DNA of 64,000 nucleotides, taken from Sunxiuqinia elliptica. GTDB taxonomy: Bacteria > Bacteroidota > Bacteroidia > Bacteroidales > Prolixibacteraceae. Below, one piece after another: positions 1 through 64,000 of this stretch. Each line of letters opens with the position of its first letter. Positions within the stretch are counted from its first letter, which is position 1. The stretch is taken from contig NZ_FONW01000002.1 in the NCBI RefSeq assembly GCF_900113005.1, positions 310,001 to 374,000 of the forward strand, in the 5' to 3' direction. Under the pieces are notes generated by a model. The model was given only the letters and a program-made list of their open reading frames with translations. It did not search any database and was not told where the DNA came from. A program made the position numbers and the translations under genes.

Positions 1-966
1 GATTTGGAAGAGAAAAAGATTGTGATGGATGAGTCCATTTACGAATCTCCCTCTGTAATAAAGAAAGCTCAAATGGATTACGATAAAGCCGATCGTAAGT
101 ACGAGCAGGAAAAGAATGCGTACAAGCTGAAGCGCGAACAAGAAGAAAATAAGGTGACTCGGAAATTTATCAACTACCGTCAAATCAACGATCGCCTGAA
201 GGAGTTGAATGTGCTTTATAATTCGCTTCGAGTTTATGCTCCTAAAGCGGGATTAATCACTTATTATAAAAGAGGTTTTGGTGGAGTGGTGAAAGTGGGA
301 TCACGCGTGGCCATATGGCAACCCATTATCGCGACCATTCCGGATATGACGAATATGATTTCACGAACATTTATCAATGAGATTGATATTTCAAGAGTGA
401 AAGTTGGCTTGCCCGTTAAGGTCGGAATTGATGCTTTCCCAGAAAAAGAGCTTGCCGGTGAAGTGATTTCGATGGCTAACGTTGGCCAGAACATGCCAAA
501 CAGTGATGCCAAAGTGTTCGAAGTGAAAGTTAAAATATTTGATGAAGATAGTGACTTGCGACCTGCAATGACGACAAGTAACGTTATTCAGGCAATGACT
601 TTGCAAGATACCTTATCTATTCCACTTGAATCCGTTTTTTCTAATGACAGCTTGCAGTACGTTTATAAGGTACATCGTGGCAACCCAGTGAAGCAAATTG
701 TTGCCTTGGGTGATGCCAATGAAAATTTTGTTTTGGTAAAAGATGGACTAACCGATGAGGATGAGGTGTATTTAGCAGCTCCGGAAGGTTCTTCTGAACT
801 GGCTTATGAAGGAATTAAAATCTACGAGCAGCAATTGAAAGAAGCCGAAGAGCAAGAACAGGCTCAGGCGAAAGCTCGTGAAGAAGCCAGCAAAAAGTCA
901 AACGGACAAAAGCTTCCAACTGGGATGGCTCAGGGAATGATGAAAGCTCAGACAAGTGCTAACTAA
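1..966 (+). CDS. HlyD/RND-type membrane fusion protein, 5' end cut by window
   Basis: The reading frame is open back to the first base, so the N-terminus (membrane anchor and first lipoyl half) lies outside the window. What remains is the coiled-coil hairpin (lysine- and glutamate-rich, about the first 70 residues), the second lipoyl half and the beta-barrel domain of a periplasmic adaptor. It shares blocks such as IWQPIIATIPDM and NEIDIS with the adaptor at 3862-5094 (IWRPLIATLPDM, KEIDIS), so the two are paralogues. The C-terminus ends in a charged Glu/Ala/Lys-rich tail. It lies 15 bp before the MacB-type permease, consistent with a tripartite efflux or export system spanning both membranes. 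The substrate cannot be told. Confidence 0.9.
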   Translation, partial: DLEEKKIVMDESIYESPSVIKKAQMDYDKADRKYEQEKNAYKLKREQEENKVTRKFINYRQINDRLKELNVLYNSLRVYAPKAGLITYYKRGFGGVVKVGSRVAIWQPIIATIPDMTNMISRTFINEIDISRVKVGLPVKVGIDAFPEKELAGEVISMANVGQNMPNSDAKVFEVKVKIFDEDSDLRPAMTTSNVIQAMTLQDTLSIPLESVFSNDSLQYVYKVHRGNPVKQIVALGDANENFVLVKDGLTDEDEVYLAAPEGSSELAYEGIKIYEQQLKEAEEQEQAQAKAREEASKKSNGQKLPTGMAQGMMKAQTSAN

Positions 967-981
967 AAAATAATCAGACCT

Positions 982-2355
982 ATGTGGATAAAACGATATT
1001 TTCATGATGTAATTATCGGAATTGAAGCCATTTTTGATAATCGGCTAAAATCGATGTTGACTGCCTTGGGGATTATTTTTGGTGTGGCTGCCGTTATTAG
1101 CATGATGGCCATTGGGAATGGTGCAGAGCAGGAGATTCTTGAGCAAATTAAAATGGTCGGGGTTAACAACATTGTTGTAACACCTACTGCCACGAGTGTT
1201 GATGGTAAATCAGGCTCGGGAGAATCGGGAGGACAGGCCCGGACTAAATACAGCAAGGGATTAACTTTATTGGATGCCAAAGCGATTGAGGAAGTAATTC
1301 CTACCGTTGACAAGGTGAGTCCGGTGATCTCATTTAACTACTCGGCCATTTTAAATGGAAAGAGTAATCCGGTTGTCTTGGAAGGTGTGGATGACAGCTA
1401 TTTTGAGTTGTTCAATATTGGCCTACAGGCTGGAGAGATTTTTAATGATACCCATGGTGAAATGGGGCAGCCCGTTTGTATCATTGGCGATAACATTAAA
1501 AATGTCTTTTTCAAGCAAGAGGATCCTGTGGGAAAAAGTATTAAATGCGGACAAGTTTGGTTAAAAGTAATTGGGGTTGTTGAAAAGCGAGATTTTACGA
1601 CTTCAGCTTCCGATGAAATGGGAATCAGCAGCTCGGACAATAAGATTTTTGTACCGGTTCAAACCGTTTTGCTGCGATTCAAAAACAGATCCTTGGTTCG
1701 GGCGGATGAAGTTGAAAAGGCCAATACCAACCAGAACGGTGGCGGCATGATTATTATTGGAGGAGCTTCCTCGGAGGAAGAATCAGCAGAGGATGATGAT
1801 AAAAACCTAAACCAGTTAAGCAAGATCGTCATTCAAGTGAAAGAAACAGAGCAGCTCAGCACGACAGCGAATGTCGTTAAGCGTATGCTTCTTCGCCGAC
1901 ACTCTGAACTGTACGACTTTGAGGTGACCATTCCTGAGTTGTTGTTAAAACAACAGCAGCGAACCAAGAATATTTTCAATGTGGTATTGGGAGCCATTGC
2001 AGGAATTTCCCTCATTGTTGGTGGAATTGGAATTATGAATATCATGTTGGCTTCGGTGATGGAGCGTATTCGAGAGATCGGAACCCGACAGGCCATTGGT
2101 GCTTCACAGAAAGACATCATCGTTCAGTTTTTATCCGAATCAACGTTGATTAGCGTGTTCGGAGGTATTATCGGGATCATACTTGGAGTGGTCCTTTCCA
2201 AAACGATTACGGCTATTTTCGATATCAAAACGATTGTCTCTTTTTTCAGTATTGTAATTGCTTTTGGAGTTTCGGCAGCCGTTGGAATTATATTCGGATA
2301 CCTTCCAGCTAAGCAAGCTGCTGAAAAAGACCCTGTAGAATCATTACGTTACTAA
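982..2355 (+). CDS. MacB/FtsX-type ABC transporter permease
   Basis: A 457-residue inner-membrane permease with the MacB layout: an N-terminal transmembrane helix after about residue 20 (LTALGIIFGVAAVISMMAIG), a large periplasmic MacB_PCD domain (about residues 45-320), then three C-terminal helices of the FtsX domain. The motif MERIREIGTRQAIGASQ just after the second helix is typical of this family. No ATPase domain is fused, unlike Escherichia coli MacB, and no separate ATPase gene lies in the window, so it is probably upstream of base 1. It is flanked by two membrane fusion proteins and a TolC-type channel with gaps of 5-16 bp, which indicates one operon. A low-complexity acidic stretch (EEESAEDDD) sits in the periplasmic domain. 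Confidence 0.93.
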   Translation: MWIKRYFHDVIIGIEAIFDNRLKSMLTALGIIFGVAAVISMMAIGNGAEQEILEQIKMVGVNNIVVTPTATSVDGKSGSGESGGQARTKYSKGLTLLDAKAIEEVIPTVDKVSPVISFNYSAILNGKSNPVVLEGVDDSYFELFNIGLQAGEIFNDTHGEMGQPVCIIGDNIKNVFFKQEDPVGKSIKCGQVWLKVIGVVEKRDFTTSASDEMGISSSDNKIFVPVQTVLLRFKNRSLVRADEVEKANTNQNGGGMIIIGGASSEEESAEDDDKNLNQLSKIVIQVKETEQLSTTANVVKRMLLRRHSELYDFEVTIPELLLKQQQRTKNIFNVVLGAIAGISLIVGGIGIMNIMLASVMERIREIGTRQAIGASQKDIIVQFLSESTLISVFGGIIGIILGVVLSKTITAIFDIKTIVSFFSIVIAFGVSAAVGIIFGYLPAKQAAEKDPVESLRY

Positions 2356-2371
2356 CCTGAAAACTGAAAGA

Positions 2372-3856
2372 ATGAAAACAAAATATTTTATTGTAACCGT
2401 ATTGCTTGTTTGGGCTGGAGTAAAAGTACAGGCTCAGGAGCAACTTAAATTATCATTGAGTGATGTAATTGAATTGGCTTCACAACAGTCGTTGGATGCC
2501 TTTCGAAATAAAAATATGTTTCGCGCCAGTTATTGGGAGTATCGTTATTTCAAAGCTGACCGATTACCCAGTTTAAGCTTGGATGCAACCCCCCTGGATT
2601 TTAACCGCTATCGGAACCGGGAGTATAACTTCCAAACCAATGAAGAAGAATACGTACAACGTGAGTATTTGAACTCGGATTTCGGATTATCGCTGAATCA
2701 GAATGTTGCTCTTACTGGAGGTCGATTGTTCTTGCGTTCGGAGTTAGGAATGGTGAAAAACCTGAGCGGAGATAAAAAGAATAGTTATCAGTCAACTCCT
2801 ATTAGTATTGGGTATCAGCAAAATCTGAATGGCTATAACGAGTTGAAATGGAAAGCTAAAATTGAACCTCTGAAATACGAGAAAGCCAAGAAAGTATTTA
2901 TTGAGTCGCGGGAGGAATTGGCGATGAAAGCAACTCAGAACTTTTTTAGCCTGGTTGCTGCTGAGATTAACCTGTCGATTGCCGAAAATAATAAAGCCAG
3001 TGCCGATACGCTGTATACCATTGGTAAAGGCCGATTTCAAGTGGGAACAGTAACGCAGGATGAGTTGCTCAACCTGCAATTAAGACAACTGCAGGCAGAG
3101 CAGTCGCTGAACAGTGCACGGATGGAGTTGTCGCGTGCTCAAACCCGTCTAAATTCGTTTTTGGGATTGGAGAAGGAAGTTGAGATTTCATGTATTATTC
3201 CGAAGGAAATCCCTGAACTGGAGGTAAAAGCAGGTGTAGCCATTGCAAAAGCCTTGGAAAATAGTCCAGAAATTATGGATCAGCAGCAACGCTTGTTGGC
3301 CGAAGATCAGCGAGTGGATGAAGCAAAATCAGAAACCGGATTAAATACCAGTATTTATGCTCTATATGGGTTGGATCAATCATCTGCAAAATTGGAGGAT
3401 GTTTATACTGATCCTGATCAGCGGCAGCGTTTTCAGTTGGGAGTGAACATTCCGATTGTAGACTGGGGACGCCGAAAAGGTCGTTATCAAATGGCTGAGT
3501 ACAATCGTGAAGTTGTAAGGGCAACCGTAAATCAGGCTCGGATTGACTTTGAACAGGATGTTGTTCAGACGGTTATGGAGTTTAACCTGCAGAGCGATCA
3601 GGTGCGAAATGCATCCTTGGCGGATACCGTTGCCCAGCAGGGTTTTGAAGTGGCGTTCCAGCGCTTTTTGATTGGAAAACTGGATGTAATCAACTTGAAT
3701 CAGGCGCGTAATGACTTGGAAACGGCCAGAAGAGACTACGTGACCGCACTGAGTGCCTATTGGCGTTATTACTACAGTGTAAGAAGATTGACACTCTTCG
3801 ATTTTGCAGAGGATATGCCTTTGACAGAACAATATGAGCAAATCCTGGAAAACTAA
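2372..3856 (+). CDS. TolC-type outer membrane efflux channel
   Basis: A 494-residue outer-membrane efflux protein. It has a signal peptide (hydrophobic run ending VQAQEQ) followed by the two OEP repeats of long coiled-coil helices and short beta-strand segments. The second repeat holds the typical phrase QLGVNIPIVDWGRRKGRY, and the C-terminal part has the helical LIGKLDVINLNQARNDLETARRDY region of the periplasmic tunnel. It should form a trimer that opens the outer membrane for the permease and adaptors encoded beside it. The gene begins 16 bp after the permease and ends 5 bp before the second adaptor, so the four genes are very likely cotranscribed. Confidence 0.93.
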   Translation: MKTKYFIVTVLLVWAGVKVQAQEQLKLSLSDVIELASQQSLDAFRNKNMFRASYWEYRYFKADRLPSLSLDATPLDFNRYRNREYNFQTNEEEYVQREYLNSDFGLSLNQNVALTGGRLFLRSELGMVKNLSGDKKNSYQSTPISIGYQQNLNGYNELKWKAKIEPLKYEKAKKVFIESREELAMKATQNFFSLVAAEINLSIAENNKASADTLYTIGKGRFQVGTVTQDELLNLQLRQLQAEQSLNSARMELSRAQTRLNSFLGLEKEVEISCIIPKEIPELEVKAGVAIAKALENSPEIMDQQQRLLAEDQRVDEAKSETGLNTSIYALYGLDQSSAKLEDVYTDPDQRQRFQLGVNIPIVDWGRRKGRYQMAEYNREVVRATVNQARIDFEQDVVQTVMEFNLQSDQVRNASLADTVAQQGFEVAFQRFLIGKLDVINLNQARNDLETARRDYVTALSAYWRYYYSVRRLTLFDFAEDMPLTEQYEQILEN

Positions 3857-3861
3857 TTGGT

Positions 3862-5094
3862 ATGAAGAAAAATAAGAAACTCATTTTCTGGGGAATTCCG
3901 GCCATCGTGTTGCTAATTATAGCAATTGTTGGCGTGTTTGACGACGACCTGATTGGTGGCGGTCATACCTATCAAGTGAAAATAGGGAACCTGGATGCGG
4001 TGGTTGAGAGTGTTGGAGAAGTAAAAGGAGAGAAAGCAACCGAGATTAATCTTCCGGATGTTATTTGCGACCGGGAATTACGTATTTGGCAGGTGAAAAT
4101 TGTGGATATGGTTGAAGAAGGGAAGATCGTTAAAAAAGGCGATTATATTGCTCAGCTGGATCAAACAAACCTGTCAAACCAGATGCGGGATCGGATGCAG
4201 GAGAAAGAAAAGGCCGATGCCGATTTGAAAAATGCACGGATTGATAGTACCGTTCGGTTGACTCAAAGGCGGGAAGAAATAACCAATGCCTTACTCGATT
4301 TGGAATATGGTAAAATTGATTTGGAGCAGTCAAAATATGAATCGGCCGCCTATCAGCGAAAAGCGCAAATGACTTATCAAAAAGGAGAGATTCAGCTTGA
4401 AAAGAAAAGGCGCGACTATTTGTTGGAGCGAAATCGTTTGAAAATGAACGTTCAGCGCTTAGAAGAACGAGTGGAATGGCTGAATGATTTGATTGGTCGC
4501 TATCAACAGGCCATGCGTTCAACTCGTATCACAACTCCACAGGATGGAATTGTGATGCCGGGAACCAATTGGGATGGCTCAAAATACTCCAAAGATGATG
4601 AAATTAGTATTTGGCGTCCGCTCATTGCAACTTTGCCGGACATGTCGACCGTAATTTCTGAAACTTATGTCAAGGAAATCGATATTTCCAAAATTGCCGT
4701 TGGTGATAGTGTAAGTATTACGATTGATGCCTTGCCGGATAATGTATACTCAGGTAAAGTGAATTATGTAGCATCCATTGGTGAAGATCATCAGGGCTTT
4801 GATATGAAGGTCTTTCGCGTGATCGTTCGTTTTGATAGCAGCGATAGCGATTTAAAGCCAGGGATGACTTGTACGAACAACATTGTTTTTGATCACTATC
4901 GCAATCAACCGCTTATTCCAACCGAGGCTTTATTTAGAGATAGTTTAAAGCAAGTTGTTTATTTAAAGCGAGGAGGACAAGTGATTGCACAGCCAGTAGA
5001 GATTGGGGTCGAAAACCAAGGGATGGCTGTTGTTTTAAAAGGACTAAAAGAGGGAGATCGGGTGATGCTGACTCCGCCAGAAGATAAACTCTAG
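3862..5094 (+). CDS. HlyD-family membrane fusion protein
   Basis: A 410-residue periplasmic adaptor with an N-terminal anchor helix (residues about 6-25, LIFWGIPAIVLLIIAIVGVF), a split lipoyl domain, a long coiled-coil hairpin (about residues 95-215, dense in Lys, Glu, Arg and Gln) and a beta-barrel/membrane-proximal domain. It is the second adaptor of the operon; the other lies at 1-966. Two adaptors around one permease and one channel suggest either a hetero-oligomeric adaptor ring or a duplication with divergence. It is the last gene of the operon and is followed by a long hairpin. Confidence 0.92.
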   Translation: MKKNKKLIFWGIPAIVLLIIAIVGVFDDDLIGGGHTYQVKIGNLDAVVESVGEVKGEKATEINLPDVICDRELRIWQVKIVDMVEEGKIVKKGDYIAQLDQTNLSNQMRDRMQEKEKADADLKNARIDSTVRLTQRREEITNALLDLEYGKIDLEQSKYESAAYQRKAQMTYQKGEIQLEKKRRDYLLERNRLKMNVQRLEERVEWLNDLIGRYQQAMRSTRITTPQDGIVMPGTNWDGSKYSKDDEISIWRPLIATLPDMSTVISETYVKEIDISKIAVGDSVSITIDALPDNVYSGKVNYVASIGEDHQGFDMKVFRVIVRFDSSDSDLKPGMTCTNNIVFDHYRNQPLIPTEALFRDSLKQVVYLKRGGQVIAQPVEIGVENQGMAVVLKGLKEGDRVMLTPPEDKL

Positions 5095-5119
5095 GTTCAT
5101 ACTTACTTTTTTTGATGTT

Positions 5120-5186
5120 GAAGGTGTTTTTTGTTTTCTAAAGAATTGTTAATACTACAGGCAGTTCTTAAACAAAGAACACCTTC
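5120..5186. repeat. Long imperfect inverted repeat, possible terminator
   Basis: Arms at 5120-5136 and 5170-5186 pair over 17 bp with a single G-T position; a second, inner stem pairs 5141-5148 with 5162-5169. The whole 67-nt unit sits just after the efflux operon. It could act as a terminator, but it lacks a clean T-run after the 3' arm, so a structured RNA or small palindromic repeat is also possible. Confidence 0.5.
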
Positions 5187-5221
5187 TTGGGTTAATGGAA
5201 AGGCTTCCTGTGAATTAAGCA

Positions 5222-5254
5222 TTTGTTTTATTCGCTAGATGCCAAGTATTTTTG
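5222..5254 (+). promoter_or_regulatory. Bacteroidota-type promoter for the DUF5916 gene
   Basis: TTTG at 5222-5225 is followed after 21 nt by TATTTTTG at 5247-5254, matching the TTTG/TAnnTTTG consensus. The start codon is about 48 nt downstream. Confidence 0.6.
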
Positions 5255-5302
5255 TACTTTTAGTCACGCTAAACGAACTAACAAACAACCATTAACCTAC
5301 CA

Positions 5303-7477
5303 ATGAAAAAGATTCTCATGCTCTTTATTTGCATGCAGGCTTTAAACGGTTGGGCTTTTCAAATTGAAAAATCGCAACCCGATAGTTTGCAGCAAACCTT
5401 TAACAAGGACTATGTCCTTCGAGTAAAAAAAGCCCAAAATCCAATTCAGATTGACGGAGTTGTTGATGAACCGGACTGGATAAAAGCAGAAAAAGCAACC
5501 AATTTCTATCGTGTTTTGCCAGTTGATACCGGAATGGCAGAATCTCAAAGTGAAGTTGTCATGACTTATGATGACAAGGCTTTTTATCTGGCGTTTACTT
5601 TTTTTGATACCATTCCGGGAAAAAGAATTGCCGAATCCTTCCGACGTGATTTTGTATTTGGGAACAACGATAATTTTCTGGTTTTCTTTGATACTTTTTT
5701 GGATCAAACCAACGGGTTCTCATTTGGAGCCTCAGCGTCGGGTGCCAAGTGGGACGGCATTATGCATGATGGTAGTGCGGTCAATCTAAACTGGGATTGT
5801 AAATGGGAATCAGAAACGCTGCATTCGGACGATCGTTGGGTGACAGAGATGCGCATTCCTTTTCGTTCCATTCGGTTTAAGTCGGGCACTGATCGCTGGT
5901 ATGTAAACTTTAGCCGGCTCGACCTCAAGGGGAATGAAAAGTCGGCTTGGGCACCTGTTCCTCGTCAGTTTCCTACGGCATCCTTAGCCTATACGGGCGT
6001 GTTGGAATGGGAAGATCCACTGCCGAAATCGAAAACAATGTTTTCCGTTATTCCTTATGTTTTTGGCTCGGTGGCCAAAGATTATGAAGCCGGAACAAAG
6101 GCGGACTATCAGACTGATTTTGGTTTTGATGCGAAAATTGGGGTGAGTACCTCCATGAATCTGGACTTGACTTACAATCCTGATTTTGCTCAGGCTGAAG
6201 TGGATGAACAGGTAACTAACCTGGACCGGTTTGAACTATTCTTTCCTGAAAAACGACAGTTCTTTCTGGAAAATTCCGACTTATTTGCCGGATATGGCTA
6301 TGATGTGGTAACACCTTTTTTTTCGCGCCGGATTGGGCTAGATGCTCCCGTTTTGTTTGGCGCCCGGTTGAGCGGCAAGCTAGACAATAACTGGCGTTTG
6401 GGCTTAATGGATATGCAGACCGAGAAAACCTCCTTGTTGCCAGCGCGTAACTTTGCTGTGGCATCAATTCAACGGAAACTCTTTGCCCGTTCAAGTGCAG
6501 GGATGATTTTTGTGAATAAAGAAAATATCAACGAGCCGGGTGATGTGCAGGATTACAACCGGGTAGTTGGTTTCGACTACAACCTGGCATCAAGTGATAA
6601 TACCTGGACCGGAAAATTGTTTTACCACCAGTCGTTTGACGAAGAGGAACATGAGCATGGACAGTATGCCCAAGGTGCCTCGCTGCAATACCAAACGCGA
6701 AATGTGAAAGTGCGCATGGATCAAACAAGTGTTGGAGCAGATTACAATGCCGAGGTCGGTTTTGTGCGACGTACCGGCTATAACTTTCTGGGGCCTTCGT
6801 TGAGTTATACTTGGGTGCCCAATAAAAAGGTTATTGCCCATGGGCCATTCTTGGAAAGCGAAAATTTCTTCAATACCGATTATGAGAAAATCGACTACGT
6901 GCAAACTCTAGGTTATAATGTTGAGTTTACCAATCGGGCGAAAGCAATTGTTGGGGTGAAGGATTTTTTCGTGCAATTGCAGCATGATTTTGATCCAACA
7001 CGGACCAGCGAGCATTTTTTGCCAGCAGGGAGTGAGCATAACTTTACCCAGTTTTGGGCTGAATTTTTGTCGGATAACCGAAAGAATTTCAAATGGTCGG
7101 CTTTGTATAGTAAAGGATCATTTTACAATGGGGACATTGATTTTATGGAGGGGATGATTGGGTACCGCATCCAACCCTATGTCAATTTTGCGATGAATGT
7201 GAGCTACAATGAGATTCGTTTACCTGCTCCTTTCGAAAAAGCAAACTTTTGGTTGCTGGGGCCTAAAATGGATCTTACGTTTTCGGATAAAGTTTTCCTG
7301 TCAACCTTTGTGCAGTATAACGAGCAAATCGAGAATATGAACATCAATATGCGTTTTCAGTGGCGTTATGCGCCGGTGTCAGACTTTTTCATAGTTTACA
7401 CCGACAATTACTTTACCGGAGATTGGACTTCCCGGAATCGTGCACTGGTCATGAAACTGTCGTATTGGTTTAACTAG
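5303..7477 (+). CDS. DUF5916 outer-membrane protein with CBM9-like domain
   Basis: A 724-residue protein with a signal peptide (MKKILMLFICMQALNGWAF). Residues about 40-235 form a carbohydrate-binding family 9-like fold (start IQIDGVVDEPDWIKAEKATNF; later WVTEMRIPFRSIRF). The rest is the DUF5916 region, which has the alternating aromatic pattern of an outer-membrane beta-barrel and the family phrase RFELFFPEKRQFFLENSDLF. Such proteins are common in Bacteroidota and are often annotated as hydrolases only because of the CBM9-like part; no catalytic residues are evident. The gene stands alone, with its own promoter and a strong terminator. Substrate unknown. Confidence 0.88.
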   Translation: MKKILMLFICMQALNGWAFQIEKSQPDSLQQTFNKDYVLRVKKAQNPIQIDGVVDEPDWIKAEKATNFYRVLPVDTGMAESQSEVVMTYDDKAFYLAFTFFDTIPGKRIAESFRRDFVFGNNDNFLVFFDTFLDQTNGFSFGASASGAKWDGIMHDGSAVNLNWDCKWESETLHSDDRWVTEMRIPFRSIRFKSGTDRWYVNFSRLDLKGNEKSAWAPVPRQFPTASLAYTGVLEWEDPLPKSKTMFSVIPYVFGSVAKDYEAGTKADYQTDFGFDAKIGVSTSMNLDLTYNPDFAQAEVDEQVTNLDRFELFFPEKRQFFLENSDLFAGYGYDVVTPFFSRRIGLDAPVLFGARLSGKLDNNWRLGLMDMQTEKTSLLPARNFAVASIQRKLFARSSAGMIFVNKENINEPGDVQDYNRVVGFDYNLASSDNTWTGKLFYHQSFDEEEHEHGQYAQGASLQYQTRNVKVRMDQTSVGADYNAEVGFVRRTGYNFLGPSLSYTWVPNKKVIAHGPFLESENFFNTDYEKIDYVQTLGYNVEFTNRAKAIVGVKDFFVQLQHDFDPTRTSEHFLPAGSEHNFTQFWAEFLSDNRKNFKWSALYSKGSFYNGDIDFMEGMIGYRIQPYVNFAMNVSYNEIRLPAPFEKANFWLLGPKMDLTFSDKVFLSTFVQYNEQIENMNINMRFQWRYAPVSDFFIVYTDNYFTGDWTSRNRALVMKLSYWFN

Positions 7478-7495
7478 AGCTTATTGAAAATAGTG

Positions 7496-7537
7496 AAAGG
7501 CCATTGGAAACAGCGAATTGTTTCCAATGGCCTTTTT
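7496..7537 (+). terminator. Rho-independent terminator
   Basis: A perfect 17-bp stem (7496-7512 with 7519-7535) with a 6-nt loop, followed by more T residues. It lies 19 bp after the DUF5916 gene. Confidence 0.9.
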
Positions 7538-7628
7538 TTGTTTTGAGTGGAAAGGGAGAGTTGTATTTAAGAATGAATTTTTTTTACTATTGTTTACCCC
7601 ATAGGGAGGGATCTTGATATGAGAATGT

Positions 7629-9284
7629 TTAGTCTTTGGCAACTTCAATTGCTTTTTCTAATATTTCATCCCTATTCTCAATAACTACAGCTATCGTTGG
7701 CTCTACTTCAATGTCAATTTTTACTCCCTTTCGCTGGGTTTCTGTACCATCGGGATAAAAGATTCCGGTTCCAGACATGGCTGTTTTAAATCCGCCAATC
7801 AGTTTAAATTGAGAAACATTTCCGTCGGCTCCGGCAGTTTGTTGTCCAATGGTGATAGCGTTTGGTGAACTTTGTAAGCACATAGTAAAATATTCACCGT
7901 GACTTAGTGTGTGTCCGTTAACCAACAGGATAACTTTACCCTTATAATAATTTTTATTTCTTATGCCGGATTCAACCCCTTCCTTCCATCTAAATTTTCC
8001 TGGATAGGATAAATCAGGAACGATAATTTTGGCAAATACATCACTTTGAGGTTTTAAACGCACTGAAATTCGTCGCATTACCCTCGTGCCCTTGGGGCGG
8101 TTTCTGATATCAAAAATGATTGCTTTCGAGCAAGTCGTAACACTGTCCATTATTTGATCAACTTCTGATGTTTCAACATTGCCTAAATTTACATAGGCAA
8201 TATTCTTACTCAGTTGCTTCCATTTGGTTTTATCACGAGCAACTGGTTCTATTTTTTTGAATGTTGAAACATCATCTCGATGAATTGTTTTTTCAAAGAT
8301 CTTTCCATTTCTTTTGTATGTTATAGTTACTTCAGGCTTATGTCCCCTGAGAATTATAGACGATCTTTTCTCCTTTCCGTTTTGGTGAGATGCTGGTGTG
8401 TATTTTGAATTCTGTTGAAGTAATTCCGCTATTGAAATTCCATCGATTTCTAAAATAGCATCACCTACTTTCAAATCATAGCGTTTATCTACGCCTTTAT
8501 ATCTAAAGCCAGAGATGACGATACTATTGTCAATGACTGCATAGTTTATAGGTATCCAGTATTTACCAAAGAAGGTAGCTAGTTTTTTGGTATAAATAGG
8601 TAGTGTATGTCCATCATCAATTTTTACCACAGTTTCAAGTATCGCTAAATGATATTCTGTGGCACTTTTTGCATCCCTGAAACGTGGAATCATTTCCAGT
8701 AGAACGTCATTCCAGTTCTGGTCGGTTTGGTATTTGTAGGGGAAGAAGTATTCGATAATGTTCCAATATCTGAATAAGCAGAGTAAACGATAATGCTTAT
8801 CGGGGTATTCAAAGTTTTTATATTCGGGCTCATTGGTAATGATAACATTGCCCACATATTTTCTGGTAGAGACGTAGTGATTCCCTCTTTTATTTCTGTT
8901 GTTTTCAATAAACCTCAATTTTTGAGATAATTCAGGCGTAAAAATGGTTGAATCACTGATCCAGGAAAGATTGAAGTTTTTTTCGAAATAGTCATCTCCT
9001 GACTTTGTGTTGGTTTTCTTAACCTTTCCCAAAGAAGCAATCCATTTCAGGTAAACTTCTGATAATTGCTCTTTGGTTGTGGCTTGTTCAACTTCAGGCA
9101 GCACTTCAATCAATTGTTTGTCCCAATTAAAAGTGCCCTTAGCAACTTCTGGATGATAATACTTTAAAAATCCCCATAGTTTTCCGGTGGATGCGAGTTT
9201 TTCGGTTTCTGTCAACTTTTGTTGTGCAAATAGGAAACTTGAAGAGAGGAATGTGAGTAAAATGAGAACTAGAATTTTCTTCAT
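7629..9284 (-). CDS. S41 family peptidase with PDZ-like domain
   Basis: A secreted serine peptidase of the C-terminal-processing (tail-specific) family. The start at 9284 is chosen over an ATG at 9305 because it opens directly with a signal peptide (MKKILVLILLTFLSSSFLFA) and because a -7-like box on this strand (9313-9320) would leave almost no leader for the earlier ATG. The middle holds a PDZ-like segment (LKVGDAILEIDGIS). The C-terminal catalytic domain shows LVNGHTLSHGEYF, where the Ser is the likely nucleophile, and TIGQQTAGADGNVSQF. The N-terminal part resembles a helical domain often found in Bacteroidota S41 proteins. It stands alone; physiological substrate unknown. Confidence 0.88.
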   Translation of the reverse strand: MKKILVLILLTFLSSSFLFAQQKLTETEKLASTGKLWGFLKYYHPEVAKGTFNWDKQLIEVLPEVEQATTKEQLSEVYLKWIASLGKVKKTNTKSGDDYFEKNFNLSWISDSTIFTPELSQKLRFIENNRNKRGNHYVSTRKYVGNVIITNEPEYKNFEYPDKHYRLLCLFRYWNIIEYFFPYKYQTDQNWNDVLLEMIPRFRDAKSATEYHLAILETVVKIDDGHTLPIYTKKLATFFGKYWIPINYAVIDNSIVISGFRYKGVDKRYDLKVGDAILEIDGISIAELLQQNSKYTPASHQNGKEKRSSIILRGHKPEVTITYKRNGKIFEKTIHRDDVSTFKKIEPVARDKTKWKQLSKNIAYVNLGNVETSEVDQIMDSVTTCSKAIIFDIRNRPKGTRVMRRISVRLKPQSDVFAKIIVPDLSYPGKFRWKEGVESGIRNKNYYKGKVILLVNGHTLSHGEYFTMCLQSSPNAITIGQQTAGADGNVSQFKLIGGFKTAMSGTGIFYPDGTETQRKGVKIDIEVEPTIAVVIENRDEILEKAIEVAKD

Positions 9285-9305
9285 AAACTGATGTTTTGCA
9301 TTCAT

Positions 9306-9648
9306 TATGATACAAAAGTGGTCATTGTTCTTGTTTATGATCGCTGGAGATGAGTTAAATAAACTGAATAAAAGCTGAAAAAAATCTAAATGTTTGAATT
9401 GACAGATGTGTGAAGGAATGGCAAAAAATATTTCAAGATCGAGACTGTAAGTTGAAAATGTTTCAGGGGCAGTAATTGGAATTAAAAAGCGGGAGGAGGT
9501 ATCAGTACTTAGGCTAAGTTATATAGCACCTCGAGGTACCTTTTGGGGCGAGTATAAAGGTAGTAAAAAAAGGACATGAAACGCTTATCAATCAGTTATT
9601 AAATTGTTAAGCGGGAACGATAGTTTTAGGCTATTTCAAAATACATTT
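9306..9648. other. Intergenic region without a gene
   Basis: This divergent spacer between the S41 peptidase and malate dehydrogenase contains no credible coding frame. The only notable element is a perfect 10-bp palindrome ACCTCGAGGT at 9528-9537, a possible operator. The mdh promoter lies just after it. Confidence 0.5.
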
Positions 9649-9656
9649 TATCTTTG
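9649..9656 (+). promoter_or_regulatory. -7 box of the mdh promoter
   Basis: TATCTTTG matches TAnnTTTG, 40 nt before the mdh ATG. The -33 element is weak (only a T-rich tract near 9624). Confidence 0.55.
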
Positions 9657-9696
9657 CGTCACGTTTAATAATGTCTTATAATAAAAACTTACAATT

Positions 9697-10623
9697 ATGA
9701 AAGTAACAGTTGTCGGTGCTGGTGCGGTGGGTGCCAGTTGTGCTGAATATATCGCCATTAAAGATTTTGCTGATGAGATCGTATTGGTCGATATCAAAGA
9801 AGGTTTTGCCGAAGGTAAAGCAATGGATTTGATGCAAACTGCTTCGTTGAATGGATTTGATTCAACAATTGTTGGTAGTACAAACGATTATTCAAAAACA
9901 GCTGGAAGTGATGTTGCTGTTATTACCAGTGGTATTCCTCGTAAACCAGGAATGACTCGTGAAGAATTGATTGGTATTAACGCTGGCATTGTTAAAACCG
10001 TTGCTGAGAACCTGATCAAGCATTCACCAAACGTGATTTTGATTGTGGTAAGTAACCCAATGGACACCATGGCTTACTTGGCTCACAAAGCAACAGGCCT
10101 TCCTAAAAACCGGATTATCGGCATGGGCGGTGCTTTGGATAGCGCTCGTTTCAAATTCAGATTGGCTGAGGCTTTAGAATGCCCTCAATCAGATGTTGAA
10201 GGAATGGTTATTGGTGGTCACTCAGACACGGGTATGGTACCATTGATCGAGAAAGCTGTTCGTAACAGTGTGCCAGTTTCTGAATTCCTTTCAGAAGAAA
10301 AAATGAGCGAAGTAGTTGAAGCAACTAAAGTTGGTGGTGCTACTTTGACTAAATTGTTAGGAACAAGTGCTTGGTATGCTCCTGGTGCTGCTGTTTCTGA
10401 ATTGGTTAAAGCAATTGCGCTTGACTCTAAGAAAATGTTCCCTTGCTCAGCTTTGCTTGAAGGCGAGTTTGGATTGAATGACATTTCTTTGGGTGTTCCT
10501 TGTGTATTGGGCAAAAACGGAATTGAGAAAATCGTTGAGATTTCTCTTTCGGATGCTGAAAAAGAGAAGCTTACTGCAAGTGCAGAAGGTGTAAGCAAAG
10601 TAAATGCATTGCTTGAAGTTTAA
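9697..10623 (+). CDS. mdh: Malate dehydrogenase (LDH-like type)
   Basis: NAD-dependent malate dehydrogenase of the TCA cycle, interconverting malate and oxaloacetate in the cytoplasm. At 308 residues it has the usual length of LDH-like MDH. Visible features: the Rossmann glycine motif GAGAVG at residues 7-12, the NAD-selecting Asp at the end of beta-2 (VDI, Asp32), substrate Arg82 and Arg88 in the loop IPRKPGMTREE, Arg151 in LDSARF and the catalytic His175 in GGHSD. The gene is monocistronic, with its own promoter and a strong terminator, and its Gly/Ala codons are those of a highly expressed gene. Confidence 0.96.
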   Translation: MKVTVVGAGAVGASCAEYIAIKDFADEIVLVDIKEGFAEGKAMDLMQTASLNGFDSTIVGSTNDYSKTAGSDVAVITSGIPRKPGMTREELIGINAGIVKTVAENLIKHSPNVILIVVSNPMDTMAYLAHKATGLPKNRIIGMGGALDSARFKFRLAEALECPQSDVEGMVIGGHSDTGMVPLIEKAVRNSVPVSEFLSEEKMSEVVEATKVGGATLTKLLGTSAWYAPGAAVSELVKAIALDSKKMFPCSALLEGEFGLNDISLGVPCVLGKNGIEKIVEISLSDAEKEKLTASAEGVSKVNALLEV

Positions 10624-10648
10624 AGAAGCATTTAAATACACTATATTT

Positions 10649-10680
10649 AATGCCTCCGCAAGTGCGGAGGCATTTTTTTT
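10649..10680 (+). terminator. Rho-independent terminator of mdh
   Basis: Stem TGCCTCCGC (10651-10659) with GCGGAGGCA (10664-10672), loop of 4 nt, then eight T residues. Confidence 0.93.
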
Positions 10681-10686
10681 ATAGCT

Positions 10687-11121
10687 ATGGCAAAAATACC
10701 ATTAGAGTTAATTGAGTTGGAGGAGCATAACTACCATTTGCTGGTGCAGGGAAAGTTTGAAGACGGAGAACTGGGGTATTGGATTATTGACACCGGGGCA
10801 TCTAAAACGGTGTTTGATAAACGACTGGAACAGTACTACAAATCAATAGAACCATTGAGTGATGAAGAATACCAAAGTGCTGGCATAGGAACAGGAATGG
10901 TTGAAACTGCCGTTGGAGAGATTGCTTATATTGCTTTTGGAAAACTCAAAGTACGGGATCAGAAAGTTGCTTTAATTGATTTGGATCATGTCAACGAGAT
11001 ATATCGGAAGTATCGAAATGTACGCATTTGCGGTTTGCTGGGAAGCGATCTTTTGAAGAAATACCAATGTGTCATCGATTATAAGTACGAGACCATTTCC
11101 TTTTCGCGTCCGCGGAAATAG
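10687..11121 (+). CDS. Retropepsin-like aspartyl protease domain protein
   Basis: A 144-residue cytoplasmic protein with no signal peptide. It contains a retropepsin-type active-site motif WIIDTGASKTVFD (catalytic Asp35) and a second conserved Gly-rich segment near the C-terminus (CGLLGSDLLKKYQCVIDYK), the layout of single-domain clan AA aspartic proteases that act as dimers. It begins 6 bp after the mdh terminator. The last 20 codons are repeated 1.6 kb downstream (12698-12757), evidence that a second copy existed there. Function in Bacteroidota is not established; proteolytic activity is inferred from the motif only. Confidence 0.8.
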   Translation: MAKIPLELIELEEHNYHLLVQGKFEDGELGYWIIDTGASKTVFDKRLEQYYKSIEPLSDEEYQSAGIGTGMVETAVGEIAYIAFGKLKVRDQKVALIDLDHVNEIYRKYRNVRICGLLGSDLLKKYQCVIDYKYETISFSRPRK

Positions 11122-11173
11122 CAGGAGTTGTTTTGTAATAGGTTTGAGTAACCGATATGGAATGGTGTTTATC
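11061..11173 (+). repeat. Direct repeat, copy 1 (3' end of retropepsin-like gene and flank)
   Basis: This segment is repeated at about 12697-12810. The coding part (11062-11121 against 12698-12757) differs at 6 of 60 positions; the noncoding part after the stop codon is clearly related but more diverged. Confidence 0.8.
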
Positions 11174-11340
11174 CTTTTGTTGTAGGTAAAGGATAAAAAG
11201 AGGGAACGAGAGAGCAGCATTGGTAGGAGATAGGGCGAGGGCTCTTTAAGACTGCGAAGAAAAGTGAATAGGCTATTTCAAAATAATTCAAAACAAGATA
11301 AACAATAAAAATTGAATAGTTTTATTTTTAAAAAAAAGCG

Positions 11341-12720
11341 ATGTTTTTGAAGGACAAAGTGATTGATTTCTCATTTAGGCTTATTTTTTACTTGTTTCTT
11401 GTTTTATTGCCTGGCCTGATAAAAGCTCAGAACCCCATCAGCCCTCCAGGAATCTACTTAGCCGATCCCTCTGCCCGCAGTTGGAATGACTCTATACTCT
11501 ATCTGTATACATCCACCGATTTAAGTTGTGATTTTTGGTGTTCTTGGAAACATGATATTCTTAGCACAACAGATATGAAAATATGGAATGTTGCTAGTGA
11601 TGTATTTGCGTCAGACGGAAAGAATGATGAGGTTCTTTATAATGATAAGTTATTGTTTGCTCCTGACTGTGCAAAAAAAGGTAATAACTATATCCTGTAC
11701 TATTGTCAGCCTGATAATAATAATGCATTGGGGACAGCATTGGGAGAAAGTGCCATAGGCCCTTTTGAGAATGGACAAATATTAAATACAGGAGAAAAAT
11801 ACAGTCAGATTGATCCATCAGTTTTTATTGATGAGGACAGTACGGCTTATGTTGTTTGGGGACAGGGTGATATGAAAATGGGCATTTTAAACCCCGATAT
11901 GCGAACAATTGATACAAATACAATCCGAGATAAAGTAATTACCGTTTCAGAGCATTACTTTCATGAAGGTGCCTACATGACGAAACGAAATGGAATTTAC
12001 TATTTGGTTTATGCTGATGAAAGCAGGAATAAAGTGCCTAGCTGCCTTGGCTATGCTACGAGTGATAACCCTTTTGGACCCTATATATATCGTGGTGTAA
12101 TCATCGATAATAGTGGTTGTAATCCAGGAAATTGGAATAATCATGGGTCTATTTTTAATTTTCAGGATCAATGGTATGTTTTTTATCATCGCTCAACACA
12201 TGGATGTCAGATGTTTAGGAAATCGTGTGTGGAAAAAATTCAATTCTTATCCGATGGCTCAATTCCAGAGGTAGAAATGACAACGCAAGGAGCTTTACCC
12301 CCATTGGATGCGACTAAAATTATTGATGCAGAAAGGGCCTGTAGTATGAAGGGAAATGTGAGGATTGAAAAGGAAAGTGAGTCTAATGAGATACTTTCTG
12401 AAATGAAAGGGGGAGATCAGGTTGTGTATAGATATTTAGACTTTAGTGCGGGGGTAAACAGGTTTTCTTTAAAGTATCGAGCTCTAGGTCGAAAAGGAAC
12501 CCTTTTGCTTTATGTGGAACAAGGAGGACAGCGAAGAAAGATTGCCGAAATTAAATTAGAAGAATCTAAAGAATCAGCCTGGGTTGAAGAATCATTTAAA
12601 GTTAAAAAGACAAAAGGAATTGCTGAGTTGATCTTTGAAGTTTCAGGTGATGGTAGTAGTGATTTTGAGATCGACTGGTTTCGATTTGCTGAAAAAGTAC
12701 CTATGTGTCATCGATTATAA
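11341..12720 (+). CDS. Glycoside hydrolase family 43-like protein with C-terminal CBM6-like domain
   Basis: A 459-residue secreted glycosidase: signal peptide (hydrophobic run about residues 10-28, ending IKAQ), a five-bladed propeller of GH43 type (about residues 35-320) and a CBM6-like beta-sandwich (about 330-452, ending FEIDWFRF). Candidate active-site acids are the Asp in YLADPSA (base), the Asp in IDPSVFIDED (pKa modulator) and the Glu in HEGAYMTKR (acid). Arabinan or xylan side chains are typical GH43 substrates, but the specificity is not visible. The last seven or so residues (VPMCHRL) are read out of frame from a remnant of a retropepsin-like gene, so the natural stop seems to have been lost at the junction. 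The gene is A/T-richer than its neighbours, which fits transfer. Confidence 0.82.
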   Translation: MFLKDKVIDFSFRLIFYLFLVLLPGLIKAQNPISPPGIYLADPSARSWNDSILYLYTSTDLSCDFWCSWKHDILSTTDMKIWNVASDVFASDGKNDEVLYNDKLLFAPDCAKKGNNYILYYCQPDNNNALGTALGESAIGPFENGQILNTGEKYSQIDPSVFIDEDSTAYVVWGQGDMKMGILNPDMRTIDTNTIRDKVITVSEHYFHEGAYMTKRNGIYYLVYADESRNKVPSCLGYATSDNPFGPYIYRGVIIDNSGCNPGNWNNHGSIFNFQDQWYVFYHRSTHGCQMFRKSCVEKIQFLSDGSIPEVEMTTQGALPPLDATKIIDAERACSMKGNVRIEKESESNEILSEMKGGDQVVYRYLDFSAGVNRFSLKYRALGRKGTLLLYVEQGGQRRKIAEIKLEESKESAWVEESFKVKKTKGIAELIFEVSGDGSSDFEIDWFRFAEKVPMCHRL

Positions 12721-12757
12721 ATACGAGACCATTTCTTTTTTGCATCTGCGGAAATAG
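12698..12757 (+). pseudogene. Remnant of a second retropepsin-like gene (last 20 codons)
   Basis: Read in the frame starting at 12698, this gives a tail that matches the C-terminus of the protein at 10687-11121 in 15 of 19 residues (shared core CVIDYKYETISF) and ends in the same place at TAG. The 5' part of that gene is missing and replaced by the GH43 gene, which overlaps the remnant in another frame. The repeat continues as noncoding similarity to about 12810. Confidence 0.8.
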
Positions 12758-12901
12758 TCAAACTTGTTTTATAACACGTTTGACAGTATGATAGGACTTA
12801 GTTTTTATCCAATTGTATTTCAGGATGTGAAGCAGATTCATGGTCGGGTGGAGAACAATAAATTAGCCGTTGTTTTTTCGTGTTGATTTCGCAAAAATGA
12901 A

Positions 12902-12909
12902 TATATTTG
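12902..12909 (+). promoter_or_regulatory. -7 box before a small hypothetical gene
   Basis: TATATTTG matches TAnnTTTG. It would place transcription start near 12916, after the first possible TTG at 12907 and before the TTG at 12931. Confidence 0.5.
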
Positions 12910-12930
12910 CCACCGGTTGACGAAAAACTT

Positions 12931-13338
12931 TTGAAAACAAAGATTCACATATCCCGAAAGATTACCCTTCGCTTGCTACTTTTTGTATTAGTGATAGGAG
13001 GAGCTGTTGTTTTCGACTTGTGTCATGACCAACTGCCACAAGAGTTGATGAAACAGCAGCAAGACGCTTCGGAACATCAGGTGATTCCTGCGCAGGTTTA
13101 TTTCTGCAATCCAGGAAGTAGCTTTAAAGTTCGTAGCGGAAGTGATCGTTTGTGCTCAAAAATCCTTTTCTCCATTGGGCAGGATAAGTTTTTAACTGCT
13201 TTCCACAATCACATAACTTATCATTTGCTGAAAGTAGAGTCGTTGAAAGAGCGCTCACCGCAAAACCCGATGGTTCATTTTCGGAAATTCGTTATTTGTC
13301 ATCATTCCAATACTGATGACGTCCCCCTTATAGCTTAA
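12931..13338 (+). CDS. Small hypothetical membrane-anchored protein
   Basis: About 135 residues; not recognised. It opens with a basic stretch (KTKIHISRKITLR) and one hydrophobic helix (LLLFVLVIGGAVVFDL), then a soluble part with three Cys and several His (including HNHITYH). A TTG start at 12931 is preferred because the upstream -7 box overlaps the earlier TTG at 12907; neither has a good ribosome binding site. It precedes secDF by about 110 bp. The Cys/His content hints at metal or redox binding, but this is a guess. Confidence 0.5.
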   Translation: MKTKIHISRKITLRLLLFVLVIGGAVVFDLCHDQLPQELMKQQQDASEHQVIPAQVYFCNPGSSFKVRSGSDRLCSKILFSIGQDKFLTAFHNHITYHLLKVESLKERSPQNPMVHFRKFVICHHSNTDDVPLIA

Positions 13339-13447
13339 GTTTCGAAGCGATTGAAGTTCGTTTCTTTTCTGCAATCTGAATCAGTGGGTTCGGATCTAAT
13401 GCTATTAAATCATTCAATAAACACATACAATCTAAAATTTTAGACAA

Positions 13448-16444
13448 ATGCAAAACAAAGGATTAATCAGAACTTTTGCCATTCTGTTGGCTTTAGTTTG
13501 TGTTTACCAGTTGACCTTTACTTATAAGGCTCGGCAGGTTGAACGCAATGCTGAGGAGTATGCTCAGGGAGATCCTGTAAAACTTCGGAATTACATGGAC
13601 TCTATTTCAGGCGAGGAAGTTTATAACTTGCTTGGATTAAGAAGTTACTCTTACAAAGAAGTTAAAGCGCTGGAGATGAACCTGGGGCTTGACTTGAAAG
13701 GTGGGATGAACGTTACCTTGGAAGTATCAGTAGTTGACTTGATCAAGTCATTATCAAACTACAGTGCCGATACAACCTTTAATGCGGCCATTAAACGTGC
13801 GCAAGCACTTCAGTTGGATAGCCAGGAAGACTTTGTGACCCTGTTTGGTCGTGCTTTCGAAGAAGTAGACCCGAACGCTCGTTTGGCGGCTATTTTCAAC
13901 ACATTGGAGTTGAAAGACAAAGTGAAGTATAACTCAAGCAATTCAGAAGTGCTTGATGTGATTCGTAAAGAAACGGATGCTGCTATCGACAACTCGTTCA
14001 ATATCATTCGTACACGTATTGACCGCTTTGGCGTTGCACAGCCAAATGTTCAGCCACTTCAAACTCGTGGACGTATCTTGGTTGAATTGCCAGGTGTCGA
14101 CAATCCTGAGCGTGTCCGGAAACTGTTGCAAGGAACGGCTAAGCTGGAGTTCTGGGAAACTTGGGATAACAGCGAAGTGTACCCTTACATGCTTCAGATT
14201 AACGAGCAGCTGAAAGATGTATTGAACTTGGAAGCTTCGACTACAGCTACCGAAACTGAAGAGACTGCTACGGCTGATGACGCCGAAGCGACGACTGAAG
14301 GTGACGGATCTTTGTTGGAAGAGTTGGAAACTGAAGAAGCAGATAGTACTGCAGCTTTGGACAACATGGCTGATTTTAGAAAGAACTTCCCATTATTTGC
14401 GGTACTTACTCCAAGTACAACAGCTGACGGACAGTTATTCCCTGGGCCAGTGGTAGGTACCGCTCACGCTAAAGATACTTCAGCGGTAAATTCATACTTG
14501 AGCATGCCTCAGGTGAAGTCAGTTATTCCAAGAAGCCTGACGTTTAAATGGACTTCTAAAGCTGTTGATGACGCTGGAAATTTCTTCCGCTTGATTGCTA
14601 TTAAAGTAACCAGCCGTGATGGCCGTGCTCCACTTGAAGGAGATGTAATTGTTGATGCACGTCAGGATTATGAGCAATTTGGTAGCCGTCCTGAAGTTTC
14701 GATGACCATGAACTCTGAAGGAGCAAAAACATGGGCTCGTTTGACAAAAGAAAATATTGGAAAATCAATCGCCATTGTATTGGACGGCTACGTACGTTCA
14801 TTCCCAAATGTGAATGGTGAAATTACCGGAGGTCGTTCAAGTATTACTGGTTTGGAGACTGTTGAAGAGGCGAAAGACTTGGCAAACATTCTGAAATCAG
14901 GTAAAATGCCAGCTCCTGCCCGTATTTTGCAGGAAGAAATTGTAGGACCTTCATTGGGACAAGAAGCGATTAACAGTGGTATGTGGTCGTTTGCCATTGC
15001 CTTTATCTTGGTATTGGCTTACATGTTGTTCTTCTACAGTAAAAAAGCTGGTTTAACAGCAAACATGGCTTTGTTGGCTAACCTGTTCTTTGTAATTGGG
15101 GTGTTGGCTTCAATTGGTGCCGTACTAACGCTGCCTGGTATTGCAGGTATTGTATTGACCATTGGTATGTCTGTGGATGCGAACGTGCTGATCTATGAAC
15201 GGATCCAGGAAGAACGCAAAGCAGGTAAAGGCTTGAAACTGGCAATTGCTGATGGTTATAAGAATGCCTACTCTGCGATTATTGACGGTCAGGTGACAAC
15301 CTTGTTAACCGGTGTTGTTCTTTACTTGTTCGGTTCTGGTCCGATTAAAGGTTTCGCAACAACATTGATGATTGGTATTTTTACCTCTCTTTTCTCAGCG
15401 ATTTTCTTGACTCGTTTGATTTTCGAACGTCAGTTGGGTAAAGACGCGAAAATTACTTTTGCTTCAAAAATGACCGACAACTGGTTGAGAAATACACACA
15501 TCAAATTCTTGGAAAAACGTAAGATTGCTTACTTGATCTCTGGATCACTGATCGTAATTTCTATCTTCTCGTTTGTTACTCGTGGTTTCAACTACGGTAT
15601 CGACTTCAAAGGGGGACGTACTTATGTGGTTCGTTTCGATGATGATGTAAAAGTAGCTGAGGTTGGTAAAGCGTTGAACGCCGTGTATGGTGAAGCTCCT
15701 GAAGTGAAAACTTTTGGTGGTAACAACCAAGTGAAGATTACAACAGAATATAAGATTGATGAGCTAACTGATGATGTTGACAATGAAGTTGAACAACTGT
15801 TGTTGAAAGGTCTTCAAGATGGAGGCTTTATCGGTCAAATGAATATGGATACTTTTGTTAAGGATCACCGGATGAGTTCTCAAAAGGTAGGACCAACAAT
15901 TTCGGATGATATTAAGAATGACGCTTTAATTGCGATCTCATTCTCCTTGTTGATCATCTTCCTTTACATTTTAATCCGTTTCCGCAACTGGCAGTATGGT
16001 TTAGGAGCCGTTGCCGCTTTGGCTCACGATACCATCATTGTGTTAGGGCTCTTCTCCTTGTTCCATGGCTTCCTGCCATTCTCATTGGAGATTGACCAAG
16101 CCTTTATTGCAGCGATTTTGACCGTATTGGGTTACTCCATCAACGATACGGTAGTTGTATTTGACCGTATTCGTGAGTACATGGGCTTGCATCCAAAACG
16201 TAACCGCGAAGAGAATGTAGATAGCGCATTAAACTCTACTTTGCGTCGTACCTTCAGTACTTCGTTAAGTACATTTGTGGTATTGTTAGCCATCTTCCTG
16301 TTCGGTGGAACTTCAATCCAAGGCTTTACTTTTGCCTTATTGGTTGGTGTGGTTATCGGTACCTACTCTTCTTTGTTTATTGCAACTCCTGTTGCTTTCG
16401 ATACTCAAAAGAGAGCCGCTAAAGTGGTCGCTAAGAGAAAGTAA
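13448..16444 (+). CDS. secDF: Protein translocase subunit SecDF (fused)
   Basis: A 998-residue fusion of SecD and SecF, the proton-driven membrane factor that pulls preproteins out of the SecYEG channel. The SecD half has an N-terminal helix (about residues 7-25), the periplasmic P1 head (GLDLKGGMNVTLEV, then RTRIDRFGVAQPNVQ) and the transmembrane block with GMSVDANVLIYERI. The SecF half begins near residue 690 with NYGIDFKGGRTYVVRF and has the block with TVLGYSINDTVVVFDRIRE. An acidic low-complexity insert (about residues 260-300, rich in Glu, Thr and Ala) interrupts the P1 domain. A fused SecDF is usual in Bacteroidota. A terminator follows directly. Confidence 0.97.
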   Translation: MQNKGLIRTFAILLALVCVYQLTFTYKARQVERNAEEYAQGDPVKLRNYMDSISGEEVYNLLGLRSYSYKEVKALEMNLGLDLKGGMNVTLEVSVVDLIKSLSNYSADTTFNAAIKRAQALQLDSQEDFVTLFGRAFEEVDPNARLAAIFNTLELKDKVKYNSSNSEVLDVIRKETDAAIDNSFNIIRTRIDRFGVAQPNVQPLQTRGRILVELPGVDNPERVRKLLQGTAKLEFWETWDNSEVYPYMLQINEQLKDVLNLEASTTATETEETATADDAEATTEGDGSLLEELETEEADSTAALDNMADFRKNFPLFAVLTPSTTADGQLFPGPVVGTAHAKDTSAVNSYLSMPQVKSVIPRSLTFKWTSKAVDDAGNFFRLIAIKVTSRDGRAPLEGDVIVDARQDYEQFGSRPEVSMTMNSEGAKTWARLTKENIGKSIAIVLDGYVRSFPNVNGEITGGRSSITGLETVEEAKDLANILKSGKMPAPARILQEEIVGPSLGQEAINSGMWSFAIAFILVLAYMLFFYSKKAGLTANMALLANLFFVIGVLASIGAVLTLPGIAGIVLTIGMSVDANVLIYERIQEERKAGKGLKLAIADGYKNAYSAIIDGQVTTLLTGVVLYLFGSGPIKGFATTLMIGIFTSLFSAIFLTRLIFERQLGKDAKITFASKMTDNWLRNTHIKFLEKRKIAYLISGSLIVISIFSFVTRGFNYGIDFKGGRTYVVRFDDDVKVAEVGKALNAVYGEAPEVKTFGGNNQVKITTEYKIDELTDDVDNEVEQLLLKGLQDGGFIGQMNMDTFVKDHRMSSQKVGPTISDDIKNDALIAISFSLLIIFLYILIRFRNWQYGLGAVAALAHDTIIVLGLFSLFHGFLPFSLEIDQAFIAAILTVLGYSINDTVVVFDRIREYMGLHPKRNREENVDSALNSTLRRTFSTSLSTFVVLLAIFLFGGTSIQGFTFALLVGVVIGTYSSLFIATPVAFDTQKRAAKVVAKRK

Positions 16445-16466
16445 TAATCCTACTTTATAATATTTG

Positions 16467-16500
16467 GCCCCGGCAGAATCTGTCGGGGCTTCTTTTTTTT
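16467..16500 (+). terminator. Rho-independent terminator of secDF
   Basis: Stem GCCCCGGCA (16467-16475) with TGTCGGGGC (16481-16489), one G-T pair, followed by TTC and eight T residues. Confidence 0.9.
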
Positions 16501-16542
16501 GCCGAAATCCATTCAGAGTTACAGATGTACTGAACTTGTTTG

Positions 16543-16550
16543 TATATTTG
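16543..16550 (+). promoter_or_regulatory. -7 box of the tatA promoter
   Basis: TATATTTG lies 16 nt before the ATG of tatA, implying a very short leader; an internal Met codon at 16579 is an alternative start. Confidence 0.5.
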
Positions 16551-16566
16551 TTGAAAATTTTCAAAA

Positions 16567-16992
16567 ATGGCCCTACATATGTTGTTTATTAGTGGTGGTG
16601 AAATTGTTCTGGTGATGGTTTTAGCTCTGCTTTTTTTCGGCTCGAAAGCAATTCCGGATATTGCCAAAACGCTAGGCAAAGGAATGCGCGAATTCAAAAA
16701 AGCGACTAACGAAATCAAACGTGAGTTTGAAGATAATACTGGCGACTTTAAACGTGATATTGACGATATTCGTTCAACTGTAAAAAGCGAAACGCAGAAA
16801 ATTAGTCAGGATATTGATCAGGTTTCTTCGCGTGTAAAGTACGAAACCAATAAACTAAGCGACGAAGTCGAAAAAGTTTCGGCTATTGAAACTGAACCTA
16901 AAAAAACTGAACTGTCTCAAGAAGTAGAGCACCCTACTCCTAACGAGGAAGAACCGGCAACAGAACCTACACCTGAAAAAAAGCAGGACTAA
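16567..16992 (+). CDS. tatA: Twin-arginine translocase subunit TatA/TatB family
   Basis: A 141-residue Sec-independent translocase component. It has one N-terminal transmembrane helix (about residues 8-25), the hinge FFGSKAIPDIAKTLGKGM matching the FG-x-x-x-(L/I)P-x-(I/L) signature of the family, then a long amphipathic and charged helix with heptad-like Asp/Lys spacing and a Pro/Glu/Thr-rich tail. The length and long coiled tail are closer to TatB, but Bacteroidota usually have TatA-like proteins only; the symbol is therefore tentative. No tatC is in the window. It precedes the antiporter gene by 27 bp. Confidence 0.9.
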   Translation: MALHMLFISGGEIVLVMVLALLFFGSKAIPDIAKTLGKGMREFKKATNEIKREFEDNTGDFKRDIDDIRSTVKSETQKISQDIDQVSSRVKYETNKLSDEVEKVSAIETEPKKTELSQEVEHPTPNEEEPATEPTPEKKQD

Positions 16993-17019
16993 GAACACTG
17001 AACGGTTTAAAATATAGCT

Positions 17020-18051
17020 ATGTCAATTCTACTTTATGGTTTGGCAATGCTGCTTTGCTTTGTATTGCTGGCACGCATTGTCGACAAGTTTTTTGTGGTC
17101 TCACTCGATCGTATTTCCAATGACTTGAAATTATCTTCGGATGCAGCTGGAGCTACGCTGATGGCTGTTGGCTCAAGTGCTCCAGAGCTGTTTGTTGCAC
17201 TTTTCTCGGTTCTTAAGCCGGGAAACCATGAAGCTATCGGAATCGGGAGTATTGTTGGAAGTGCCTTGTTTAATTTGCTGGCGATTGGAGGTTTGGTTGC
17301 CTTGGTTCGGAAAACAAGGCTAACCTGGCAACCTGTTTTGCGCGACATCTTATTCTATTTTATTGCGGTTGCCTTGTTACTGTGGGGAATTATTGATGGC
17401 GATTTCAGCTTATGGAATGCGGTTGCATTTTTGGTTGTTTATATCATCTATGTCTGGGCTGTGGTTAACTGGCGAAAGTTTTTCCCTTATAAAGATGTTG
17501 AGTTTGAACAGGAAGAAGAGGAGGAAGGATGCGATGGGAAGGTTAACCTGGTTGACCGGGCATTGTGTTTTATTTTTCCGAAAGCCGAAAAGTACTATTG
17601 GGTTTTTACTGTTTCAATTTTATTGATTGCCGGTTTGAGCTGGGTATTGGTCGAAACAGCAATTGAAATATCTATCCTTTTAAATATTCCTGAAGCAATT
17701 ATTGCCTTGACTGTATTGGCCATTGGAACTTCGGTGCCTGACCTGATTTCTTCTCTAATTGTCGCTAAGCAAGGGAGAGGAGACATGGCTATTAGTAATG
17801 CTATTGGGTCGAATATTTTTGATATTCTGGTAGGATTAGGCTTGCCTTTCCTGATTGTCATGCTGATTTCGGGAGGCAGCATTGAGGCTTCTGGCCAGAA
17901 CCTGACCGTTTCATCTTTCATTTTGTTCGCATCCTTGATTGCATTTGCAATTTTATTGCTGGTAAACCGTTGGAAGATTAACTGGCTTACAGGAGTAATT
18001 CTGTTAGGCCTCTATGTTGCGTATATTACCCGCGAAATAATATTACTTTGA
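17020..18051 (+). CDS. Calcium/sodium antiporter (CaCA family, YrbG type)
   Basis: A 343-residue inner-membrane cation exchanger built of two inverted repeats of five helices. Each repeat carries the alpha motif: MAVGSSAPELFVALFSV with GIGSIVGSALFN in the first, and LAIGTSVPDLISSLIVAKQ with ISNAIGSNIFDILVGLG in the second. The acidic loop between the halves (EFEQEEEEEGCDG, about residues 163-175) is typical. It should exchange sodium for calcium across the cytoplasmic membrane. It probably shares a transcript with tatA. Confidence 0.92.
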   Translation: MSILLYGLAMLLCFVLLARIVDKFFVVSLDRISNDLKLSSDAAGATLMAVGSSAPELFVALFSVLKPGNHEAIGIGSIVGSALFNLLAIGGLVALVRKTRLTWQPVLRDILFYFIAVALLLWGIIDGDFSLWNAVAFLVVYIIYVWAVVNWRKFFPYKDVEFEQEEEEEGCDGKVNLVDRALCFIFPKAEKYYWVFTVSILLIAGLSWVLVETAIEISILLNIPEAIIALTVLAIGTSVPDLISSLIVAKQGRGDMAISNAIGSNIFDILVGLGLPFLIVMLISGGSIEASGQNLTVSSFILFASLIAFAILLLVNRWKINWLTGVILLGLYVAYITREIILL

Positions 18052-18087
18052 TTATCTTTAGGCAACTTAATCAATAAAGAAATTCGT

Positions 18088-18741
18088 TTGATACAGGTTC
18101 AGAATATAACAAAGTCATTTGGAAAACTTCAGGTATTGAAGGGGATTGACCTCCATATTCCTCAAGGGAAACTGTATAGCATTGTAGGTCCCAGTGGTGC
18201 AGGAAAAACAACGTTGCTCCAGATTATGGGAACCTTGAGTAATCCCGATTCTGGTCATGTTGAGATCCGGGGAGAGAAACTCTCGAAACTGGGCGAAAAA
18301 AAGCTGGCTGCTTTTCGAAATCGCGAAATTGGCTTCGTTTTCCAGTTCCATTACTTATTGCCAGAATTTACAGCTTTGGAAAATGTTTGTATTCCTGCTT
18401 TTATTGCGAAGCGTTCCAAAAAGGATGCAGAGGAGAAAGCGAAGGATTTACTTAACTTTTTGGGGCTGAAAGACCGGATGACCCATAAACCGGCGGAGCT
18501 TTCAGGAGGAGAGCGGCAACGTGTTGCTGTGGCTCGTGCCTTGGTGAATGACCCCGCGGTTATTTTTGCCGATGAGCCATCAGGTAACCTGGACACCAAA
18601 AACCGGGAAGATCTTCACGACCTCTTCTTTAAACTGCGCGACGAGTTTAATCAGACCTTAGTGATCGTAACACACGATGAGAATTTTGCTCGCCAGTCGG
18701 ACAAGATTGTGGCGATGCGTGATGGATGGATTGAAGAGTAG
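18088..18741 (+). CDS. lolD: LolD-like lipoprotein-releasing ABC ATPase
   Basis: A 217-residue ABC ATPase of the MacB/LolD family that powers release of lipoproteins from the inner membrane. Walker A GPSGAGKT at residues 34-41, Q-loop in [12 protein letters not shown] (the FQFHxLLPE form typical of LolD), signature [15 protein letters not shown], Walker [13 protein letters not shown] and the switch His in VIVTHD. The start codon is TTG; no earlier ATG in frame fits. The permease partners are not adjacent, as is common in this phylum. The next gene begins 4 bp later, so the two are probably cotranscribed. Confidence 0.9.
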
Positions 18742-18745
18742 GCTT

Positions 18746-19519
18746 ATGACTTTGGGCGAAATTAAAGAGTTGCTGGATGAGAAGGCAGTACAGTACAACC
18801 ATCCTGACTTCATTGAAACTGACCCAATACAGATTCCTCGTCAGTTTGAACAAAAGGAAAATATCGAAATTGCTGGTTTCTTAGCGGCTACCATTGCTTG
18901 GGGACAACGTCCGACAATCATCAAAAATGCTTCACGTTTGATGAATTGGATGGAACATGAGCCGTATGCTTTTTTAATGAATACGACTGAGAACGACTGG
19001 GGCAATTTTCTGGAATTTAAGCACCGCACATTTAATGGAACAGATTGCCTGTTTTTTCTGCGTTCACTGAAAAACATCTATAAAAATCATCAAGGCTTAG
19101 AGACTGTGTTTGCGCATGGTTACCGACAGAATAATTCAGTTGCTTCAGCATTAAGATATTTTCGAAAGGTCTTTTTTGAAGTTGATCACGAATCCAGATC
19201 GCAGAAGCACGTGTCTAACATTGATCGAGGCGCATCGGCTAAACGCCTAAATATGTTTCTACGCTGGATGGTTCGTTCAGATGATGCGGGGGTTGATTTT
19301 GGAATTTGGCGTCAGCTTCCCATGAGTGACTTGCTAATACCTCTCGATGTTCATACTGGCACGCAAGCTCGCGCGTTAGGATTACTGCAGAGGAAGCAAG
19401 ATAATTGGCGTTCGGTTCTTGAGTTGACCGATCAATTACGAAAATTTGATCCCGATGATCCGATTAAATATGACTTCGCTTTATTTGGCTTAGGAGCTTT
19501 CAAGAACACTTGGGGCTAA
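18746..19519 (+). CDS. TIGR02757 (DUF2400) family protein
   Basis: A 257-residue cytoplasmic protein of the TIGR02757 family. The start at ATG 18746 is chosen, 4 bp after the lolD stop, rather than in-frame codons inside lolD, because the family begins with a helix like LGEIKELLDEKA. Visible conserved phrases: FLAATIAWGQRPTIIKNASRLM, SAKRLNMFLRWMVR and LIPLDVHTGTQARALGLL. The last two resemble the helix-hairpin-helix DNA glycosylase fold (a Lys/Asp-bearing region), but catalysis has not been shown for this family. Function unknown. Confidence 0.85.
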   Translation: MTLGEIKELLDEKAVQYNHPDFIETDPIQIPRQFEQKENIEIAGFLAATIAWGQRPTIIKNASRLMNWMEHEPYAFLMNTTENDWGNFLEFKHRTFNGTDCLFFLRSLKNIYKNHQGLETVFAHGYRQNNSVASALRYFRKVFFEVDHESRSQKHVSNIDRGASAKRLNMFLRWMVRSDDAGVDFGIWRQLPMSDLLIPLDVHTGTQARALGLLQRKQDNWRSVLELTDQLRKFDPDDPIKYDFALFGLGAFKNTWG

Positions 19520-19863
19520 TTTGTTGTTAATTAAGCTTGATGACGAATGAAATTTTTCTTGCTAACTTTGGATGCACCGGTAAACCCGAAGCTCTGTTTT
19601 ATTCTACAGAACTCGGATTTTCGTGGTATTTGGGACGATTTTCATAAAATATTTAATGTGATTTGTATTAGGGCCTAAAAATTACCTAATTGTTAGGAGA
19701 ATGTTATTTTGGTAATCGGAAATTGAAGAATTTCAGGTTTTATTAGATATTTGTAAAAAACGCAAGAAGCCAAAAAACGGTCAATAAAATTACTTTAGGT
19801 AATGGCTCTATCGCTTGTTGGTTAGTGCTTTGGGGAATTTTAAGTTGGTCGGTTAATTGAAAA
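19520..19863 (+). promoter_or_regulatory. Long leader upstream of nhaA, no gene
   Basis: No coding frame. A -7 box TAACTTTG lies at 19563-19570, about 290 nt before nhaA, so the leader RNA would be long. Soon after, 19586-19597 can pair with 19606-19616 (CCGA with TCGG, CTGT with ACAG) to give a hairpin followed by ATTTT. The hairpin could terminate the preceding gene or be part of a regulatory leader. Confidence 0.45.
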
Positions 19864-21204
19864 ATGAAATTGGATATCTTGCATAAACATATAATAACGA
19901 TGATAGAACGTATACTCGTAACTCCTTTTCAGAAATTTGTTAAAATTGAAAGTTTAAGTGGTATTCTTTTGTTTGGTGCTACCATCTTTGCACTCATTTG
20001 GGCCAACTCACCATTTGCTCACTTGTACGAATCGTTGTGGGATTATAAGCTTGGAATTACTACCGAGAGCTTTTCGTTGAATAAACCATTGATTTTGTGG
20101 GTGAATGATGGTTTGATGACAATTTTCTTTTTTCTCATTGGATTAGAGATAAAGCGGGAACTGATTATTGGAGAACTAAACTCGGTTCGGAAGGCCGCTT
20201 TCCCGTTCTTTGCCGCTATTGGTGGGATGCTTGTTCCTGTTGGCCTGTTTGTCCTGCTTAATAATAACCCTGAAACTTTGGCAGGTTGGGGAATTCCGAT
20301 GGCAACAGATATTGCTTTTTCACTGGCAATTTTGAACTTGCTGGGGAAAAGAGTCCCAATTAGTCTGAAAGTATTTTTGACCGCTTTCGCGATTGTTGAT
20401 GACTTAGGAGCAGTGTTGGTTATTGCTTTGTTTTATAGTACCGGCATTAAGTGGGCCTTGCTAGCCTATGCAATGGGGCTGGTCGGTATTTTATTTGCAC
20501 TTTCTTATTGGCGTCTTTATTCAAAATACCTTTATTTAATTGTTGGTATTGTGGTGTGGGTGCTGTTTTTAAAATCTGGTATTCATCCAACGATAGCCGG
20601 TGTTTTGTTGGCTTTAACCATTCCTATTCGTCAGCGTATCGGTGTTCAGGCTTATACGCGGAAAGTTTCAAGTATCATTGAAGGCTTTGAGTTTTCGAAA
20701 AAAGGAGAAGCTCCTATTTTATCTTCCAATCAAATCGAGCAATTAGATGATTTGGAAGGTTGGACGACAGCCGTGCAATCACCTTTGCAGCATTTAGAAC
20801 ATCGCCTGCACAATTGGGTGGCTTACTTAGTGATGCCGATTTTTGCCTTGGCGAATGCTGGAATCTCTTTTGGTGAGAACATGCATCTGGATTATGCATT
20901 GATTGCCAGTATTGCAATTGGCTTATTTGTTGGTAAGGGAATTGGGGTTAGCCTGTTCTCAATTCTGGGTGTGAAATTGAAGTTGGCTGCTTTCCCCGAA
21001 GGGGTGAATTATAAGAGTCTTATCGGGGTCGCATTATTGGCGGGTGTTGGTTTTACGATGTCTATTTTTATTTCAAACCTGGCCTTTGTAAACTCTGTAT
21101 TTGAAGATTCGGCCAAGGTGGGAATTCTACTCGGTTCGTTGGTTTCTGGAATTGTGGGTTATGTCTTTTTGTATATGTGCAGCAAAAAAGATTGTAGTGC
21201 TTAG
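19864..21204 (+). CDS. nhaA: Na+/H+ antiporter NhaA
   Basis: A 446-residue inner-membrane antiporter that expels sodium (or lithium) in exchange for protons. Hydrophobic helices cover most of its length. Hallmarks: SGILLFGATIFALIWANSP in the first helix, FFFLIGLEIKRELIIGEL, the discontinuous helix 4 motif with MATDIAFSLAIL and the ion-binding Asp pair in AFAIVDDLGAV (equivalent to Asp163/Asp164 of E. coli NhaA). The C-terminal half has ALLAGVGFTMSIFISNLAF. An internal Met at 19900 (MIERILVTPF) aligns better with the usual N-terminus and may be the true start. It stands alone after a long leader. Confidence 0.95.
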   Translation: MKLDILHKHIITMIERILVTPFQKFVKIESLSGILLFGATIFALIWANSPFAHLYESLWDYKLGITTESFSLNKPLILWVNDGLMTIFFFLIGLEIKRELIIGELNSVRKAAFPFFAAIGGMLVPVGLFVLLNNNPETLAGWGIPMATDIAFSLAILNLLGKRVPISLKVFLTAFAIVDDLGAVLVIALFYSTGIKWALLAYAMGLVGILFALSYWRLYSKYLYLIVGIVVWVLFLKSGIHPTIAGVLLALTIPIRQRIGVQAYTRKVSSIIEGFEFSKKGEAPILSSNQIEQLDDLEGWTTAVQSPLQHLEHRLHNWVAYLVMPIFALANAGISFGENMHLDYALIASIAIGLFVGKGIGVSLFSILGVKLKLAAFPEGVNYKSLIGVALLAGVGFTMSIFISNLAFVNSVFEDSAKVGILLGSLVSGIVGYVFLYMCSKKDCSA

Positions 21205-21244
21205 TAAAGTGAAAAGGCTTAGTGCCTTATCTTAGATAAAATAA

Positions 21245-21284
21245 AAATAGATGGCTGGATTTTATATCTGGCCATCTATTTTTT
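21245..21284 (+). terminator. Terminator after nhaA
   Basis: AATAGATGGC (21246-21255) pairs with GCCATCTATT (21271-21280), loop 15 nt, followed by a T-run. Confidence 0.8.
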
Positions 21285-21418
21285 ATGAGTTATCAACCTT
21301 TGTTGATTATTTACAGTCTGTGTAAATCGAAATAATAACGATGTGTTTGCTTTTCTAATTCTTAAAAGCGGTAATAAGTTATTAAAAATCAAATTGGCTG
21401 GTGCCGGCCCCCAAAACC

Positions 21419-21619
21419 TCAAACGCCGGCATTTAGCAGTGGTTCCTTGTTCGGTTGAATCGAATCAACGGAAGAGGTCGTTGTCGGAGTTGGTAACTGT
21501 TGTTCATCTACCATAGCCTCATTACTACTTGTCGTGTCCTGGCTATTCTTACGATGGAAAGAACAATAAACAACCAGGCACAGTAAAAATCCCAAAATGT
21601 AATAATCTCTCTTTTTCAT
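21419..21619 (-). CDS. Small single-helix membrane protein, hypothetical
   Basis: A 66-residue protein: basic start (MKKRD), one hydrophobic helix (YYILGFLLCLVVYCSF), then a Ser/Thr/Pro/Gln-rich tail. Not recognised. It is supported as a real gene by a good -7 box on this strand about 52 nt upstream (21672-21679) and by its isolated position between two other transcription units. The helix contains two Cys, so a lipoprotein is possible, but the lipobox is poor. Confidence 0.5.
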   Translation of the reverse strand: MKKRDYYILGFLLCLVVYCSFHRKNSQDTTSSNEAMVDEQQLPTPTTTSSVDSIQPNKEPLLNAGV

Positions 21620-21671
21620 GCTAATTCGCCGTCACTTATATTACTACGAAATGCTTTTGTTTTAGCGCCTG

Positions 21672-21679
21672 CAAATGTA
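21672..21679 (-). promoter_or_regulatory. -7 box for the small hypothetical gene
   Basis: Read on the minus strand this is TACATTTG, matching TAnnTTTG, with GTTG about 17 nt further upstream (21697-21700). Confidence 0.5.
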
Positions 21680-21773
21680 TAAAATAGCCTTGCTGTCAAC
21701 CTGCTTCCGATGGAAATGCAAATGAAAAGCACGTTAATTAACAATGGCATAATATACCTAGCTAATGAATTTA

Positions 21774-21781
21774 TACTTTTG
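21774..21781 (+). promoter_or_regulatory. -7 box upstream of trmN6
   Basis: TACTTTTG matches TAnnTTTG and lies 36 nt before the ATG at 21818, which supports that start over earlier in-frame ATGs. Confidence 0.5.
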
Positions 21782-21817
21782 ATTTTAAAAAATGAGATAA
21801 CTCACAAATCAAGAGGA

Positions 21818-22528
21818 ATGGGACGAAACAACTATTTTCAGTTTAAGCATTTTCGGATTGTTCAGGAGCATGCTGCAATGAAAGTTGGAATTGATGGAGT
21901 GCTTCTGGGGGCTTGGATCAACTTAAGCGGAGTCAAGCGGGTGTTGGATATTGGAACAGGAACAGGACTGATTGCTTTAATGGCTGCTCAAAGATCGCAA
22001 GCCTTGGTTGATGCTGTTGAGCTGGAGCCGGAGGCAATAAAAGATGCGACAGCGAATTTTCATAACTCGAAATGGGTGAGCCGGATTAAGCTTTTTCAAG
22101 GAGCCTTTCAAGATTTTGAATCAGCCTATCGGTATGATCACCTTTTTTCAAATCCGCCTTTTTTTGAAAACGCGTTGAAAGCAAAAGATCCCAAGAGAAC
22201 GCAAGCGCGGCATACGGACGCATTGAGTTTACAAGAGTTGTTGAGTAAAGCAAAGCAATTGCTGAATGAGAAGGGGCGATTGAGTTTAATTTTACCTGTG
22301 GATCAGGAAAAGCGTTTGTTGGAGTTGACCGAAGCAACAGGCTTTAAGCTTAGCCGAATCGTAAGAGTTGCCCCCGATTTAAATAAGAAGTTTCACCGGT
22401 TACTGGTGGAGTTATCTTTGGAAGACGCTCTACTCCAAGAGTCAGTTTTTTATATCCGCGATGCAAAAAGCAGTGATTTTTCAATGGATTATCGAGAGCT
22501 AACGAAAGATTTTTACCTGGCATTTTAA
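21818..22528 (+). CDS. trmN6: tRNA1(Val) adenine-37 N6-methyltransferase (TrmN6/YfiC-like)
   Basis: A SAM-dependent class I methyltransferase expected to methylate A37 of a tRNA. The start at 21818 follows an AGAGG ribosome binding site and begins with the usual GRNNYFQFKHFRIVQEHAAMKVGIDGVLLGAW. SAM motif I is RVLDIGTGTGLIALMAAQR; the catalytic N6-adenine motif NPPF appears as FSNPPFFEN. It is about 236 residues, the normal size. Upstream in-frame codons give a sequence unlike the family. It converges with the flavodoxin gene and overlaps it by 4 bp at the stop codons. Confidence 0.9.
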   Translation: MGRNNYFQFKHFRIVQEHAAMKVGIDGVLLGAWINLSGVKRVLDIGTGTGLIALMAAQRSQALVDAVELEPEAIKDATANFHNSKWVSRIKLFQGAFQDFESAYRYDHLFSNPPFFENALKAKDPKRTQARHTDALSLQELLSKAKQLLNEKGRLSLILPVDQEKRLLELTEATGFKLSRIVRVAPDLNKKFHRLLVELSLEDALLQESVFYIRDAKSSDFSMDYRELTKDFYLAF

Positions 22529-23028
22529 ATGAGAAGCAAGAACGGGGAAAATGTTTTTTCCATCCTTCGAGCAAATTTGTGAATGGCTTCGTGGTCTACC
22601 TTGTTGACTGTTTCTTCAACTTTAGCTACTTTTTTAACAATGATCTTCTCGAAAAAACGCATTTTCTCGAAGTTAAACTCACCTCCCAAAATGGCTTCAG
22701 ATTTGGCATATTGGTGCAGCTTTTCAGGAAAGGCGTTATTCAACTGCTGAAAAGCCTCTTCTCCTTCATGCATACAGCAAATGAAAAGTCCAATTTCTTT
22801 CTTACCTAATTCCTCCAAGTTGTATTCACAAAACTCTTTCAGTTTTCGTTGAATTTGTCCGGCATGGATCGATCCTCCAATGATTACACGGTCATGATTT
22901 TGAAAGTCAGGATTTTTGTCCTCTTTTAAATTGACGAGAGAAACTTGCCCAGAAAGCTCATTGGCTAGTTCATGTGCAACCCTTTTGGTACAACCGTGGG
23001 TTGACATATAAATAATCATTGTTTTCAT
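22525..23028 (-). CDS. Flavodoxin-domain protein (HemG-like)
   Basis: A 167-residue flavodoxin-fold protein. The start at 23028 (MKTMIIYMSTHGCTKRVA) gives the FMN phosphate-binding loop at once; a -7-like box TAAATTTG on this strand (23047-23054) lies just upstream and excludes earlier ATGs. Further flavodoxin features are DRVIIGGSIHAGQIQRKLKEF and IGLFICCMHEGEEAF. The family includes menaquinone-dependent protoporphyrinogen oxidase HemG, and the SIHAG phrase fits that group, but no haem genes are nearby, so the role stays open. Convergent with trmN6. Confidence 0.8.
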   Translation of the reverse strand: MKTMIIYMSTHGCTKRVAHELANELSGQVSLVNLKEDKNPDFQNHDRVIIGGSIHAGQIQRKLKEFCEYNLEELGKKEIGLFICCMHEGEEAFQQLNNAFPEKLHQYAKSEAILGGEFNFEKMRFFEKIIVKKVAKVEETVNKVDHEAIHKFARRMEKTFSPFLLLI

Positions 23029-23158
23029 AAGATGGAGATTTTCTATCAAATTTAAGGCATTTGTCCAAAACAAACCGTGTTTTTATCGGTTAAGTTAAGA
23101 TTATAATCGGCCAGTAAAGATAAATTCAGATTCATATGTCTTTTTATATAAATTATTT

Positions 23159-23166
23159 ATCTTTGC
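23159..23166 (+). promoter_or_regulatory. -7 box of the FNR-type reductase gene
   Basis: TATCTTTG lies 19 nt before the start codon; no clear -33 element. Confidence 0.5.
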
Positions 23167-23184
23167 AGCCCAAAATTACATGCT

Positions 23185-23865
23185 ATGTCGATAGAAGTTA
23201 TGCAAGCAATTAAGATTGATGAAAGCTTTTACAAAGTAAAAGAAGTCAGACGACTAACGGATGAAACATTCTCATTGAGATTGCCAAAGAAACAATTTAA
23301 ATTTAAAGCCGGACAACATATTTCACTGGGTATTCAAGGGGACTATCAAAGTCGCGAATATTCGATTTACAGTGGAGAGCAGGATGAGCATTTGGAGGTT
23401 TTGGTGAAAGAAGTAAAAGAAGGTTATTTCTCCCCAAAACTGAGCCATCTGAAACCCGGAGATTTGGTGGAAGTGAACGGCCCTTTCGGAAAGTTTCGTA
23501 TTGATGAAAAAAAGGTTGCAGACCACAAGTTTGTATTCATTGCAAGTGGCACTGGAATTGCTCCTTTCCGAAGCATGGTAAGAACCTACCCGGAGTTGGA
23601 CTACCAAATCATTCATGGTGTTCGCTACGGACATGAGGCGTATGATAAAGACGAATATGCTCCTGAGCGACATGTGTTGTGTACTACAGGAGATAAGAGC
23701 GGACAAGTTCATGGTCGCTTGACAAAGTATTTGAAGAAAACAAAATTTGACAAAACAACGCAGTTTTATCTGTGTGGAAACAGTAACATGATTTTTGATG
23801 CTTTGGAAGTGCTAAAGGACAAAGGATTTGATCGTGATCAGATTCACTGTGAAGTTTATTTTTAA
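23185..23865 (+). CDS. FAD/NAD(P)-binding ferredoxin reductase-type oxidoreductase
   Basis: A 226-residue flavoenzyme of the ferredoxin-NADP reductase superfamily without a fused ferredoxin domain. The N-terminal FAD-binding barrel shows SREYSIYS (the RxYS flavin motif, residues about 52-59) and GYFSPKLSHLKPGDLVEVNGPFG; the C-terminal nucleotide domain has FIASGTGIAPFRSM and ends with FYLCGNSNMIFDALEVL and an aromatic C-terminal residue. It would pass electrons between NAD(P)H and a ferredoxin or flavodoxin. The flavodoxin-domain protein encoded next door on the other strand is a possible partner, but this is inference. Confidence 0.88.
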   Translation: MSIEVMQAIKIDESFYKVKEVRRLTDETFSLRLPKKQFKFKAGQHISLGIQGDYQSREYSIYSGEQDEHLEVLVKEVKEGYFSPKLSHLKPGDLVEVNGPFGKFRIDEKKVADHKFVFIASGTGIAPFRSMVRTYPELDYQIIHGVRYGHEAYDKDEYAPERHVLCTTGDKSGQVHGRLTKYLKKTKFDKTTQFYLCGNSNMIFDALEVLKDKGFDRDQIHCEVYF

Positions 23866-23917
23866 GCAATTTCAGAAGCCATAAGAAGTTTTTCTTTTTT
23901 AAGACTGAAAAATAGAA

Positions 23918-25273
23918 ATGATGAAATACCACTTGATTACATTGGGATGCCAAATGAACCTGTCGGACAGTGAGCGCGTAAGTGCGGTGTTGGAACGGAT
24001 GGGCTATGAGCGGACGGATAACGAGGAGGAGGCCACCTTGCTGGGCATGTTAGCGTGCTCGGTTCGGCAAAAGCCAATTGATAAGGTATATAACAAGATT
24101 GCCCAATGGAACAGGTGGAAAAACAACCGCAACCTGATCACCTTTGTATCCGGTTGCATTTTGCCAGCAGATAAAGAAAAATTCTTAAAGCTGTTCGATC
24201 TTATTTTTCCGATGAGTGAGCTCAGTCAACTGCCTGATATGATCCGGAATTATGGGGTGGTCAATGCAGCTTCGCTAAAGACACCGAAGCCGGTGATGCC
24301 TAAAAATGAGCACATCGTTGACCTATGGCACATCAAGCCCAAATACGAGTCAACTTATGAGGCTTTCGTTCCCATTCAAAATGGGTGCGATAAGTTTTGT
24401 ACTTTTTGTGCTGTGCCTTATACTCGAGGACGTGAAGTTTCCCGTCCTTCTACTGATATTCTGGATGAAATCCGACATTTAGTTAATCAAGGCTATAAGT
24501 CGATAACCTTGCTGGGACAGAATGTAAACTCCTATGGTCTGGACAAGCATGGCGAGGAAGTTTCGTTTGCAGACCTACTGAGGCAGGTTGGAGAGTATGG
24601 ACGAGTTTCAGGCGAAGAATTTTGGGTGTATTTTACATCGCCACACCCGCAGGATATGGGACGCGATGTGATTGAAGTGATTGCAGAGTATGATTGTTTG
24701 GCGAAACAAATTCATTTGCCGATGCAAAGTGGCGATGAAAAAGTCTTGATCAAGATGAATCGTCGTCACTCAATGGATAAATACCAAAAAATCGTGACCG
24801 ATATTCGGGAGTTAATTCCGCAAGCGACTTTATTTACCGACATCATTGTTGGATTTACCGGCGAAGATGAGGCTGCTTTTCAGAATACGGTTGCTGCCAT
24901 GGATGAGTTTAAGTTCAACATGGCCTATATCGCCATGTATTCTCCACGTCCGGGAGCGGCTAGTTACCGTTGGGACGATGAAGTCGCACAGGATGTGAAG
25001 AAAGATCGTTTCCATCGGCTATCCGAAGTGATGAAAACGCATACGAGAAACTACAATGAGCAATTGGTTGGAAAAACAGTGCGCTTGCTGATTAATGGTG
25101 CCGACCGAAAAACAGGCTTTAGCACCGGATTAACCGAAGGAAAGCTCAACGTTCGGCTCGATCGGAAAGCGCCTGAGTTAATGGGAACAATTGTTGATGT
25201 TCTGATTACCTCGGCTGCCGATTTCTCATTAAGTGGTGAGTTGGTAACGCAGAAGGAAGAAGTGGAATCATGA
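23918..25273 (+). CDS. miaB: MiaB-family tRNA methylthiotransferase (radical SAM)
   Basis: A 451-residue radical SAM enzyme expected to add a methylthio group to isopentenyl-A37 in tRNA. The N-terminal UPF0004 domain has three Cys for the second Fe-S cluster (LGCQMN, MLACSVRQ, VSGCI), the radical SAM domain has CDKFCTFC, and the C-terminus is a TRAM-like domain. The start LITLGCQMNLSDSERV and the phrase LLGMLACSVRQ differ from the common NTC(A/S)IR form of MiaB, so this is a divergent member. Two consecutive ATGs (23918, 23921) are possible starts. It overlaps mtaB by 4 bp (ATGA), so the two are translationally coupled. Confidence 0.83.
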   Translation: MMKYHLITLGCQMNLSDSERVSAVLERMGYERTDNEEEATLLGMLACSVRQKPIDKVYNKIAQWNRWKNNRNLITFVSGCILPADKEKFLKLFDLIFPMSELSQLPDMIRNYGVVNAASLKTPKPVMPKNEHIVDLWHIKPKYESTYEAFVPIQNGCDKFCTFCAVPYTRGREVSRPSTDILDEIRHLVNQGYKSITLLGQNVNSYGLDKHGEEVSFADLLRQVGEYGRVSGEEFWVYFTSPHPQDMGRDVIEVIAEYDCLAKQIHLPMQSGDEKVLIKMNRRHSMDKYQKIVTDIRELIPQATLFTDIIVGFTGEDEAAFQNTVAAMDEFKFNMAYIAMYSPRPGAASYRWDDEVAQDVKKDRFHRLSEVMKTHTRNYNEQLVGKTVRLLINGADRKTGFSTGLTEGKLNVRLDRKAPELMGTIVDVLITSAADFSLSGELVTQKEEVES

Positions 25274-26574
25274 GTTTGGAAAAGAGAAAGATTGCGTTTA
25301 AAACATTGGGGTGTCGTTTAAATCAATACGAAACCGATGCCTTGGTATCTGATTTTGATCAGGCAGGCTATGAGGTCGTTGATTTTAAAGATGCTGCGGA
25401 TGTAGTTGTGGTAAACACCTGCACTGTAACCAATCAAAGCGATCAGAAATCACGAAACATTATTAGCCAGGCTGCCCGGAATAACCAGGGATCAATGGTT
25501 GTGGTTACCGGTTGTATGGCTAACAACTATAAAGAAAAGCTAGAAGGGCAGGATAAAATTACTTACGTGGTTGATAACAAACGTAAGGCCAGCATCCGCC
25601 AATTGGTGGATGCGCATTTCAATGGCGAAATTCTGCATCCTTCAAATTTGGATGGTGATGTGTTCCAATTTAGCACGGTCGACAAAAGTTTACACACACG
25701 AAGTTCGATTAAAATCCAAGATGGATGTGACAACTTTTGTACGTTTTGTATCATCCCGAAAGTGAGGGGAAGAGCGGTCAGTCGTCCGTTGCCTGAAATT
25801 ATTGAGAATGTAAAACATACGCTTGCCAATGGTTTTAAAGAACTGGTGATAACTGGCGTGAATATTGGGCGTTACGAGTGGGAAGATAAGCGATTTGAAG
25901 ATGTTGTTGAAGCCATTCTTGATATTCCCGGAGATTTCCGAGTACGAATTTCGTCGCTGGAACCCGATGGATTTGGTGATCGGTTTCTAGATTTATTCAA
26001 ACATCCCAAGTTAGCACCCCACTTGCATCTTTGTTTGCAAAGTGGATCGGATAAAGTCTTGTTGCGCATGCGCCGGATGTATGCTTATAAGCGTTTTGAA
26101 TCGATCGTTGAATGTTTTCGTGTGGTATGGCCCGACTTCAATTTTACGACTGATTTGATTGTTGGTTTTCCAGGAGAAGACGAGGATGATTTTCAACAGA
26201 GCTTGGATGCTGTTAATCAGTTTGGTTTTAGTCATGTGCATGCCTTCAAATACTCAGTTCGAAAAGGAACTCGGGCTGAAAGAATGGAGGAGCAGGTGCC
26301 TGAGAAAGTTAAAACAAGTCGTTCGGCTCAATTGCGTGATCAATCTGAAGCAATGCGGAAAAGCTATTTGAATCGATTTATTGGACAAAAGCAAACGGTT
26401 TTGATTGAAAAGATTGATGAGCAAGGCTGGGCCTCAGGCTATGGCGAGCATTATGTACCAGTTGAATTCAAGGTTGATGGCATTTCAAAAAATACCTTTC
26501 ATAAAGTTCGAATTACCAAATTAAAAGGGGAGAACGAGTCGCTAACCTTAGTTGGTGAACTTGAATTAATTTAG
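25270..26574 (+). CDS. mtaB: tRNA t6A37 methylthiotransferase MtaB
   Basis: A 434-residue radical SAM methylthiotransferase that converts t6A37 to ms2t6A37 in tRNAs reading ANN codons. The N-terminal UPF0004 domain has FKTLGCRLNQYETDAL, NTCTVTNQSDQKSR and TGCMA, characteristic of the MtaB subgroup; the radical SAM Cys triad is CDNFCTFC; a TRAM domain follows. The GCRLNQYE phrase separates it from MiaB and RimO. It is coupled to miaB by a 4-bp overlap, so a single transcript modifies the two main kinds of A37. Confidence 0.93.
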   Translation: MSLEKRKIAFKTLGCRLNQYETDALVSDFDQAGYEVVDFKDAADVVVVNTCTVTNQSDQKSRNIISQAARNNQGSMVVVTGCMANNYKEKLEGQDKITYVVDNKRKASIRQLVDAHFNGEILHPSNLDGDVFQFSTVDKSLHTRSSIKIQDGCDNFCTFCIIPKVRGRAVSRPLPEIIENVKHTLANGFKELVITGVNIGRYEWEDKRFEDVVEAILDIPGDFRVRISSLEPDGFGDRFLDLFKHPKLAPHLHLCLQSGSDKVLLRMRRMYAYKRFESIVECFRVVWPDFNFTTDLIVGFPGEDEDDFQQSLDAVNQFGFSHVHAFKYSVRKGTRAERMEEQVPEKVKTSRSAQLRDQSEAMRKSYLNRFIGQKQTVLIEKIDEQGWASGYGEHYVPVEFKVDGISKNTFHKVRITKLKGENESLTLVGELELI

Positions 26575-26800
26575 CGGAGCCAGTTCTGTTTGGAGTTGAG
26601 AGTCGTTGGTTCTGGTTTGAGTTGAAGGTTCTTTTTATGATCGTAATCAAGATGATTCATCGATTTTGCTGAGAATTTTAGGGCTGTGTTGCTTGTTATG
26701 CGGTACTTGTTGTAAAAAAATTAAGGCTTCTCAGTGAACTAATAGTCTTGAATTTTGTCATAATAAGAGATTTTCCATTTCAAATTTGTTTAACGACAAC

Positions 26801-28366
26801 ATGGGTAAAGCTCAACAAAATAACTCAAGAGTCAAGTCCGATAGAAATTCTTCGGACAAGGAGACTTATCAACAAATTGTTGATAACTTCTATGAGCGCT
26901 TGAATAGCACGCTTAATCATGGTCCTGAAAAAGCCATTCAAAAGCACCGGGAGCGGGGGAAACTTCTTGCTCGTGAGCGTATTGATCTGTTGATTGATAA
27001 AAATACGCCATTTCTGGAGTTGTCAACTTTTGCTGCCTATGGCCAATATGATGATGCTTTCCCGTCTGCTGGAATTGTAACCGGAATTGGAGTTGTGCAG
27101 GGGCGTGAATGTATGTTGGTTGCGAATGATGCGACCGTAAAAGGAGGTACTTACATTCGGGAGACCATCAAAAAGCATGTTCGAGCACAGGAAATTGCGC
27201 TTAAAAATCATTTGCCTTGCATTTACCTGGTTGACTCGGGTGGTATTTTTCTGCCTGAGCAAGCCAATGTTTTTCCCGACCGTTTTGATTTTGGACGGGT
27301 ATTTTATAATCAGGCACGTTTGTCGGCCGAAGAAATCCCACAGTTAGCAGTGGTTATGGGGTCTTGCACGGCGGGTGGCGCTTATGTTCCAGCCATGTGC
27401 GATGAAACCATCATTGTAAAAAATCAAGGAACCATTTTTATTGGTGGTCCGCCTTTGGTGAAAGCAGCGACAGGCGAAGAAGTATCTGCTGAAGAGCTCG
27501 GAGGAGGAGAGGTGCACACTTCCATTTCGGGAGTTGCGGACCATCTGGCAGATGATGATGTTGATGCCATTCAAATTTGTCGTCGTGTGGTGAAGAGTTT
27601 TCCAATTCCGCAGAAAAAGGATCTTCCAATTGAACGGGTTAAAGAACCTGCCTGCAAGGGGGAGGAGATTTATAAGTATTTGTCTTCGGATTTAAAAAAG
27701 CCGATTGCTATTCGTTCGATTATTGAATGTCTGGTGGATGGTGGTGACTTTCAGGAGTTCAAGGAAAACTATGGAAAAACCTTGATAACCGGGTTTGCCA
27801 ATTTGAAGGGAATGCCTGTTGGAATATTAGGAAATCAGAGTTTTCTGACTGCTGAGAGTGCTCGCAAAGGAGCCCATTTCATTCAGTTATGTAATCAAAG
27901 GCAAATCCCCTTGCTGTTTTTGCAAAATATAACCGGCTTTATTGTCGGGAAAAAATACGAGCATGAAGGAATTGCCCGTGATGGGGCTAAATTGATTCAT
28001 GCGGTTGCCAACGCTGTGGTGCCTAAAATTACAGTGGTTATTGGCGGATCATTTGGTGCAGGAAACTACGCGATGGCAGGGCGAGCGTACGAGCCCGACT
28101 TTTTGTTTATGTGGCCTCATTCGCGTATTGCAGTGATGGGAGGAGAACAAGCGGCTGGAGTGTTGCAGACAATTGGTCAAAATGGAATAGGAACGCGCTT
28201 AATCGAACAGTTTGAAGCGGAAAGCTCTGCTTATTATAGCTCTTCGCGTTTGTGGGATGACGGTATTCTGGATCCAGCACAAACTCGTGATATTTTGGCT
28301 TTGGCCTTTACGGTAACGATGAATCAGCCGGAGCAAAAGCCTCATTACGGGGTGTTTAGAATGTAA
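26801..28366 (+). CDS. Methylcrotonoyl-CoA carboxylase, carboxyltransferase (beta) subunit
   Basis: A 521-residue carboxyltransferase that transfers CO2 from carboxybiotin to 3-methylcrotonyl-CoA in leucine degradation. The ATG at 26801 is preferred over an in-frame TTG at 26786. The MCC-specific features are visible: DSGGIFLPEQANVFPDRFDF, FGRVFYNQARLSAEEIP, VVMGSCTAGGAYVPAMCDE and GGPPLVKAATGEEVSAEELGG; the second half has GSFGAGNYAMAGRAYEPDF. These phrases distinguish it from propionyl-CoA carboxylase beta subunits. It is the first gene of a nine-gene operon and precedes the hydratase by 14 bp. Confidence 0.9.
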   Translation: MGKAQQNNSRVKSDRNSSDKETYQQIVDNFYERLNSTLNHGPEKAIQKHRERGKLLARERIDLLIDKNTPFLELSTFAAYGQYDDAFPSAGIVTGIGVVQGRECMLVANDATVKGGTYIRETIKKHVRAQEIALKNHLPCIYLVDSGGIFLPEQANVFPDRFDFGRVFYNQARLSAEEIPQLAVVMGSCTAGGAYVPAMCDETIIVKNQGTIFIGGPPLVKAATGEEVSAEELGGGEVHTSISGVADHLADDDVDAIQICRRVVKSFPIPQKKDLPIERVKEPACKGEEIYKYLSSDLKKPIAIRSIIECLVDGGDFQEFKENYGKTLITGFANLKGMPVGILGNQSFLTAESARKGAHFIQLCNQRQIPLLFLQNITGFIVGKKYEHEGIARDGAKLIHAVANAVVPKITVVIGGSFGAGNYAMAGRAYEPDFLFMWPHSRIAVMGGEQAAGVLQTIGQNGIGTRLIEQFEAESSAYYSSSRLWDDGILDPAQTRDILALAFTVTMNQPEQKPHYGVFRM

Positions 28367-28380
28367 AAAAAAAGAAAGAC

Positions 28381-29187
28381 ATGGAAAACTGGAAAAATAT
28401 AAAATTAGAACTGGGGGACAAGCGGGCTAACTTAATTTTATCCCGTCCCCAGGTGCATAATGCAATAAATCCGGAGTTGATTGAAGAAATGCACGAAGCA
28501 TTGAAGATCATCGCTGAAAGAGACGAAATTCAGTTTCTTGTCCTTTCTGGTGAAGGAAAATCCTTCTGTGCCGGAGCAGACATCGCTTGGTTTGCAGGAG
28601 CTGTGGATAAGTCAAAAGCGGATAACTGGCAAGAGTATTTAAGGATGGCCGAATTGCTGAAGGCACTTCATGAACTGCCCAAAGTGACCATTGCTGCTGC
28701 TCACCGGAATGTTCTGGGAGGAGCAAATGGATTGGTTGCTGCTTGCGACTTTGTTGTCGCTGAGCGGTCTACCGCGTTCGCCTTTGGTGAAGTCAAATTG
28801 GGAATTGTGCCGGCAACAATAACTCCTTTTGTTGCATGTCGTGTTTCTGTTCAAAATATGAGAAAGCTAATGTTTTCGGGCGATCGCTTTTGGGCAACTG
28901 AAGCCCAGTTGGTTGGCTTGGTTGATTTTCTGGCTGAAGACGGGAAAATGGAGCAGGTTGTTGATCAACTAATTGATGGCTTGAAAGATTCTTCTCCCAA
29001 TGCTTTACGGGCTTGTAAACAGTTGTTGCTGAAAGTCGGTTCCGGTGAATTAACTGTGGAAAGTAGTGAGCATACAGCAGCGGTATTGGCTGAACTGATT
29101 GAATCAGACGAAGGTCAGGAAGGATTGCGAGCCTTTTTGGAAAAGAGAAAACCAGATTGGCAAAAACTAAATGTTGTTGAAAATTAA
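28381..29187 (+). CDS. Enoyl-CoA hydratase family, probable methylglutaconyl-CoA hydratase
   Basis: A 268-residue crotonase-fold enzyme. The first oxyanion-hole segment is SFCAGADIAWFAGA and the second is AAAHRNVLGGANGLVAACDFVVAERSTAFAFGEVKLGIVPA, with the Glu of FGEVKLGI in the position of a catalytic acid. The GAD(I/L)xW(F/M) form is typical of methylglutaconyl-CoA hydratases (LiuC type), which add water to 3-methylglutaconyl-CoA to give HMG-CoA. Its place between the two methylcrotonyl-CoA carboxylase subunit genes supports this. The stop codon overlaps the next start by 1 nt. Confidence 0.82.
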   Translation: MENWKNIKLELGDKRANLILSRPQVHNAINPELIEEMHEALKIIAERDEIQFLVLSGEGKSFCAGADIAWFAGAVDKSKADNWQEYLRMAELLKALHELPKVTIAAAHRNVLGGANGLVAACDFVVAERSTAFAFGEVKLGIVPATITPFVACRVSVQNMRKLMFSGDRFWATEAQLVGLVDFLAEDGKMEQVVDQLIDGLKDSSPNALRACKQLLLKVGSGELTVESSEHTAAVLAELIESDEGQEGLRAFLEKRKPDWQKLNVVEN

Positions 29188-31166
29188 TGAAGCATTTTCA
29201 AAAAATATTGATTGCCAACCGAGGTGAAATTGCTGTTCGGATTTTAAAAACAGCTCAGAAATTTGGTGTGCAAGTGCTGGCGGTTTATGCCGCTGAAGAT
29301 GCCGCTTCTAAGCATGTTGAGTTAGCTGATCAGGCAATTCTTCTGGAAGGAGATGAACTGCAGGAGACCTATCTCAATCAGGATAAATTGATTTCGATAG
29401 CGCTTGATCATGGTGCACAGGCAATTCATCCCGGTTATGGGTTTTTATCTGAGAATGCAGGTTTTGCTGAAAAGGTGGAGCAAGCTGGCTTGGCTTTTAT
29501 AGGTGCTACCCCGGCGCAAATCCGCTTGATGGGAGAAAAACGACAAGCCATTGCTTTTGTCGAGCGATTGGGAGTTCCCATTATCCCAGGAAAACGAGCT
29601 TCGGTTGATGAATTGATTCAGTTGGCTCCAGAGCTGGATTTACCAATTTTGGTAAAAGCATCTGGCGGGGGTGGTGGTAAAGGCATGGAGGTTGTCCATG
29701 ATCTTGCTCAGTTACCAAAAGCATTAAAACAAGCGCAGCGTCTGGCTCTTCAATATTTTGGGAATGATGAATTATTAATAGAGAAATACCTGTCTGTAGC
29801 TCGCCACATCGAAGTGCAAGTGTTGGGTGACGGAAGTGGTAAGGCGGTGCATTTATTTGAACGTGAATGCAGCATTCAACGGCGCTATCAAAAGTTGATT
29901 GAGGAAGCCCCGGCTTCATCAATTTCAGAAAATACCAAGAAAAAATTATACGAAGCAGCCTTGACAATTGTCCGGGCTATAGAATATCGGGGAGCAGGAA
30001 CGATTGAGTTTCTCGTTGATGAACAGGAGAATTTCTATTTCCTGGAAATGAACACCCGGCTCCAGGTAGAACATCCGGTAACCGAATTGATTACTGGAAT
30101 CGACTTGGTTGAATGGCAATTGCGTATTGCTTTGGGCGAACAACTGAGTTTGCAGCAACATCAATTGACTGCGAATGGACATGCCATTGAGTTAAGAGTT
30201 TGTGCTGAAGATCCGACGAATCAGTTTATGCCCACCTCTGGGCATATTCATGACTTGATTGAACCAGAGTCTGCCCGTTGGGATAGCTTTTTAACTACTG
30301 GCTTTCATTTGTCTTCGAACTATGACTCGTTGTTGGGCAAGCTGATCGTGCATGGACAGTCCAGAGCTGAGGTTCTTGAGCAAATGCGCCAATCGGTTGA
30401 CTCGCTTTTTGTTGGCGGTGTGAAAACGAATCAGCAGTTTTTGAAGATGGTGCTGGCTCAGCCAGCCTTTAATCAAAATCAAATCAGTACCCGTTGGCTG
30501 GAGGAAAGTTTACCAGCCTTGCTGAGGGAAGAAGAAATGGAAGGTGAAAAAAGGCCTGTTGCTGAACTCTTGGTTGGCTATTTGTTACATCATTTTTATC
30601 GTCCGAATAGTACTGATAGAGCAACGAGTTGGACGGAAATGGGCTATTGGCGTTTTCAACAGAAGTTTCAAGTAAAGCTCGAAGAAGAATGGCATGCGAT
30701 TGAAGTTTCTCCAAAAGCAAATTCATGGCAGATGAGTTGGGGAAATCAGCTTTTCCAAGTTGTTCCTAAGCAGTGGAAGTCTTCGTCAATTCAATTTTCT
30801 CTAAATGATAAAGATATTGTTATCTTTATTTCCGAAGAAGCTGGGCTAAGCCGGATACAATATTTGAGTCAGTTGTATTCATTGCGGAGCAATCACGTGG
30901 CCAATCAAGTGCAGTTACAGCGTAAGGCAGTTGTTGTAGGAGAAACGAAGAGTGATCGGGTTGTGGCTGATTTGTTTGGGAAAGTGGTTGACGTGCTGGT
31001 GAAACCCGGAGATGTTTTGCAAAAAGGACAGACTTTATTAGTGATCGAATCAATGAAGTCTGAATTTACAATACAAAGCCCAGCAAATGCTGTGGTGAAA
31101 ACTATTCATGTATCCAAGGGACACTTGGTGCAGGATAAAGAATTATTGGTGGATTTAGAATCGTAA
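29187..31166 (+). CDS. Methylcrotonoyl-CoA carboxylase, biotin-carrying (alpha) subunit
   Basis: A 659-residue protein with biotin carboxylase, BT and biotinyl domains in order. The carboxylase part begins ILIANRGEIAVRILKTA and has the glycine loop KASGGGGGKGMEVVHD, the substrate loop IQRRYQKLIEEAP and NTRLQVEHPVTELITG. The C-terminal biotinyl domain has VIESMKSEF; the Lys in MKS is the biotin site, although the common form is MKM. Length fits methylcrotonyl-CoA or propionyl-CoA carboxylase alpha subunits; the partner beta subunit in the same operon argues for the former. It uses ATP and bicarbonate. Confidence 0.9.
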   Translation: MKHFQKILIANRGEIAVRILKTAQKFGVQVLAVYAAEDAASKHVELADQAILLEGDELQETYLNQDKLISIALDHGAQAIHPGYGFLSENAGFAEKVEQAGLAFIGATPAQIRLMGEKRQAIAFVERLGVPIIPGKRASVDELIQLAPELDLPILVKASGGGGGKGMEVVHDLAQLPKALKQAQRLALQYFGNDELLIEKYLSVARHIEVQVLGDGSGKAVHLFERECSIQRRYQKLIEEAPASSISENTKKKLYEAALTIVRAIEYRGAGTIEFLVDEQENFYFLEMNTRLQVEHPVTELITGIDLVEWQLRIALGEQLSLQQHQLTANGHAIELRVCAEDPTNQFMPTSGHIHDLIEPESARWDSFLTTGFHLSSNYDSLLGKLIVHGQSRAEVLEQMRQSVDSLFVGGVKTNQQFLKMVLAQPAFNQNQISTRWLEESLPALLREEEMEGEKRPVAELLVGYLLHHFYRPNSTDRATSWTEMGYWRFQQKFQVKLEEEWHAIEVSPKANSWQMSWGNQLFQVVPKQWKSSSIQFSLNDKDIVIFISEEAGLSRIQYLSQLYSLRSNHVANQVQLQRKAVVVGETKSDRVVADLFGKVVDVLVKPGDVLQKGQTLLVIESMKSEFTIQSPANAVVKTIHVSKGHLVQDKELLVDLES

Positions 31167-31182
31167 AAAAATAAAAACCTAC

Positions 31183-32340
31183 ATGAACGCATTTTTAAAC
31201 GAAACGCATCATGCTCTGCGGAAAAAAGTAAGAGGCTTTGCAGAGAAATATGTAAAACCCGTAATTGGCGAGTTTGAAGCTAAGGAACAGTTCCCGATGG
31301 ACTTGATCCGGTCATTGAAAAGCCTGAATGTTTTTGGGATGCATGCCCCTGAACGTTTTGGAGGGCAGGGTAGCGATTACCTTTCCTACATTATTGCCGT
31401 GGAAGAATTGGCTCGGGTAGATAGCTCTGTGGCGGCAACCTTAGCGGCACATAATTCCTTGGGAGTTGGTCCCATTATGGAGTTTGGAACTGAAGAGCAA
31501 AAAGCAAAATATTTACCGTCGCTGTGTACGGCTGAGAATCTTTGGGCTTTCGGATTGACTGAAGAGAATGCAGGGTCTGATGCTCAGGGCGTGGAAACAG
31601 TGGCTAAGGAGCAAGCCAATGGTTGGTTGGTAAATGGACATAAAAAATACATTACCAATGGTGCTTCAGATATGTCGTCAGGTATTAGCTTTGTAGCGCA
31701 AACAGGCATACGGGAAGATGGCCGTAAAGAATTTACCGCTTTTCTTGTTAGCAAAGGAGCTCCGGGCTATACCCGCGAGTTTATGAAAAATAAGCTACTT
31801 TGGCGTGCTGCTGATAATGGCATGGTGTACTTTAATGATGTACACATTCCTGCTGAGGATCAGTTGGGTGAGCGTGGTCAAGGAATCAAAATTATGCTGA
31901 AAACCATTGATTCCGGACGTTTGTCTATTGCAGCTATGGGATTGGGATTGGCTCAGGGAGCTTTTGAGATGGCGGTTAGCTTTGCAAAAAAACGGAAACA
32001 ATTTGGGAAAGCCTTAGCTAATTTTCAGGTAATTTCTTTTAAATTGGCCGATATGGCAATGAAGATAGAAAATGCCCGGAATACCCTTTACAACGCTTGT
32101 TGGTTGAAAGATAACGGACATGCATTTGGGACGCAGGCAGCCATGGCAAAACTGTATTGCTCGCAAGTAGCCAGTGATGTGACTGGTGAAGCTTTACAGA
32201 TTTTTGGTGGAGCCGGTTTATTCCGTAATGACGAATACCCAATCGAACGTTTTTTCCGTGATCAGCGCTTACTCTCCATTGGAGAGGGAACATCAGAAGT
32301 GCTGCGAATGGTAATTTCACGTTCGGTATTAAAGGAATAA
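31183..32340 (+). CDS. Acyl-CoA dehydrogenase (isovaleryl-CoA dehydrogenase by context)
   Basis: A 385-residue FAD-dependent acyl-CoA dehydrogenase. Visible motifs: FGLTEENAGSDAQGVET in the middle domain, WLVNGHKKYITNGASDMS, RKQFGKALANFQ and a C-terminal QIFGGAGLFRNDEYPIERFFRDQR followed by SIGEGTSEVLR. The Glu in GEGTSE is in the position used by short- and medium-chain enzymes; true isovaleryl-CoA dehydrogenases normally use a Glu on helix G and have a small residue here. Helix G reads TIDSGRLSIAAMGLG without that Glu. So context says isovaleryl-CoA, while the residues look like a short-chain or 2-methyl-branched type. Seventeen bp after the carboxylase gene, same operon. Confidence 0.85.
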   Translation: MNAFLNETHHALRKKVRGFAEKYVKPVIGEFEAKEQFPMDLIRSLKSLNVFGMHAPERFGGQGSDYLSYIIAVEELARVDSSVAATLAAHNSLGVGPIMEFGTEEQKAKYLPSLCTAENLWAFGLTEENAGSDAQGVETVAKEQANGWLVNGHKKYITNGASDMSSGISFVAQTGIREDGRKEFTAFLVSKGAPGYTREFMKNKLLWRAADNGMVYFNDVHIPAEDQLGERGQGIKIMLKTIDSGRLSIAAMGLGLAQGAFEMAVSFAKKRKQFGKALANFQVISFKLADMAMKIENARNTLYNACWLKDNGHAFGTQAAMAKLYCSQVASDVTGEALQIFGGAGLFRNDEYPIERFFRDQRLLSIGEGTSEVLRMVISRSVLKE

Positions 32341-32343
32341 TAA

Positions 32344-33357
32344 ATGACACAAGATCGCAAACTTGACCACATTCAACTTGCTTTTGAATCACAAACTGGA
32401 TTGATGGAGCATGACCAACGGTTTATGTACGAACCATTGTTGGCTGCTCATCCTGTAGATGGTGAACAGGCTTTTCTGTTTTTAGGGAAAATGATTCGGT
32501 CACCCTTCTGGGTTTCCAGTATGACCGGAGGTACAGGAGTTGCCCGTAAAATCAATGAAAACATTGCACAAGCTTGCCGTGAGTTTGGATTTGGAATGGG
32601 ATTGGGATCATGTCGCAAAATATTGTTTGATAAAACGTATTGGGCAGATTTCGATATGCGCGAGATTATTGGCCCGGATCAGCCATTTTGGGCAAATTTG
32701 GGTATTGCGCAAGTCGAGTCGTTGTTGAAAGATAAAAATGAGCAGGCAATTATTGATTTGGTTGGTGAGCTTCGAGCTGATGGTTTAATTGTTCATGTTA
32801 ATCCACTTCAAGAATGGTTTCAGCCAGAGGGAGATCGGATAGAGCGACCTCCAATTGAGACCATTGAATTGTTGATGAGCCGCATGCATTTACCAATCAT
32901 TGTTAAAGAAGTTGGCCAAGGCATGGGCGAGGCTAGCTTAAAGCGCTTGTTGAGATTGCCACTGGCGGCCATTGAGTTTGCTGCCTATGGGGGAACCAAC
33001 TTTTCAAACCTGGAGTTGATGCGTGAGGATCCTGCGATGCAGGAGATGTATCAACCGTTTGCTTTTGTTGGGCAAACAGCAGCTCAGATGGTGAAGAGTG
33101 TCAATCGTTTGTTGCAGGAAATTGGCGAACCACAGTGTCGTCAACTGATCATTTCGGGTGGCGTGAAAAACTACCTGGATGGTTACTACCTAACTTCATT
33201 GAGTCAGCTGCCAGCCGTGTATGGAATGGCTTCGGCTGTGCTAAAACATGCAACCAACGATTATCAAGAGCTCAAGACTTATATCGAAAATCAATTGAAG
33301 GCCCTGCGTTTGGCGCAACAATATTTGACGTTAAACCCGGAATATGACGGAGCATAA
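32344..33357 (+). CDS. fni: Type 2 isopentenyl-diphosphate delta-isomerase
   Basis: A 337-residue FMN- and NADPH-dependent isomerase that interconverts IPP and DMAPP. The family markers are all present: RKLDHI at the N-terminus, SSMTGGT (FMN binding), FGMGLGSCR, HVNPLQEW, VKEVGQGM and AAYGGTNFSNLE. Length is normal. The start ATG is 3 bp after the acyl-CoA dehydrogenase stop, and the end overlaps the HMG-CoA reductase start by 14 bp, so expression is tightly coupled to both leucine degradation and mevalonate genes. Confidence 0.93.
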   Translation: MTQDRKLDHIQLAFESQTGLMEHDQRFMYEPLLAAHPVDGEQAFLFLGKMIRSPFWVSSMTGGTGVARKINENIAQACREFGFGMGLGSCRKILFDKTYWADFDMREIIGPDQPFWANLGIAQVESLLKDKNEQAIIDLVGELRADGLIVHVNPLQEWFQPEGDRIERPPIETIELLMSRMHLPIIVKEVGQGMGEASLKRLLRLPLAAIEFAAYGGTNFSNLELMREDPAMQEMYQPFAFVGQTAAQMVKSVNRLLQEIGEPQCRQLIISGGVKNYLDGYYLTSLSQLPAVYGMASAVLKHATNDYQELKTYIENQLKALRLAQQYLTLNPEYDGA

Positions 33358-34657
33358 AATCATAAATGGCTTTTCGAAATTTGATCGAACACAAAAAATA
33401 CAATGGCTGATTGAGCAATTCCATTTGGATGCCGAGACTCAAGCCTTTCTGGATAGTTTTCAATTAACCAACCAACAGTGGCAGGCGGTCATTGCCGATT
33501 TGAGTGAAAACCAACTATCTAATTTTCACTTGCCCTTTTCTGTTGCTCCCAACTTTTTAGTTGACGGGCAAACCCAAGTATTTCCGCTGGTTACCGAAGA
33601 GAGCTCAGTGGTCGCTGCTTTGGCGAAGGCTGCTGGCTTTTGGGCGAAAAGAGGTGGTTTTAAATCGGAAATAATAGGTACGCAGAAAAAAGGACAGCTG
33701 CACTTTAGTTGGAATGGACAGCCTCAGAAATTACGAAAGGCTTTCCCTGAGATTAAGCAAAAGCTGCTGAAAGAGGCTGAACCGCTGACACAGAATATGG
33801 AAAAGCGGGGAGGGGGAATTCGAGCGATTGAGTTGAAAGAATTGCCTGAAATTTTGCCGAACTACTATCAGTTGGATGTTGCCTTTGAAACCTGTGATGC
33901 GATGGGAGCCAATTTCATCAACTCATGTTTGGAGCAATTTGGACGAAGTATGAAAGACTGGGCAGATACTGCGCCAGAGCTTTTGCCGGAAGAACAGGGA
34001 CTGGAAGTGATCATGGCAATTTTGTCAAACTACGTTCCCGATAGTCGGGTGCGTGTTTGGGTAGAATGCCCGGTTGAGGAGTTGGCTGATGAACGGGAAG
34101 AAGCTTATGCTTTTGCTGAGAAATTTGTTCGTGCAGTGCGTATTGCCCGGGAGGATGTGTCGCGGGCTGTAACTCACAACAAAGGGATTTTTAACGGAAT
34201 TGACGCCTTGGCGATGGCTACAGGAAATGATTTTCGAGCCATTGAGGCTGGAGCTCATGCGTATGCTGCGCAGCAAGGCCAGTACCGTGGACTGACAGAA
34301 GCATGGATTGATCAGGGGAAATTCTGGTTTCAGTTGGAAATTCCACTGGCAGTTGGCGTTGTTGGAGGAGTAACCAGTTTACATCCGTTGGCAAAGCTCT
34401 CCATGCAAATATTGGGAAATCCTTCAGCTAAAGAATTGATGGCCTATTTGGCTGTGGCCGGATTGGCGTCGAACTGGTCTGCGGTTCGGGCGTTGGTAAC
34501 AACCGGCATTCAGCAGGGACATATGAAAATGCATTTGAGTAATATTTTAAATAGTTTTCAGGTTTCTGATGAACAAAAAGAGTCGGCAAGACTTTACTTT
34601 CAAGACCGGGAAGTTTCATTTGCCGAGGTGAAGAAATTTTTAGAAAAACATGTCTGA
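33344..34657 (+). CDS. mvaA: Hydroxymethylglutaryl-CoA reductase (class II-like)
   Basis: A 437-residue HMG-CoA reductase. Catalytic residues expected for the family can be placed: Glu in SENQLSNFHLPFSVAPN, Lys in THNKGIFNGIDALAMATGNDFRA with the Asp of GND, and His in TTGIQQGHMKMH. CDAMGANFINS is the HMG-CoA-binding signature. There is no membrane domain, as in bacterial class II enzymes. In this operon it would reduce HMG-CoA to mevalonate, though class II enzymes can also run as mevalonate oxidisers. It overlaps fni by 14 bp and the GHMP kinase by 8 bp. Confidence 0.92.
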   Translation: MTEHKIINGFSKFDRTQKIQWLIEQFHLDAETQAFLDSFQLTNQQWQAVIADLSENQLSNFHLPFSVAPNFLVDGQTQVFPLVTEESSVVAALAKAAGFWAKRGGFKSEIIGTQKKGQLHFSWNGQPQKLRKAFPEIKQKLLKEAEPLTQNMEKRGGGIRAIELKELPEILPNYYQLDVAFETCDAMGANFINSCLEQFGRSMKDWADTAPELLPEEQGLEVIMAILSNYVPDSRVRVWVECPVEELADEREEAYAFAEKFVRAVRIAREDVSRAVTHNKGIFNGIDALAMATGNDFRAIEAGAHAYAAQQGQYRGLTEAWIDQGKFWFQLEIPLAVGVVGGVTSLHPLAKLSMQILGNPSAKELMAYLAVAGLASNWSAVRALVTTGIQQGHMKMHLSNILNSFQVSDEQKESARLYFQDREVSFAEVKKFLEKHV

Positions 34658-35573
34658 CGTAAAACAAACATATGATGCCCACGGGAAATTATTGCTCACT
34701 GCCGAGTACTTTGTGCTGCAAGGAGCAAAAGCTATTGCGTTGCCATTGCAATATGGTCAGCGAATGGATGTGTCGGAGGGCAGACAGGCTGATGTGGTAA
34801 GCTGGAAAGCATTTATGCAGGAAGGACTTTGGTTTTCCTGCGATTTTCAGTTGCCCTATTTAAAGATTATCCATAGTTCAGATGCTGAAAAAGCGGTTAT
34901 TCTGCAAGATGCGCTGAAAGCTATTCTGAAAATGAACCCGCAGTTCAAATTGAATGGGGGATTGGATATTCATACCAAAATTGATTTTCATAACCAATGG
35001 GGATTGGGAAGTAGCAGTACGCTGATTGCCAACTTAGCCACTTGGGCAGGAGTTGATCCTTTTCAACTGAATGAACAGATTTTCAATGGCTCAGGCTTTG
35101 ATATTGCGTGTGCTTCGGCTGATGGGCCAATCTTTTACGAAAAAGATAAGAAGCCGCAACGAATTGAGCTCGATTATCCGTTTTTGGATAACCTCTACTT
35201 TATTTACTCCGGGTCGAAGAAAAGTACCCGAAATGAAGTGCGTCGCTTTTTGCGTGATGGCGCTGTAACGGAAGCACAGCTGAGTGAAGTGAACGGGATT
35301 TCAGAAGAAATTGCAAACACTCGTGATTTGGCTGATTTTCAGCGATTGATTGTGCAGCACGAGGCATTAGTTAGTGGATTGCTGAATAGCCCAACGGTAA
35401 AGTCAAGCTATTTTAGTGATTTTAATGGCGAGGTGAAATCGCTTGGCGCATGGGGTGGAGATTTTTATCTGGTTGCAACTCCAATGGATGATCGTTGTGT
35501 GTTGAAGTATTTCAAAGAGAAAGGATTGCGGGTCGTATTTCCGTGGAAAGAATTGGTGTTGAATAAGCGTTGA
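34650..35573 (+). CDS. GYDIA-family GHMP kinase, candidate phosphomevalonate kinase
   Basis: A 307-residue GHMP kinase. Family features: GKLLLTAEYFVLQGAKAIALP near the N-terminus, the ATP-binding WGLGSSSTLIA and the segment SGFDIACASADGP, a variant of the GYDIA motif that names this Bacteroidota group. It lies between HMG-CoA reductase and diphosphomevalonate decarboxylase, and a separate mevalonate kinase is encoded two genes downstream, so phosphomevalonate kinase is the most likely role by elimination. That activity is not proven from sequence. Confidence 0.85.
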   Translation: MSDVKQTYDAHGKLLLTAEYFVLQGAKAIALPLQYGQRMDVSEGRQADVVSWKAFMQEGLWFSCDFQLPYLKIIHSSDAEKAVILQDALKAILKMNPQFKLNGGLDIHTKIDFHNQWGLGSSSTLIANLATWAGVDPFQLNEQIFNGSGFDIACASADGPIFYEKDKKPQRIELDYPFLDNLYFIYSGSKKSTRNEVRRFLRDGAVTEAQLSEVNGISEEIANTRDLADFQRLIVQHEALVSGLLNSPTVKSSYFSDFNGEVKSLGAWGGDFYLVATPMDDRCVLKYFKEKGLRVVFPWKELVLNKR

Positions 35574-35582
35574 GAAAAAAGT

Positions 35583-36635
35583 ATGGTGAAAGGGAAAGAA
35601 TATCGGGCGGAATGGGAATGTCCGTCAAATATAGCATTGATAAAATATTGGGGTAAAAAGCCGGCACAGTTGCCGTTGAATGCCTCTTTAAGTTTTAGTC
35701 TGAAAAAGGCCAAGACGAAAACGCGCGTTTCGATAACGCCAGCTTCGAGAAGGAAGGTCTCTTTTATGTTTGAAGGCCAAGCTTCAGCATTTACAGAGCG
35801 TATCGAAAACTATCTGGCGAACATGTCTTTGGAGCATGATTGGTTAAATGATTTCTCATTCAAAATTGAAAGTTGGAATACGTTTCCACATTCGGCAGGA
35901 ATTGCTTCTTCGGCTTCTGCCTTTGGTGCTTTGGCGCTATGCCTAGTCGATTTAAAACAGCAGGTAAATAATCGGCAGTTTACTCAGGAGCAGTTTTTTC
36001 AGAAAGCTTCGCGTTGGGCGCGTCTGGGAAGTGGGAGCGCTTGCCGGTCTGTGTTTCCTGCTTTTGCTGTTTGGGGGCACTTGAACCAAATACCCGGATC
36101 AACAGATTGCCATGCTATTCCTGTAAAAGGGCGTTTTCATCCGGATTACTATAGCTTGCGGGATGCGGTTTTACTGGTTGATTCTAACAAAAAGCAAGTG
36201 TCCAGTTCGCAAGGGCATGAGTTGATGAATACCCACACGTTTAAGGATGCCCGCTTGGCACAGGTTAACAGTCACCTGTTCGAGTTACTTACGGTCATGG
36301 AAAAGGGGGAGCATGCTCGTTTTTTTGAGTTGTTGGAGAAGGAGGCACTTAGCCTTCATGCTTTGATGATGACTTCTGATCCGTCGTTTATTTTGCTTCA
36401 TCCCAATAGTCTGAATATTATCCAAAGAATTCGGGATTTTAGGAAACAAAGCGGGCTTCATTTTGGTTTTACAATTGATGCAGGCCCCAATATTCATCTG
36501 ATTTATTTTGAGAAGGATAAGGAGGTGATTCATCAGTTTGTTGAGCATGAGTTGTTGAGTTTTACCGAGCAAGGACAATGGTTGGATGATGGTATTGGTA
36601 ATGGCCCAATTCAGTTGACGGATGAAGGAGTTTAA
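35583..36635 (+). CDS. mvaD: Diphosphomevalonate decarboxylase
   Basis: A 350-residue GHMP-fold enzyme that makes IPP from diphosphomevalonate with ATP. Motifs: CPSNIALIKYWGKKP at the N-terminus, LNASLSFSL, the phosphate loop SAGIASSASAFGALAL and SGSACRSVFPAFAVWG (the Ser-Arg region of decarboxylases). The catalytic Asp lies in the C-terminal part, probably in TIDAGPNIH. Nine bp separate it from the preceding kinase, and it overlaps mevalonate kinase by 14 bp. Confidence 0.94.
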   Translation: MVKGKEYRAEWECPSNIALIKYWGKKPAQLPLNASLSFSLKKAKTKTRVSITPASRRKVSFMFEGQASAFTERIENYLANMSLEHDWLNDFSFKIESWNTFPHSAGIASSASAFGALALCLVDLKQQVNNRQFTQEQFFQKASRWARLGSGSACRSVFPAFAVWGHLNQIPGSTDCHAIPVKGRFHPDYYSLRDAVLLVDSNKKQVSSSQGHELMNTHTFKDARLAQVNSHLFELLTVMEKGEHARFFELLEKEALSLHALMMTSDPSFILLHPNSLNIIQRIRDFRKQSGLHFGFTIDAGPNIHLIYFEKDKEVIHQFVEHELLSFTEQGQWLDDGIGNGPIQLTDEGV

Positions 36636-37533
36636 TGCCAAATTATTGCTGTTTGGAGAATATGGATTGATGTATGGCGCAAAGGCACTGGCTATTCCAT
36701 TCTCCCGTTTTAAGGGAAAGCTTGTTTTTAGCGAAAACTTAAGCGATCAAACTATTGGCGAAAGTCGGCTGGAACTTGAGCGGTTTGTCTCATTCTTTGA
36801 GCATGAGCGACTGAATGAGCAGATGAACTTTCCTTTGAACCTTAGCCAGATCAAAAAAGATATGGCTGCAGGATTGTTTCTAAAATCAGATATTCCATTG
36901 CAATATGGAGTGGGGAGTTCAGGAATGCTTTGTGCGGCGGTTTACCATCGCTATAGCGGCTATCAGGATAGTCTGGGAGCACAGCGAGCTAAGAAAAACC
37001 TGTTGGGCATTCTGAAGGAAGACTTTTCCGTGATGGAAGCCTACTTTCATGGGAAAAGCTCGGGCTTTGATCCCCTGGTTTCTTTTGTTAACCGTCCGGT
37101 ACTACTTGCAGGAAAAGAGATTCATCTTCCGGCTCAGTCTCTAAAAACTCCAGGATTCAATGTTTTTTTAATCGATACAAAAATAAAGAGCTCAACTGCT
37201 CCATTGGTACGTTTGTTTATGCAGAAAATGGAGCAAGCTGATTTTTCAACTGCGTTTAAGTCCCGATTTTTACCCACCAATGACTTGGCTATTCAAGCGT
37301 TTTTAACAGGCGACAAGGATGAACTATTTCATCAGGTTCGAGCGCTTAGTTCCTTTCAATTGAATTACCTACAAGAGATGATTCCTGAAGCATTTCAAAA
37401 AGTGTGGCATCATTTACGTGACCAAGAAATTATTGTAAAACTTCTGGGCTCCGGAGGTGGTGGTTTTTTGCTCGCCTTTGTTCCTGAAGGAAGAATGATG
37501 CCGGCTGAATTAGAATGTATTCAAGTGTTTTAG
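36622..37533 (+). CDS. mvk: Mevalonate kinase-like GHMP kinase
   Basis: A 303-residue GHMP kinase, last in the nine-gene operon. Features: AKLLLFGEYGLMYGAKALAIP, the phosphate loop YGVGSSGMLCAA and HGKSSGFDPLVSFVNRP (the second GHMP motif, with the Asp expected near the catalytic site), then LLGSGGGGFLLAF at the C-terminus. The GEYG...YG start and SSGFDPLVS are typical of mevalonate kinases of this phylum. It phosphorylates mevalonate in the cytoplasm. A convergent gene follows. Confidence 0.88.
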   Translation: MKEFNAKLLLFGEYGLMYGAKALAIPFSRFKGKLVFSENLSDQTIGESRLELERFVSFFEHERLNEQMNFPLNLSQIKKDMAAGLFLKSDIPLQYGVGSSGMLCAAVYHRYSGYQDSLGAQRAKKNLLGILKEDFSVMEAYFHGKSSGFDPLVSFVNRPVLLAGKEIHLPAQSLKTPGFNVFLIDTKIKSSTAPLVRLFMQKMEQADFSTAFKSRFLPTNDLAIQAFLTGDKDELFHQVRALSSFQLNYLQEMIPEAFQKVWHHLRDQEIIVKLLGSGGGGFLLAFVPEGRMMPAELECIQVF

Positions 37534-37593
37534 TCAACTTGAGAAGCTACTTCTTATTTTTGAATGAATAGCTTAGGAATTGAATTGAGAAGT

Positions 37594-37628
37594 AAAAAAG
37601 CCTTAAGGTATCTTCACCTTAAGGCTTT
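37594..37628 (-). terminator. Terminator between mvk and ricT
   Basis: A perfect 13-bp stem (37597-37609 with 37616-37628), loop 6 nt. On the minus strand it ends in a run of T (A residues at 37594-37599), so it mainly serves ricT, but it is placed to stop both convergent transcripts. Confidence 0.9.
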
Positions 37629-37631
37629 AGC

Positions 37632-38789
37632 TTATGACTTATTGGTCGTGTTTTTCCTTCTTTGTTGTTGATTCGGATTTTTCGAATATTTCTTTTTCCG
37701 TCTCTTCTTTTTGTGCTGGTTCTTTTCAATAATTTCAGTGTTAACTGATCCAACACTCATTTCATTCTCCAACTTAACATCAGCGCTCAGGTACTCTTCC
37801 AGTAAAGGTCTTTTGCCTCGTTTATTGAGTTGAATGATCTTTTTGACGTCTTCCAAATCTAGCACCAATGGTTTGGTGCCATAGGCTTCTTCAAGGGTGT
37901 ACCAAATCTTTTTATTCAGAATTTCTGTTTTAAAATGCTTGGCCAGTCCTTTTGATGTTTCCAGAGCAAGTAATTCGTTCGGGAAATCCTCCTGCGCTTC
38001 CAAGTAAGTGTCTAACTCATACATCAGACAGCATTTGAGCTTACCGCATTTTCCAGCCATCTTTTCAGCATTAGGTGATAAGCCTTGCTGAATGGCCGCT
38101 TCGGAAGTTACACTGTCAAAGTCTGTCCGCCATGAAGAGCAGCAAAGCTCACGGCCACATGAGCCAATACCTCCCACACGACCGGCTTCCTGACGAGCAC
38201 CAATTTGCTTCATCTCAACCTTGATGTGGAATTCCCGAGCATAACGCCGGATCAGTTCACGAAAATCAACTCTTCCTTCAGCGATATAATAAAAAATGGC
38301 TTTGGCATTATCGCCTCGAAATTCGACGTCGCCAATTTTCATCTCCAGTCCCAGCTCATTGGCTAGCTGACGAGAACGTACCATAACTGGGTACTCGCGT
38401 TTGCGGGCAGCCTCGTATTTGTCTTTATCCGCGTTTGTTGCTTTTCGATACACTTTATTCCATTGGTAGCGCTCCGGCTTGCGTATTTTCCGAACAAACT
38501 GCTTTTCTGCTAATTTCCCCAGTAGAGAAACAGTCCCCACATCGTGTCCGGGGTTGGTAGCCACTACAATTAAGTCGCCGATTTTCAGCGGAAGTCCGTC
38601 TTCATTTTTGAAGAATTCTTTGCGGGTTCCTTTAAATCGAACTTCAACAATATTTGATAAGTGTGTTGTATCTGGTAAATCGTTTAACCAATCGTAGGTG
38701 CCTAACATGGTGGGGCGGTCACCATCTGTATTAAAACTACATCCACTACATCCCATAGGCATATCTATTTTATATCTAATTTCAGACAA
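37632..38789 (-). CDS. ricT: PSP1-domain protein (RicT/YaaT-like)
   Basis: A 385-residue protein with the PSP1 C-terminal domain. It is rich in paired Cys that bind Fe-S clusters in RicT of Bacillus: GCSGCS near the N-terminus, GIGSCGRELCCSSW and AGKCGKLKCCLMYE in the middle. The PSP1 signature is GDVEFRGDNAKAIFYYIAEGRVDFRELIRRYAREF. The C-terminal 40 residues are a Lys/Arg/Asn/Gln-rich tail, perhaps RNA binding. In Bacillus the Ric complex influences RNase Y; in Bacteroidota the role is unclear (genes beside gliding or DNA polymerase III delta-prime genes are frequent, but not here). Confidence 0.88.
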   Translation of the reverse strand: MSEIRYKIDMPMGCSGCSFNTDGDRPTMLGTYDWLNDLPDTTHLSNIVEVRFKGTRKEFFKNEDGLPLKIGDLIVVATNPGHDVGTVSLLGKLAEKQFVRKIRKPERYQWNKVYRKATNADKDKYEAARKREYPVMVRSRQLANELGLEMKIGDVEFRGDNAKAIFYYIAEGRVDFRELIRRYAREFHIKVEMKQIGARQEAGRVGGIGSCGRELCCSSWRTDFDSVTSEAAIQQGLSPNAEKMAGKCGKLKCCLMYELDTYLEAQEDFPNELLALETSKGLAKHFKTEILNKKIWYTLEEAYGTKPLVLDLEDVKKIIQLNKRGKRPLLEEYLSADVKLENEMSVGSVNTEIIEKNQHKKKRRKKKYSKNPNQQQRRKNTTNKS

Positions 38790-38902
38790 AAATATCTAAA
38801 ATTAACTGTAAATACTATTTTAATAGAGTCTAAATAAGGATTTTTATCCGTGATTTTGTAATTTGTATAGCAGCTACAGATTGTGAAATTAAACTGAAAA
38901 TT

Positions 38903-39325
38903 ATGGACTTATCTCATGTAATTGCCAACCTGAATTATTGGGCAATTCTGGTGGCGGCATTAAGCACATTTGTTGTTGGTAGTGTTTGGTATTCTCCTGT
39001 TTTGTTTGGGAAAAAGTGGATGGCTCTTAATGGTTTTACAGAAGAAAAGCTCAAGCAAGGGCTTCCAATGCCAGTGGTATTTGGAGGTTCGTTTATTGGT
39101 TCGTTGTTGGCTGCTTTTGTGTTAGCCATGTTTTTAGGTTCATCAGCAAGTTTAGAGTTGGGAATTTTCTCAGGCTTTATGATTGCTGTTTTTTGGATTA
39201 GTACTTCTCGTTTAAACCTGGTTTTGTTTGAGCAGGGAAAAGTAGGCTTATTTTTTATTCATGCTGGTTATGATGTCGTAACCTATGTAATTATGGGCGC
39301 GATCTTGGGGTTTTGGCATGGCTAA
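38903..39325 (+). CDS. DUF1761 family membrane protein
   Basis: A 140-residue integral membrane protein with four predicted helices: about residues 14-33 (ILVAALSTFVVGSVWYSPVL), 58-80, 85-105 and 115-137. The motif VGSVWYSPVLFGKKWM with a following NGFTEE is the DUF1761 signature. Function unknown. Monocistronic, with a terminator after it. Confidence 0.85.
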   Translation: MDLSHVIANLNYWAILVAALSTFVVGSVWYSPVLFGKKWMALNGFTEEKLKQGLPMPVVFGGSFIGSLLAAFVLAMFLGSSASLELGIFSGFMIAVFWISTSRLNLVLFEQGKVGLFFIHAGYDVVTYVIMGAILGFWHG

Positions 39326-39388
39326 TTTAAACTTTTGCAGAACAGGACTGGATTGATTCCAAAACTTTTGAAAAGATTTTAACTAATT

Positions 39389-39412
39389 AAGCAGGTTTAG
39401 ACCTGCTTTTTT
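39389..39412 (+). terminator. Terminator after the DUF1761 gene
   Basis: AAGCAGGT (39389-39396) with ACCTGCTT (39401-39408), loop TTAG, then a T-rich run. Confidence 0.85.
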
Positions 39413-39561
39413 GTTTTTTTTGAGTAAAAAATAAAGAAACTTGAATTTTTTTTATTTTACCATATGCACAGGAGAATGATTAAAATTTAGGTGAGTTCCT
39501 GGATGTCTTCTCTCGATACTTATCGGGATTGAAAATTCAGAAATCAAGAATTATTAAACAG

Positions 39562-40767
39562 ATGAAACAAATTTATAAAAGCTTATTCATTGCTGTCGGC
39601 TTGGTATTCTTACTTGTTCTTCCTTTTCAGGGAAAGGCTTTTCAGCTAAGTCAACAGGCTGAAGTTAGTGTGCTGACTTGTGGCCCCAGTAAGCAGTTAC
39701 ATGCACTTTACGGGCATACCGCCATTCGGGTAAATGATCCTCGGCGCATGTTTGATGTCGTGTTCAATTACGGGGTGTTTAGTTTTAATGCCCCCAACTT
39801 TGTTTACCGCTTTGCGAAAGGACAAACCGACTATATGCTTGCTCCTGAAAAGTATGAGGACTTTTTAATCAGTTACCAACGTGATGGGCGCAATATTTAT
39901 GAACAGGTACTGAACTTAACGCAGCAAGAGAAGCAACAATTGGTTGACTTTTTAATTTGGAATGCTAAGCCGGAAAATCGGGAATACCGCTACAATTTCT
40001 TTATGGACAATTGTGCGACCCGTGTTCGCGATGTCGTGATGAAGCAGGTGGATGGCGATTTGATTTTTCCGGAAAATGAAGGATTGGAAATGACGTTTAG
40101 GGAGCATGTTGATGCTTATCAACGGGTTTTGCCGTGGATCAACTTTGGCATCAATCTGACCTTAGGGTGTCCATCAGACTTGAAAGCTTCAGTATATCAC
40201 GAAATGTTTTTGCCCGATTTTTTGATGAAGCATTTTGCGCATACTCAAATTAAAAAAGGGACAACAAGCCGTCCGTTGGTAAAAGAAACACGAACCATTT
40301 TTGATGCTGGAAAAAAGGCTGGTTCAGGATTTGGCTTGCTTACGCCGGAGTGGGTATTGGGCTTGTTGTTGCTTTTGGTGATTGTAATGACCTACAAGCA
40401 GTATCGTGCGCAGCGGGCTTCTTATTGGATTGATTATAGTTTGCTGATTCTTACCGGGCTGATTGGTGTGGTGTTGGTTTGGTTTGTAACTTGCTCAGAG
40501 CACCCGGCCATGAAGGCGAATTTGAACTTATTGTGGGCTGTTCCTACCAATTTGATTTTTGCTTTTTTATGGATGGTCAAGGCCTGGCGCTCTGCGTTAA
40601 CTAAATATTGGAAAGCTTTAGCAGTTTGGCTAATCCTGTTTTTAGTTGGTGGTTTCATCATTGAACAAGACTTCCATGTTGGTTTTTACCTGCTAACGTT
40701 GATGGTGTTGTGCCGGGCCTTGTTGCATGGTTTTCTGTTGAGAAGTGTAAAAGAACCAAAAGCATAA
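39562..40767 (+). CDS. DUF4105 (Lnb N-terminal periplasmic domain) membrane protein
   Basis: About 401 residues. The ATG at 39562 (MKQIYKSLFIAVGLVFLLVL) is preferred over an in-frame TTG at 39529 because it begins the signal helix directly. The periplasmic DUF4105 domain has SVLTCGPSKQLHALYGHTAIRVND and the conserved NFFMDNCATRVRD, in which the Cys and His resemble the NlpC/P60-like active site of lipoprotein N-acylation protein Lnb. Four to five helices follow (about residues 265-400). It may act on lipoproteins or the envelope; activity is inferred from family resemblance only. Confidence 0.83.
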   Translation: MKQIYKSLFIAVGLVFLLVLPFQGKAFQLSQQAEVSVLTCGPSKQLHALYGHTAIRVNDPRRMFDVVFNYGVFSFNAPNFVYRFAKGQTDYMLAPEKYEDFLISYQRDGRNIYEQVLNLTQQEKQQLVDFLIWNAKPENREYRYNFFMDNCATRVRDVVMKQVDGDLIFPENEGLEMTFREHVDAYQRVLPWINFGINLTLGCPSDLKASVYHEMFLPDFLMKHFAHTQIKKGTTSRPLVKETRTIFDAGKKAGSGFGLLTPEWVLGLLLLLVIVMTYKQYRAQRASYWIDYSLLILTGLIGVVLVWFVTCSEHPAMKANLNLLWAVPTNLIFAFLWMVKAWRSALTKYWKALAVWLILFLVGGFIIEQDFHVGFYLLTLMVLCRALLHGFLLRSVKEPKA

Positions 40768-40801
40768 CATGGCGACTGGTTTTGTGCTCTGGCTACCAGA
40801 C

Positions 40802-40849
40802 AACTCACAATTGTTGAAAAAAATCTACGAACAATTGGTGTGAGTTTTT
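40802..40849 (+). terminator. Terminator after the DUF4105 gene
   Basis: AACTCACAATTGTT (40802-40815) pairs with the segment 40830-40846 through a 3-nt bulge, followed by TTTTT. Confidence 0.75.
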
Positions 40850-40870
40850 CCTTGTTGTAGGTGCTTCTTT

Positions 40871-40878
40871 TATCTTTG
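40871..40878 (+). promoter_or_regulatory. -7 box of the mutS promoter
   Basis: TATCTTTG lies 32 nt before the TTG start codon of mutS and supports that start. Confidence 0.5.
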
Positions 40879-40909
40879 TTGGTCAATCAATTTTAAAACC
40901 TGAATCGAT

Positions 40910-43528
40910 TTGGCAAAATCAAAAAAATATGTCGAAACACCTTTGATGAAGCAGTATTATGCGATCAAAGATCAGCATCCGGACGCTGTGCTGTTGTTTC
41001 GTGTCGGCGACTTTTACGAGACTTTTGGTGAAGATGCAATAAAAGCAGCTGAGATCCTGGGAATAACTTTGACCAAGCGGGCTAACGGAGCCGCAAGCTT
41101 TGTGGAGTTGGCCGGATTTCCGCATCATGCTTTAGATACTTATCTCCCCAAGCTGGTTCGGGCAGGGCAGCGTGTTGCTATTTGTGAGCAGCTGGAAGAC
41201 CCGAAAATGACGAAGAAAATTGTGAAACGTGGGATTACCGAGCTGGTGACTCCTGGGGTTTCAATTAATGATAATATCCTTGAACACCGGGAAAATAACT
41301 TCCTGGCTTCGGTTCATTTTGACAAGAAAATGGCAGGAGTCGCTTTCCTGGACATCTCTACTGGTGAGTTTTTAACTGCCGAAGGAAGCTTTGAGTACAT
41401 CGATAAGCTGCTGAACTCATTCAAACCAAAGGAGGTGTTGTTTCAGCGAGGGAAAGGCAATGACTTTATTGCTTTGTTTGGTGGTAAGTTTTACACCTAC
41501 ACCATGGAGGACTGGGTATATACCGAAGATGCTGCCGTGGATCGCTTGTTACGGCATTTCGAAACCAAGTCGTTGAAAGGATTTGGGGTTCAGGAATTAA
41601 AATATGGCGTGTTGGCCGCCGGGGCAATTTTACATTACCTCGACTTAACCCAACATCACCACATTCAGCATATTACTTCGCTTTCGCGAATTGAAGAAGA
41701 TAAATATGTTTGGCTGGATCGTTTTACTATTCGCAACCTGGAGTTGTTCGGAGCAATAAATGAAGGAGCCAAAACGCTAAGCCAGGTGTTGGACAAAACA
41801 ATTTCTCCGATGGGATCGCGCATGCTGAAACGATGGATTGCGCTTCCGCTGAAAGAAATTGCTGCGATTAATGATCGTTTGTCGGTTGTTGAATACTTCA
41901 CGAAAAAGCAAACGGAGAAAGAGGAGCTGTCTGAACAGATTCGCCAGATTGGTGATCTGGAGCGGATTATTTCGAAAGTCGCAGTTGGACGCATTAACCC
42001 GCGGGAAGTGGTGCAGCTGAGACATGCGCTGCGTGCCATTGAACCAATCAAGAACTACACAACTGGTGTCGCTCAGGAGGTGATTAACCGGATGGGTGAG
42101 CAGCTTAATCCTTGTAATTCCATTCGCGAACGAATGGAACGGGAAATTACAAACGATCCTCCTGTGTTGATCAATCGTGGAAATGTTATTCAGCAAGGGG
42201 TTTCAGAAGAATTGGATGAGTTGCGCAAAATTGCTTATTCAGGGAAAGACTATCTGGCTCAAATGCAGGAGCGCGAATCTAAGCGGACGGGAATTCCGTC
42301 GCTGAAGATTGCTTTCAACAATGTATTTGGCTATTACATTGAAGTCCGAAATACGCATAAAGATAAAGTTCCCGAAGATTGGGTGCGGAAGCAGACTTTG
42401 GTCAGTGCTGAGCGATACATCACCGAGGAACTGAAAGAGTACGAAAGCAAGATCCTTGGAGCAGAAGAGAAAATTCTTGCTTTGGAAGCCCGACTGTTTA
42501 ATGAGTTGGTGGTGGCTTTATCTGAATACATTCAGTCTATTCAGTTGAATGCGGTTGTTATTGCTCGTCTCGACTGCTTGTTGTCATTTGCGACTTCGGC
42601 ATTGGAGTTTGGCTATAATAAGCCGGAGATCAATGCTTCAACAAAGATTGAGATCAAAGATGGAAGGCATCCGGTTATTGAGCAACAGTTACCTATTGGA
42701 GAAGAGTACATCAGCAATGATGTTCTTTTAAATCAGGATGATCAGCAAATTATCATTATCACTGGTCCAAATATGGCAGGTAAGTCGGCCTTACTCCGCC
42801 AAACTGCCTTGATTGTGTTGATGGCGCAAATGGGGTCGTTTGTTCCTGCAAGAAAAGCGGGCATCGGGTATGTTGACAAGATTTTTACACGCGTAGGCGC
42901 ATCGGATAATATTTCGCTGGGTGAATCTACTTTCATGGTTGAAATGAATGAGGCTGCCAGTATCTTGAATAACCTGTCGGATCGTAGTTTGATCTTGTTG
43001 GATGAATTGGGTCGGGGAACTTCGACTTATGACGGCATCTCAATTGCGTGGTCGATTGTTGAATATATTCACGAACAGCCAAAAGCAAAGGCCAAAACAC
43101 TATTTGCAACCCATTACCATGAACTGAATGAAATGGAAAAATCATTCGGAAGGGTGAAGAACTTTAACGTTACCGTGAAGGAGGTGGGCAATAAAGTAAT
43201 TTTCCTTCGTAAGTTGGTACGTGGAGGAAGTAATCACAGCTTCGGTATTCATGTGGCAAAAATGGCTGGAATGCCACCTTCAGTAGTCAAGCGTGCCGAT
43301 GAAATTCTGGCTCAGTTGGAAGAAGCCAACCGAAAAGATGGCTTGGCTAAGCCTTTGGATGGCATGGCTGAGCACCGCGAGGGATTTCAGATGAGTTTTT
43401 TTCAATTGGATGATCCCGTTTTAAAGCAGATCAGAGATGAGATTAAACATCTGGATATTGATAATCTAACTCCAATTGAAGCACTTAATAAGTTGAATGG
43501 AATTAAAAAACTTTCAGGATTGAAGTAG
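40910..43528 (+). CDS. mutS: DNA mismatch repair protein MutS
   Basis: An 872-residue mismatch recognition ATPase. The mismatch-binding Phe-x-Glu motif is in [17 protein letters not shown]. Connector, lever and clamp domains follow; the ATPase domain has Walker [14 protein letters not shown], the [14 protein letters not shown] segment, Walker [17 protein letters not shown] and the His of FATHYHEL. The start is TTG, chosen because [19 protein letters not shown] matches the normal N-terminus and the -7 box lies just upstream; the first ATG (40946) would cut 12 residues. The C-terminus retains a short helix-hairpin tail ([13 protein letters not shown]). No mutL nearby. Confidence 0.96.
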
Positions 43529-43574
43529 GCGACTCTGGTGGTGGTTTATTTTCTCTGATTTTTTAATTATTATT

Positions 43575-43605
43575 TTTGGAGAAAGAAAAATTAGCAATAT
43601 ATTTG
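43575..43605 (+). promoter_or_regulatory. Promoter of the Gly-Leu-Gly tRNA cluster
   Basis: TTTG at 43575-43578, 19 nt, then TATATTTG at 43598-43605: a full match to the Bacteroidota consensus, 48 nt before the first tRNA. Confidence 0.75.
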
Positions 43606-43652
43606 CATCGCTGTTTTCGGGAGCTGAAAGCAGCACGTTCTTTAAAATAAAA

Positions 43653-43725
<73 letters not shown>

Positions 43726-43742
43726 CATCTTTTTTTAAGGAT

Positions 43743-43828
43743 GCCCGGATGGTGGAATTGGTAGACACGTTGGACTTAAAATCCAATGACCATTCACGGT
43801 CGTGCGGGTTCAAGTCCCGCTCCGGGTA
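43743..43828 (+). tRNA. tRNA-Leu (TAA)
   Basis: An 86-nt class II tRNA with a long variable arm: acceptor GCCCGGA with TCCGGGT, D-arm ending GGTAGACACG, anticodon loop CTTAAAA (anticodon TAA), T-arm GCGGGTTCAAGTCCCGC. CCA not encoded. Confidence 0.96.
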
Positions 43829-43843
43829 CTTTTTAGTACCGAC

Positions 43844-43900
<57 letters not shown>

Positions 43901-43916
<16 letters not shown>

Positions 43917-44037
43917 CACAAGTAAAGCACTTCATGATTTCATGAGGTGCTTTTTTTGTATATGGCCATTTGTCGATTTTTTATAACTTGATAGTCCATT
44001 GATGTTTATCTGATTTATGGACGTGGTTTATTACGTA
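43901..44037 (+). repeat. Direct repeat copy 1: tRNA-Gly 3' end, terminator, start of GIY-YIG gene
   Basis: The last 16 nt of tRNA-Gly, the terminator hairpin, about 60 nt of spacer and the first seven codons of the GIY-YIG gene recur at 44323-44461 at roughly 90 per cent identity. Confidence 0.88.
43924..43957 (+). terminator. Terminator of the tRNA cluster
   Basis: AAAGCACTTCATGA (43924-43937) pairs with the segment 43941-43953 (one G-T pair), followed by seven T residues. A near copy lies at 44345-44378. Confidence 0.87.
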
Positions 44038-44268
44038 TATCTATTAGAAAGTCAAAAGACCGGGATTTGGTATGTTGGGTTATCTGCTAATCCAGAGGAG
44101 CGTTTGGTGCAGCATAATCGAGGGAAGTCAAAGTTTACCAAGGGGCATATCCCGTGGATCCTTTTATATAAAGAAGAGGTTGGTGATTTAAAGGAAGCAA
44201 GAAAGAGGGAAAAGTATTATAAGTCAGCTGCAGGTAAGCGGAAATTAAAAACATTGATGGGTAATTAA
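44017..44268 (+). CDS. GIY-YIG nuclease-fold small protein
   Basis: An 83-residue single-domain GIY-YIG protein (UPF0213/UvrC N-terminal type). The two motif halves appear as YYVYLLES (residues 5-12) and GIWYVGLS (about 16-23); the helix with the catalytic Arg is probably NPEERLVQHNRG, and the Glu region is LKEARKREKYYKS. Such small proteins are scattered in Bacteroidota genomes, often next to tRNA or rRNA genes. Here it lies directly after tRNA-Gly, between two copies of a repeat that contains the tRNA 3' end, so it may be part of a mobile unit. Confidence 0.85.
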   Translation: MDVVYYVYLLESQKTGIWYVGLSANPEERLVQHNRGKSKFTKGHIPWILLYKEEVGDLKEARKREKYYKSAAGKRKLKTLMGN

Positions 44269-44322
44269 GAGCTGCAGTGTCCGGTTGCGGGTTCCCTGCC
44301 CGGATGTTCCGGTCAGACGGGG

Positions 44323-44461
44323 AGTCCCGTTTCTCGCTCACCAGTAAAAAGCACTTCATGATTTCATGGGGTGCTTTTTTCGTATCTGGCTTTTTGTCGA
44401 TTTTTTATAACTTGATTGTTCATTGATACTTATCTGGTTTATGAACGTGGTTTATTACGTA
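44323..44461 (+). repeat. Direct repeat copy 2: tRNA-Gly 3' fragment, terminator and truncated GIY-YIG start
   Basis: Begins with the 16 nt of the tRNA-Gly 3' end (44323-44338), continues through a terminator hairpin (44345-44378) and ends with an ATG and six codons equivalent to the GIY-YIG gene start (44441-44461), after which similarity stops. The 40 nt before it (about 44279-44300) also look like a decayed T-arm. Confidence 0.88.
44345..44378 (+). terminator. Terminator hairpin, duplicated copy
   Basis: Copy of the tRNA-cluster terminator with an intact stem and T-run; it now sits after the GIY-YIG gene. Confidence 0.8.
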
Positions 44462-44896
44462 GTAGTTTGCCTAGCATCTTATAAGATGCTGATTACGAGT
44501 GTTTTTGTATTTATCTTGTCATATGTCTTGCTAAATCACTTTAATTTAAGACATTACAAATGTCTGATAGTCTGAAAATCTAATGATTTGTTGAGAATAA
44601 AAGAAATAGCCTGAAAACGCTGTGTTCTCTGTGGTTAAAAAAAGAAACCAAAGAGTGTCACACAGAGAGAAAAGCACAGCATATCTCTAATATTTTGCCG
44701 TAACCGAAATGAAGTATACTTGGTTTGATTGTCTGTTGTCTGTTTTTGCCATCGGAAAATAGCGAGGATTGTTACCCGAATCTTAGCAAAGTTATCCCAA
44801 TATTAAGCCATTAGGCTTCTTATTTAGAATCTGAACAAATACTTGAAAAAGGCCATGCAATTTTGATAAGTCATATCGTTCAGTATGAAAAAAACG
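44462..44896. other. Intergenic region with two palindromic elements, no gene
   Basis: No convincing coding frame. It contains a perfect 18-nt palindrome (44473-44490, half-site AGCATCTTA) directly after the repeat copy 2, and an imperfect hairpin at 44619-44680 with arms GCTGTG/CACAGC and TCTCTGTG/CACAGAGA. Both look like small repeat elements. Confidence 0.55.
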
Positions 44897-44904
44897 TACA
44901 TTTG
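44897..44904 (+). promoter_or_regulatory. -7 box of the hydrogenase gene
   Basis: TACATTTG matches TAnnTTTG and lies 24 nt before the start codon; a GAAGGA ribosome binding site follows at about 44920. Confidence 0.55.
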
Positions 44905-44927
44905 CGACCTGCAAAAAAGAGAAGGAC

Positions 44928-46358
44928 ATGGCGTATATAAACAATGTGATGATCATTCGGCATGAATTGATAGTCAGGCTGGTGAAGTTGTTTAACGAAG
45001 GTGAACTAAGTTCCAAAATCAATGGCCTGCCGGTTGAGCTGTATCCTAAAAGCAGGAAGCCTCGTGGGCGTTGCTGTATCTATAAAGAACGGGCCATTAC
45101 CCGTTATAAAATGCTCCCCTTGCTGGGCTTTGAAGTTCCGGAAGGAGACATCGATTTATACCCACTCCAAAATTATGCAGATAAGGCTTTACAACGGGAA
45201 GAACAAGCAGATCGGATTTTGACTGTTGTGGATGAAGCTTGCACGGGGTGTGTTCAGGCTAATTATGTCGTTACTAACCTGTGTCGTGGCTGTGTGGCTA
45301 GCCCTTGTGTTATGAACTGCCCTAAAAATGCAATTCGCTTTACGCCTACTGGTCAGACTGAAATTAAAGTAGAAGAGTGCGTTAATTGTGGCTTGTGTCA
45401 GAAAGCTTGTCCTTACCATGCTATTATTTACATTCCGATTCCCTGTGAAGAGGCTTGTCCGGTTGGAGCAATCAGCAAAAATGAAAAAGGAGTTGAGGAG
45501 ATTGATGCCGATAAATGTATCTATTGTGGTAAATGCATTACGGCCTGCCCTTTTGGAGCCATTTTTGAGTTGTCGGCCATTATTGATGTGTTGAAAGTAA
45601 TTGAGCAGAAGCAACAGGTGATTGCAATGGTTGCCCCGGCTATTTTGGCGCAGTATCAGGAGTCTCCCGGAAAAGTATTAGCGGCTATCAAAGCTGTCGG
45701 ATTTAGTGATGTTGTTGAGGTGGCACGAGGAGCTGAAAAAACGGCAAGTCATGAAGCTGAAGAGCTGCGTGAAAAGCTGGAGCAAAATGTGTCTTTCATG
45801 ACCACATCCTGTTGTCCTTCCTATGTTGAAGCTGTTCGGAAACATGCCCCCGGCTTGTTACCTCATGTGTCGCACACGCCTTCACCGATGGCCTACACCG
45901 CTGAAGAGTTGCGTGAAAAACACCCCAATGCGAAACTGGTATTTATTGGACCTTGTGTTGCAAAGCGGAAAGAAGCCCGTGATTTAGGATCTGTTGATTA
46001 TGTGTTGAGTTTTGAGGAACTGGATGCGTTGATGACAGGGATGGAAATTAAGCCAGAGAGCATGGAAGCACAGGCTTTGGAAAGCTATACGATGGAGTCG
46101 CGTGGATTCGCTCAAAGTGGAGGTGTTTTGAAGGCTGTATTGGCCGAGAAGAAAGTGGCGGATTTCTCCTATGAGCAGATTGATGGGATTGATAAGAAAG
46201 CAATCAAGCAGATAAAATTGCTGGAAAAAGGAAAAAATACGGCCCAGTTTTATGAAGTGATGGCTTGTGAGGGAGGCTGTATCAGTGGCCCCGGAGCGAA
46301 TGTGAAATCAGCGAAAGCGAAGAAGAATTTTATTCTATCAATGAAGTCACTGTCTTAA
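44928..46358 (+). CDS. Monomeric [FeFe] hydrogenase (group B-like)
   Basis: A 476-residue iron-only hydrogenase. The N-terminal half has Cys-rich ferredoxin domains: ACTGC...CRGCVASPCVMNCP, ECVNCGLCQKACP and KCIYCGKCITACPFGA. The catalytic H-cluster domain has the three signatures in the variant form of group B: TTSCCPSY (L1), FIGPCVAKRKEA (L2) and VMACEGGCISGPG (L3). No partner subunits or maturases (HydE, F, G) are encoded nearby, so maturation genes must lie elsewhere. It likely exchanges electrons with ferredoxin to make or sense H2 in an anaerobic or fermenting cell. It has its own promoter and terminator. Confidence 0.9.
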   Translation: MAYINNVMIIRHELIVRLVKLFNEGELSSKINGLPVELYPKSRKPRGRCCIYKERAITRYKMLPLLGFEVPEGDIDLYPLQNYADKALQREEQADRILTVVDEACTGCVQANYVVTNLCRGCVASPCVMNCPKNAIRFTPTGQTEIKVEECVNCGLCQKACPYHAIIYIPIPCEEACPVGAISKNEKGVEEIDADKCIYCGKCITACPFGAIFELSAIIDVLKVIEQKQQVIAMVAPAILAQYQESPGKVLAAIKAVGFSDVVEVARGAEKTASHEAEELREKLEQNVSFMTTSCCPSYVEAVRKHAPGLLPHVSHTPSPMAYTAEELREKHPNAKLVFIGPCVAKRKEARDLGSVDYVLSFEELDALMTGMEIKPESMEAQALESYTMESRGFAQSGGVLKAVLAEKKVADFSYEQIDGIDKKAIKQIKLLEKGKNTAQFYEVMACEGGCISGPGANVKSAKAKKNFILSMKSLS

Positions 46359-46400
46359 GCTGGGTTTTGCAGTATTAAATTGATGGGAAAAGGAGATATA

Positions 46401-46440
46401 AAAGGGCAGCCTGTACTAGCAGGCTGTCCTTTCTATTTTT
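46401..46440 (+). terminator. Terminator between hydrogenase and O-methyltransferase genes
   Basis: AAAGGGCAGCCTG (46401-46413) pairs with CAGGCTGTCCTTT (46420-46432), followed by CTATTTTTT. The stem abuts the stop codon of the convergent gene, so it may serve both strands. Confidence 0.85.
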
Positions 46441-47071
46441 TGCGAATTAACATCAACCCATCCCGAAATGGGATGATTGTTTGACTGACCCGTGGATCGT
46501 CTTTTATTTTTTGGTTGAAAGCCAATATGCCTTTGGTTTGCTCATCTTTCTCATCCAATTTCTCAACCACTTTACCACTCCACAAAATGTTATCGGCAAG
46601 AATAATTCCTCCCGGACGAATTTGATCAACCACCAAATCGAAATAGGCAATATAGTCTCGTTTGTCACCATCTAAAAAGACCAGATCAAAAGGTCCTTGT
46701 AGTTGAGGAATGATGGTTTTAGCATCTCCTAAATGCTGGATGATTTTTTCGGACAAACCGGCTTTCTGAAAATATTTTTGCGCAATGCTTTCCAGCTCGT
46801 CATTTAGCTCAATGGTGTGCAACTGGCCATCATCAGCTAATCCTTTAGCCAAACAGATTGCCGAATACCCCGTGTAAGTTCCAACTTCAAGAATGCGTTG
46901 GGGCTGTAGCATCTGACTAAACGTGGTTAGAATAGTACCTTGAAGGTGACCTGAAAGCATTCTGGGGCGAAGAACATGAAGAAAAGTTTCACGCTCCAAT
47001 TCTTGCAAAACAGGGTCTTGCTCATCGATGTGAGCTAATATGTATTTTTCCAGTTCAATGGCTGTGTCCAT
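46433..47071 (-). CDS. SAM-dependent O-methyltransferase
   Basis: A 212-residue class I methyltransferase of the caffeoyl-CoA O-methyltransferase-like family. SAM motif I is RILEVGTYTGYSAICLAKGL; the metal and substrate segment is FDLVFLDGDKRDYIAYFDLV, followed by LADNILWSGKV. The acceptor is unknown; in bacteria such proteins act on catechol-like groups. Its start codon overlaps the stop of the upstream M16 peptidase gene (TAATG), so they are cotranscribed. Confidence 0.9.
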   Translation of the reverse strand: MDTAIELEKYILAHIDEQDPVLQELERETFLHVLRPRMLSGHLQGTILTTFSQMLQPQRILEVGTYTGYSAICLAKGLADDGQLHTIELNDELESIAQKYFQKAGLSEKIIQHLGDAKTIIPQLQGPFDLVFLDGDKRDYIAYFDLVVDQIRPGGIILADNILWSGKVVEKLDEKDEQTKGILAFNQKIKDDPRVSQTIIPFRDGLMLIRKK

Positions 47072-48291
47072 TATTCGTAGATTAAAGTACTTAAGCGACT
47101 CTCGTTGAAAATTTCGTTGGCGATCTCCTGCAGTTCTTTTCCGGTGATTGCCTCAATTTTTTGATAGATTTTGGGAAGGCTGTCCACCTTGTTGTAGAGC
47201 AAGAAACTTTTCCCAAGCGTAAGCATCAAGTCATCACGATTTTCACTCGATAAGGCAATTTGCCCGATAAGTTGTCGCTTGGCTTTACTGAGTTGCAAGG
47301 TTCCTAGCTCTTTATTTTTGAGCAAGCGGAATTCTTTGGTAATAAGCTTCAGCGCTCGTTCCAGGTTTTCATGCTCTGTTCCAAAATAAACATTGAATTG
47401 TCCCGTGTCAGAGTAGGAGGTGTAGTTTGATTCTACGTTGTAGGCCATGCCATGGCGTTCTCGCAATGCCAGGTTGAGTCGCGAATTCATGGATTGACCT
47501 CCAAGAATATTATTAAGCAAAACCATTCCCATTCGCTTTTTGTCTTTTGAGTTATAAGCGATGTTCCCGATCACGCAGTGGGTTTGGAAGGTGTCACGCT
47601 TGACACGCCTTATTCCCGGCGTATAATGGTCAAACAAGAGACGTTTGCGAGTTCTGAGATGAGCAGGAATATCTCCAAAGTACTTTTCTGCTAAGTTTAA
47701 GAACTTCTCGAACGAAATATTGCCAACTGAGCTCAATACCATTTGATCGGTGTGATAGTTGTTTTGCAAAAAACGGAAAATGTCTTCGCGAGTAAATGAT
47801 TTTACAAGCTCCGGGGTTCCTAAAATATTTCGGGCGATCGGATGTCCATCAAACAACAACTCATCAAAGTCGTCAAATATTAACTCCGAAGGGCTGTCTT
47901 TATAAGAGTTTATCTCTTCCAGTACGACCTCTTTTTCTCGATCCAGCTCTCGGTCAGGAAAGGTACTATTGGTCAGAATGTCGCTAATCAGCTCCATGCT
48001 TCGGTCGTAATACTTGTTCAGGAAAGAAGCATAAACTGCTGTTTCTTCTTTCGAGGTATATGCATTAATCTCTCCGCCAACATCTTCGATGCGGCTGATG
48101 ATGTGGTAGGCTTTTCGTTTTTTGGTTCCTTTAAAAATGACATGCTCTATAAAATGAGCGATGCCTTGCTCTTTGGGGAGCTCATCACGAGAACCTGTAT
48201 TGACAATAATGCCAAAATGGGCCGCCGGAGATTCCACCTGTTGGTGAATAAGCCGGATGCCATTCTTCAAAATATGGGTATTTATTTTCAC
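47071..48291 (-). CDS. M16 family zinc metallopeptidase
   Basis: A 406-residue member of the pitrilysin/insulinase (M16B) family. The inverted zinc motif HxxEH is in GIAHFIEHVIFKGTKKR, and the further ligand Glu is in LEEINSYKDSP. N- and C-terminal M16 domains follow each other in the expected length for a single half-molecule that dimerises. There is no signal peptide, suggesting a cytoplasmic location. It leads a two-gene operon with the O-methyltransferase. Confidence 0.92.
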   Translation of the reverse strand: MKINTHILKNGIRLIHQQVESPAAHFGIIVNTGSRDELPKEQGIAHFIEHVIFKGTKKRKAYHIISRIEDVGGEINAYTSKEETAVYASFLNKYYDRSMELISDILTNSTFPDRELDREKEVVLEEINSYKDSPSELIFDDFDELLFDGHPIARNILGTPELVKSFTREDIFRFLQNNYHTDQMVLSSVGNISFEKFLNLAEKYFGDIPAHLRTRKRLLFDHYTPGIRRVKRDTFQTHCVIGNIAYNSKDKKRMGMVLLNNILGGQSMNSRLNLALRERHGMAYNVESNYTSYSDTGQFNVYFGTEHENLERALKLITKEFRLLKNKELGTLQLSKAKRQLIGQIALSSENRDDLMLTLGKSFLLYNKVDSLPKIYQKIEAITGKELQEIANEIFNESRLSTLIYE

Positions 48292-48414
48292 GCTAAACTA
48301 AATTGGAGTGCAAAAGTAGAAAACGTTCCCGGATTTTTCAATTGATAAATCCATGAAAAAGAAAAGGTTCTGAAAAAGGACTAAATTTTTTCTTATTGAA
48401 GGGCAAAAAAATGT

Positions 48415-48444
48415 TTTGTAGTTAAATATTTTGCCTTATATTTG
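48415..48444 (+). promoter_or_regulatory. Promoter of tRNA-Phe
   Basis: TTTG at 48415-48418 and TATATTTG at 48437-48444 with an 18-nt spacer, 17 nt before the tRNA. Confidence 0.7.
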
Positions 48445-48461
48445 CCAGCGCAAAACACAAC

Positions 48462-48534
<73 letters not shown>

Positions 48535-48548
48535 CCGAAAAAGACACA

Positions 48549-48584
48549 AAAGCCCTGCAAATCTGATACTTGCAGGGCTTTGTT
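48549..48584 (+). terminator. Hairpin terminator just inside the element (after tRNA-Phe)
   Basis: AAAGCCCTGCAA (48549-48560) pairs perfectly with TTGCAGGGCTTT (48570-48581). It lies inside the element and would now end tRNA-Phe transcription, and may also end the convergent restriction gene. Confidence 0.82.
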
Positions 48585-48629
48585 GTTTCCGAGGGGATAA
48601 CCAAGGGGACACATTGAGATTGATTTTAA

Positions 48630-49736
48630 TCAATCTTTTTCTTCATAATTGAACTCAACTTTGCTTTGAAGAATAATTTCTGATAATATGTCGGTTAACA
48701 TTCCTTTCTCCAGAGCATTCGCGAATCTATTTTTTAGTTCTGGAATATTTATAATCTCCTCAATACAAGATATATATTTGTCTACTATGGTTCTTACAGG
48801 ATATTGCGCTTCAGCATTTCGTTTAATTTTTTCTATTAGTATATCTGAATTGTCTTCTGACTTTACAACAAATGTTATTGGAAATTTTTCAAGTTTATCT
48901 ATGTCTAAAAAATATTTTTTGACATCTGTTGTTTCCGTGACTTGATAAAATCGGCCCAGTGGTTTCATTACGAAGTCTATTCCTCCGTCATTAGCATTCG
49001 TCCTTCCTGTTTTGTACAGCTTCAAACTTTCTTCAACTAACTCTGTGGGGTCAAATCCAAAAAAGACTTTTTCGTCAGAGTAATTGTATTTCAAAATTGC
49101 AAAACTGACAATCTCAAAGATTCTCGCATCGACATTTGGCTCAAGTAAACCTAATACAAAATCAGACGATTGTTTGTCACTATCGTCTTCAATCTCTTTT
49201 AGCTTTTCGCATGTATTGATGAATTTGTCAAATGAATCTCTCTTGGCTTCAATGTATGCATCGATAATCTCAATTATAGATTTTGCGATATTGTATGCTT
49301 TTCCGTTGATTTTAATTTTAAGCAAATTTTCATTAAACCAGTATCTATTAGTAGTATCCCTGATTATGGGTATGTATTCACATGTGGGATAATACTTTCT
49401 AAATTCTTCATTCATTCGATGATTTAGAGCATGATTTTGGAGTTTAGCTCCAAATGGAAGTTCTCGTTGTCGATTGAAAAGGTCAGAAAATTTAGCTCCT
49501 GAATACTCTTTATATCCATCGTTTTTGTCATATCCATTTCGGATATAGTCCTCAACCAACACATATATAGCATATAAATTTGCGAAACTTCCTCTTGATT
49601 TTGACCCTCTATTGGCTGATTTTGTCTTAATGTTTAGGTAATTAAGCAATTCGCTGTTTTTGTATATTTCACCTGATAGTTTAGGGAAATTAGAAGCAAT
49701 GACATTTAAAATTACCTTGGAAAATGAATGGTTCAT
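48630..49736 (-). CDS. Putative type II restriction endonuclease
   Basis: A 368-residue protein, last gene of the element. It directly follows the adenine methyltransferase gene (3-bp gap), the usual arrangement of a type II R-M pair. A PD-(D/E)XK-like core can be proposed: Glu208 in RIFEIVSFAIL, then NDGGIDFVMKPLGRFYQV with Asp254 and Gln265 in the place of the E/Q-x-K strand; the expected Lys is replaced by Thr, so this is tentative. The specificity should match the methyltransferase. Rich in Asn, Lys and Ile, as is common for R-M cargo. It has no signal peptide. Confidence 0.7.
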   Translation of the reverse strand: MNHSFSKVILNVIASNFPKLSGEIYKNSELLNYLNIKTKSANRGSKSRGSFANLYAIYVLVEDYIRNGYDKNDGYKEYSGAKFSDLFNRQRELPFGAKLQNHALNHRMNEEFRKYYPTCEYIPIIRDTTNRYWFNENLLKIKINGKAYNIAKSIIEIIDAYIEAKRDSFDKFINTCEKLKEIEDDSDKQSSDFVLGLLEPNVDARIFEIVSFAILKYNYSDEKVFFGFDPTELVEESLKLYKTGRTNANDGGIDFVMKPLGRFYQVTETTDVKKYFLDIDKLEKFPITFVVKSEDNSDILIEKIKRNAEAQYPVRTIVDKYISCIEEIINIPELKNRFANALEKGMLTDILSEIILQSKVEFNYEEKD

Positions 49737-49739
49737 GTT

Positions 49740-50585
49740 TTAGAATAATGTGTTAGTTTGTTTATTTTTTATTTCATATGATTTAGCTTCTCGTGCTAAC
49801 TTCTCGCCGTTTATGCTGTCTAGTTCAAGAACTCTTCTCAATCCGATTTTCACATAATCCTCATTGATTTCTATGCCAATCGATTTTCTTCCCAACTTCT
49901 TTGCCATAAACGAAGTCGTAAATGTACCAGAAAATGGATCTAGCACAACATCATTCTTATTTGTGCTGGCTTTAATTATTCTTTCAAGCAGTGCGATGGG
50001 TTTTTGGGTTGGATGTTTTTCATATTCTTCCATTCTATATCTAACTCTTGCGAATTCCCAAACATTCCCTGGTGTCTTTGTGGTCTTATATGGTTGAGGT
50101 GGATTTTTTCTGTAATCAATAAGCTTTCTTTTTGATCCTGTTTTTGCTTCAACTTGTATATCTTCAGAGTTGAATGTATAGTTGGCTTTGTCTTTTACGC
50201 AGTACAAAATAGGTTCATACATAGAGCCGTAAAAGTTCTTCGCCTGCACACCTGAGCTATCGTATGACCATATTATCCTCGACAGTATAGTGATTTTGTC
50301 CCTGAGGTATATATCATAGTAAGGCATAAATTGCGTTGACGTCATGATATATAAACTGCCGCTTGGTTTTAATTTTGCCAAACATAGGTCTATCCATTTA
50401 TAACACCAATCTATATAATCTCCATCTGTCTTCCATTTATCTTTTAAGCCATTGAAATTTTTTCCTATGTTGTAAGGAGGGTCAATGAATATCAAATCGA
50501 TTGATTCATTGGGTATTTCATTGGTTAAAATTTCAATAGAGTCCCCATGATATATGGTGTGGTCTGATTCCGTGTATTTTGCCAT
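49740..50585 (-). CDS. Adenine-specific DNA methyltransferase, beta class (YhdJ-like)
   Basis: A 281-residue N6-adenine or N4-cytosine methyltransferase. The catalytic motif comes first (FIDPPYNIG, residues 34-42), the SAM motif last (VLDPFSGTFTTSFMAKKLGRKSIG, about residue 216 on), the order of the beta class. The text around it (DLIFIDPPYNIGKNFNG, MTSTQFMPYYDIYLRDK, HPTQKPIALLERII) resembles YhdJ-type enzymes, whose known members modify ATGCAT. A promoter -7 box on this strand (50622-50629, TACTTTTG) lies 37 nt upstream, so methylase and endonuclease genes can be expressed together, methylase first. Confidence 0.9.
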   Translation of the reverse strand: MAKYTESDHTIYHGDSIEILTNEIPNESIDLIFIDPPYNIGKNFNGLKDKWKTDGDYIDWCYKWIDLCLAKLKPSGSLYIMTSTQFMPYYDIYLRDKITILSRIIWSYDSSGVQAKNFYGSMYEPILYCVKDKANYTFNSEDIQVEAKTGSKRKLIDYRKNPPQPYKTTKTPGNVWEFARVRYRMEEYEKHPTQKPIALLERIIKASTNKNDVVLDPFSGTFTTSFMAKKLGRKSIGIEINEDYVKIGLRRVLELDSINGEKLAREAKSYEIKNKQTNTLF

Positions 50586-50621
50586 TATGTACGTTTAATT
50601 TACTATTACTATTTTCATGGG

Positions 50622-50629
50622 CAAAAGTA
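50622..50629 (-). promoter_or_regulatory. -7 box of the R-M genes
   Basis: Minus-strand TACTTTTG matches TAnnTTTG; it lies after the terminator of the upstream hypothetical gene, so the R-M pair has a promoter of its own. Confidence 0.5.
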
Positions 50630-50639
50630 CTAAAATAAA

Positions 50640-50663
50640 AAAAGGACGCCTATCGTCCCTTTT
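50640..50663 (-). terminator. Terminator of the rep-hypothetical transcript
   Basis: Minus-strand stem AAAGGGACG/CGTCCTTTT (one G-T pair) with a 5-nt loop, followed by a T-rich run corresponding to A residues at 50632-50643. Confidence 0.7.
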
Positions 50664-50669
50664 ATTGAT

Positions 50670-51062
50670 TTAATCTTGAGGTCTTTTTAAAAAGCCAATC
50701 GTAACCCTGCATGAACACCAATGAACTATATCAAGTCCTTTTATTGGTTTTTGATCGGAAAACATTGGTTTGTATCCTGATTTTGTTCCATCACTGCGAG
50801 ATTTAACAAGGAAATTTACATATCTTTTATCTGTGTCGATAATGTATTTGTAGATTTCGTAGGTTTTTCCGATGTGACTATTATACCAACTGTTCGCAGA
50901 ACCACCGCCTGTTATTTCAACAAGTGGCAAAACATATTTTTCTTTTGCCACCAATTTGATCGGCTCAAACTGCTTTAATTCTTCTTGTGTGAGCATGTTG
51001 TAAAACTGCTCATCATCTAATTTAAATGTTTTAATCATCTTTTGTTTTTTTTTATTGTTCAT
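50670..51062 (-). CDS. Hypothetical protein of the integrative element
   Basis: A 130-residue protein, not recognised. It starts with a Lys-rich stretch (MNNKKKQKMIKTFKL), has a Gly-rich patch (VEITGGGSANSWYNSHIG) and a Cys pair near the C-terminus (HWCSC). The start overlaps the end of the rep gene by 11 bp, and a terminator follows, so it is cotranscribed with rep and may help replication or copy control. A Met at 51041 is another possible start. Confidence 0.65.
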   Translation of the reverse strand: MNNKKKQKMIKTFKLDDEQFYNMLTQEELKQFEPIKLVAKEKYVLPLVEITGGGSANSWYNSHIGKTYEIYKYIIDTDKRYVNFLVKSRSDGTKSGYKPMFSDQKPIKGLDIVHWCSCRVTIGFLKRPQD

Positions 51063-51936
51063 TATAAATCATTTCGTTTAAATCGTCTATCTCTTCAAAA
51101 ACTTCACTATCTGGATTGAACTTAAAACCCGTTGCTCTGAAATAATCATGTTCAAGAATTTCGGTGTATTTATCTAACTCTCTGGGCAACATGTCAAAGA
51201 ATTTGTCTTCTTCATTATCATCCATTAAGTAAGAGGTAAAAAGACGTGATACATCACGTGAGCAATGCCAGGGTAATCTATAGAATTGAACCTCGTTTTT
51301 GCTGATGTATTTGGCGAGGTAGCTAATAAGTCCTCTTCGATTACCGCCAACTTTCTTCACATCTACTCCATTATATTTGTCCGTTTCGACCTCTTTTAAG
51401 ACTTTGTTTCCCTTCTTCTTCTCTGTGAGTAGTGCGGCAGCCATAAACCCATTTACGGTCTTTATAGGCATGAAATCGTTTGTCAAGAGGTGGAAGTGTA
51501 TTGTTTTATTCTTTTGTCGCTCTGCCACCCATAAATATGATTTTAAGCCGCAGTTTCTTCTAGATCGGGTTAACCAAGTATTGAAGATCTTGTAGGCTAC
51601 CTCATCAGTTAACCCGACAGGAAAAGAAATAGAATAGAAGGCCAGAAAGTTTCTACTTTTCCCAAGTCTTGCAAAAGCATGGCACTTCTTCTTAATTTTA
51701 GACTTATTGAGCTTGTAAGATTTTTTGTTTTCATTTTTAGTTGTTGTTTTCGTACTTCTGTTTTTACTATTTTCAGCTTGCTTGTTCGTTCGCTTTTCAA
51801 TTTGCTTTTCACTTTGCTTTTTTGCTTCATCTACCAATTCGCCCTCGATTACTTTGAATTTTGACGAACCTCCAAATTTTGATTTCACCGGAGTTTTGTA
51901 GTAGACAAGACCTGTATAATTTAGACTGTATGACAT
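51052..51936 (-). CDS. HUH-endonuclease replication initiator (Rep)
   Basis: A 294-residue protein with the layout of rolling-circle Rep proteins. An N-terminal basic, low-complexity region (about residues 36-85, Lys/Gln/Thr/Asn-rich) precedes the catalytic domain: a first motif around LAFYSISFPVG, the metal-binding HUH motif HFHLL (His147, His149) after SYLWVAERQKNKTI, and the Tyr motif SYLAKYISKN (Tyr206 or Tyr210) after GNRRGL. The pattern is like Rep of small single-stranded DNA phages and rolling-circle plasmids. It would nick an origin on the excised circle. No capsid gene accompanies it. Iteron-like AAGGTT repeats precede the gene at about 51975-52012. Confidence 0.82.
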   Translation of the reverse strand: MSYSLNYTGLVYYKTPVKSKFGGSSKFKVIEGELVDEAKKQSEKQIEKRTNKQAENSKNRSTKTTTKNENKKSYKLNKSKIKKKCHAFARLGKSRNFLAFYSISFPVGLTDEVAYKIFNTWLTRSRRNCGLKSYLWVAERQKNKTIHFHLLTNDFMPIKTVNGFMAAALLTEKKKGNKVLKEVETDKYNGVDVKKVGGNRRGLISYLAKYISKNEVQFYRLPWHCSRDVSRLFTSYLMDDNEEDKFFDMLPRELDKYTEILEHDYFRATGFKFNPDSEVFEEIDDLNEMIYNEQ

Positions 51937-52019
51937 TGCTTTGATTGTTTGAAATATTCGGGGGTTAATAAATCCAATAAAGGTTTGAAGGTTATATTAA
52001 AGGTTAAATATTGAAAAAG

Positions 52020-52226
52020 TTAGAGGAAGTCGGGTGCAGAATTTCCCTTGTAGAAGCGCTTTAAATACTTTCGGTTTCTCCGGTTATAGACGTTCATATA
52101 TATCCATTCAGAATGTTTATTATCAAGGAATTGAACGAAGCCAGATAGCTTATGTACATAAGTCCATTTTTTGACTTCTCCTGTAGAGAGAAACACAACC
52201 ACTGAGTAATCATTTTTTTGCTTCAT
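52020..52226 (-). CDS. Small hypothetical protein of the element
   Basis: A 68-residue basic protein (MKQKNDYSVVVFLSTGEVKK...), not recognised. It begins 2 bp after the HTH gene ends, so the two are likely coupled. The Tyr/Arg/Lys-rich C-terminal half (NVYNRRNRKYLKRF) suggests nucleic-acid contact. Low-complexity shadow coding is unlikely because it fits the operon with almost no gaps. Confidence 0.55.
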   Translation of the reverse strand: MKQKNDYSVVVFLSTGEVKKWTYVHKLSGFVQFLDNKHSEWIYMNVYNRRNRKYLKRFYKGNSAPDFL

Positions 52227-52228
52227 AA

Positions 52229-52543
52229 TTACCCCCTTTTGTATTTGAGATTACAGACTTGTTTTAGAGATTCTTCTATTTCATCAGGTTTGTAGAGAAT
52301 TCTATTTCCTATTCGATAAGCTGAAATGATCCCCTGCTTTGTCCATTCATTGAGCGTTGGAAGGGATACTTTCAGAATTTTAGCCGTTTCAATACGACTG
52401 AGGTAGGTTCTGCTTTTACGTTGAACTGAGTTATTAAGAACTTCATCACATTGAACTAGTATTTTGAACTTTTGTTCTACTGTGTCTTCTAGTAGTTGTT
52501 TAAAGTCGCGGACATTGATGCCCTGTAAAAAAATTTGCTCCAT
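52229..52543 (-). CDS. MerR/excisionase-type HTH protein
   Basis: A 104-residue protein with a C-terminal winged helix-turn-helix of the excisionase (HTH_17) type: RIETAKILKVSLPTLNEWTKQGIISAYRIGNRILYKPDEIEESL. The N-terminal 45 residues are a helix-rich extension. Such proteins direct excision by bending DNA beside the attachment site or act as regulators of rep. Directly upstream lie four TACCGTTTT-like repeats (52611-52658), plausible binding sites. It begins the element's main operon (HTH, small protein, Rep, hypothetical). Confidence 0.85.
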   Translation of the reverse strand: MEQIFLQGINVRDFKQLLEDTVEQKFKILVQCDEVLNNSVQRKSRTYLSRIETAKILKVSLPTLNEWTKQGIISAYRIGNRILYKPDEIEESLKQVCNLKYKRG

Positions 52544-52610
52544 ATTTTTCTTTGTTTAAGAATTAATAGGAGCAAAGATTCGTGTTCTTGAAATAAGGTC
52601 GGGCGTTTAT

Positions 52611-52658
52611 TACCGTTTTGGTCGCTTTTTACTGTTTTTTACCGTTTTCTACCGTTTT
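52611..52658. repeat. Helically phased TACCGTTTT repeats
   Basis: Four copies at 52611-52619, 52630-52638 (TACTGTTTT), 52640-52648 and 52650-52658. Three are spaced exactly 10 bp apart and the fourth about two turns away, so all face one side of the helix. They lie in the 150-bp gap between the integrase and the HTH gene. Confidence 0.75.
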
Positions 52659-52690
52659 TGCCTTTTTTCCGCTTTTTGTAGGTGTGTAGA

Positions 52691-53914
52691 CTATTTGAAG
52701 AATGGGTGGTTGAGTAATTTGTTTGCGTTTTCTTCTTGGCTGATCTTAATGTATTTTAAGAAACTTTGCTCAGTCTTGTGTCCCGTGATTTTCATAATCG
52801 TGATTGTTGGAACGTCGGCTAGATATAGATTTGTAGCAAAACTTCTCCTTGCGGTGTGAGTGGTAATGAGCTGATATTTTGGTTTCGTTTCTCTAACAAC
52901 CTTGCCTCCTTTTGTAATCGAAGTTTCTATTGGCTTTGTAATTTTTGCAATCTTACCTATGTGTTTGATGTAGACATTCATTTTTTGATTGCTTAAAGCT
53001 GGAGGAACCTGATTTTTGTATTTCTTAAAAATTGATCTCACGTACCTGTGTTGTGGAATGATAACAATTTCGTCAGTTTTTTCTGTTCTTATCCTAATCT
53101 TGTTTTCATCTATAAAGTTTTCTGGTTTTAGTTGAGAAAAATCTGAGAACCTTAAGCCGGAGTAGCAGCCAATAATAAACAAATCTCTGACTTTATCTAG
53201 TTGTTTGTCTCTTTCAAGGTTGAGATTGTAGATATTGTCAAGTTCATCGGTGGTTAAGTAAATGCTTTCTGATTGTTCGCTTATGCGCTTGAACTTGCTG
53301 TTTCGATATTCAAAATTCTTATTTATACCTCTGTCTGTTGCTGCATTTAAAAAAGTTTTAAGTACTTGGATGTATTTCCCAATTGAGTTTTGAGAATAGC
53401 CTTTATTAATCATAAAGGCGAGAAAGGAATTATAGAATTCGAGGTTTATATCCTGAAAATCAATCTGCTTCTTTTCGTCCGAGTATTGGTTGAGGAATCT
53501 TTTTGTTTGGTTGTATGTTTTGATTGTTCCATCGCTTTTTAGTGGCTTGTTTTCTTCGATAAAGCGATCAATGAAAGAGAGCAAGGTTGGCTTTTCTTCT
53601 TTATTTATAAATCTGAGTTTTGCATCTAGTTCATCTTTTAGTAGTTTATTGCTTGGTTCTTTTCCGTCATTCAAAATCTTTCGATAAGCATTGTTTGTAG
53701 TGGTTACAATGTTTGTTAATCTTTGATTGAATTCGGGGTACTCTGGAAATTTCTTTGTTTCTTTTGCTCTTTGATCTTTCGAGTTCCAAAACTTCACAAG
53801 GATTTTCTCTCCAGTTGAATATTTTAGTCGCTTGTTGTTGTAGCTGAAAAAGAGATAAACAAGTGTTTTTTCTTTTGACTTGGGTTCTTTTAAGAAGAAA
53901 TTAAGTTTAGGCAT
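52691..53914 (-). CDS. Tyrosine recombinase/integrase
   Basis: A 407-residue site-specific integrase. The start at 53914 (MPKLNFFLKEPKSKEKTLVYLFF) is chosen over a codon at 53962; this fits the Bacteroidota Arm-DNA-binding domain. A SAM-like core-binding domain follows (about residues 110-215) and then the catalytic domain with Arg255 in GCYSGLRFSDF, His353 and Arg356 in THTARRSFAT, His379 in TGHKT and the nucleophile Tyr388 in FLKYIK. It lies next to attR with its 5' end facing the junction, as expected for the enzyme that integrated the element at tRNA-Phe. Confidence 0.94.
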   Translation of the reverse strand: MPKLNFFLKEPKSKEKTLVYLFFSYNNKRLKYSTGEKILVKFWNSKDQRAKETKKFPEYPEFNQRLTNIVTTTNNAYRKILNDGKEPSNKLLKDELDAKLRFINKEEKPTLLSFIDRFIEENKPLKSDGTIKTYNQTKRFLNQYSDEKKQIDFQDINLEFYNSFLAFMINKGYSQNSIGKYIQVLKTFLNAATDRGINKNFEYRNSKFKRISEQSESIYLTTDELDNIYNLNLERDKQLDKVRDLFIIGCYSGLRFSDFSQLKPENFIDENKIRIRTEKTDEIVIIPQHRYVRSIFKKYKNQVPPALSNQKMNVYIKHIGKIAKITKPIETSITKGGKVVRETKPKYQLITTHTARRSFATNLYLADVPTITIMKITGHKTEQSFLKYIKISQEENANKLLNHPFFK

Positions 53915-53953
53915 TGTATTTTTTATTTCAAATATAAAATAAAAAATGGTCAT

Positions 53954-53973
53954 GGGGGACATTTTGGGGGACA
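53954..53973 (+). repeat. GGGGGACA direct repeats near attR (putative integrase arm sites)
   Basis: GGGGGACA at 53954-53961 and 53966-53973, 12 bp apart; a related GGGGACA lies near the other end at 48605-48611 in the same orientation. They flank the element just inside both attachment sites. Confidence 0.5.
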
Positions 53974-54092
53974 GTTATTTTTTACTTTATTTAATTTTAG
54001 TTTTTCTATTTTATTCTGCAGATATTGTTATTACTCTGTTTTGCTGTTTGTTCTGCCGTGTTTTGGATAAATGGAGTTCAAAATTGTGGGTG

Positions 54093-54111
54093 CAGGTGGC
54101 ACCACCGAAAA
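54093..54111 (+). repeat. attR: 19-bp attachment repeat
   Basis: CAGGTGGCACCACCGAAAA, identical to the tRNA-Phe end at 48523-48541; no tRNA body lies before it. Confidence 0.92.
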
Positions 54112-54138
54112 GGGGAAGATGAAAATCTTTCCCTTTTT
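54109..54138 (+). terminator. Displaced original terminator of tRNA-Phe
   Basis: AAGGGGAAGAT (54111-54121) pairs with ATCTTTCCCTT (54126-54136), one G-T pair, then T residues. It starts right after attR, where the tRNA terminator would have been before integration. Confidence 0.75.
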
Positions 54139-54334
54139 TGTTTTACCACGAACTGTATCCTGCTTTTTCTTCGCCTCAAAAAACAATGGGGACTCAACTT
54201 TTTTTTATTTTCTCTACTTTTGTTTTGCGATTGAATGTTTTTCGATCGAAAATCATTTGTTTGTCCAATTCTGAGAATTGGACTTTGTTCGAGGATGATT
54301 TTTTTCTCTCTGATATCTTATTGCTTGTTGGCGA

Positions 54335-54973
54335 ATGATGCATCATCTAAAAAAAATAGAGATTGATAGCTCGAAGAGTTGGTTGAGGTTTCTTGAGGGA
54401 GACCGGGATGCTTTAGGAAGTCTTTTCCGATTATATTTTTCGGAACTGCTAGCCTATGGTAGGAAGTTTATCCCACCAGACGATTTGGTGAAAGACCACA
54501 TTCAGAATTTATTTGTACGCCTTTGGGAAAAACGCAGTCAGCTTCGGCCGGTAGACAATGTGAAAGTGTACTTGCTGATTAGTTTAAAGCATGACCTGTT
54601 GCAAAGTTTGAAAGCAGAGAAACCCAAGAAAGAGCTCATTGAGAAGATGGATGCCGGGTGGTTTGAGATTTCGGTTGAGGATTTTATGGTTGAAAAGGAA
54701 CAGGAAGCAGAGCTTGCTCAGAAGGTTGCATCCTGTTTAGCGCAACTCACAGCCCGCCAGCGTGAGGTTATTTACCTGCGCTTTTATCACAATTTTGATT
54801 TTCCCAATATTGCAGAAATCATGGATATGAATATTCAGTCTGTCCGGAATTTACTGTTCAGAACTCTGGAGAAAATTCGAAAAGAAGTGGGAGGAAGCGA
54901 CATTCAACAGTCTGGAAATATTGAATTAATTCTATTAAGTTTATTTGGGCATTCTTCTTCTTTTATCTATTAA
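54335..54973 (+). CDS. ECF RNA polymerase sigma factor (FecI-like)
   Basis: A 212-residue extracytoplasmic-function sigma factor. Region 2 contains LGSLFRLYFSELLAYGRKFI and KDHIQNLFVRLWEKR; region 4 contains LTARQREVIYLRFYHNFDFPNIAEIMDMNIQSVRNLLFRTLEKIRK. No signal or membrane helix. It is followed by a FecR-type anti-sigma factor and a SusC with an N-terminal STN domain, so it should drive this locus when the outer-membrane receptor binds its ligand. Two ATGs overlap at the start (54335, 54338). Confidence 0.92.
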   Translation: MMHHLKKIEIDSSKSWLRFLEGDRDALGSLFRLYFSELLAYGRKFIPPDDLVKDHIQNLFVRLWEKRSQLRPVDNVKVYLLISLKHDLLQSLKAEKPKKELIEKMDAGWFEISVEDFMVEKEQEAELAQKVASCLAQLTARQREVIYLRFYHNFDFPNIAEIMDMNIQSVRNLLFRTLEKIRKEVGGSDIQQSGNIELILLSLFGHSSSFIY

Positions 54974-55090
54974 ACATGTTTTTCTTTTTGTTTCGTTTTT
55001 TCTTTTTGTGAACTTTTTTTGAAAAAAAAGTAAAAATAGGTGAGTATAAAGCTTCGATTTAGCCATCTTCTGAATAGAATGTGAAAGAGA

Positions 55091-56191
55091 ATGAAGCAAG
55101 ACGAACAAAAAATATACGAAAAACTAATTTCAGATCAACGCTTTGTGGCTTGGGCAGCTGGGAAGAATGACGCGGATGACTATTATTGGGAACAATGGAG
55201 GAATAGTCATCCGGAATACTTACCCGTATTTGAAGAAGCCTGTGAGACCGTGCGGATGTTCCGTTTTTCAGAGAAGAATTCTTCTCCTGCCGAAGTTGAA
55301 AGGCAGTGGAAACAGGCTGAGCAACGGATGTATGCGAAAACTCGAAAGCTAACAGCTCCGAATATTTTGGATTGGTACAAACGAGTTGCAGCCATTTTAA
55401 TTTTTCCCTTAACGATCGCTGCTCTTTGGTTTTTCTACAGCCAGTTTCAATTAAAAATCGAATTTGAGCGTGTAGCCAACTATCATCATGAACACCAAGT
55501 TCAGGTTGAAGCTCCGTTGGGAGGTCAGTTGGTTGCTGAATTACCGGATGGCTCTAAGGCTTGGCTAAATTCAGGCTCTACTTTGAATTATCCGGCCGTT
55601 TTTTCGCGGGAAAAGCGGGAGGTAGAAATGTCGGGAGAGATTTATTTTCAGGTTGCCAAAGGAAATGAGCCGTTTTTTGTGAAGAACCTGGGACCGACTA
55701 TTCAGGTTCATGGAACCGAATTCAACGTTCATGCTTATGAAAACGAAGAGCTTGTTACCGTTGCTTTAGCCGAAGGAAAAATCTCCTTGAATGGCAATGG
55801 ACAACAACTGGAGTTGATTCCGGGAGAGGTGGTGACCTTTAATCGACGCAGTGAACAGTTGCATAAGCAGAAAGACGACATTTACCCCTATACCTGTTGG
55901 CGTGAAGGAAGATATATTTTTCGAAATGCTTCTTTGGGCTCTGTCTTACGAACCTTGGAACGGCGATATAATGTATCGATTGAACTTCGGGGGGGAGAGG
56001 AACTAAGTCAAACTAAATACAATGCAACGATAAGTGGAGAACCTTTGCAGCAAATTCTGGAACTATTAACATTCACAGCTCCATTGAATTATGAATATAA
56101 GAAGGCTCAGATGTTGGATGATGGAAGCTTTTCTAAAGCAGAAGTCGTTCTCTGGAAAAATAATAATAAAATGGTATCACCGAAAAAATAG
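55091..56191 (+). CDS. FecR-family anti-sigma factor
   Basis: A 366-residue inner-membrane regulator. An N-terminal cytoplasmic part (about residues 1-95, which binds the sigma factor), one helix (about residues 98-118, VAAILIFPLTIAALWFFYSQF), then the periplasmic FecR domain with VEAPLGGQLVAELPDGSKAWLNSGSTLNYP and the C-terminal DUF4974-type end (GRYIFRNASLGSVLRTLERRYNV). It relays the state of the STN-bearing SusC receptor to the ECF sigma factor. It starts about 117 bp after the sigma gene. Confidence 0.93.
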   Translation: MKQDEQKIYEKLISDQRFVAWAAGKNDADDYYWEQWRNSHPEYLPVFEEACETVRMFRFSEKNSSPAEVERQWKQAEQRMYAKTRKLTAPNILDWYKRVAAILIFPLTIAALWFFYSQFQLKIEFERVANYHHEHQVQVEAPLGGQLVAELPDGSKAWLNSGSTLNYPAVFSREKREVEMSGEIYFQVAKGNEPFFVKNLGPTIQVHGTEFNVHAYENEELVTVALAEGKISLNGNGQQLELIPGEVVTFNRRSEQLHKQKDDIYPYTCWREGRYIFRNASLGSVLRTLERRYNVSIELRGGEELSQTKYNATISGEPLQQILELLTFTAPLNYEYKKAQMLDDGSFSKAEVVLWKNNNKMVSPKK

Positions 56192-56294
56192 AATGCCTAT
56201 GAAAAAAACAAGGATGCGAAAGTGCTGCGAACACCTTCGCATCTGATTCTTAGTGTTTAATTAGCTTGTATAAATTACTAATCAGTACAAATTT

Positions 56295-59200
56295 ATGAAA
56301 AAAAAGAACATGCTACTGCCGGCATTCGGATCCGGTATGCATAAGATCCTTAGAATTATGAGATTAACCATTTTTTTAACCTTGATTTGTGTTATTCAGG
56401 TATTTGCAGAAAAAGGATATTCACAGACCACTAGTTTAACGGTTGAGCTTAAGAATGAAACCATTGAGAATGTTCTGCTAAGCATCGAAGAGCAGAGTCG
56501 TTTTGTGTTTTTGTATAATAAAGACATGATTGATGTAAAGCGTAAGGTGGATGTTCGCTTTATAAAAGCTAATGTTGAAGAAGTGTTGGAATCCATCTTT
56601 GACGGCACAGGCGTAAACTACCGGATTATTGACAATCAAATTGCGTTGAGTCCCGGTTATGAAGATCAAACACAGAATATATCTGTATCTGGGAAAGTTA
56701 CTTCTCTAAATGGTGAATTTCTTCCGGGAGTAGCGGTTGTTGTTAAAGGAACCTCGCAAGGAACAGTAACTGATTTCGACGGTGCATATTCCTTGAGTGA
56801 TGTTCCAGCCGATGGAACTTTGGTATTTTCATTTGTTGGAATGAAGGCACAAGAGGTGCCCGTAAATCAAAAAAGCCAAATCGACGTTGTTTTGGAAGAA
56901 GAAACCATTGGACTTGAAGAAGTTGTTGCTGTTGGTTATGGCGTTCAGAAAAAGGTCAACTTGACAGGAGCTATTACAGCTGTAAAAATGGAAGAATTGA
57001 GCAACATTTCAACTCCAAACCTTTCCAATTCGCTTGCTGGACGTGCACCTGGGGTTAATATTACAGGAACATCAGGTTTAGCAGGAGCAACCTCTAAAAT
57101 CCGGATTCGCGGAGGATTTGGCGAACCTCTTTTCGTAATTGATGGAATTGTTCGTGAGAAAGAAGCCTTTGATGCTTTAGAAGCAGGAGAGGTTGAGCAG
57201 TTAAGCTTTTTGAAGGATGCTGCCACAGCTTCAATCTATGGTTCGCGAGCAGGAAATGGTGTTATTTTGGTTACAACCAAAAAGGGGAAAAAGCAGAAAC
57301 CAACATTCAACTTTCAATCCTCTTATACAACTTCATCGCCTACACAAACACTACTATCCGATCAAACAACTGCAACGGATGAGTTGATTTATCAAAACCG
57401 GGTAGCTGCGTTTAATGGGACAACTCCTCCGAATGGTCCCGAAGAATTTGCCTATTTTGAAAACCGCAGTTATAACGTAAACGATTTTATTTGGCAAAAT
57501 CCATGGAGTCAGAAGCACTCGTTAAGCGTGGCTGGAGGTAGTGATAAAATTACGTATTACTCCATTGCAAGTTATCGCGGAGAAGAAGGTTCCTATACTT
57601 CTTTAGAGCATCAAAAGTTCAACTTACGGTCAAATGTTTCGGCCAAAATTTCTGATGCCATTCAAATCAATTTGAATATATCAGCTAATCAACAAAACCA
57701 CGACCGTTTCTATTGGCCATTTTCTCCCGATGATGATTATGATGTTTCTGACTTGTACCGGGTTACATTTAACTGGCCTAAAGTGTATCCTTTTTATACT
57801 CTTGAAGACGGAACTCCCGCTAATTATGTTACTGACTTTCCAGTGCAAACCCCCATGGGAAGCTGGCTGGCTTGGAGTGTTATTGATCAAATTGTCGGTG
57901 ATCGCTACATTAAAACGAGGAAACGTGAGCTGAATACGATTTTATCTCTGGATATTAAGTTGGATAAATACATCTCTGGGCTTTCAACGAAAGTCGTTGG
58001 AAACTACATTGGTGCTGACTATATGAGGAAGAGATACCTCACATTCCAGAAAAACTACGTGTTTAACCAAGCTGATCCCGATGGCAATCGATTTGTACCT
58101 GCCGCTCCTGATCCAAATAAGGTAAATACATTTACATTTAGTCAGAATCAACCCTATTTGAGCTATGAGTTAAATACTAGCTGGAGCTACCAGTTTAACT
58201 GGTTTTTAAACTATAAAAAGTCTTTTGGAAAGCATAGTGTTGATGCCATGGCAGTATGGGAACAGAGTGAAAGAGGCCTTTACGGAGCCTACGTTAAAGC
58301 AGAAGACCCTGTAACAACTTACGACCAGGACTTTGTATACTCAACAGATTCCGAACGTCGCTATGGTAGAGGTTGGGAAGAAATAGGAGCTCGGCAATCG
58401 TTAATTGGACGTTTGAATTATAACTTTAATGAGCGTTACATCGCTGAATTTTCATTCAGGTATGATGGAAATACCTTATTCCCCAAAAGCAAACGTTGGG
58501 GATTCTTTCCTTCAATATCAGCAGCATGGCGTATCTCAGAGGAAGGCTTTATGGATGTGACAGATAGTTGGTTAGATGATCTGAAGTTAAGAGTTTCTTA
58601 CGGAACTACAGGGAATGACTTGGATGTAAATAATGAGAAGATTCGAGCGTTTTCATACACCAATGTATATCAAAATGCAGGGAATTATATTTTTGGTGAT
58701 GAGCTTTATCGAAGTATTAAACCTGGTGCCACTCCAAACCCGAGCTTAACATGGGCAACGTCAACAACCTACAATGCTGGAATTGATTTTACTATGCTAA
58801 CCAGTAAATTGTCCGGAACGCTTGATGTGTTCTCCAAAAAGGAGACTGATATTTTGGGTTCACGACTGGTGACACTTCCTGATAACTATGGACAGAGTTT
58901 AGCTCCGGAAAACTATGCTGAACGTTCATGGAAAGGTGGCGAATTGACAATTACCTGGCGAGATAGAGCGATCAAGAACCAAGTAAATTATTCGGTCTAT
59001 GGAAATATTGGCTATGCTAAAGATCAATGGGACGTGATTGATGAAGGAGAAGCTTTTCTACCTGGTGGAAGTCGCGAGTGGGCCTCTAAAATAGGAAATC
59101 CATTAGATCGTATTTTTGGCTATAACAGCTTAGGAATTGTTCGAACTCAAGAACAGTTGGATGAGTTACTGGCTAGTGGATTTAAACAATTTGGGCGCGA

Positions 59201-59798
59201 TCCATATCTCGGAGGACTTTTGTTTGAAGATATTCGTGGTGATGGCTATTCGGAAGGGCCTGATGGGAAAATTGACTCCAATGATCAACAATTGTTGTCC
59301 GAAAATGCGGCCCCAAGAATTAACTATGGTTTTGGGGTTAGCGCTAGCTGGAAGAACTTTTCAATTGATGCCCACTTCCAAGGCGTTGGTGTTTATGACC
59401 GGATGATTAGCAATAAGGAAGGCGCAGGAATTCGTCAGTGGGGAGGAACTGTTCGTCCTTACTATCCAATTTGGACCAAAGATGTTTGGACGCCGGATAA
59501 TCCAGATGGAGAATACCCACGTCCTGTTGGAAAGAACTGGTATGAGTCAGGAACAGGAGCTAGTTCGTTCTGGATCAGAAATGGAGCCTACATGAGGCTA
59601 AAGAACCTGAATGTGGGGTACAATCTTCCAGCTAAGTGGTTGTCAGCAATCAATGTCGCAAGCGCCCAGCTTTTCTTCAATGGTACAAACTTGTTTGCGA
59701 TCTCTAAAATCAAAGAGTTTCATGATCCTGAGCAGAAAGAGTATGACTCGTATCCTTTGATGAAATCGTTCACTTTTGGACTTGATATTAAATTTTAA
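56295..59798 (+). CDS. SusC/RagA-type TonB-dependent receptor with STN domain
   Basis: A 1167-residue outer-membrane transporter. After a signal segment there is a secretin/TonB short N-terminal (STN) domain (about residues 45-118) for contact with FecR, a CarboxypepD_reg-like repeat (about 128-205), a TonB box-plug region beginning EVVAVGYGVQKKVNLTGAI and a 22-strand barrel ending in the aromatic residue of FGLDIKF. The phrase IRGGFGEPLFVIDGI and LKDAATASIYGSRAGNGVILVTTKKG are SusC signatures. With SusD it imports a large nutrient across the outer membrane using TonB energy. It precedes susD by 14 bp. Confidence 0.96.
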   Translation: MKKKNMLLPAFGSGMHKILRIMRLTIFLTLICVIQVFAEKGYSQTTSLTVELKNETIENVLLSIEEQSRFVFLYNKDMIDVKRKVDVRFIKANVEEVLESIFDGTGVNYRIIDNQIALSPGYEDQTQNISVSGKVTSLNGEFLPGVAVVVKGTSQGTVTDFDGAYSLSDVPADGTLVFSFVGMKAQEVPVNQKSQIDVVLEEETIGLEEVVAVGYGVQKKVNLTGAITAVKMEELSNISTPNLSNSLAGRAPGVNITGTSGLAGATSKIRIRGGFGEPLFVIDGIVREKEAFDALEAGEVEQLSFLKDAATASIYGSRAGNGVILVTTKKGKKQKPTFNFQSSYTTSSPTQTLLSDQTTATDELIYQNRVAAFNGTTPPNGPEEFAYFENRSYNVNDFIWQNPWSQKHSLSVAGGSDKITYYSIASYRGEEGSYTSLEHQKFNLRSNVSAKISDAIQINLNISANQQNHDRFYWPFSPDDDYDVSDLYRVTFNWPKVYPFYTLEDGTPANYVTDFPVQTPMGSWLAWSVIDQIVGDRYIKTRKRELNTILSLDIKLDKYISGLSTKVVGNYIGADYMRKRYLTFQKNYVFNQADPDGNRFVPAAPDPNKVNTFTFSQNQPYLSYELNTSWSYQFNWFLNYKKSFGKHSVDAMAVWEQSERGLYGAYVKAEDPVTTYDQDFVYSTDSERRYGRGWEEIGARQSLIGRLNYNFNERYIAEFSFRYDGNTLFPKSKRWGFFPSISAAWRISEEGFMDVTDSWLDDLKLRVSYGTTGNDLDVNNEKIRAFSYTNVYQNAGNYIFGDELYRSIKPGATPNPSLTWATSTTYNAGIDFTMLTSKLSGTLDVFSKKETDILGSRLVTLPDNYGQSLAPENYAERSWKGGELTITWRDRAIKNQVNYSVYGNIGYAKDQWDVIDEGEAFLPGGSREWASKIGNPLDRIFGYNSLGIVRTQEQLDELLASGFKQFGRDPYLGGLLFEDIRGDGYSEGPDGKIDSNDQQLLSENAAPRINYGFGVSASWKNFSIDAHFQGVGVYDRMISNKEGAGIRQWGGTVRPYYPIWTKDVWTPDNPDGEYPRPVGKNWYESGTGASSFWIRNGAYMRLKNLNVGYNLPAKWLSAINVASAQLFFNGTNLFAISKIKEFHDPEQKEYDSYPLMKSFTFGLDIKF

Positions 59799-59812
59799 AA
59801 AATTAATTCAGT

Positions 59813-61570
59813 ATGAAAAAGATTATATACGCAATAATTCTTTTAACTGCGTTTACCCGATGTTCAGATGTTCTTGACATTGAAGATATAAGCAATTACA
59901 GTCCAGAGCTTGTTTGGAATGATGAAAATCTGGCTAATGCCTACATCGCAAACCTTTACCCCATGTTTGGAAACTGGAGTACGGGAGCTGATCGAACCAG
60001 TCAGCAGCTAGCAGGTATTGAGTTTTATGAAAATCGGATTACCATCACAAATAGTTCTTATAAAAATTGGGCATACGACCGGATACGATTAATCAATCAA
60101 GCTATTGTTGATGTAAATGATGGTGAATTACCACAGGAGGTGAAAGAAAGCATCACAGGACAAGCGCTGTTTATGCGCGCTTATACCTATTTCAACATGG
60201 TTATTTATCATGGTGGTGTTCCCTACATCAAAGTACCTCAGGATAGATACAATGATGATCTTTATGTTGCAAGAAATAGCACCGCAGAGTGTTTTGATTT
60301 TATCATTAAAGACATTGATGATGCAATCAGTTTTTTGCCAGAACATATTGAGAGTAGCTCTGCCGACTATGGAAAAATTGATGGAAACTTTGCTTTAGCA
60401 TTCAAAGCGAAGGTACTCCTTTACAAAGCTTCTCCTCAGTTCAATCCGTCCAATCCGTGGGATAATCAACAGTGGGCAGATGCTTACACTGTAAATAAGC
60501 AAGCTTATGAAAGCCTGAAAAACCAAGGATATGCCTTAACTGAAGATTATTCAGATATTGCCTTGGTTGAACGTGGCCCCGAAGTTGTATTTGCAGTTAT
60601 CAATTCTTATCCAGATAAAACGGCAAGTTGGGATTATGGTGTGCGTCCCGGTTCTGAAAGTCGAGGTCCGGCTTGGGCTTGTCCAACTTGGGAGTTCGTT
60701 AAAGAATTTCCGATGAAGGACGGCAAAATGTACAATGATCCAACCGGGGATTACTATAAAACGGATGAGGAGTTTTTACAATCTTACTGGGAAAATCGTG
60801 ACCCACGTTTTGAGAAGTCAATTGTTTGGAATGGGAAGATTTATGAGGTGTCAGGCAAGGCAGGCAGACGTCAATACACTTCCTTGGGGATTGCCCACGA
60901 GTTGGATGACTTTGGCGTTAATCCAAATGCGGCAACCAACTCGACGAATTTAGATCGTTATACCGGATTTTTTATCCTTAAAAATAGTTTGCTAAGCCTG
61001 ACTCAGTCAGAAGTCCAGCAATACGACGTCGACTTTATCTTGATGCGTTTTGCTGAAGTCATGTTGAATTACGCTGAAGCAGCAAATGAAACGGGTCACT
61101 TGGAAGATGCCTTAGATATTTTAAAACAAATTCGTTACCGTGCAGGAGTTGAAGCAGGGGATGATGGAAACTATGGAGTAGCAGCTACAACCCGGGAAGA
61201 AATGCGCGAAGCCATTTTGGCCGAACGTAATATTGAACTTTGTTTTGAAGGACATCGTTTTTGGGATTTGCGTCGTTTAAGAATGCTTGATCGTTTGGAT
61301 GGAACCACCAAACATGGTGTTGAAGCGATTGCGATTAATGAAAATGGCGATGAAATGCCGCTTTCCGAAGCACGCGATAAAGCAAATGCAAATGAACTAA
61401 CTGAAGCAAATTTTAAATACAGTACGTTGCGGGTTCCTCGATCGGGTGTTCAGGTTAATTCGTTACCAGAAACTTATTACTTTTTTCCAATCCACCAAGA
61501 TGTGTTAGATCGAAATAGCAGCTTGGAACAAAACGTTGATTGGGGCGGAACATTTGATCCAACGCTTTAG
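59813..61570 (+). CDS. SusD/RagB-type outer-membrane lipoprotein
   Basis: A 585-residue substrate-capturing lipoprotein partner of SusC. The lipobox is TRC with Cys17 after a short signal (MKKIIYAIILLTAF). The SusD fold of four TPR-like helix pairs is seen in GQALFMRAYTYFNMVIYHGGVPYI and VMLNYAEAANETGHLEDALDILKQIRYRAGV, followed by the C-terminal AILAERNIELCFEGHRFWDLRRL and FPIHQDVLDRN. It lies on the cell surface above the SusC channel. The linked S9 peptidase suggests peptides as substrate, but glycans cannot be excluded. Confidence 0.95.
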   Translation: MKKIIYAIILLTAFTRCSDVLDIEDISNYSPELVWNDENLANAYIANLYPMFGNWSTGADRTSQQLAGIEFYENRITITNSSYKNWAYDRIRLINQAIVDVNDGELPQEVKESITGQALFMRAYTYFNMVIYHGGVPYIKVPQDRYNDDLYVARNSTAECFDFIIKDIDDAISFLPEHIESSSADYGKIDGNFALAFKAKVLLYKASPQFNPSNPWDNQQWADAYTVNKQAYESLKNQGYALTEDYSDIALVERGPEVVFAVINSYPDKTASWDYGVRPGSESRGPAWACPTWEFVKEFPMKDGKMYNDPTGDYYKTDEEFLQSYWENRDPRFEKSIVWNGKIYEVSGKAGRRQYTSLGIAHELDDFGVNPNAATNSTNLDRYTGFFILKNSLLSLTQSEVQQYDVDFILMRFAEVMLNYAEAANETGHLEDALDILKQIRYRAGVEAGDDGNYGVAATTREEMREAILAERNIELCFEGHRFWDLRRLRMLDRLDGTTKHGVEAIAINENGDEMPLSEARDKANANELTEANFKYSTLRVPRSGVQVNSLPETYYFFPIHQDVLDRNSSLEQNVDWGGTFDPTL

Positions 61571-61610
61571 ACCAATCTGAGTCTAATAATCCAATAAAGT
61601 TAAAGTTTGA

Positions 61611-61645
61611 CGAGGCTATCTCTTAGGAGATGGCCTCGCTTTTTA
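61611..61645 (+). terminator. Terminator after susD
   Basis: CGAGGCTATCTC (61611-61622) pairs with GAGATGGCCTCG (61627-61638), one G-T pair, loop TTAG, then CTTTTT. Confidence 0.88.
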
Positions 61646-61855
61646 TACGAAAAGGCTGATTGGTTTTCCTGAATTGCATGCTTTCTTTCGTTTCCTCGCT
61701 TAAGTCATGGCTGCTTTCAATCCTGATCCCTATTTTTGAAAACTTAGCTTGTAATGTTTTAGCCAGAATGAGGACTAAAAGGATAGCCTGTTTTTGCAAG
61801 ACCGGATCAATTAAAACGGATCGAATAAGTTTACAATCCTATAACGATAAGATAA

Positions 61856-64000
61856 ATGAAACGACTAAGCACATTTTTTACCTTTTTATTTGTAGCCCTC
61901 ACTGTGTTGGGGCAGACTCCCTTGGAAATTCAACAGTGGAAACTGGCAACAGCCAAACAGGTGCATATGCCTTTGTTCGCCTCACAACCCGATGTGGATG
62001 GCAACACCTTTGAGCTGGCAGATTTGCTCGCTCAGGAAGTGATTGACTTTGCGGCAAATGACTATGAGTGGACAACAACAGCAATTGGCATTGATAGCTT
62101 GGTGCTTGAGGAAACAAAAGCCGATCAGCTGCTTTTGATGAAAGGTTTTCTAACTGTTGATCGCTGGACGAAAGGGAAACTAGTTTTAAGTTCAAATGCG
62201 GCTTACGAGTTGTATGTTGATAACGAGTTGGTAAAAACGCAGAAAGAAGCGAAGCTATCAACACAGGAGGTGGCCGTGAGCCTGCAAATAGGAAAACATG
62301 CAGTTCATCTAAAGTTGATTAGCTCGGAAGAGCCTTTAAAGTTGGCTGCCCAGTTTAAAGCCGATGACGATTTTGAAGCAAGCGTAACGGAATGGAGTTT
62401 GGAGCCAACTCGCTTTTTGACCATTCATGATGTGCTTGATGGCAAGTCAGTCAAGTCAGCTCAAATTTCAGCATCTGGAAAGTACGCCTTGCTGAAGTAT
62501 AGCGAAGTGATTGCCGGCAATGGAAAAAGCAAGCAGTGGTACGAATTGGTTGATTTGGAGCAGCAGCGCACAGTTCAGGTGTTTCGTGAACCGAAACTCG
62601 GGCAGGTAAAATGGTTGCCAACAACCGATCGTCTCAGTTATACTGCTAGTTTCGATGGCAAATCAGATTTGTTTGTTTATGATCCAACGCTGGGAACCGA
62701 GCAAACCATTGCGACGGCCATTGAAGATTTAGCCGGTTATTCGTGGGCTGAACAAGAGAACTTCATCATTTATTCACGAAAGAAAGATGCAGAGAAGCCG
62801 GGCGACTTGAAACGGATTTATGGAAACGACGACCGCCTGCCTTATTTCAGAACGCGCTATTATTTGTATCAGCTTGATGTTGAAACAGGAAGTCGGATGC
62901 CTTTAACAGCAGGTGTTTGGAGTGCTAGTTTGCATGATATTCATCCGGATGGAAGCCGGATTCTATTTTCTACCAGCCGAAGAGATTACCGTGAAGTTCC
63001 CTTCTCGAAGCAAAACCTGTACGAGCTAAATTTGGAAACAATGGCTTTGGATACCTTGTGGAAAGACAAATTGTATGGAGGATCGTGCCAGTATTCTCCA
63101 AATGGCAAAATGCTTTTGGTGCAGGGCGGACCTGAATGCTTTGATGAGCTGGGCGTGAATGTTGAAGGTGATAAAATTCCGAATAGCTACGATAGTCAGC
63201 TCTACTTATTCAATTTGGATAACAAAAAAGCGACCAGCCTGACCTATGACTTTGATCCGGCTATTGCTGACGCTTTTTGGGCATCCGATGACCAGGTTTT
63301 TGTATCGGTGACCGAGCGTGATTACAAGAAACTGTATGAGTTAAACCCCAATAAAAAGAATTTCCGCGAGATAAAGCTGGACGTGGATGTGCTTAGATCA
63401 ATTGATTATTCAGCTGATGGCTCGGTGGCTGTTTATACCGGAAGCAGTATTTCATCACCTCAGCAAGTCTATACCTTGCAACTGCCCAAAGGCAAGGGAC
63501 AGTTATTGTCAGCACCGGCCAAAGAACAGTTTGAAACAATCGCTTTTGGAAAAACAACCGATTGGAATTTTACAAACAGCAAGGGAACAACCATTTACGG
63601 TCGGGTGTACTACCCACCGAACTATGAAGAAGGAAAACAATATCCGCTTATTGTGAATTTCTACGGCGGAACGTCACCAACTGATCGTTCATTCGATGGG
63701 CGTTACCCCAAAAATATTTGGGCGGCCAATGGTTATGTAGTATATGTGATGCAGCCTAGTGGAGCAACCGGTTTTGGACAGGACTTTTCAGCGCTTCACG
63801 TGAATGGTTGGGGCGAGGATGCCATTGACGATATCATTGAGGGAACGGAAAAGTTTCTTGAAGCGCATGATGAAGTTGATGCGGCTAATGTCGGATGTAT
63901 TGGTGCTTCGTATGGCGGATTTACAACCATGTTGTTGCAAACACGCACCAAGCTGTTTAAAACAGCGATCTCCCATGCCGGAATTAGTTCTATCTCCAGT
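61856..64000 (+). CDS. S9 (prolyl oligopeptidase) family peptidase, cut by window end, with apparent frameshift
   Basis: The ATG at 61856 opens a signal peptide (MKRLSTFFTFLFVALTVL) followed by a beta-propeller domain (to about residue 580) and the alpha/beta hydrolase domain. Before the break the frame reads through FYGGTSPTDRSFDGRYPKN, QPSGATGFGQDFSALHVNG and DAIDDII. The conserved continuation EGTEKFLEAH and the nucleophile motif GASYGG are in another frame from 63841, so one base is missing or two are extra near 63839-63842 (ATTGAGAGGG). It may be a real lesion or a sequence error. The frame stays open to the window end. Probably exported; near the SusCD pair, it would process imported peptides. 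Confidence 0.8.
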   Translation, partial: MKRLSTFFTFLFVALTVLGQTPLEIQQWKLATAKQVHMPLFASQPDVDGNTFELADLLAQEVIDFAANDYEWTTTAIGIDSLVLEETKADQLLLMKGFLTVDRWTKGKLVLSSNAAYELYVDNELVKTQKEAKLSTQEVAVSLQIGKHAVHLKLISSEEPLKLAAQFKADDDFEASVTEWSLEPTRFLTIHDVLDGKSVKSAQISASGKYALLKYSEVIAGNGKSKQWYELVDLEQQRTVQVFREPKLGQVKWLPTTDRLSYTASFDGKSDLFVYDPTLGTEQTIATAIEDLAGYSWAEQENFIIYSRKKDAEKPGDLKRIYGNDDRLPYFRTRYYLYQLDVETGSRMPLTAGVWSASLHDIHPDGSRILFSTSRRDYREVPFSKQNLYELNLETMALDTLWKDKLYGGSCQYSPNGKMLLVQGGPECFDELGVNVEGDKIPNSYDSQLYLFNLDNKKATSLTYDFDPAIADAFWASDDQVFVSVTERDYKKLYELNPNKKNFREIKLDVDVLRSIDYSADGSVAVYTGSSISSPQQVYTLQLPKGKGQLLSAPAKEQFETIAFGKTTDWNFTNSKGTTIYGRVYYPPNYEEGKQYPLIVNFYGGTSPTDRSFDGRYPKNIWAANGYVVYVMQPSGATGFGQDFSALHVNGWGEDAIDDIIEGTEKFLEAHDEVDAANVGCIGASYGGFTTMLLQTRTKLFKTAISHAGISSISS

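Follow-up and report, generated by a model that had tools for sequence, protein, structure and literature searches.

A nine-gene operon of Sunxiuqinia elliptica that probably joins leucine degradation to the mevalonate pathway

Textbooks describe two isoprenoid routes, both fed from central carbon. Unlike the operon described here, the myxobacterial system retains genes for HMG-CoA synthase, and it can proceed in the direction of isovaleryl-CoA. In an excerpt of PMC7321100, dimethylacrylic acid introduced label into a myxobacterial sesquiterpene, whereas labelling from acetate was not significant, and myxobacterial leucine degradation and the alternative isovaleryl-CoA pathway have intermediates in common with the route proposed below. 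Halobacterium salinarum and Leishmania mexicana possess a leucine shunt, according to an excerpt of PMC8791446 (Yamauchi 2010 as cited there); such a shunt is also known in myxobacteria. An excerpt of PMC5993337 names an HMG-CoA synthase gene in Trypanosoma brucei.

The window, i.e., the whole stretch of 64,000 nucleotides of S. elliptica DNA analysed here, contains a block of nine genes at positions 26801-37533 (Table 1). The initial annotation had described nine same-strand genes with gaps of at most 16 bp and several overlaps, and this was borne out by the reading frames: all nine lie on the plus strand, each is open over its full coordinates, and the successive intergenic gaps are 14, -1, 16, 3, -14, -8, 9, and -14 bp. 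The order is MCC beta, hydratase, MCC alpha, acyl-CoA dehydrogenase, IDI2, HMG-CoA reductase (HMGR), GHMP kinase, diphosphomevalonate decarboxylase, and GHMP kinase. The first gene has two candidate starts, the ATG at 26801, which is preceded by a 226-bp gap, and a TTG 5′ of it at 26786. The hairpin behind the block was scored on the minus strand, which is the orientation of the convergent gene and not of the operon, and is the first of 15 terminator-like sites in the region, where shuffling expects 11.8. As the identical order occurs in 21 other loci, the block is not a chance association. With a probability of roughly 0.8 we consider that the nine genes form one operon, in which a leucine module is joined to a mevalonate module, and that this operon makes IPP from isovaleryl-CoA, which would stem from leucine or from imported isovalerate.

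Table 1. Features of the nine-gene block and its downstream border
Feature	Position	Strand	Profile match or description
3-Methylcrotonyl-CoA carboxylase (MCC) carboxyltransferase (beta) subunit	26801..28366	+	PF01039 (Carboxyl_trans) 478 bits
Crotonase-fold hydratase, putative 3-methylglutaconyl-CoA hydratase	28381..29187	+	PF00378 (ECH_1)
MCC biotin carboxylase and biotin carrier (alpha) subunit	29187..31166	+	Biotin_carb_N, CPSase_L_D2, Biotin_carb_C, Biotin_lipoyl
Acyl-CoA dehydrogenase, putative isovaleryl-CoA oxidation	31183..32340	+	Acyl-CoA_dh domains
Type 2 isopentenyl-diphosphate isomerase (IDI2)	32344..33357	+	TIGR02151 190.7 bits, below cut-off 281
Class II HMG-CoA reductase (HMGR)	33344..34657	+	PF00368 (HMG-CoA_red) 281 bits; TIGR00532 270, above cut-off 260
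GYDIA-family GHMP kinase, probable (phospho)mevalonate kinase	34650..35573	+	NF040656 312 bits, above cut-off 225
Diphosphomevalonate decarboxylase	35583..36635	+	TIGR01240 181 bits, above cut-off 171; MVD-like_N, MDD_C
Mevalonate-kinase-like GHMP kinase	36622..37533	+	TIGR00549 74 bits, below cut-off 163
Terminator-like hairpin	37597..37628	.	14-pair stem, between operon and convergent next gene

Pfam and NCBIfam profiles and solved chains agree with the enzymes originally named for the first module, namely both MCC subunits, a methylglutaconyl-CoA hydratase-like enzyme, and an acyl-CoA dehydrogenase. The solved chain nearest to MCC beta is human MCC beta (643 bits), the remaining MCC betas scoring 618-545 bits; 4q0g AccD1 and 9tps, labelled acetyl-/propionyl-CoA carboxylase by their depositors, also reach 629 and 623 bits, and the remaining propionyl-CoA carboxylase chains at most 279 bits. 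The substrate of MCC alpha is presumed from the adjoining beta subunit. The top NCBIfam models of the hydratase, both below cut-off, are PRK07468 (211 bits) and the gamma-carboxygeranoyl-CoA hydratase model PRK05674 (206 bits); its solved relatives include 3i47 (152 bits) and the isohexenylglutaconyl-CoA hydratase 4zu2 (129 bits), and Glu137 and the Gly at position 117 are each kept in 48/48 relatives. The dehydrogenase is closest to acyl-CoA/butyryl-CoA dehydrogenases (318-293 bits), isovaleryl-CoA dehydrogenases (IVD) scoring only 241-224 bits, and it carries Gly245 and Glu368, each kept in 46/46 relatives. The IVD type and the SCAD/MCAD type have their catalytic Glu at different positions. 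Judged by sequence and active-site position, the enzyme is of the short-chain/butyryl type and not a member of the IVD family, and its substrate is therefore assigned from gene context. All enzymes from isovaleryl-CoA to HMG-CoA (dehydrogenase, MCC, and hydratase) are present by family, with putative substrates for the dehydrogenase and the hydratase.

The second module contains the canonical lower set of HMGR, two kinases, and diphosphomevalonate decarboxylase. These assignments and that of the type 2 IPP isomerase, all made beforehand from the sequence, gained support from Pfam and NCBIfam matches, TIGR02151 and TIGR00549 lying below their cut-offs. The closest solved chain of HMGR is 7n7s (444 bits). 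Glu85 is present in 137/138 relatives (one gap) and Lys280, Asp296, and His393 in 138/138; these four are active-site residues, and by their conservation the active site is intact. The GYDIA kinase matches the mevalonate kinases 1kkh and 1vis by profile, and its model (pLDDT 90) has mevalonate kinases as best folds, with the Streptococcus pneumoniae phosphomevalonate kinase among those listed. The kinase encoded by the last gene matches the Staphylococcus aureus mevalonate kinase 2x7i, and the best folds of its model (pLDDT 87) are again mevalonate kinases. A division into one mevalonate and one phosphomevalonate kinase was tried and dropped, as profiles and folds placed both proteins nearest mevalonate kinases.

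In the proposed route, the dehydrogenase would oxidize isovaleryl-CoA to 3-methylcrotonyl-CoA, MCC would add CO2 to give 3-methylglutaconyl-CoA, and the hydratase would convert this to HMG-CoA. HMGR would then form mevalonate, the two GHMP kinases and the decarboxylase would lead to IPP, and the type 2 isomerase would supply DMAPP. The CO2 lost at the decarboxylase is the one added by MCC, so the five carbons of isovalerate would enter IPP unbroken. HMG-CoA synthase and lyase would both be dispensable, and HMG-CoA would flow to mevalonate only.

Conservation of the gene order, which had been suggested as a check, was confirmed in relatives: the exact nine-gene order was found in 21/139 HMGR loci scanned, belonging to the own family (f1), to a further six families in the order sample, and to three named records, for which the scan covered the 80 top-scoring matches out of at least 588. 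The cultured Tangfeifania diversioriginum is among the carriers. All five other genomes of the genus contain HMGR; four have the full block, and the fifth has all but the first gene, where a contig end cuts it. Within the family, MCC beta occurs in 55/60 genomes with HMGR vs 1/40 without, and in 47/55 it lies at most 12 kb from HMGR. Among 148 genomes of the order, an MCC-type carboxyltransferase was found in 39/40 genomes with the lower mevalonate pathway vs 28/108 others, or 37/40 vs 24/108 if only full-strength MCC beta (at least 840 bits) is counted; these genomes are related, and Fisher values for the co-occurrence overstate their independence. The 40 pathway holders are 49 HMGR genomes minus nine, of which six have only another, longer HMGR frame (G009, G013, G031, G112, G116, and G147), two only HMGR fragments (G068 and G106), and one, G118, an HMGR cut at a contig end and no decarboxylase found by the search. 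The MCC is weaker in three of the 28 others (G094 and G142, 609-653 bits; G092, a 343-aa frame), and that of G107 is a 281-aa frame with 474 bits. MCC was not found in G036, which has the lower pathway, and is doubtful in G047 and G055, where partner genes were not found nearby. The leucine module is joined in only 12 of the 40 holders and not in the other 28, as far as the contigs examined reach. The modules are joined wholly or partly in 13 genomes from 11 families of the order sample. In the MCC tree, with labels corrected for two short duplicate loci (L103 and L104), two loci cut by contig ends (L072 and L114), and a split one (L113), joined and lone MCC are separated by two changes, and a one-split tree was not rejected (p-AU 0.16). 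The HMGR tree has four changes. Both trees reveal that the states cluster but do not tell which way they changed.

The missing HMG-CoA synthase and lyase, noticed initially within the window, were sought in whole genomes, and by PF08540, TIGR00748, and NF004283 their absence extends to the genome of S. elliptica, which in these searches yielded neither the synthase of a canonical mevalonate pathway nor the lyase of complete leucine degradation. PF08540 had no match in this genome (0/1), in the 148 genomes of the order, or in 58 further family genomes and five named Bacteroidales, and the archaeal-type TIGR00748 gave none in S. elliptica at E<=1e-10. The three NF004283 matches in this genome reach at best 56.6 bits against a cut-off of 246, and the best of them is citramalate-synthase-like (678 bits). 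Lyase-like proteins were found in 0/13 genomes with wholly or partly joined modules vs 40/54 other MCC genomes; HMG-CoA lyase running in reverse was accordingly rejected as the HMG-CoA source for joined operons and is possible for G047 and G055. Mevalonate might instead be fed from acetyl-CoA by a diverged HMG-CoA synthase encoded elsewhere, with the leucine module merely co-regulated and adding some or no HMG-CoA. PF08540 matched Haloferax in one control, and in another it matched only 4/16 HMGR-bearing Flavobacteriia/Saprospiria (G222, L175, and L130 were left out of this second control, which covered the family, named Bacteroidales, and these classes). A profile missing 12/16 was rejected as sole proof of absence, which favours this alternative, as does the lower pathway without MCC in G036. 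The case for absence therefore leans on TIGR00748, which gives two Bacteroidota HMG-CoA synthases (L208 and L209) 72-84 bits when two stretches are added together, whereas in the 40 pathway holders it found nothing of HMG-CoA synthase length, only frames of 250-390 aa with at most 67 bits that appear KAS-III-like by length and score. The absence rests on profiles; PF08540 could miss a diverged synthase, and other types could exist. An independent synthase would also leave the presence of MCC in 39/40 holders unexplained, and we regard an acetyl-CoA-fed pathway as unlikely.

Bacteroidota produce iso-fatty acids, which would suit a use of the genes in the opposite direction, from HMG-CoA to isovaleryl-CoA. 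MCC, however, is driven towards carboxylation by ATP, the kinases and the decarboxylase are one-way, and the myxobacterial reverse route requires HMG-CoA synthase and a decarboxylase instead of MCC. The myxobacterial alternative isovaleryl-CoA pathway does branch off mevalonate metabolism, as stated in PMC7321100. With no synthase found in S. elliptica by either profile, such reverse use seems very improbable indeed. Disposal of leucine or isovalerate as the main role, with mevalonate or isoprenoids as a by-product, is only slightly less improbable: S. elliptica keeps DXR and IspG and may therefore not require the operon for its IPP, but kinases, decarboxylase, and isomerase would be costly for disposal, and three genomes in which neither DXR nor IspG was found (G041, G091, and G143) keep the pathway.

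Our preferred reading thus remains a leucine- or isovalerate-fed isoprenoid route, as the initial annotation had suggested; the conserved order and the failure to find HMG-CoA synthase speak for it, while the dehydrogenase is not of the IVD type and the route is probably not the sole one in this organism. As the genome carries DXR and IspG, the operon is probably a second isoprenoid route beside the MEP pathway, which would likewise not stand alone there. G041 (94% complete), G091, and G143 (91% complete) retain HMGR, decarboxylase, and MCC. Assembly gaps as the explanation of DXR-less genomes were examined by means of IspG: G063 and G094, which lack HMGR and DXR, keep IspG, so their missing DXR is probably an assembly gap, and the other three are without both. 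Three of the five DXR-less genomes hold the mevalonate pathway, an excess that is not significant (P=0.12, kinship ignored). In these three the leucine-fed pathway would be the only route, and leucine or isovalerate looks like the sole source of IPP, the MEP pathway being judged by DXR and IspG. Chances seem about even that this constitutes a third natural isoprenoid supply, in which G041, G143, and G091, the last together with Tb.RUG.175, a relative named after the rumen, would build all isoprenoids from leucine or isovalerate with the C5 skeleton left intact, MCC adding a CO2 that the decarboxylase later removes. Quinones and the lipid carrier of cell-wall synthesis would then require leucine or isovalerate in such cells, and the window operon would be the dedicated, self-contained form. 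If so, the isoprenoid supply of these bacteria would hinge on branched-chain amino or fatty acids. Rumen and gut bacteria have isovalerate needs, on which this would bear, and engineers would gain a cassette of nine genes that converts isovaleryl-CoA to IPP without losing any carbon of the C5 skeleton.

Compared with known systems, the block shares the order MCC beta-hydratase-MCC alpha-dehydrogenase with liu-type leucine clusters, which comprise MCC, hydratase, dehydrogenase, HMG-CoA lyase, and CoA transferase. The same order occurs in other Bacteroidales (L084, L086, and L087) together with HMG-CoA-lyase-like genes, and in L084 also with CoA transferases, whereas the window block has neither lyase nor CoA transferase and continues with HMGR and the lower mevalonate pathway instead. 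Bacterial mevalonate operons with HMG-CoA synthase carry HMGR, two GHMP kinases, decarboxylase, and IDI2; the window block is without the synthase and has the leucine module in front. An operon leading from leucine to mevalonate was not found in the literature searched. The shunt of the Halobacterium/Leishmania type is accompanied by HMG-CoA synthase, judging from the T. brucei gene and the Haloferax match, whereas neither synthase nor lyase was found in S. elliptica, and the source excerpts describe no single operon for it, whereas the two modules of the window form one. The excerpts present the leucine shunt as one input, found in a small number of organisms; in S. elliptica and its relatives with joined modules it would be a fixed operon replacing HMG-CoA synthase.

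The initial annotation had described nine same-strand genes joining leucine degradation to the mevalonate pathway, and this observation was right: nine open reading frames spaced by −14 to +16 bp lie on the plus strand at 26801-37533, and a scripted scan of gene order found exactly this order in 21 of 139 loci with HMG-CoA reductase (HMGR). Upstream of the block, a 226-bp gap is followed by two radical-SAM genes; downstream lies a convergent PSP1-domain gene.

Genes of the block at 26801-37533
Gene	Product	Strand	Basis
1	3-methylcrotonyl-CoA carboxylase (MCC) beta	+	family match
2	crotonase-type hydratase	+	family match
3	MCC alpha (biotin carboxylase + carrier)	+	family match
4	acyl-CoA dehydrogenase	+	family match
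5	type 2 IPP isomerase (IDI2)	+	family match
6	class II HMGR	+	family match
7	GYDIA GHMP kinase	+	family match
8	diphosphomevalonate decarboxylase (MDD)	+	family match
9	mevalonate-kinase-like (MVK) GHMP kinase	+	family match

Compared with solved structures, MCC beta groups with methylcrotonyl-CoA carboxylases (human enzyme, 643 bits) and is also near 4q0g AccD1 (629 bits) and 9tps (623 bits), named acetyl-/propionyl-CoA carboxylase by their depositors; the remaining propionyl-CoA carboxylases reach at most 279 bits. The structures closest to the hydratase are 3i47, 4kpk and the isohexenylglutaconyl-CoA hydratase 4zu2, and that closest to HMGR is 7n7s (444 bits). The HMGR active site is kept, with Lys280, Asp296 and His393 each present in 138 of 138 relatives and Glu85 in 137 (one gap). 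The dehydrogenase is closest to acyl-CoA/butyryl-CoA enzymes (318 bits), isovaleryl-CoA dehydrogenases scoring lower (241-224 bits), and its active site is of the short-chain type in 46/46 relatives, which by sequence makes it the weakest link of the proposed route. As lone leucine clusters carry a dehydrogenase of the same type, this enzyme is probably the isovaleryl-CoA dehydrogenase of the Bacteroidales.

The 139 loci were drawn from a sample of the order, the window's own family and a scan of named genomes (best 80 of at least 588); Flavobacteriia and Saprospiria are among them, as are some short or truncated stretches, and a genome may figure twice, once unnamed and once as a named record. 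The exact order was found in seven loci from six families besides the window's (L035, L036, L045, L052, L057, L068, L069), in eleven loci of its own family (f1), and in L122, L124 and L194 from the named-genome scan. L122 comes from a cultured member of the Prolixibacteraceae, Tangfeifania diversioriginum DSM 27063. A Sunxiuqinia MAG (L123) has the nine-gene order with MCC alpha broken into two frames. Among the variants, L039 has eight genes, L100 is without IDI2, L064 is without MCC alpha, and L060 has only MCC alpha and the dehydrogenase in front; in L051, L072, L092, L125 and L187 the block is truncated. Two Ancylomarina loci (L130, L132) represent a half-joined form, in which IDI2-HMGR-GYDIA-MDD-MVK is preceded by the dehydrogenase alone, MCC and hydratase being absent. 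All five other sampled genomes of the genus have HMGR, four with the full block and one (G204) with all genes except the first, lost at a contig end. Joined and lone genes part with two changes in the MCC beta tree, in which a single split was not rejected (p-AU 0.16), and four changes are needed in the HMGR tree. The joined arrangement is therefore mostly inherited and is probably an old feature; neither tree separates gain from loss.

The order sample comprised 148 genomes from 109 family codes. HMGR was present in 49, of which 40 with a class II HMGR in full frame and the decarboxylase were counted as pathway holders. MCC beta, scored with a profile built from joined loci (A1), fell into a high class (67 genomes, all at 608-1016 bits except for one 281-aa fragment at 474 bits) and a low class (at most 358 bits). 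The high class occurred in 39/40 holders, all except G036, versus 28/108 other genomes; with the line set at 840 bits the counts were 37/40 versus 24/108. In G047 and G055 MCC beta reached just 630-653 bits, with no hydratase, MCC alpha or dehydrogenase adjoining. The leucine module (genes 1 to 4) was joined to HMGR in 12 holders and, within contig reach, not in the other 28. In the own family (100 genomes), MCC beta accompanied HMGR in 55 of 60 genomes and occurred in one of the 40 that lack HMGR; the HMGR genomes in which it was missing were G187 (another HMGR type), G204 (contig end), G210, G222 and G236. MCC beta and HMGR lay 5.5-8.0 kb apart in 47 of the 55 and on separate contigs in eight. 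The Fisher values (2e-16 for the order, 4e-21 for the family) are not true probabilities because the genomes are related. A second, different HMGR (L003-L007, L010; 392-792-aa frames, 328-418 bits) sits alongside the class II enzyme in G028, G034, G050, G113, G131 and G143.

HMG-CoA synthase (HMGS) was searched for with two models. PF08540 matched in none of the 148 order genomes, 58 further family genomes and five named Bacteroidales, and it failed its in-phylum control, matching in only 4 of 16 HMGR-bearing named Flavobacteriia/Saprospiria (45-66 bits). Two of these matched proteins were HMGS-like, with 253-266 bits on TIGR01835 (cut-off 360) and 72-84 bits over two stretches on TIGR00748. 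TIGR00748, scanned in the 148 genomes with matches listed to about 41 bits, gave nothing in the 40 holders beyond KAS-III-like frames (250-390 aa, at most 67 bits) and no match in the own genome; the scanned loci held no HMGS-like frame either. Given the negative results of both models and the failed control, the absence of HMGS from holders is well supported by profile but not proven, as an HMGS unlike these types would escape both. True archaeal-type HMGS was found in G010 (L203 1498-2547) and G042 (L202), at 511 and 528 bits; in these two genomes MCC was found and HMGR was not. For the 12 of 16 Flavobacteriia/Saprospiria (G251-G266) silent by PF08540, either HMGS has diverged further or mevalonate is likewise leucine-fed.

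No HMG-CoA lyase scored above the NF004283 cut-off in the 148 genomes. Lyase-like proteins (best scores 110-204 bits) occurred in 40 of them; in L084, two such genes flank a CoA transferase pair beside MCC, hydratase and dehydrogenase. They were present in 0/13 genomes with the joined arrangement versus 40/54 other MCC genomes, and the known acetoacetate branch is therefore missing where the module joins HMGR. In three lyase-free leucine clusters (L107 4333-6150, L111 13377-15179, L112 6311-8179), MCC alpha and the dehydrogenase are separated by a gene of 600-622 aa; that of L107 is AtuA, with 481 bits on PF07287 (acyclic terpene utilisation). In two further leucine clusters (L083 4687-6861, L085 5505-7691) a 724-728-aa frame occupies the MCC alpha slot, in L085 with PYC_OADA, HMGL-like and biotin-carrier domains and no biotin carboxylase.

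The MEP pathway marker DXR was present in 143/148 order genomes, including the own genome. Three of the five genomes without it are holders (G041, G091, G143), and among 12 genomes searched for IspG these three alone lacked it; IspG was present in the own genome, the DXR-less G063 and G094, and six more. G063 and G094 are 99% complete, and their missing DXR probably reflects assembly gaps, or else a different DXR type. Completeness was 94% for G041, 91% for G143 and 99% for G091 (2.4 Mb, ~20 contigs). G091 had no lyase, DXR or IspG, and no HMGS by PF08540 or TIGR00748. Its genes stand in pairs (HMGR-GYDIA, decarboxylase-kinase, MCC beta-hydratase, MCC alpha-dehydrogenase), and PTA_PTB and Acetate_kinase (phosphotransbutyrylase/kinase-family) genes adjoining the dehydrogenase and MCC alpha (L210 13509-15507) possibly provide a route from isovalerate to isovaleryl-CoA. 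The MAG Bacteroidales bacterium Tb.RUG.175 (L188), whose RUG presumably denotes rumen, is syntenic with G091 at 78-89% DNA identity.

From gene content, order, conservation and profile-based absences we infer the following reactions. Isovaleryl-CoA, perhaps supplied by a transaminase and keto-acid oxidoreductase or by isovalerate uptake, would be converted to IPP with its carbon skeleton intact: by known enzymology, the carboxylate that MCC adds forms C1 of mevalonate and is taken off by the decarboxylase, and the thioester carbon is the one HMGR reduces. The leucine-fed reading of the initial annotation is well supported at the sequence level by conserved order, MCC co-occurrence and the profile absence of HMGS and lyase, and such a pathway appears to be spread across the order, the window holding its fused form.

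Neither such an operon nor a leucine route in Bacteroidales was reported in the open-access titles and abstracts that the literature searches listed, and neither 'leucine' nor 'Bacteroid' occurs in the main text of PMC13001223, a review from 2026 on how bacteria make isoprenoids. PMC6155224 cites Yamauchi 2010, and PMC9201399 contributes nothing further. Elsewhere, a leucine shunt is named for Halobacterium salinarum and Leishmania mexicana in section 3.1.2 of PMC8791446, and PMC5993337 shows it in T. brucei alongside an HMG-CoA synthase gene. According to PMC7321100, a myxobacterial sesquiterpene took up label from dimethylacrylic acid and not significantly from acetate.
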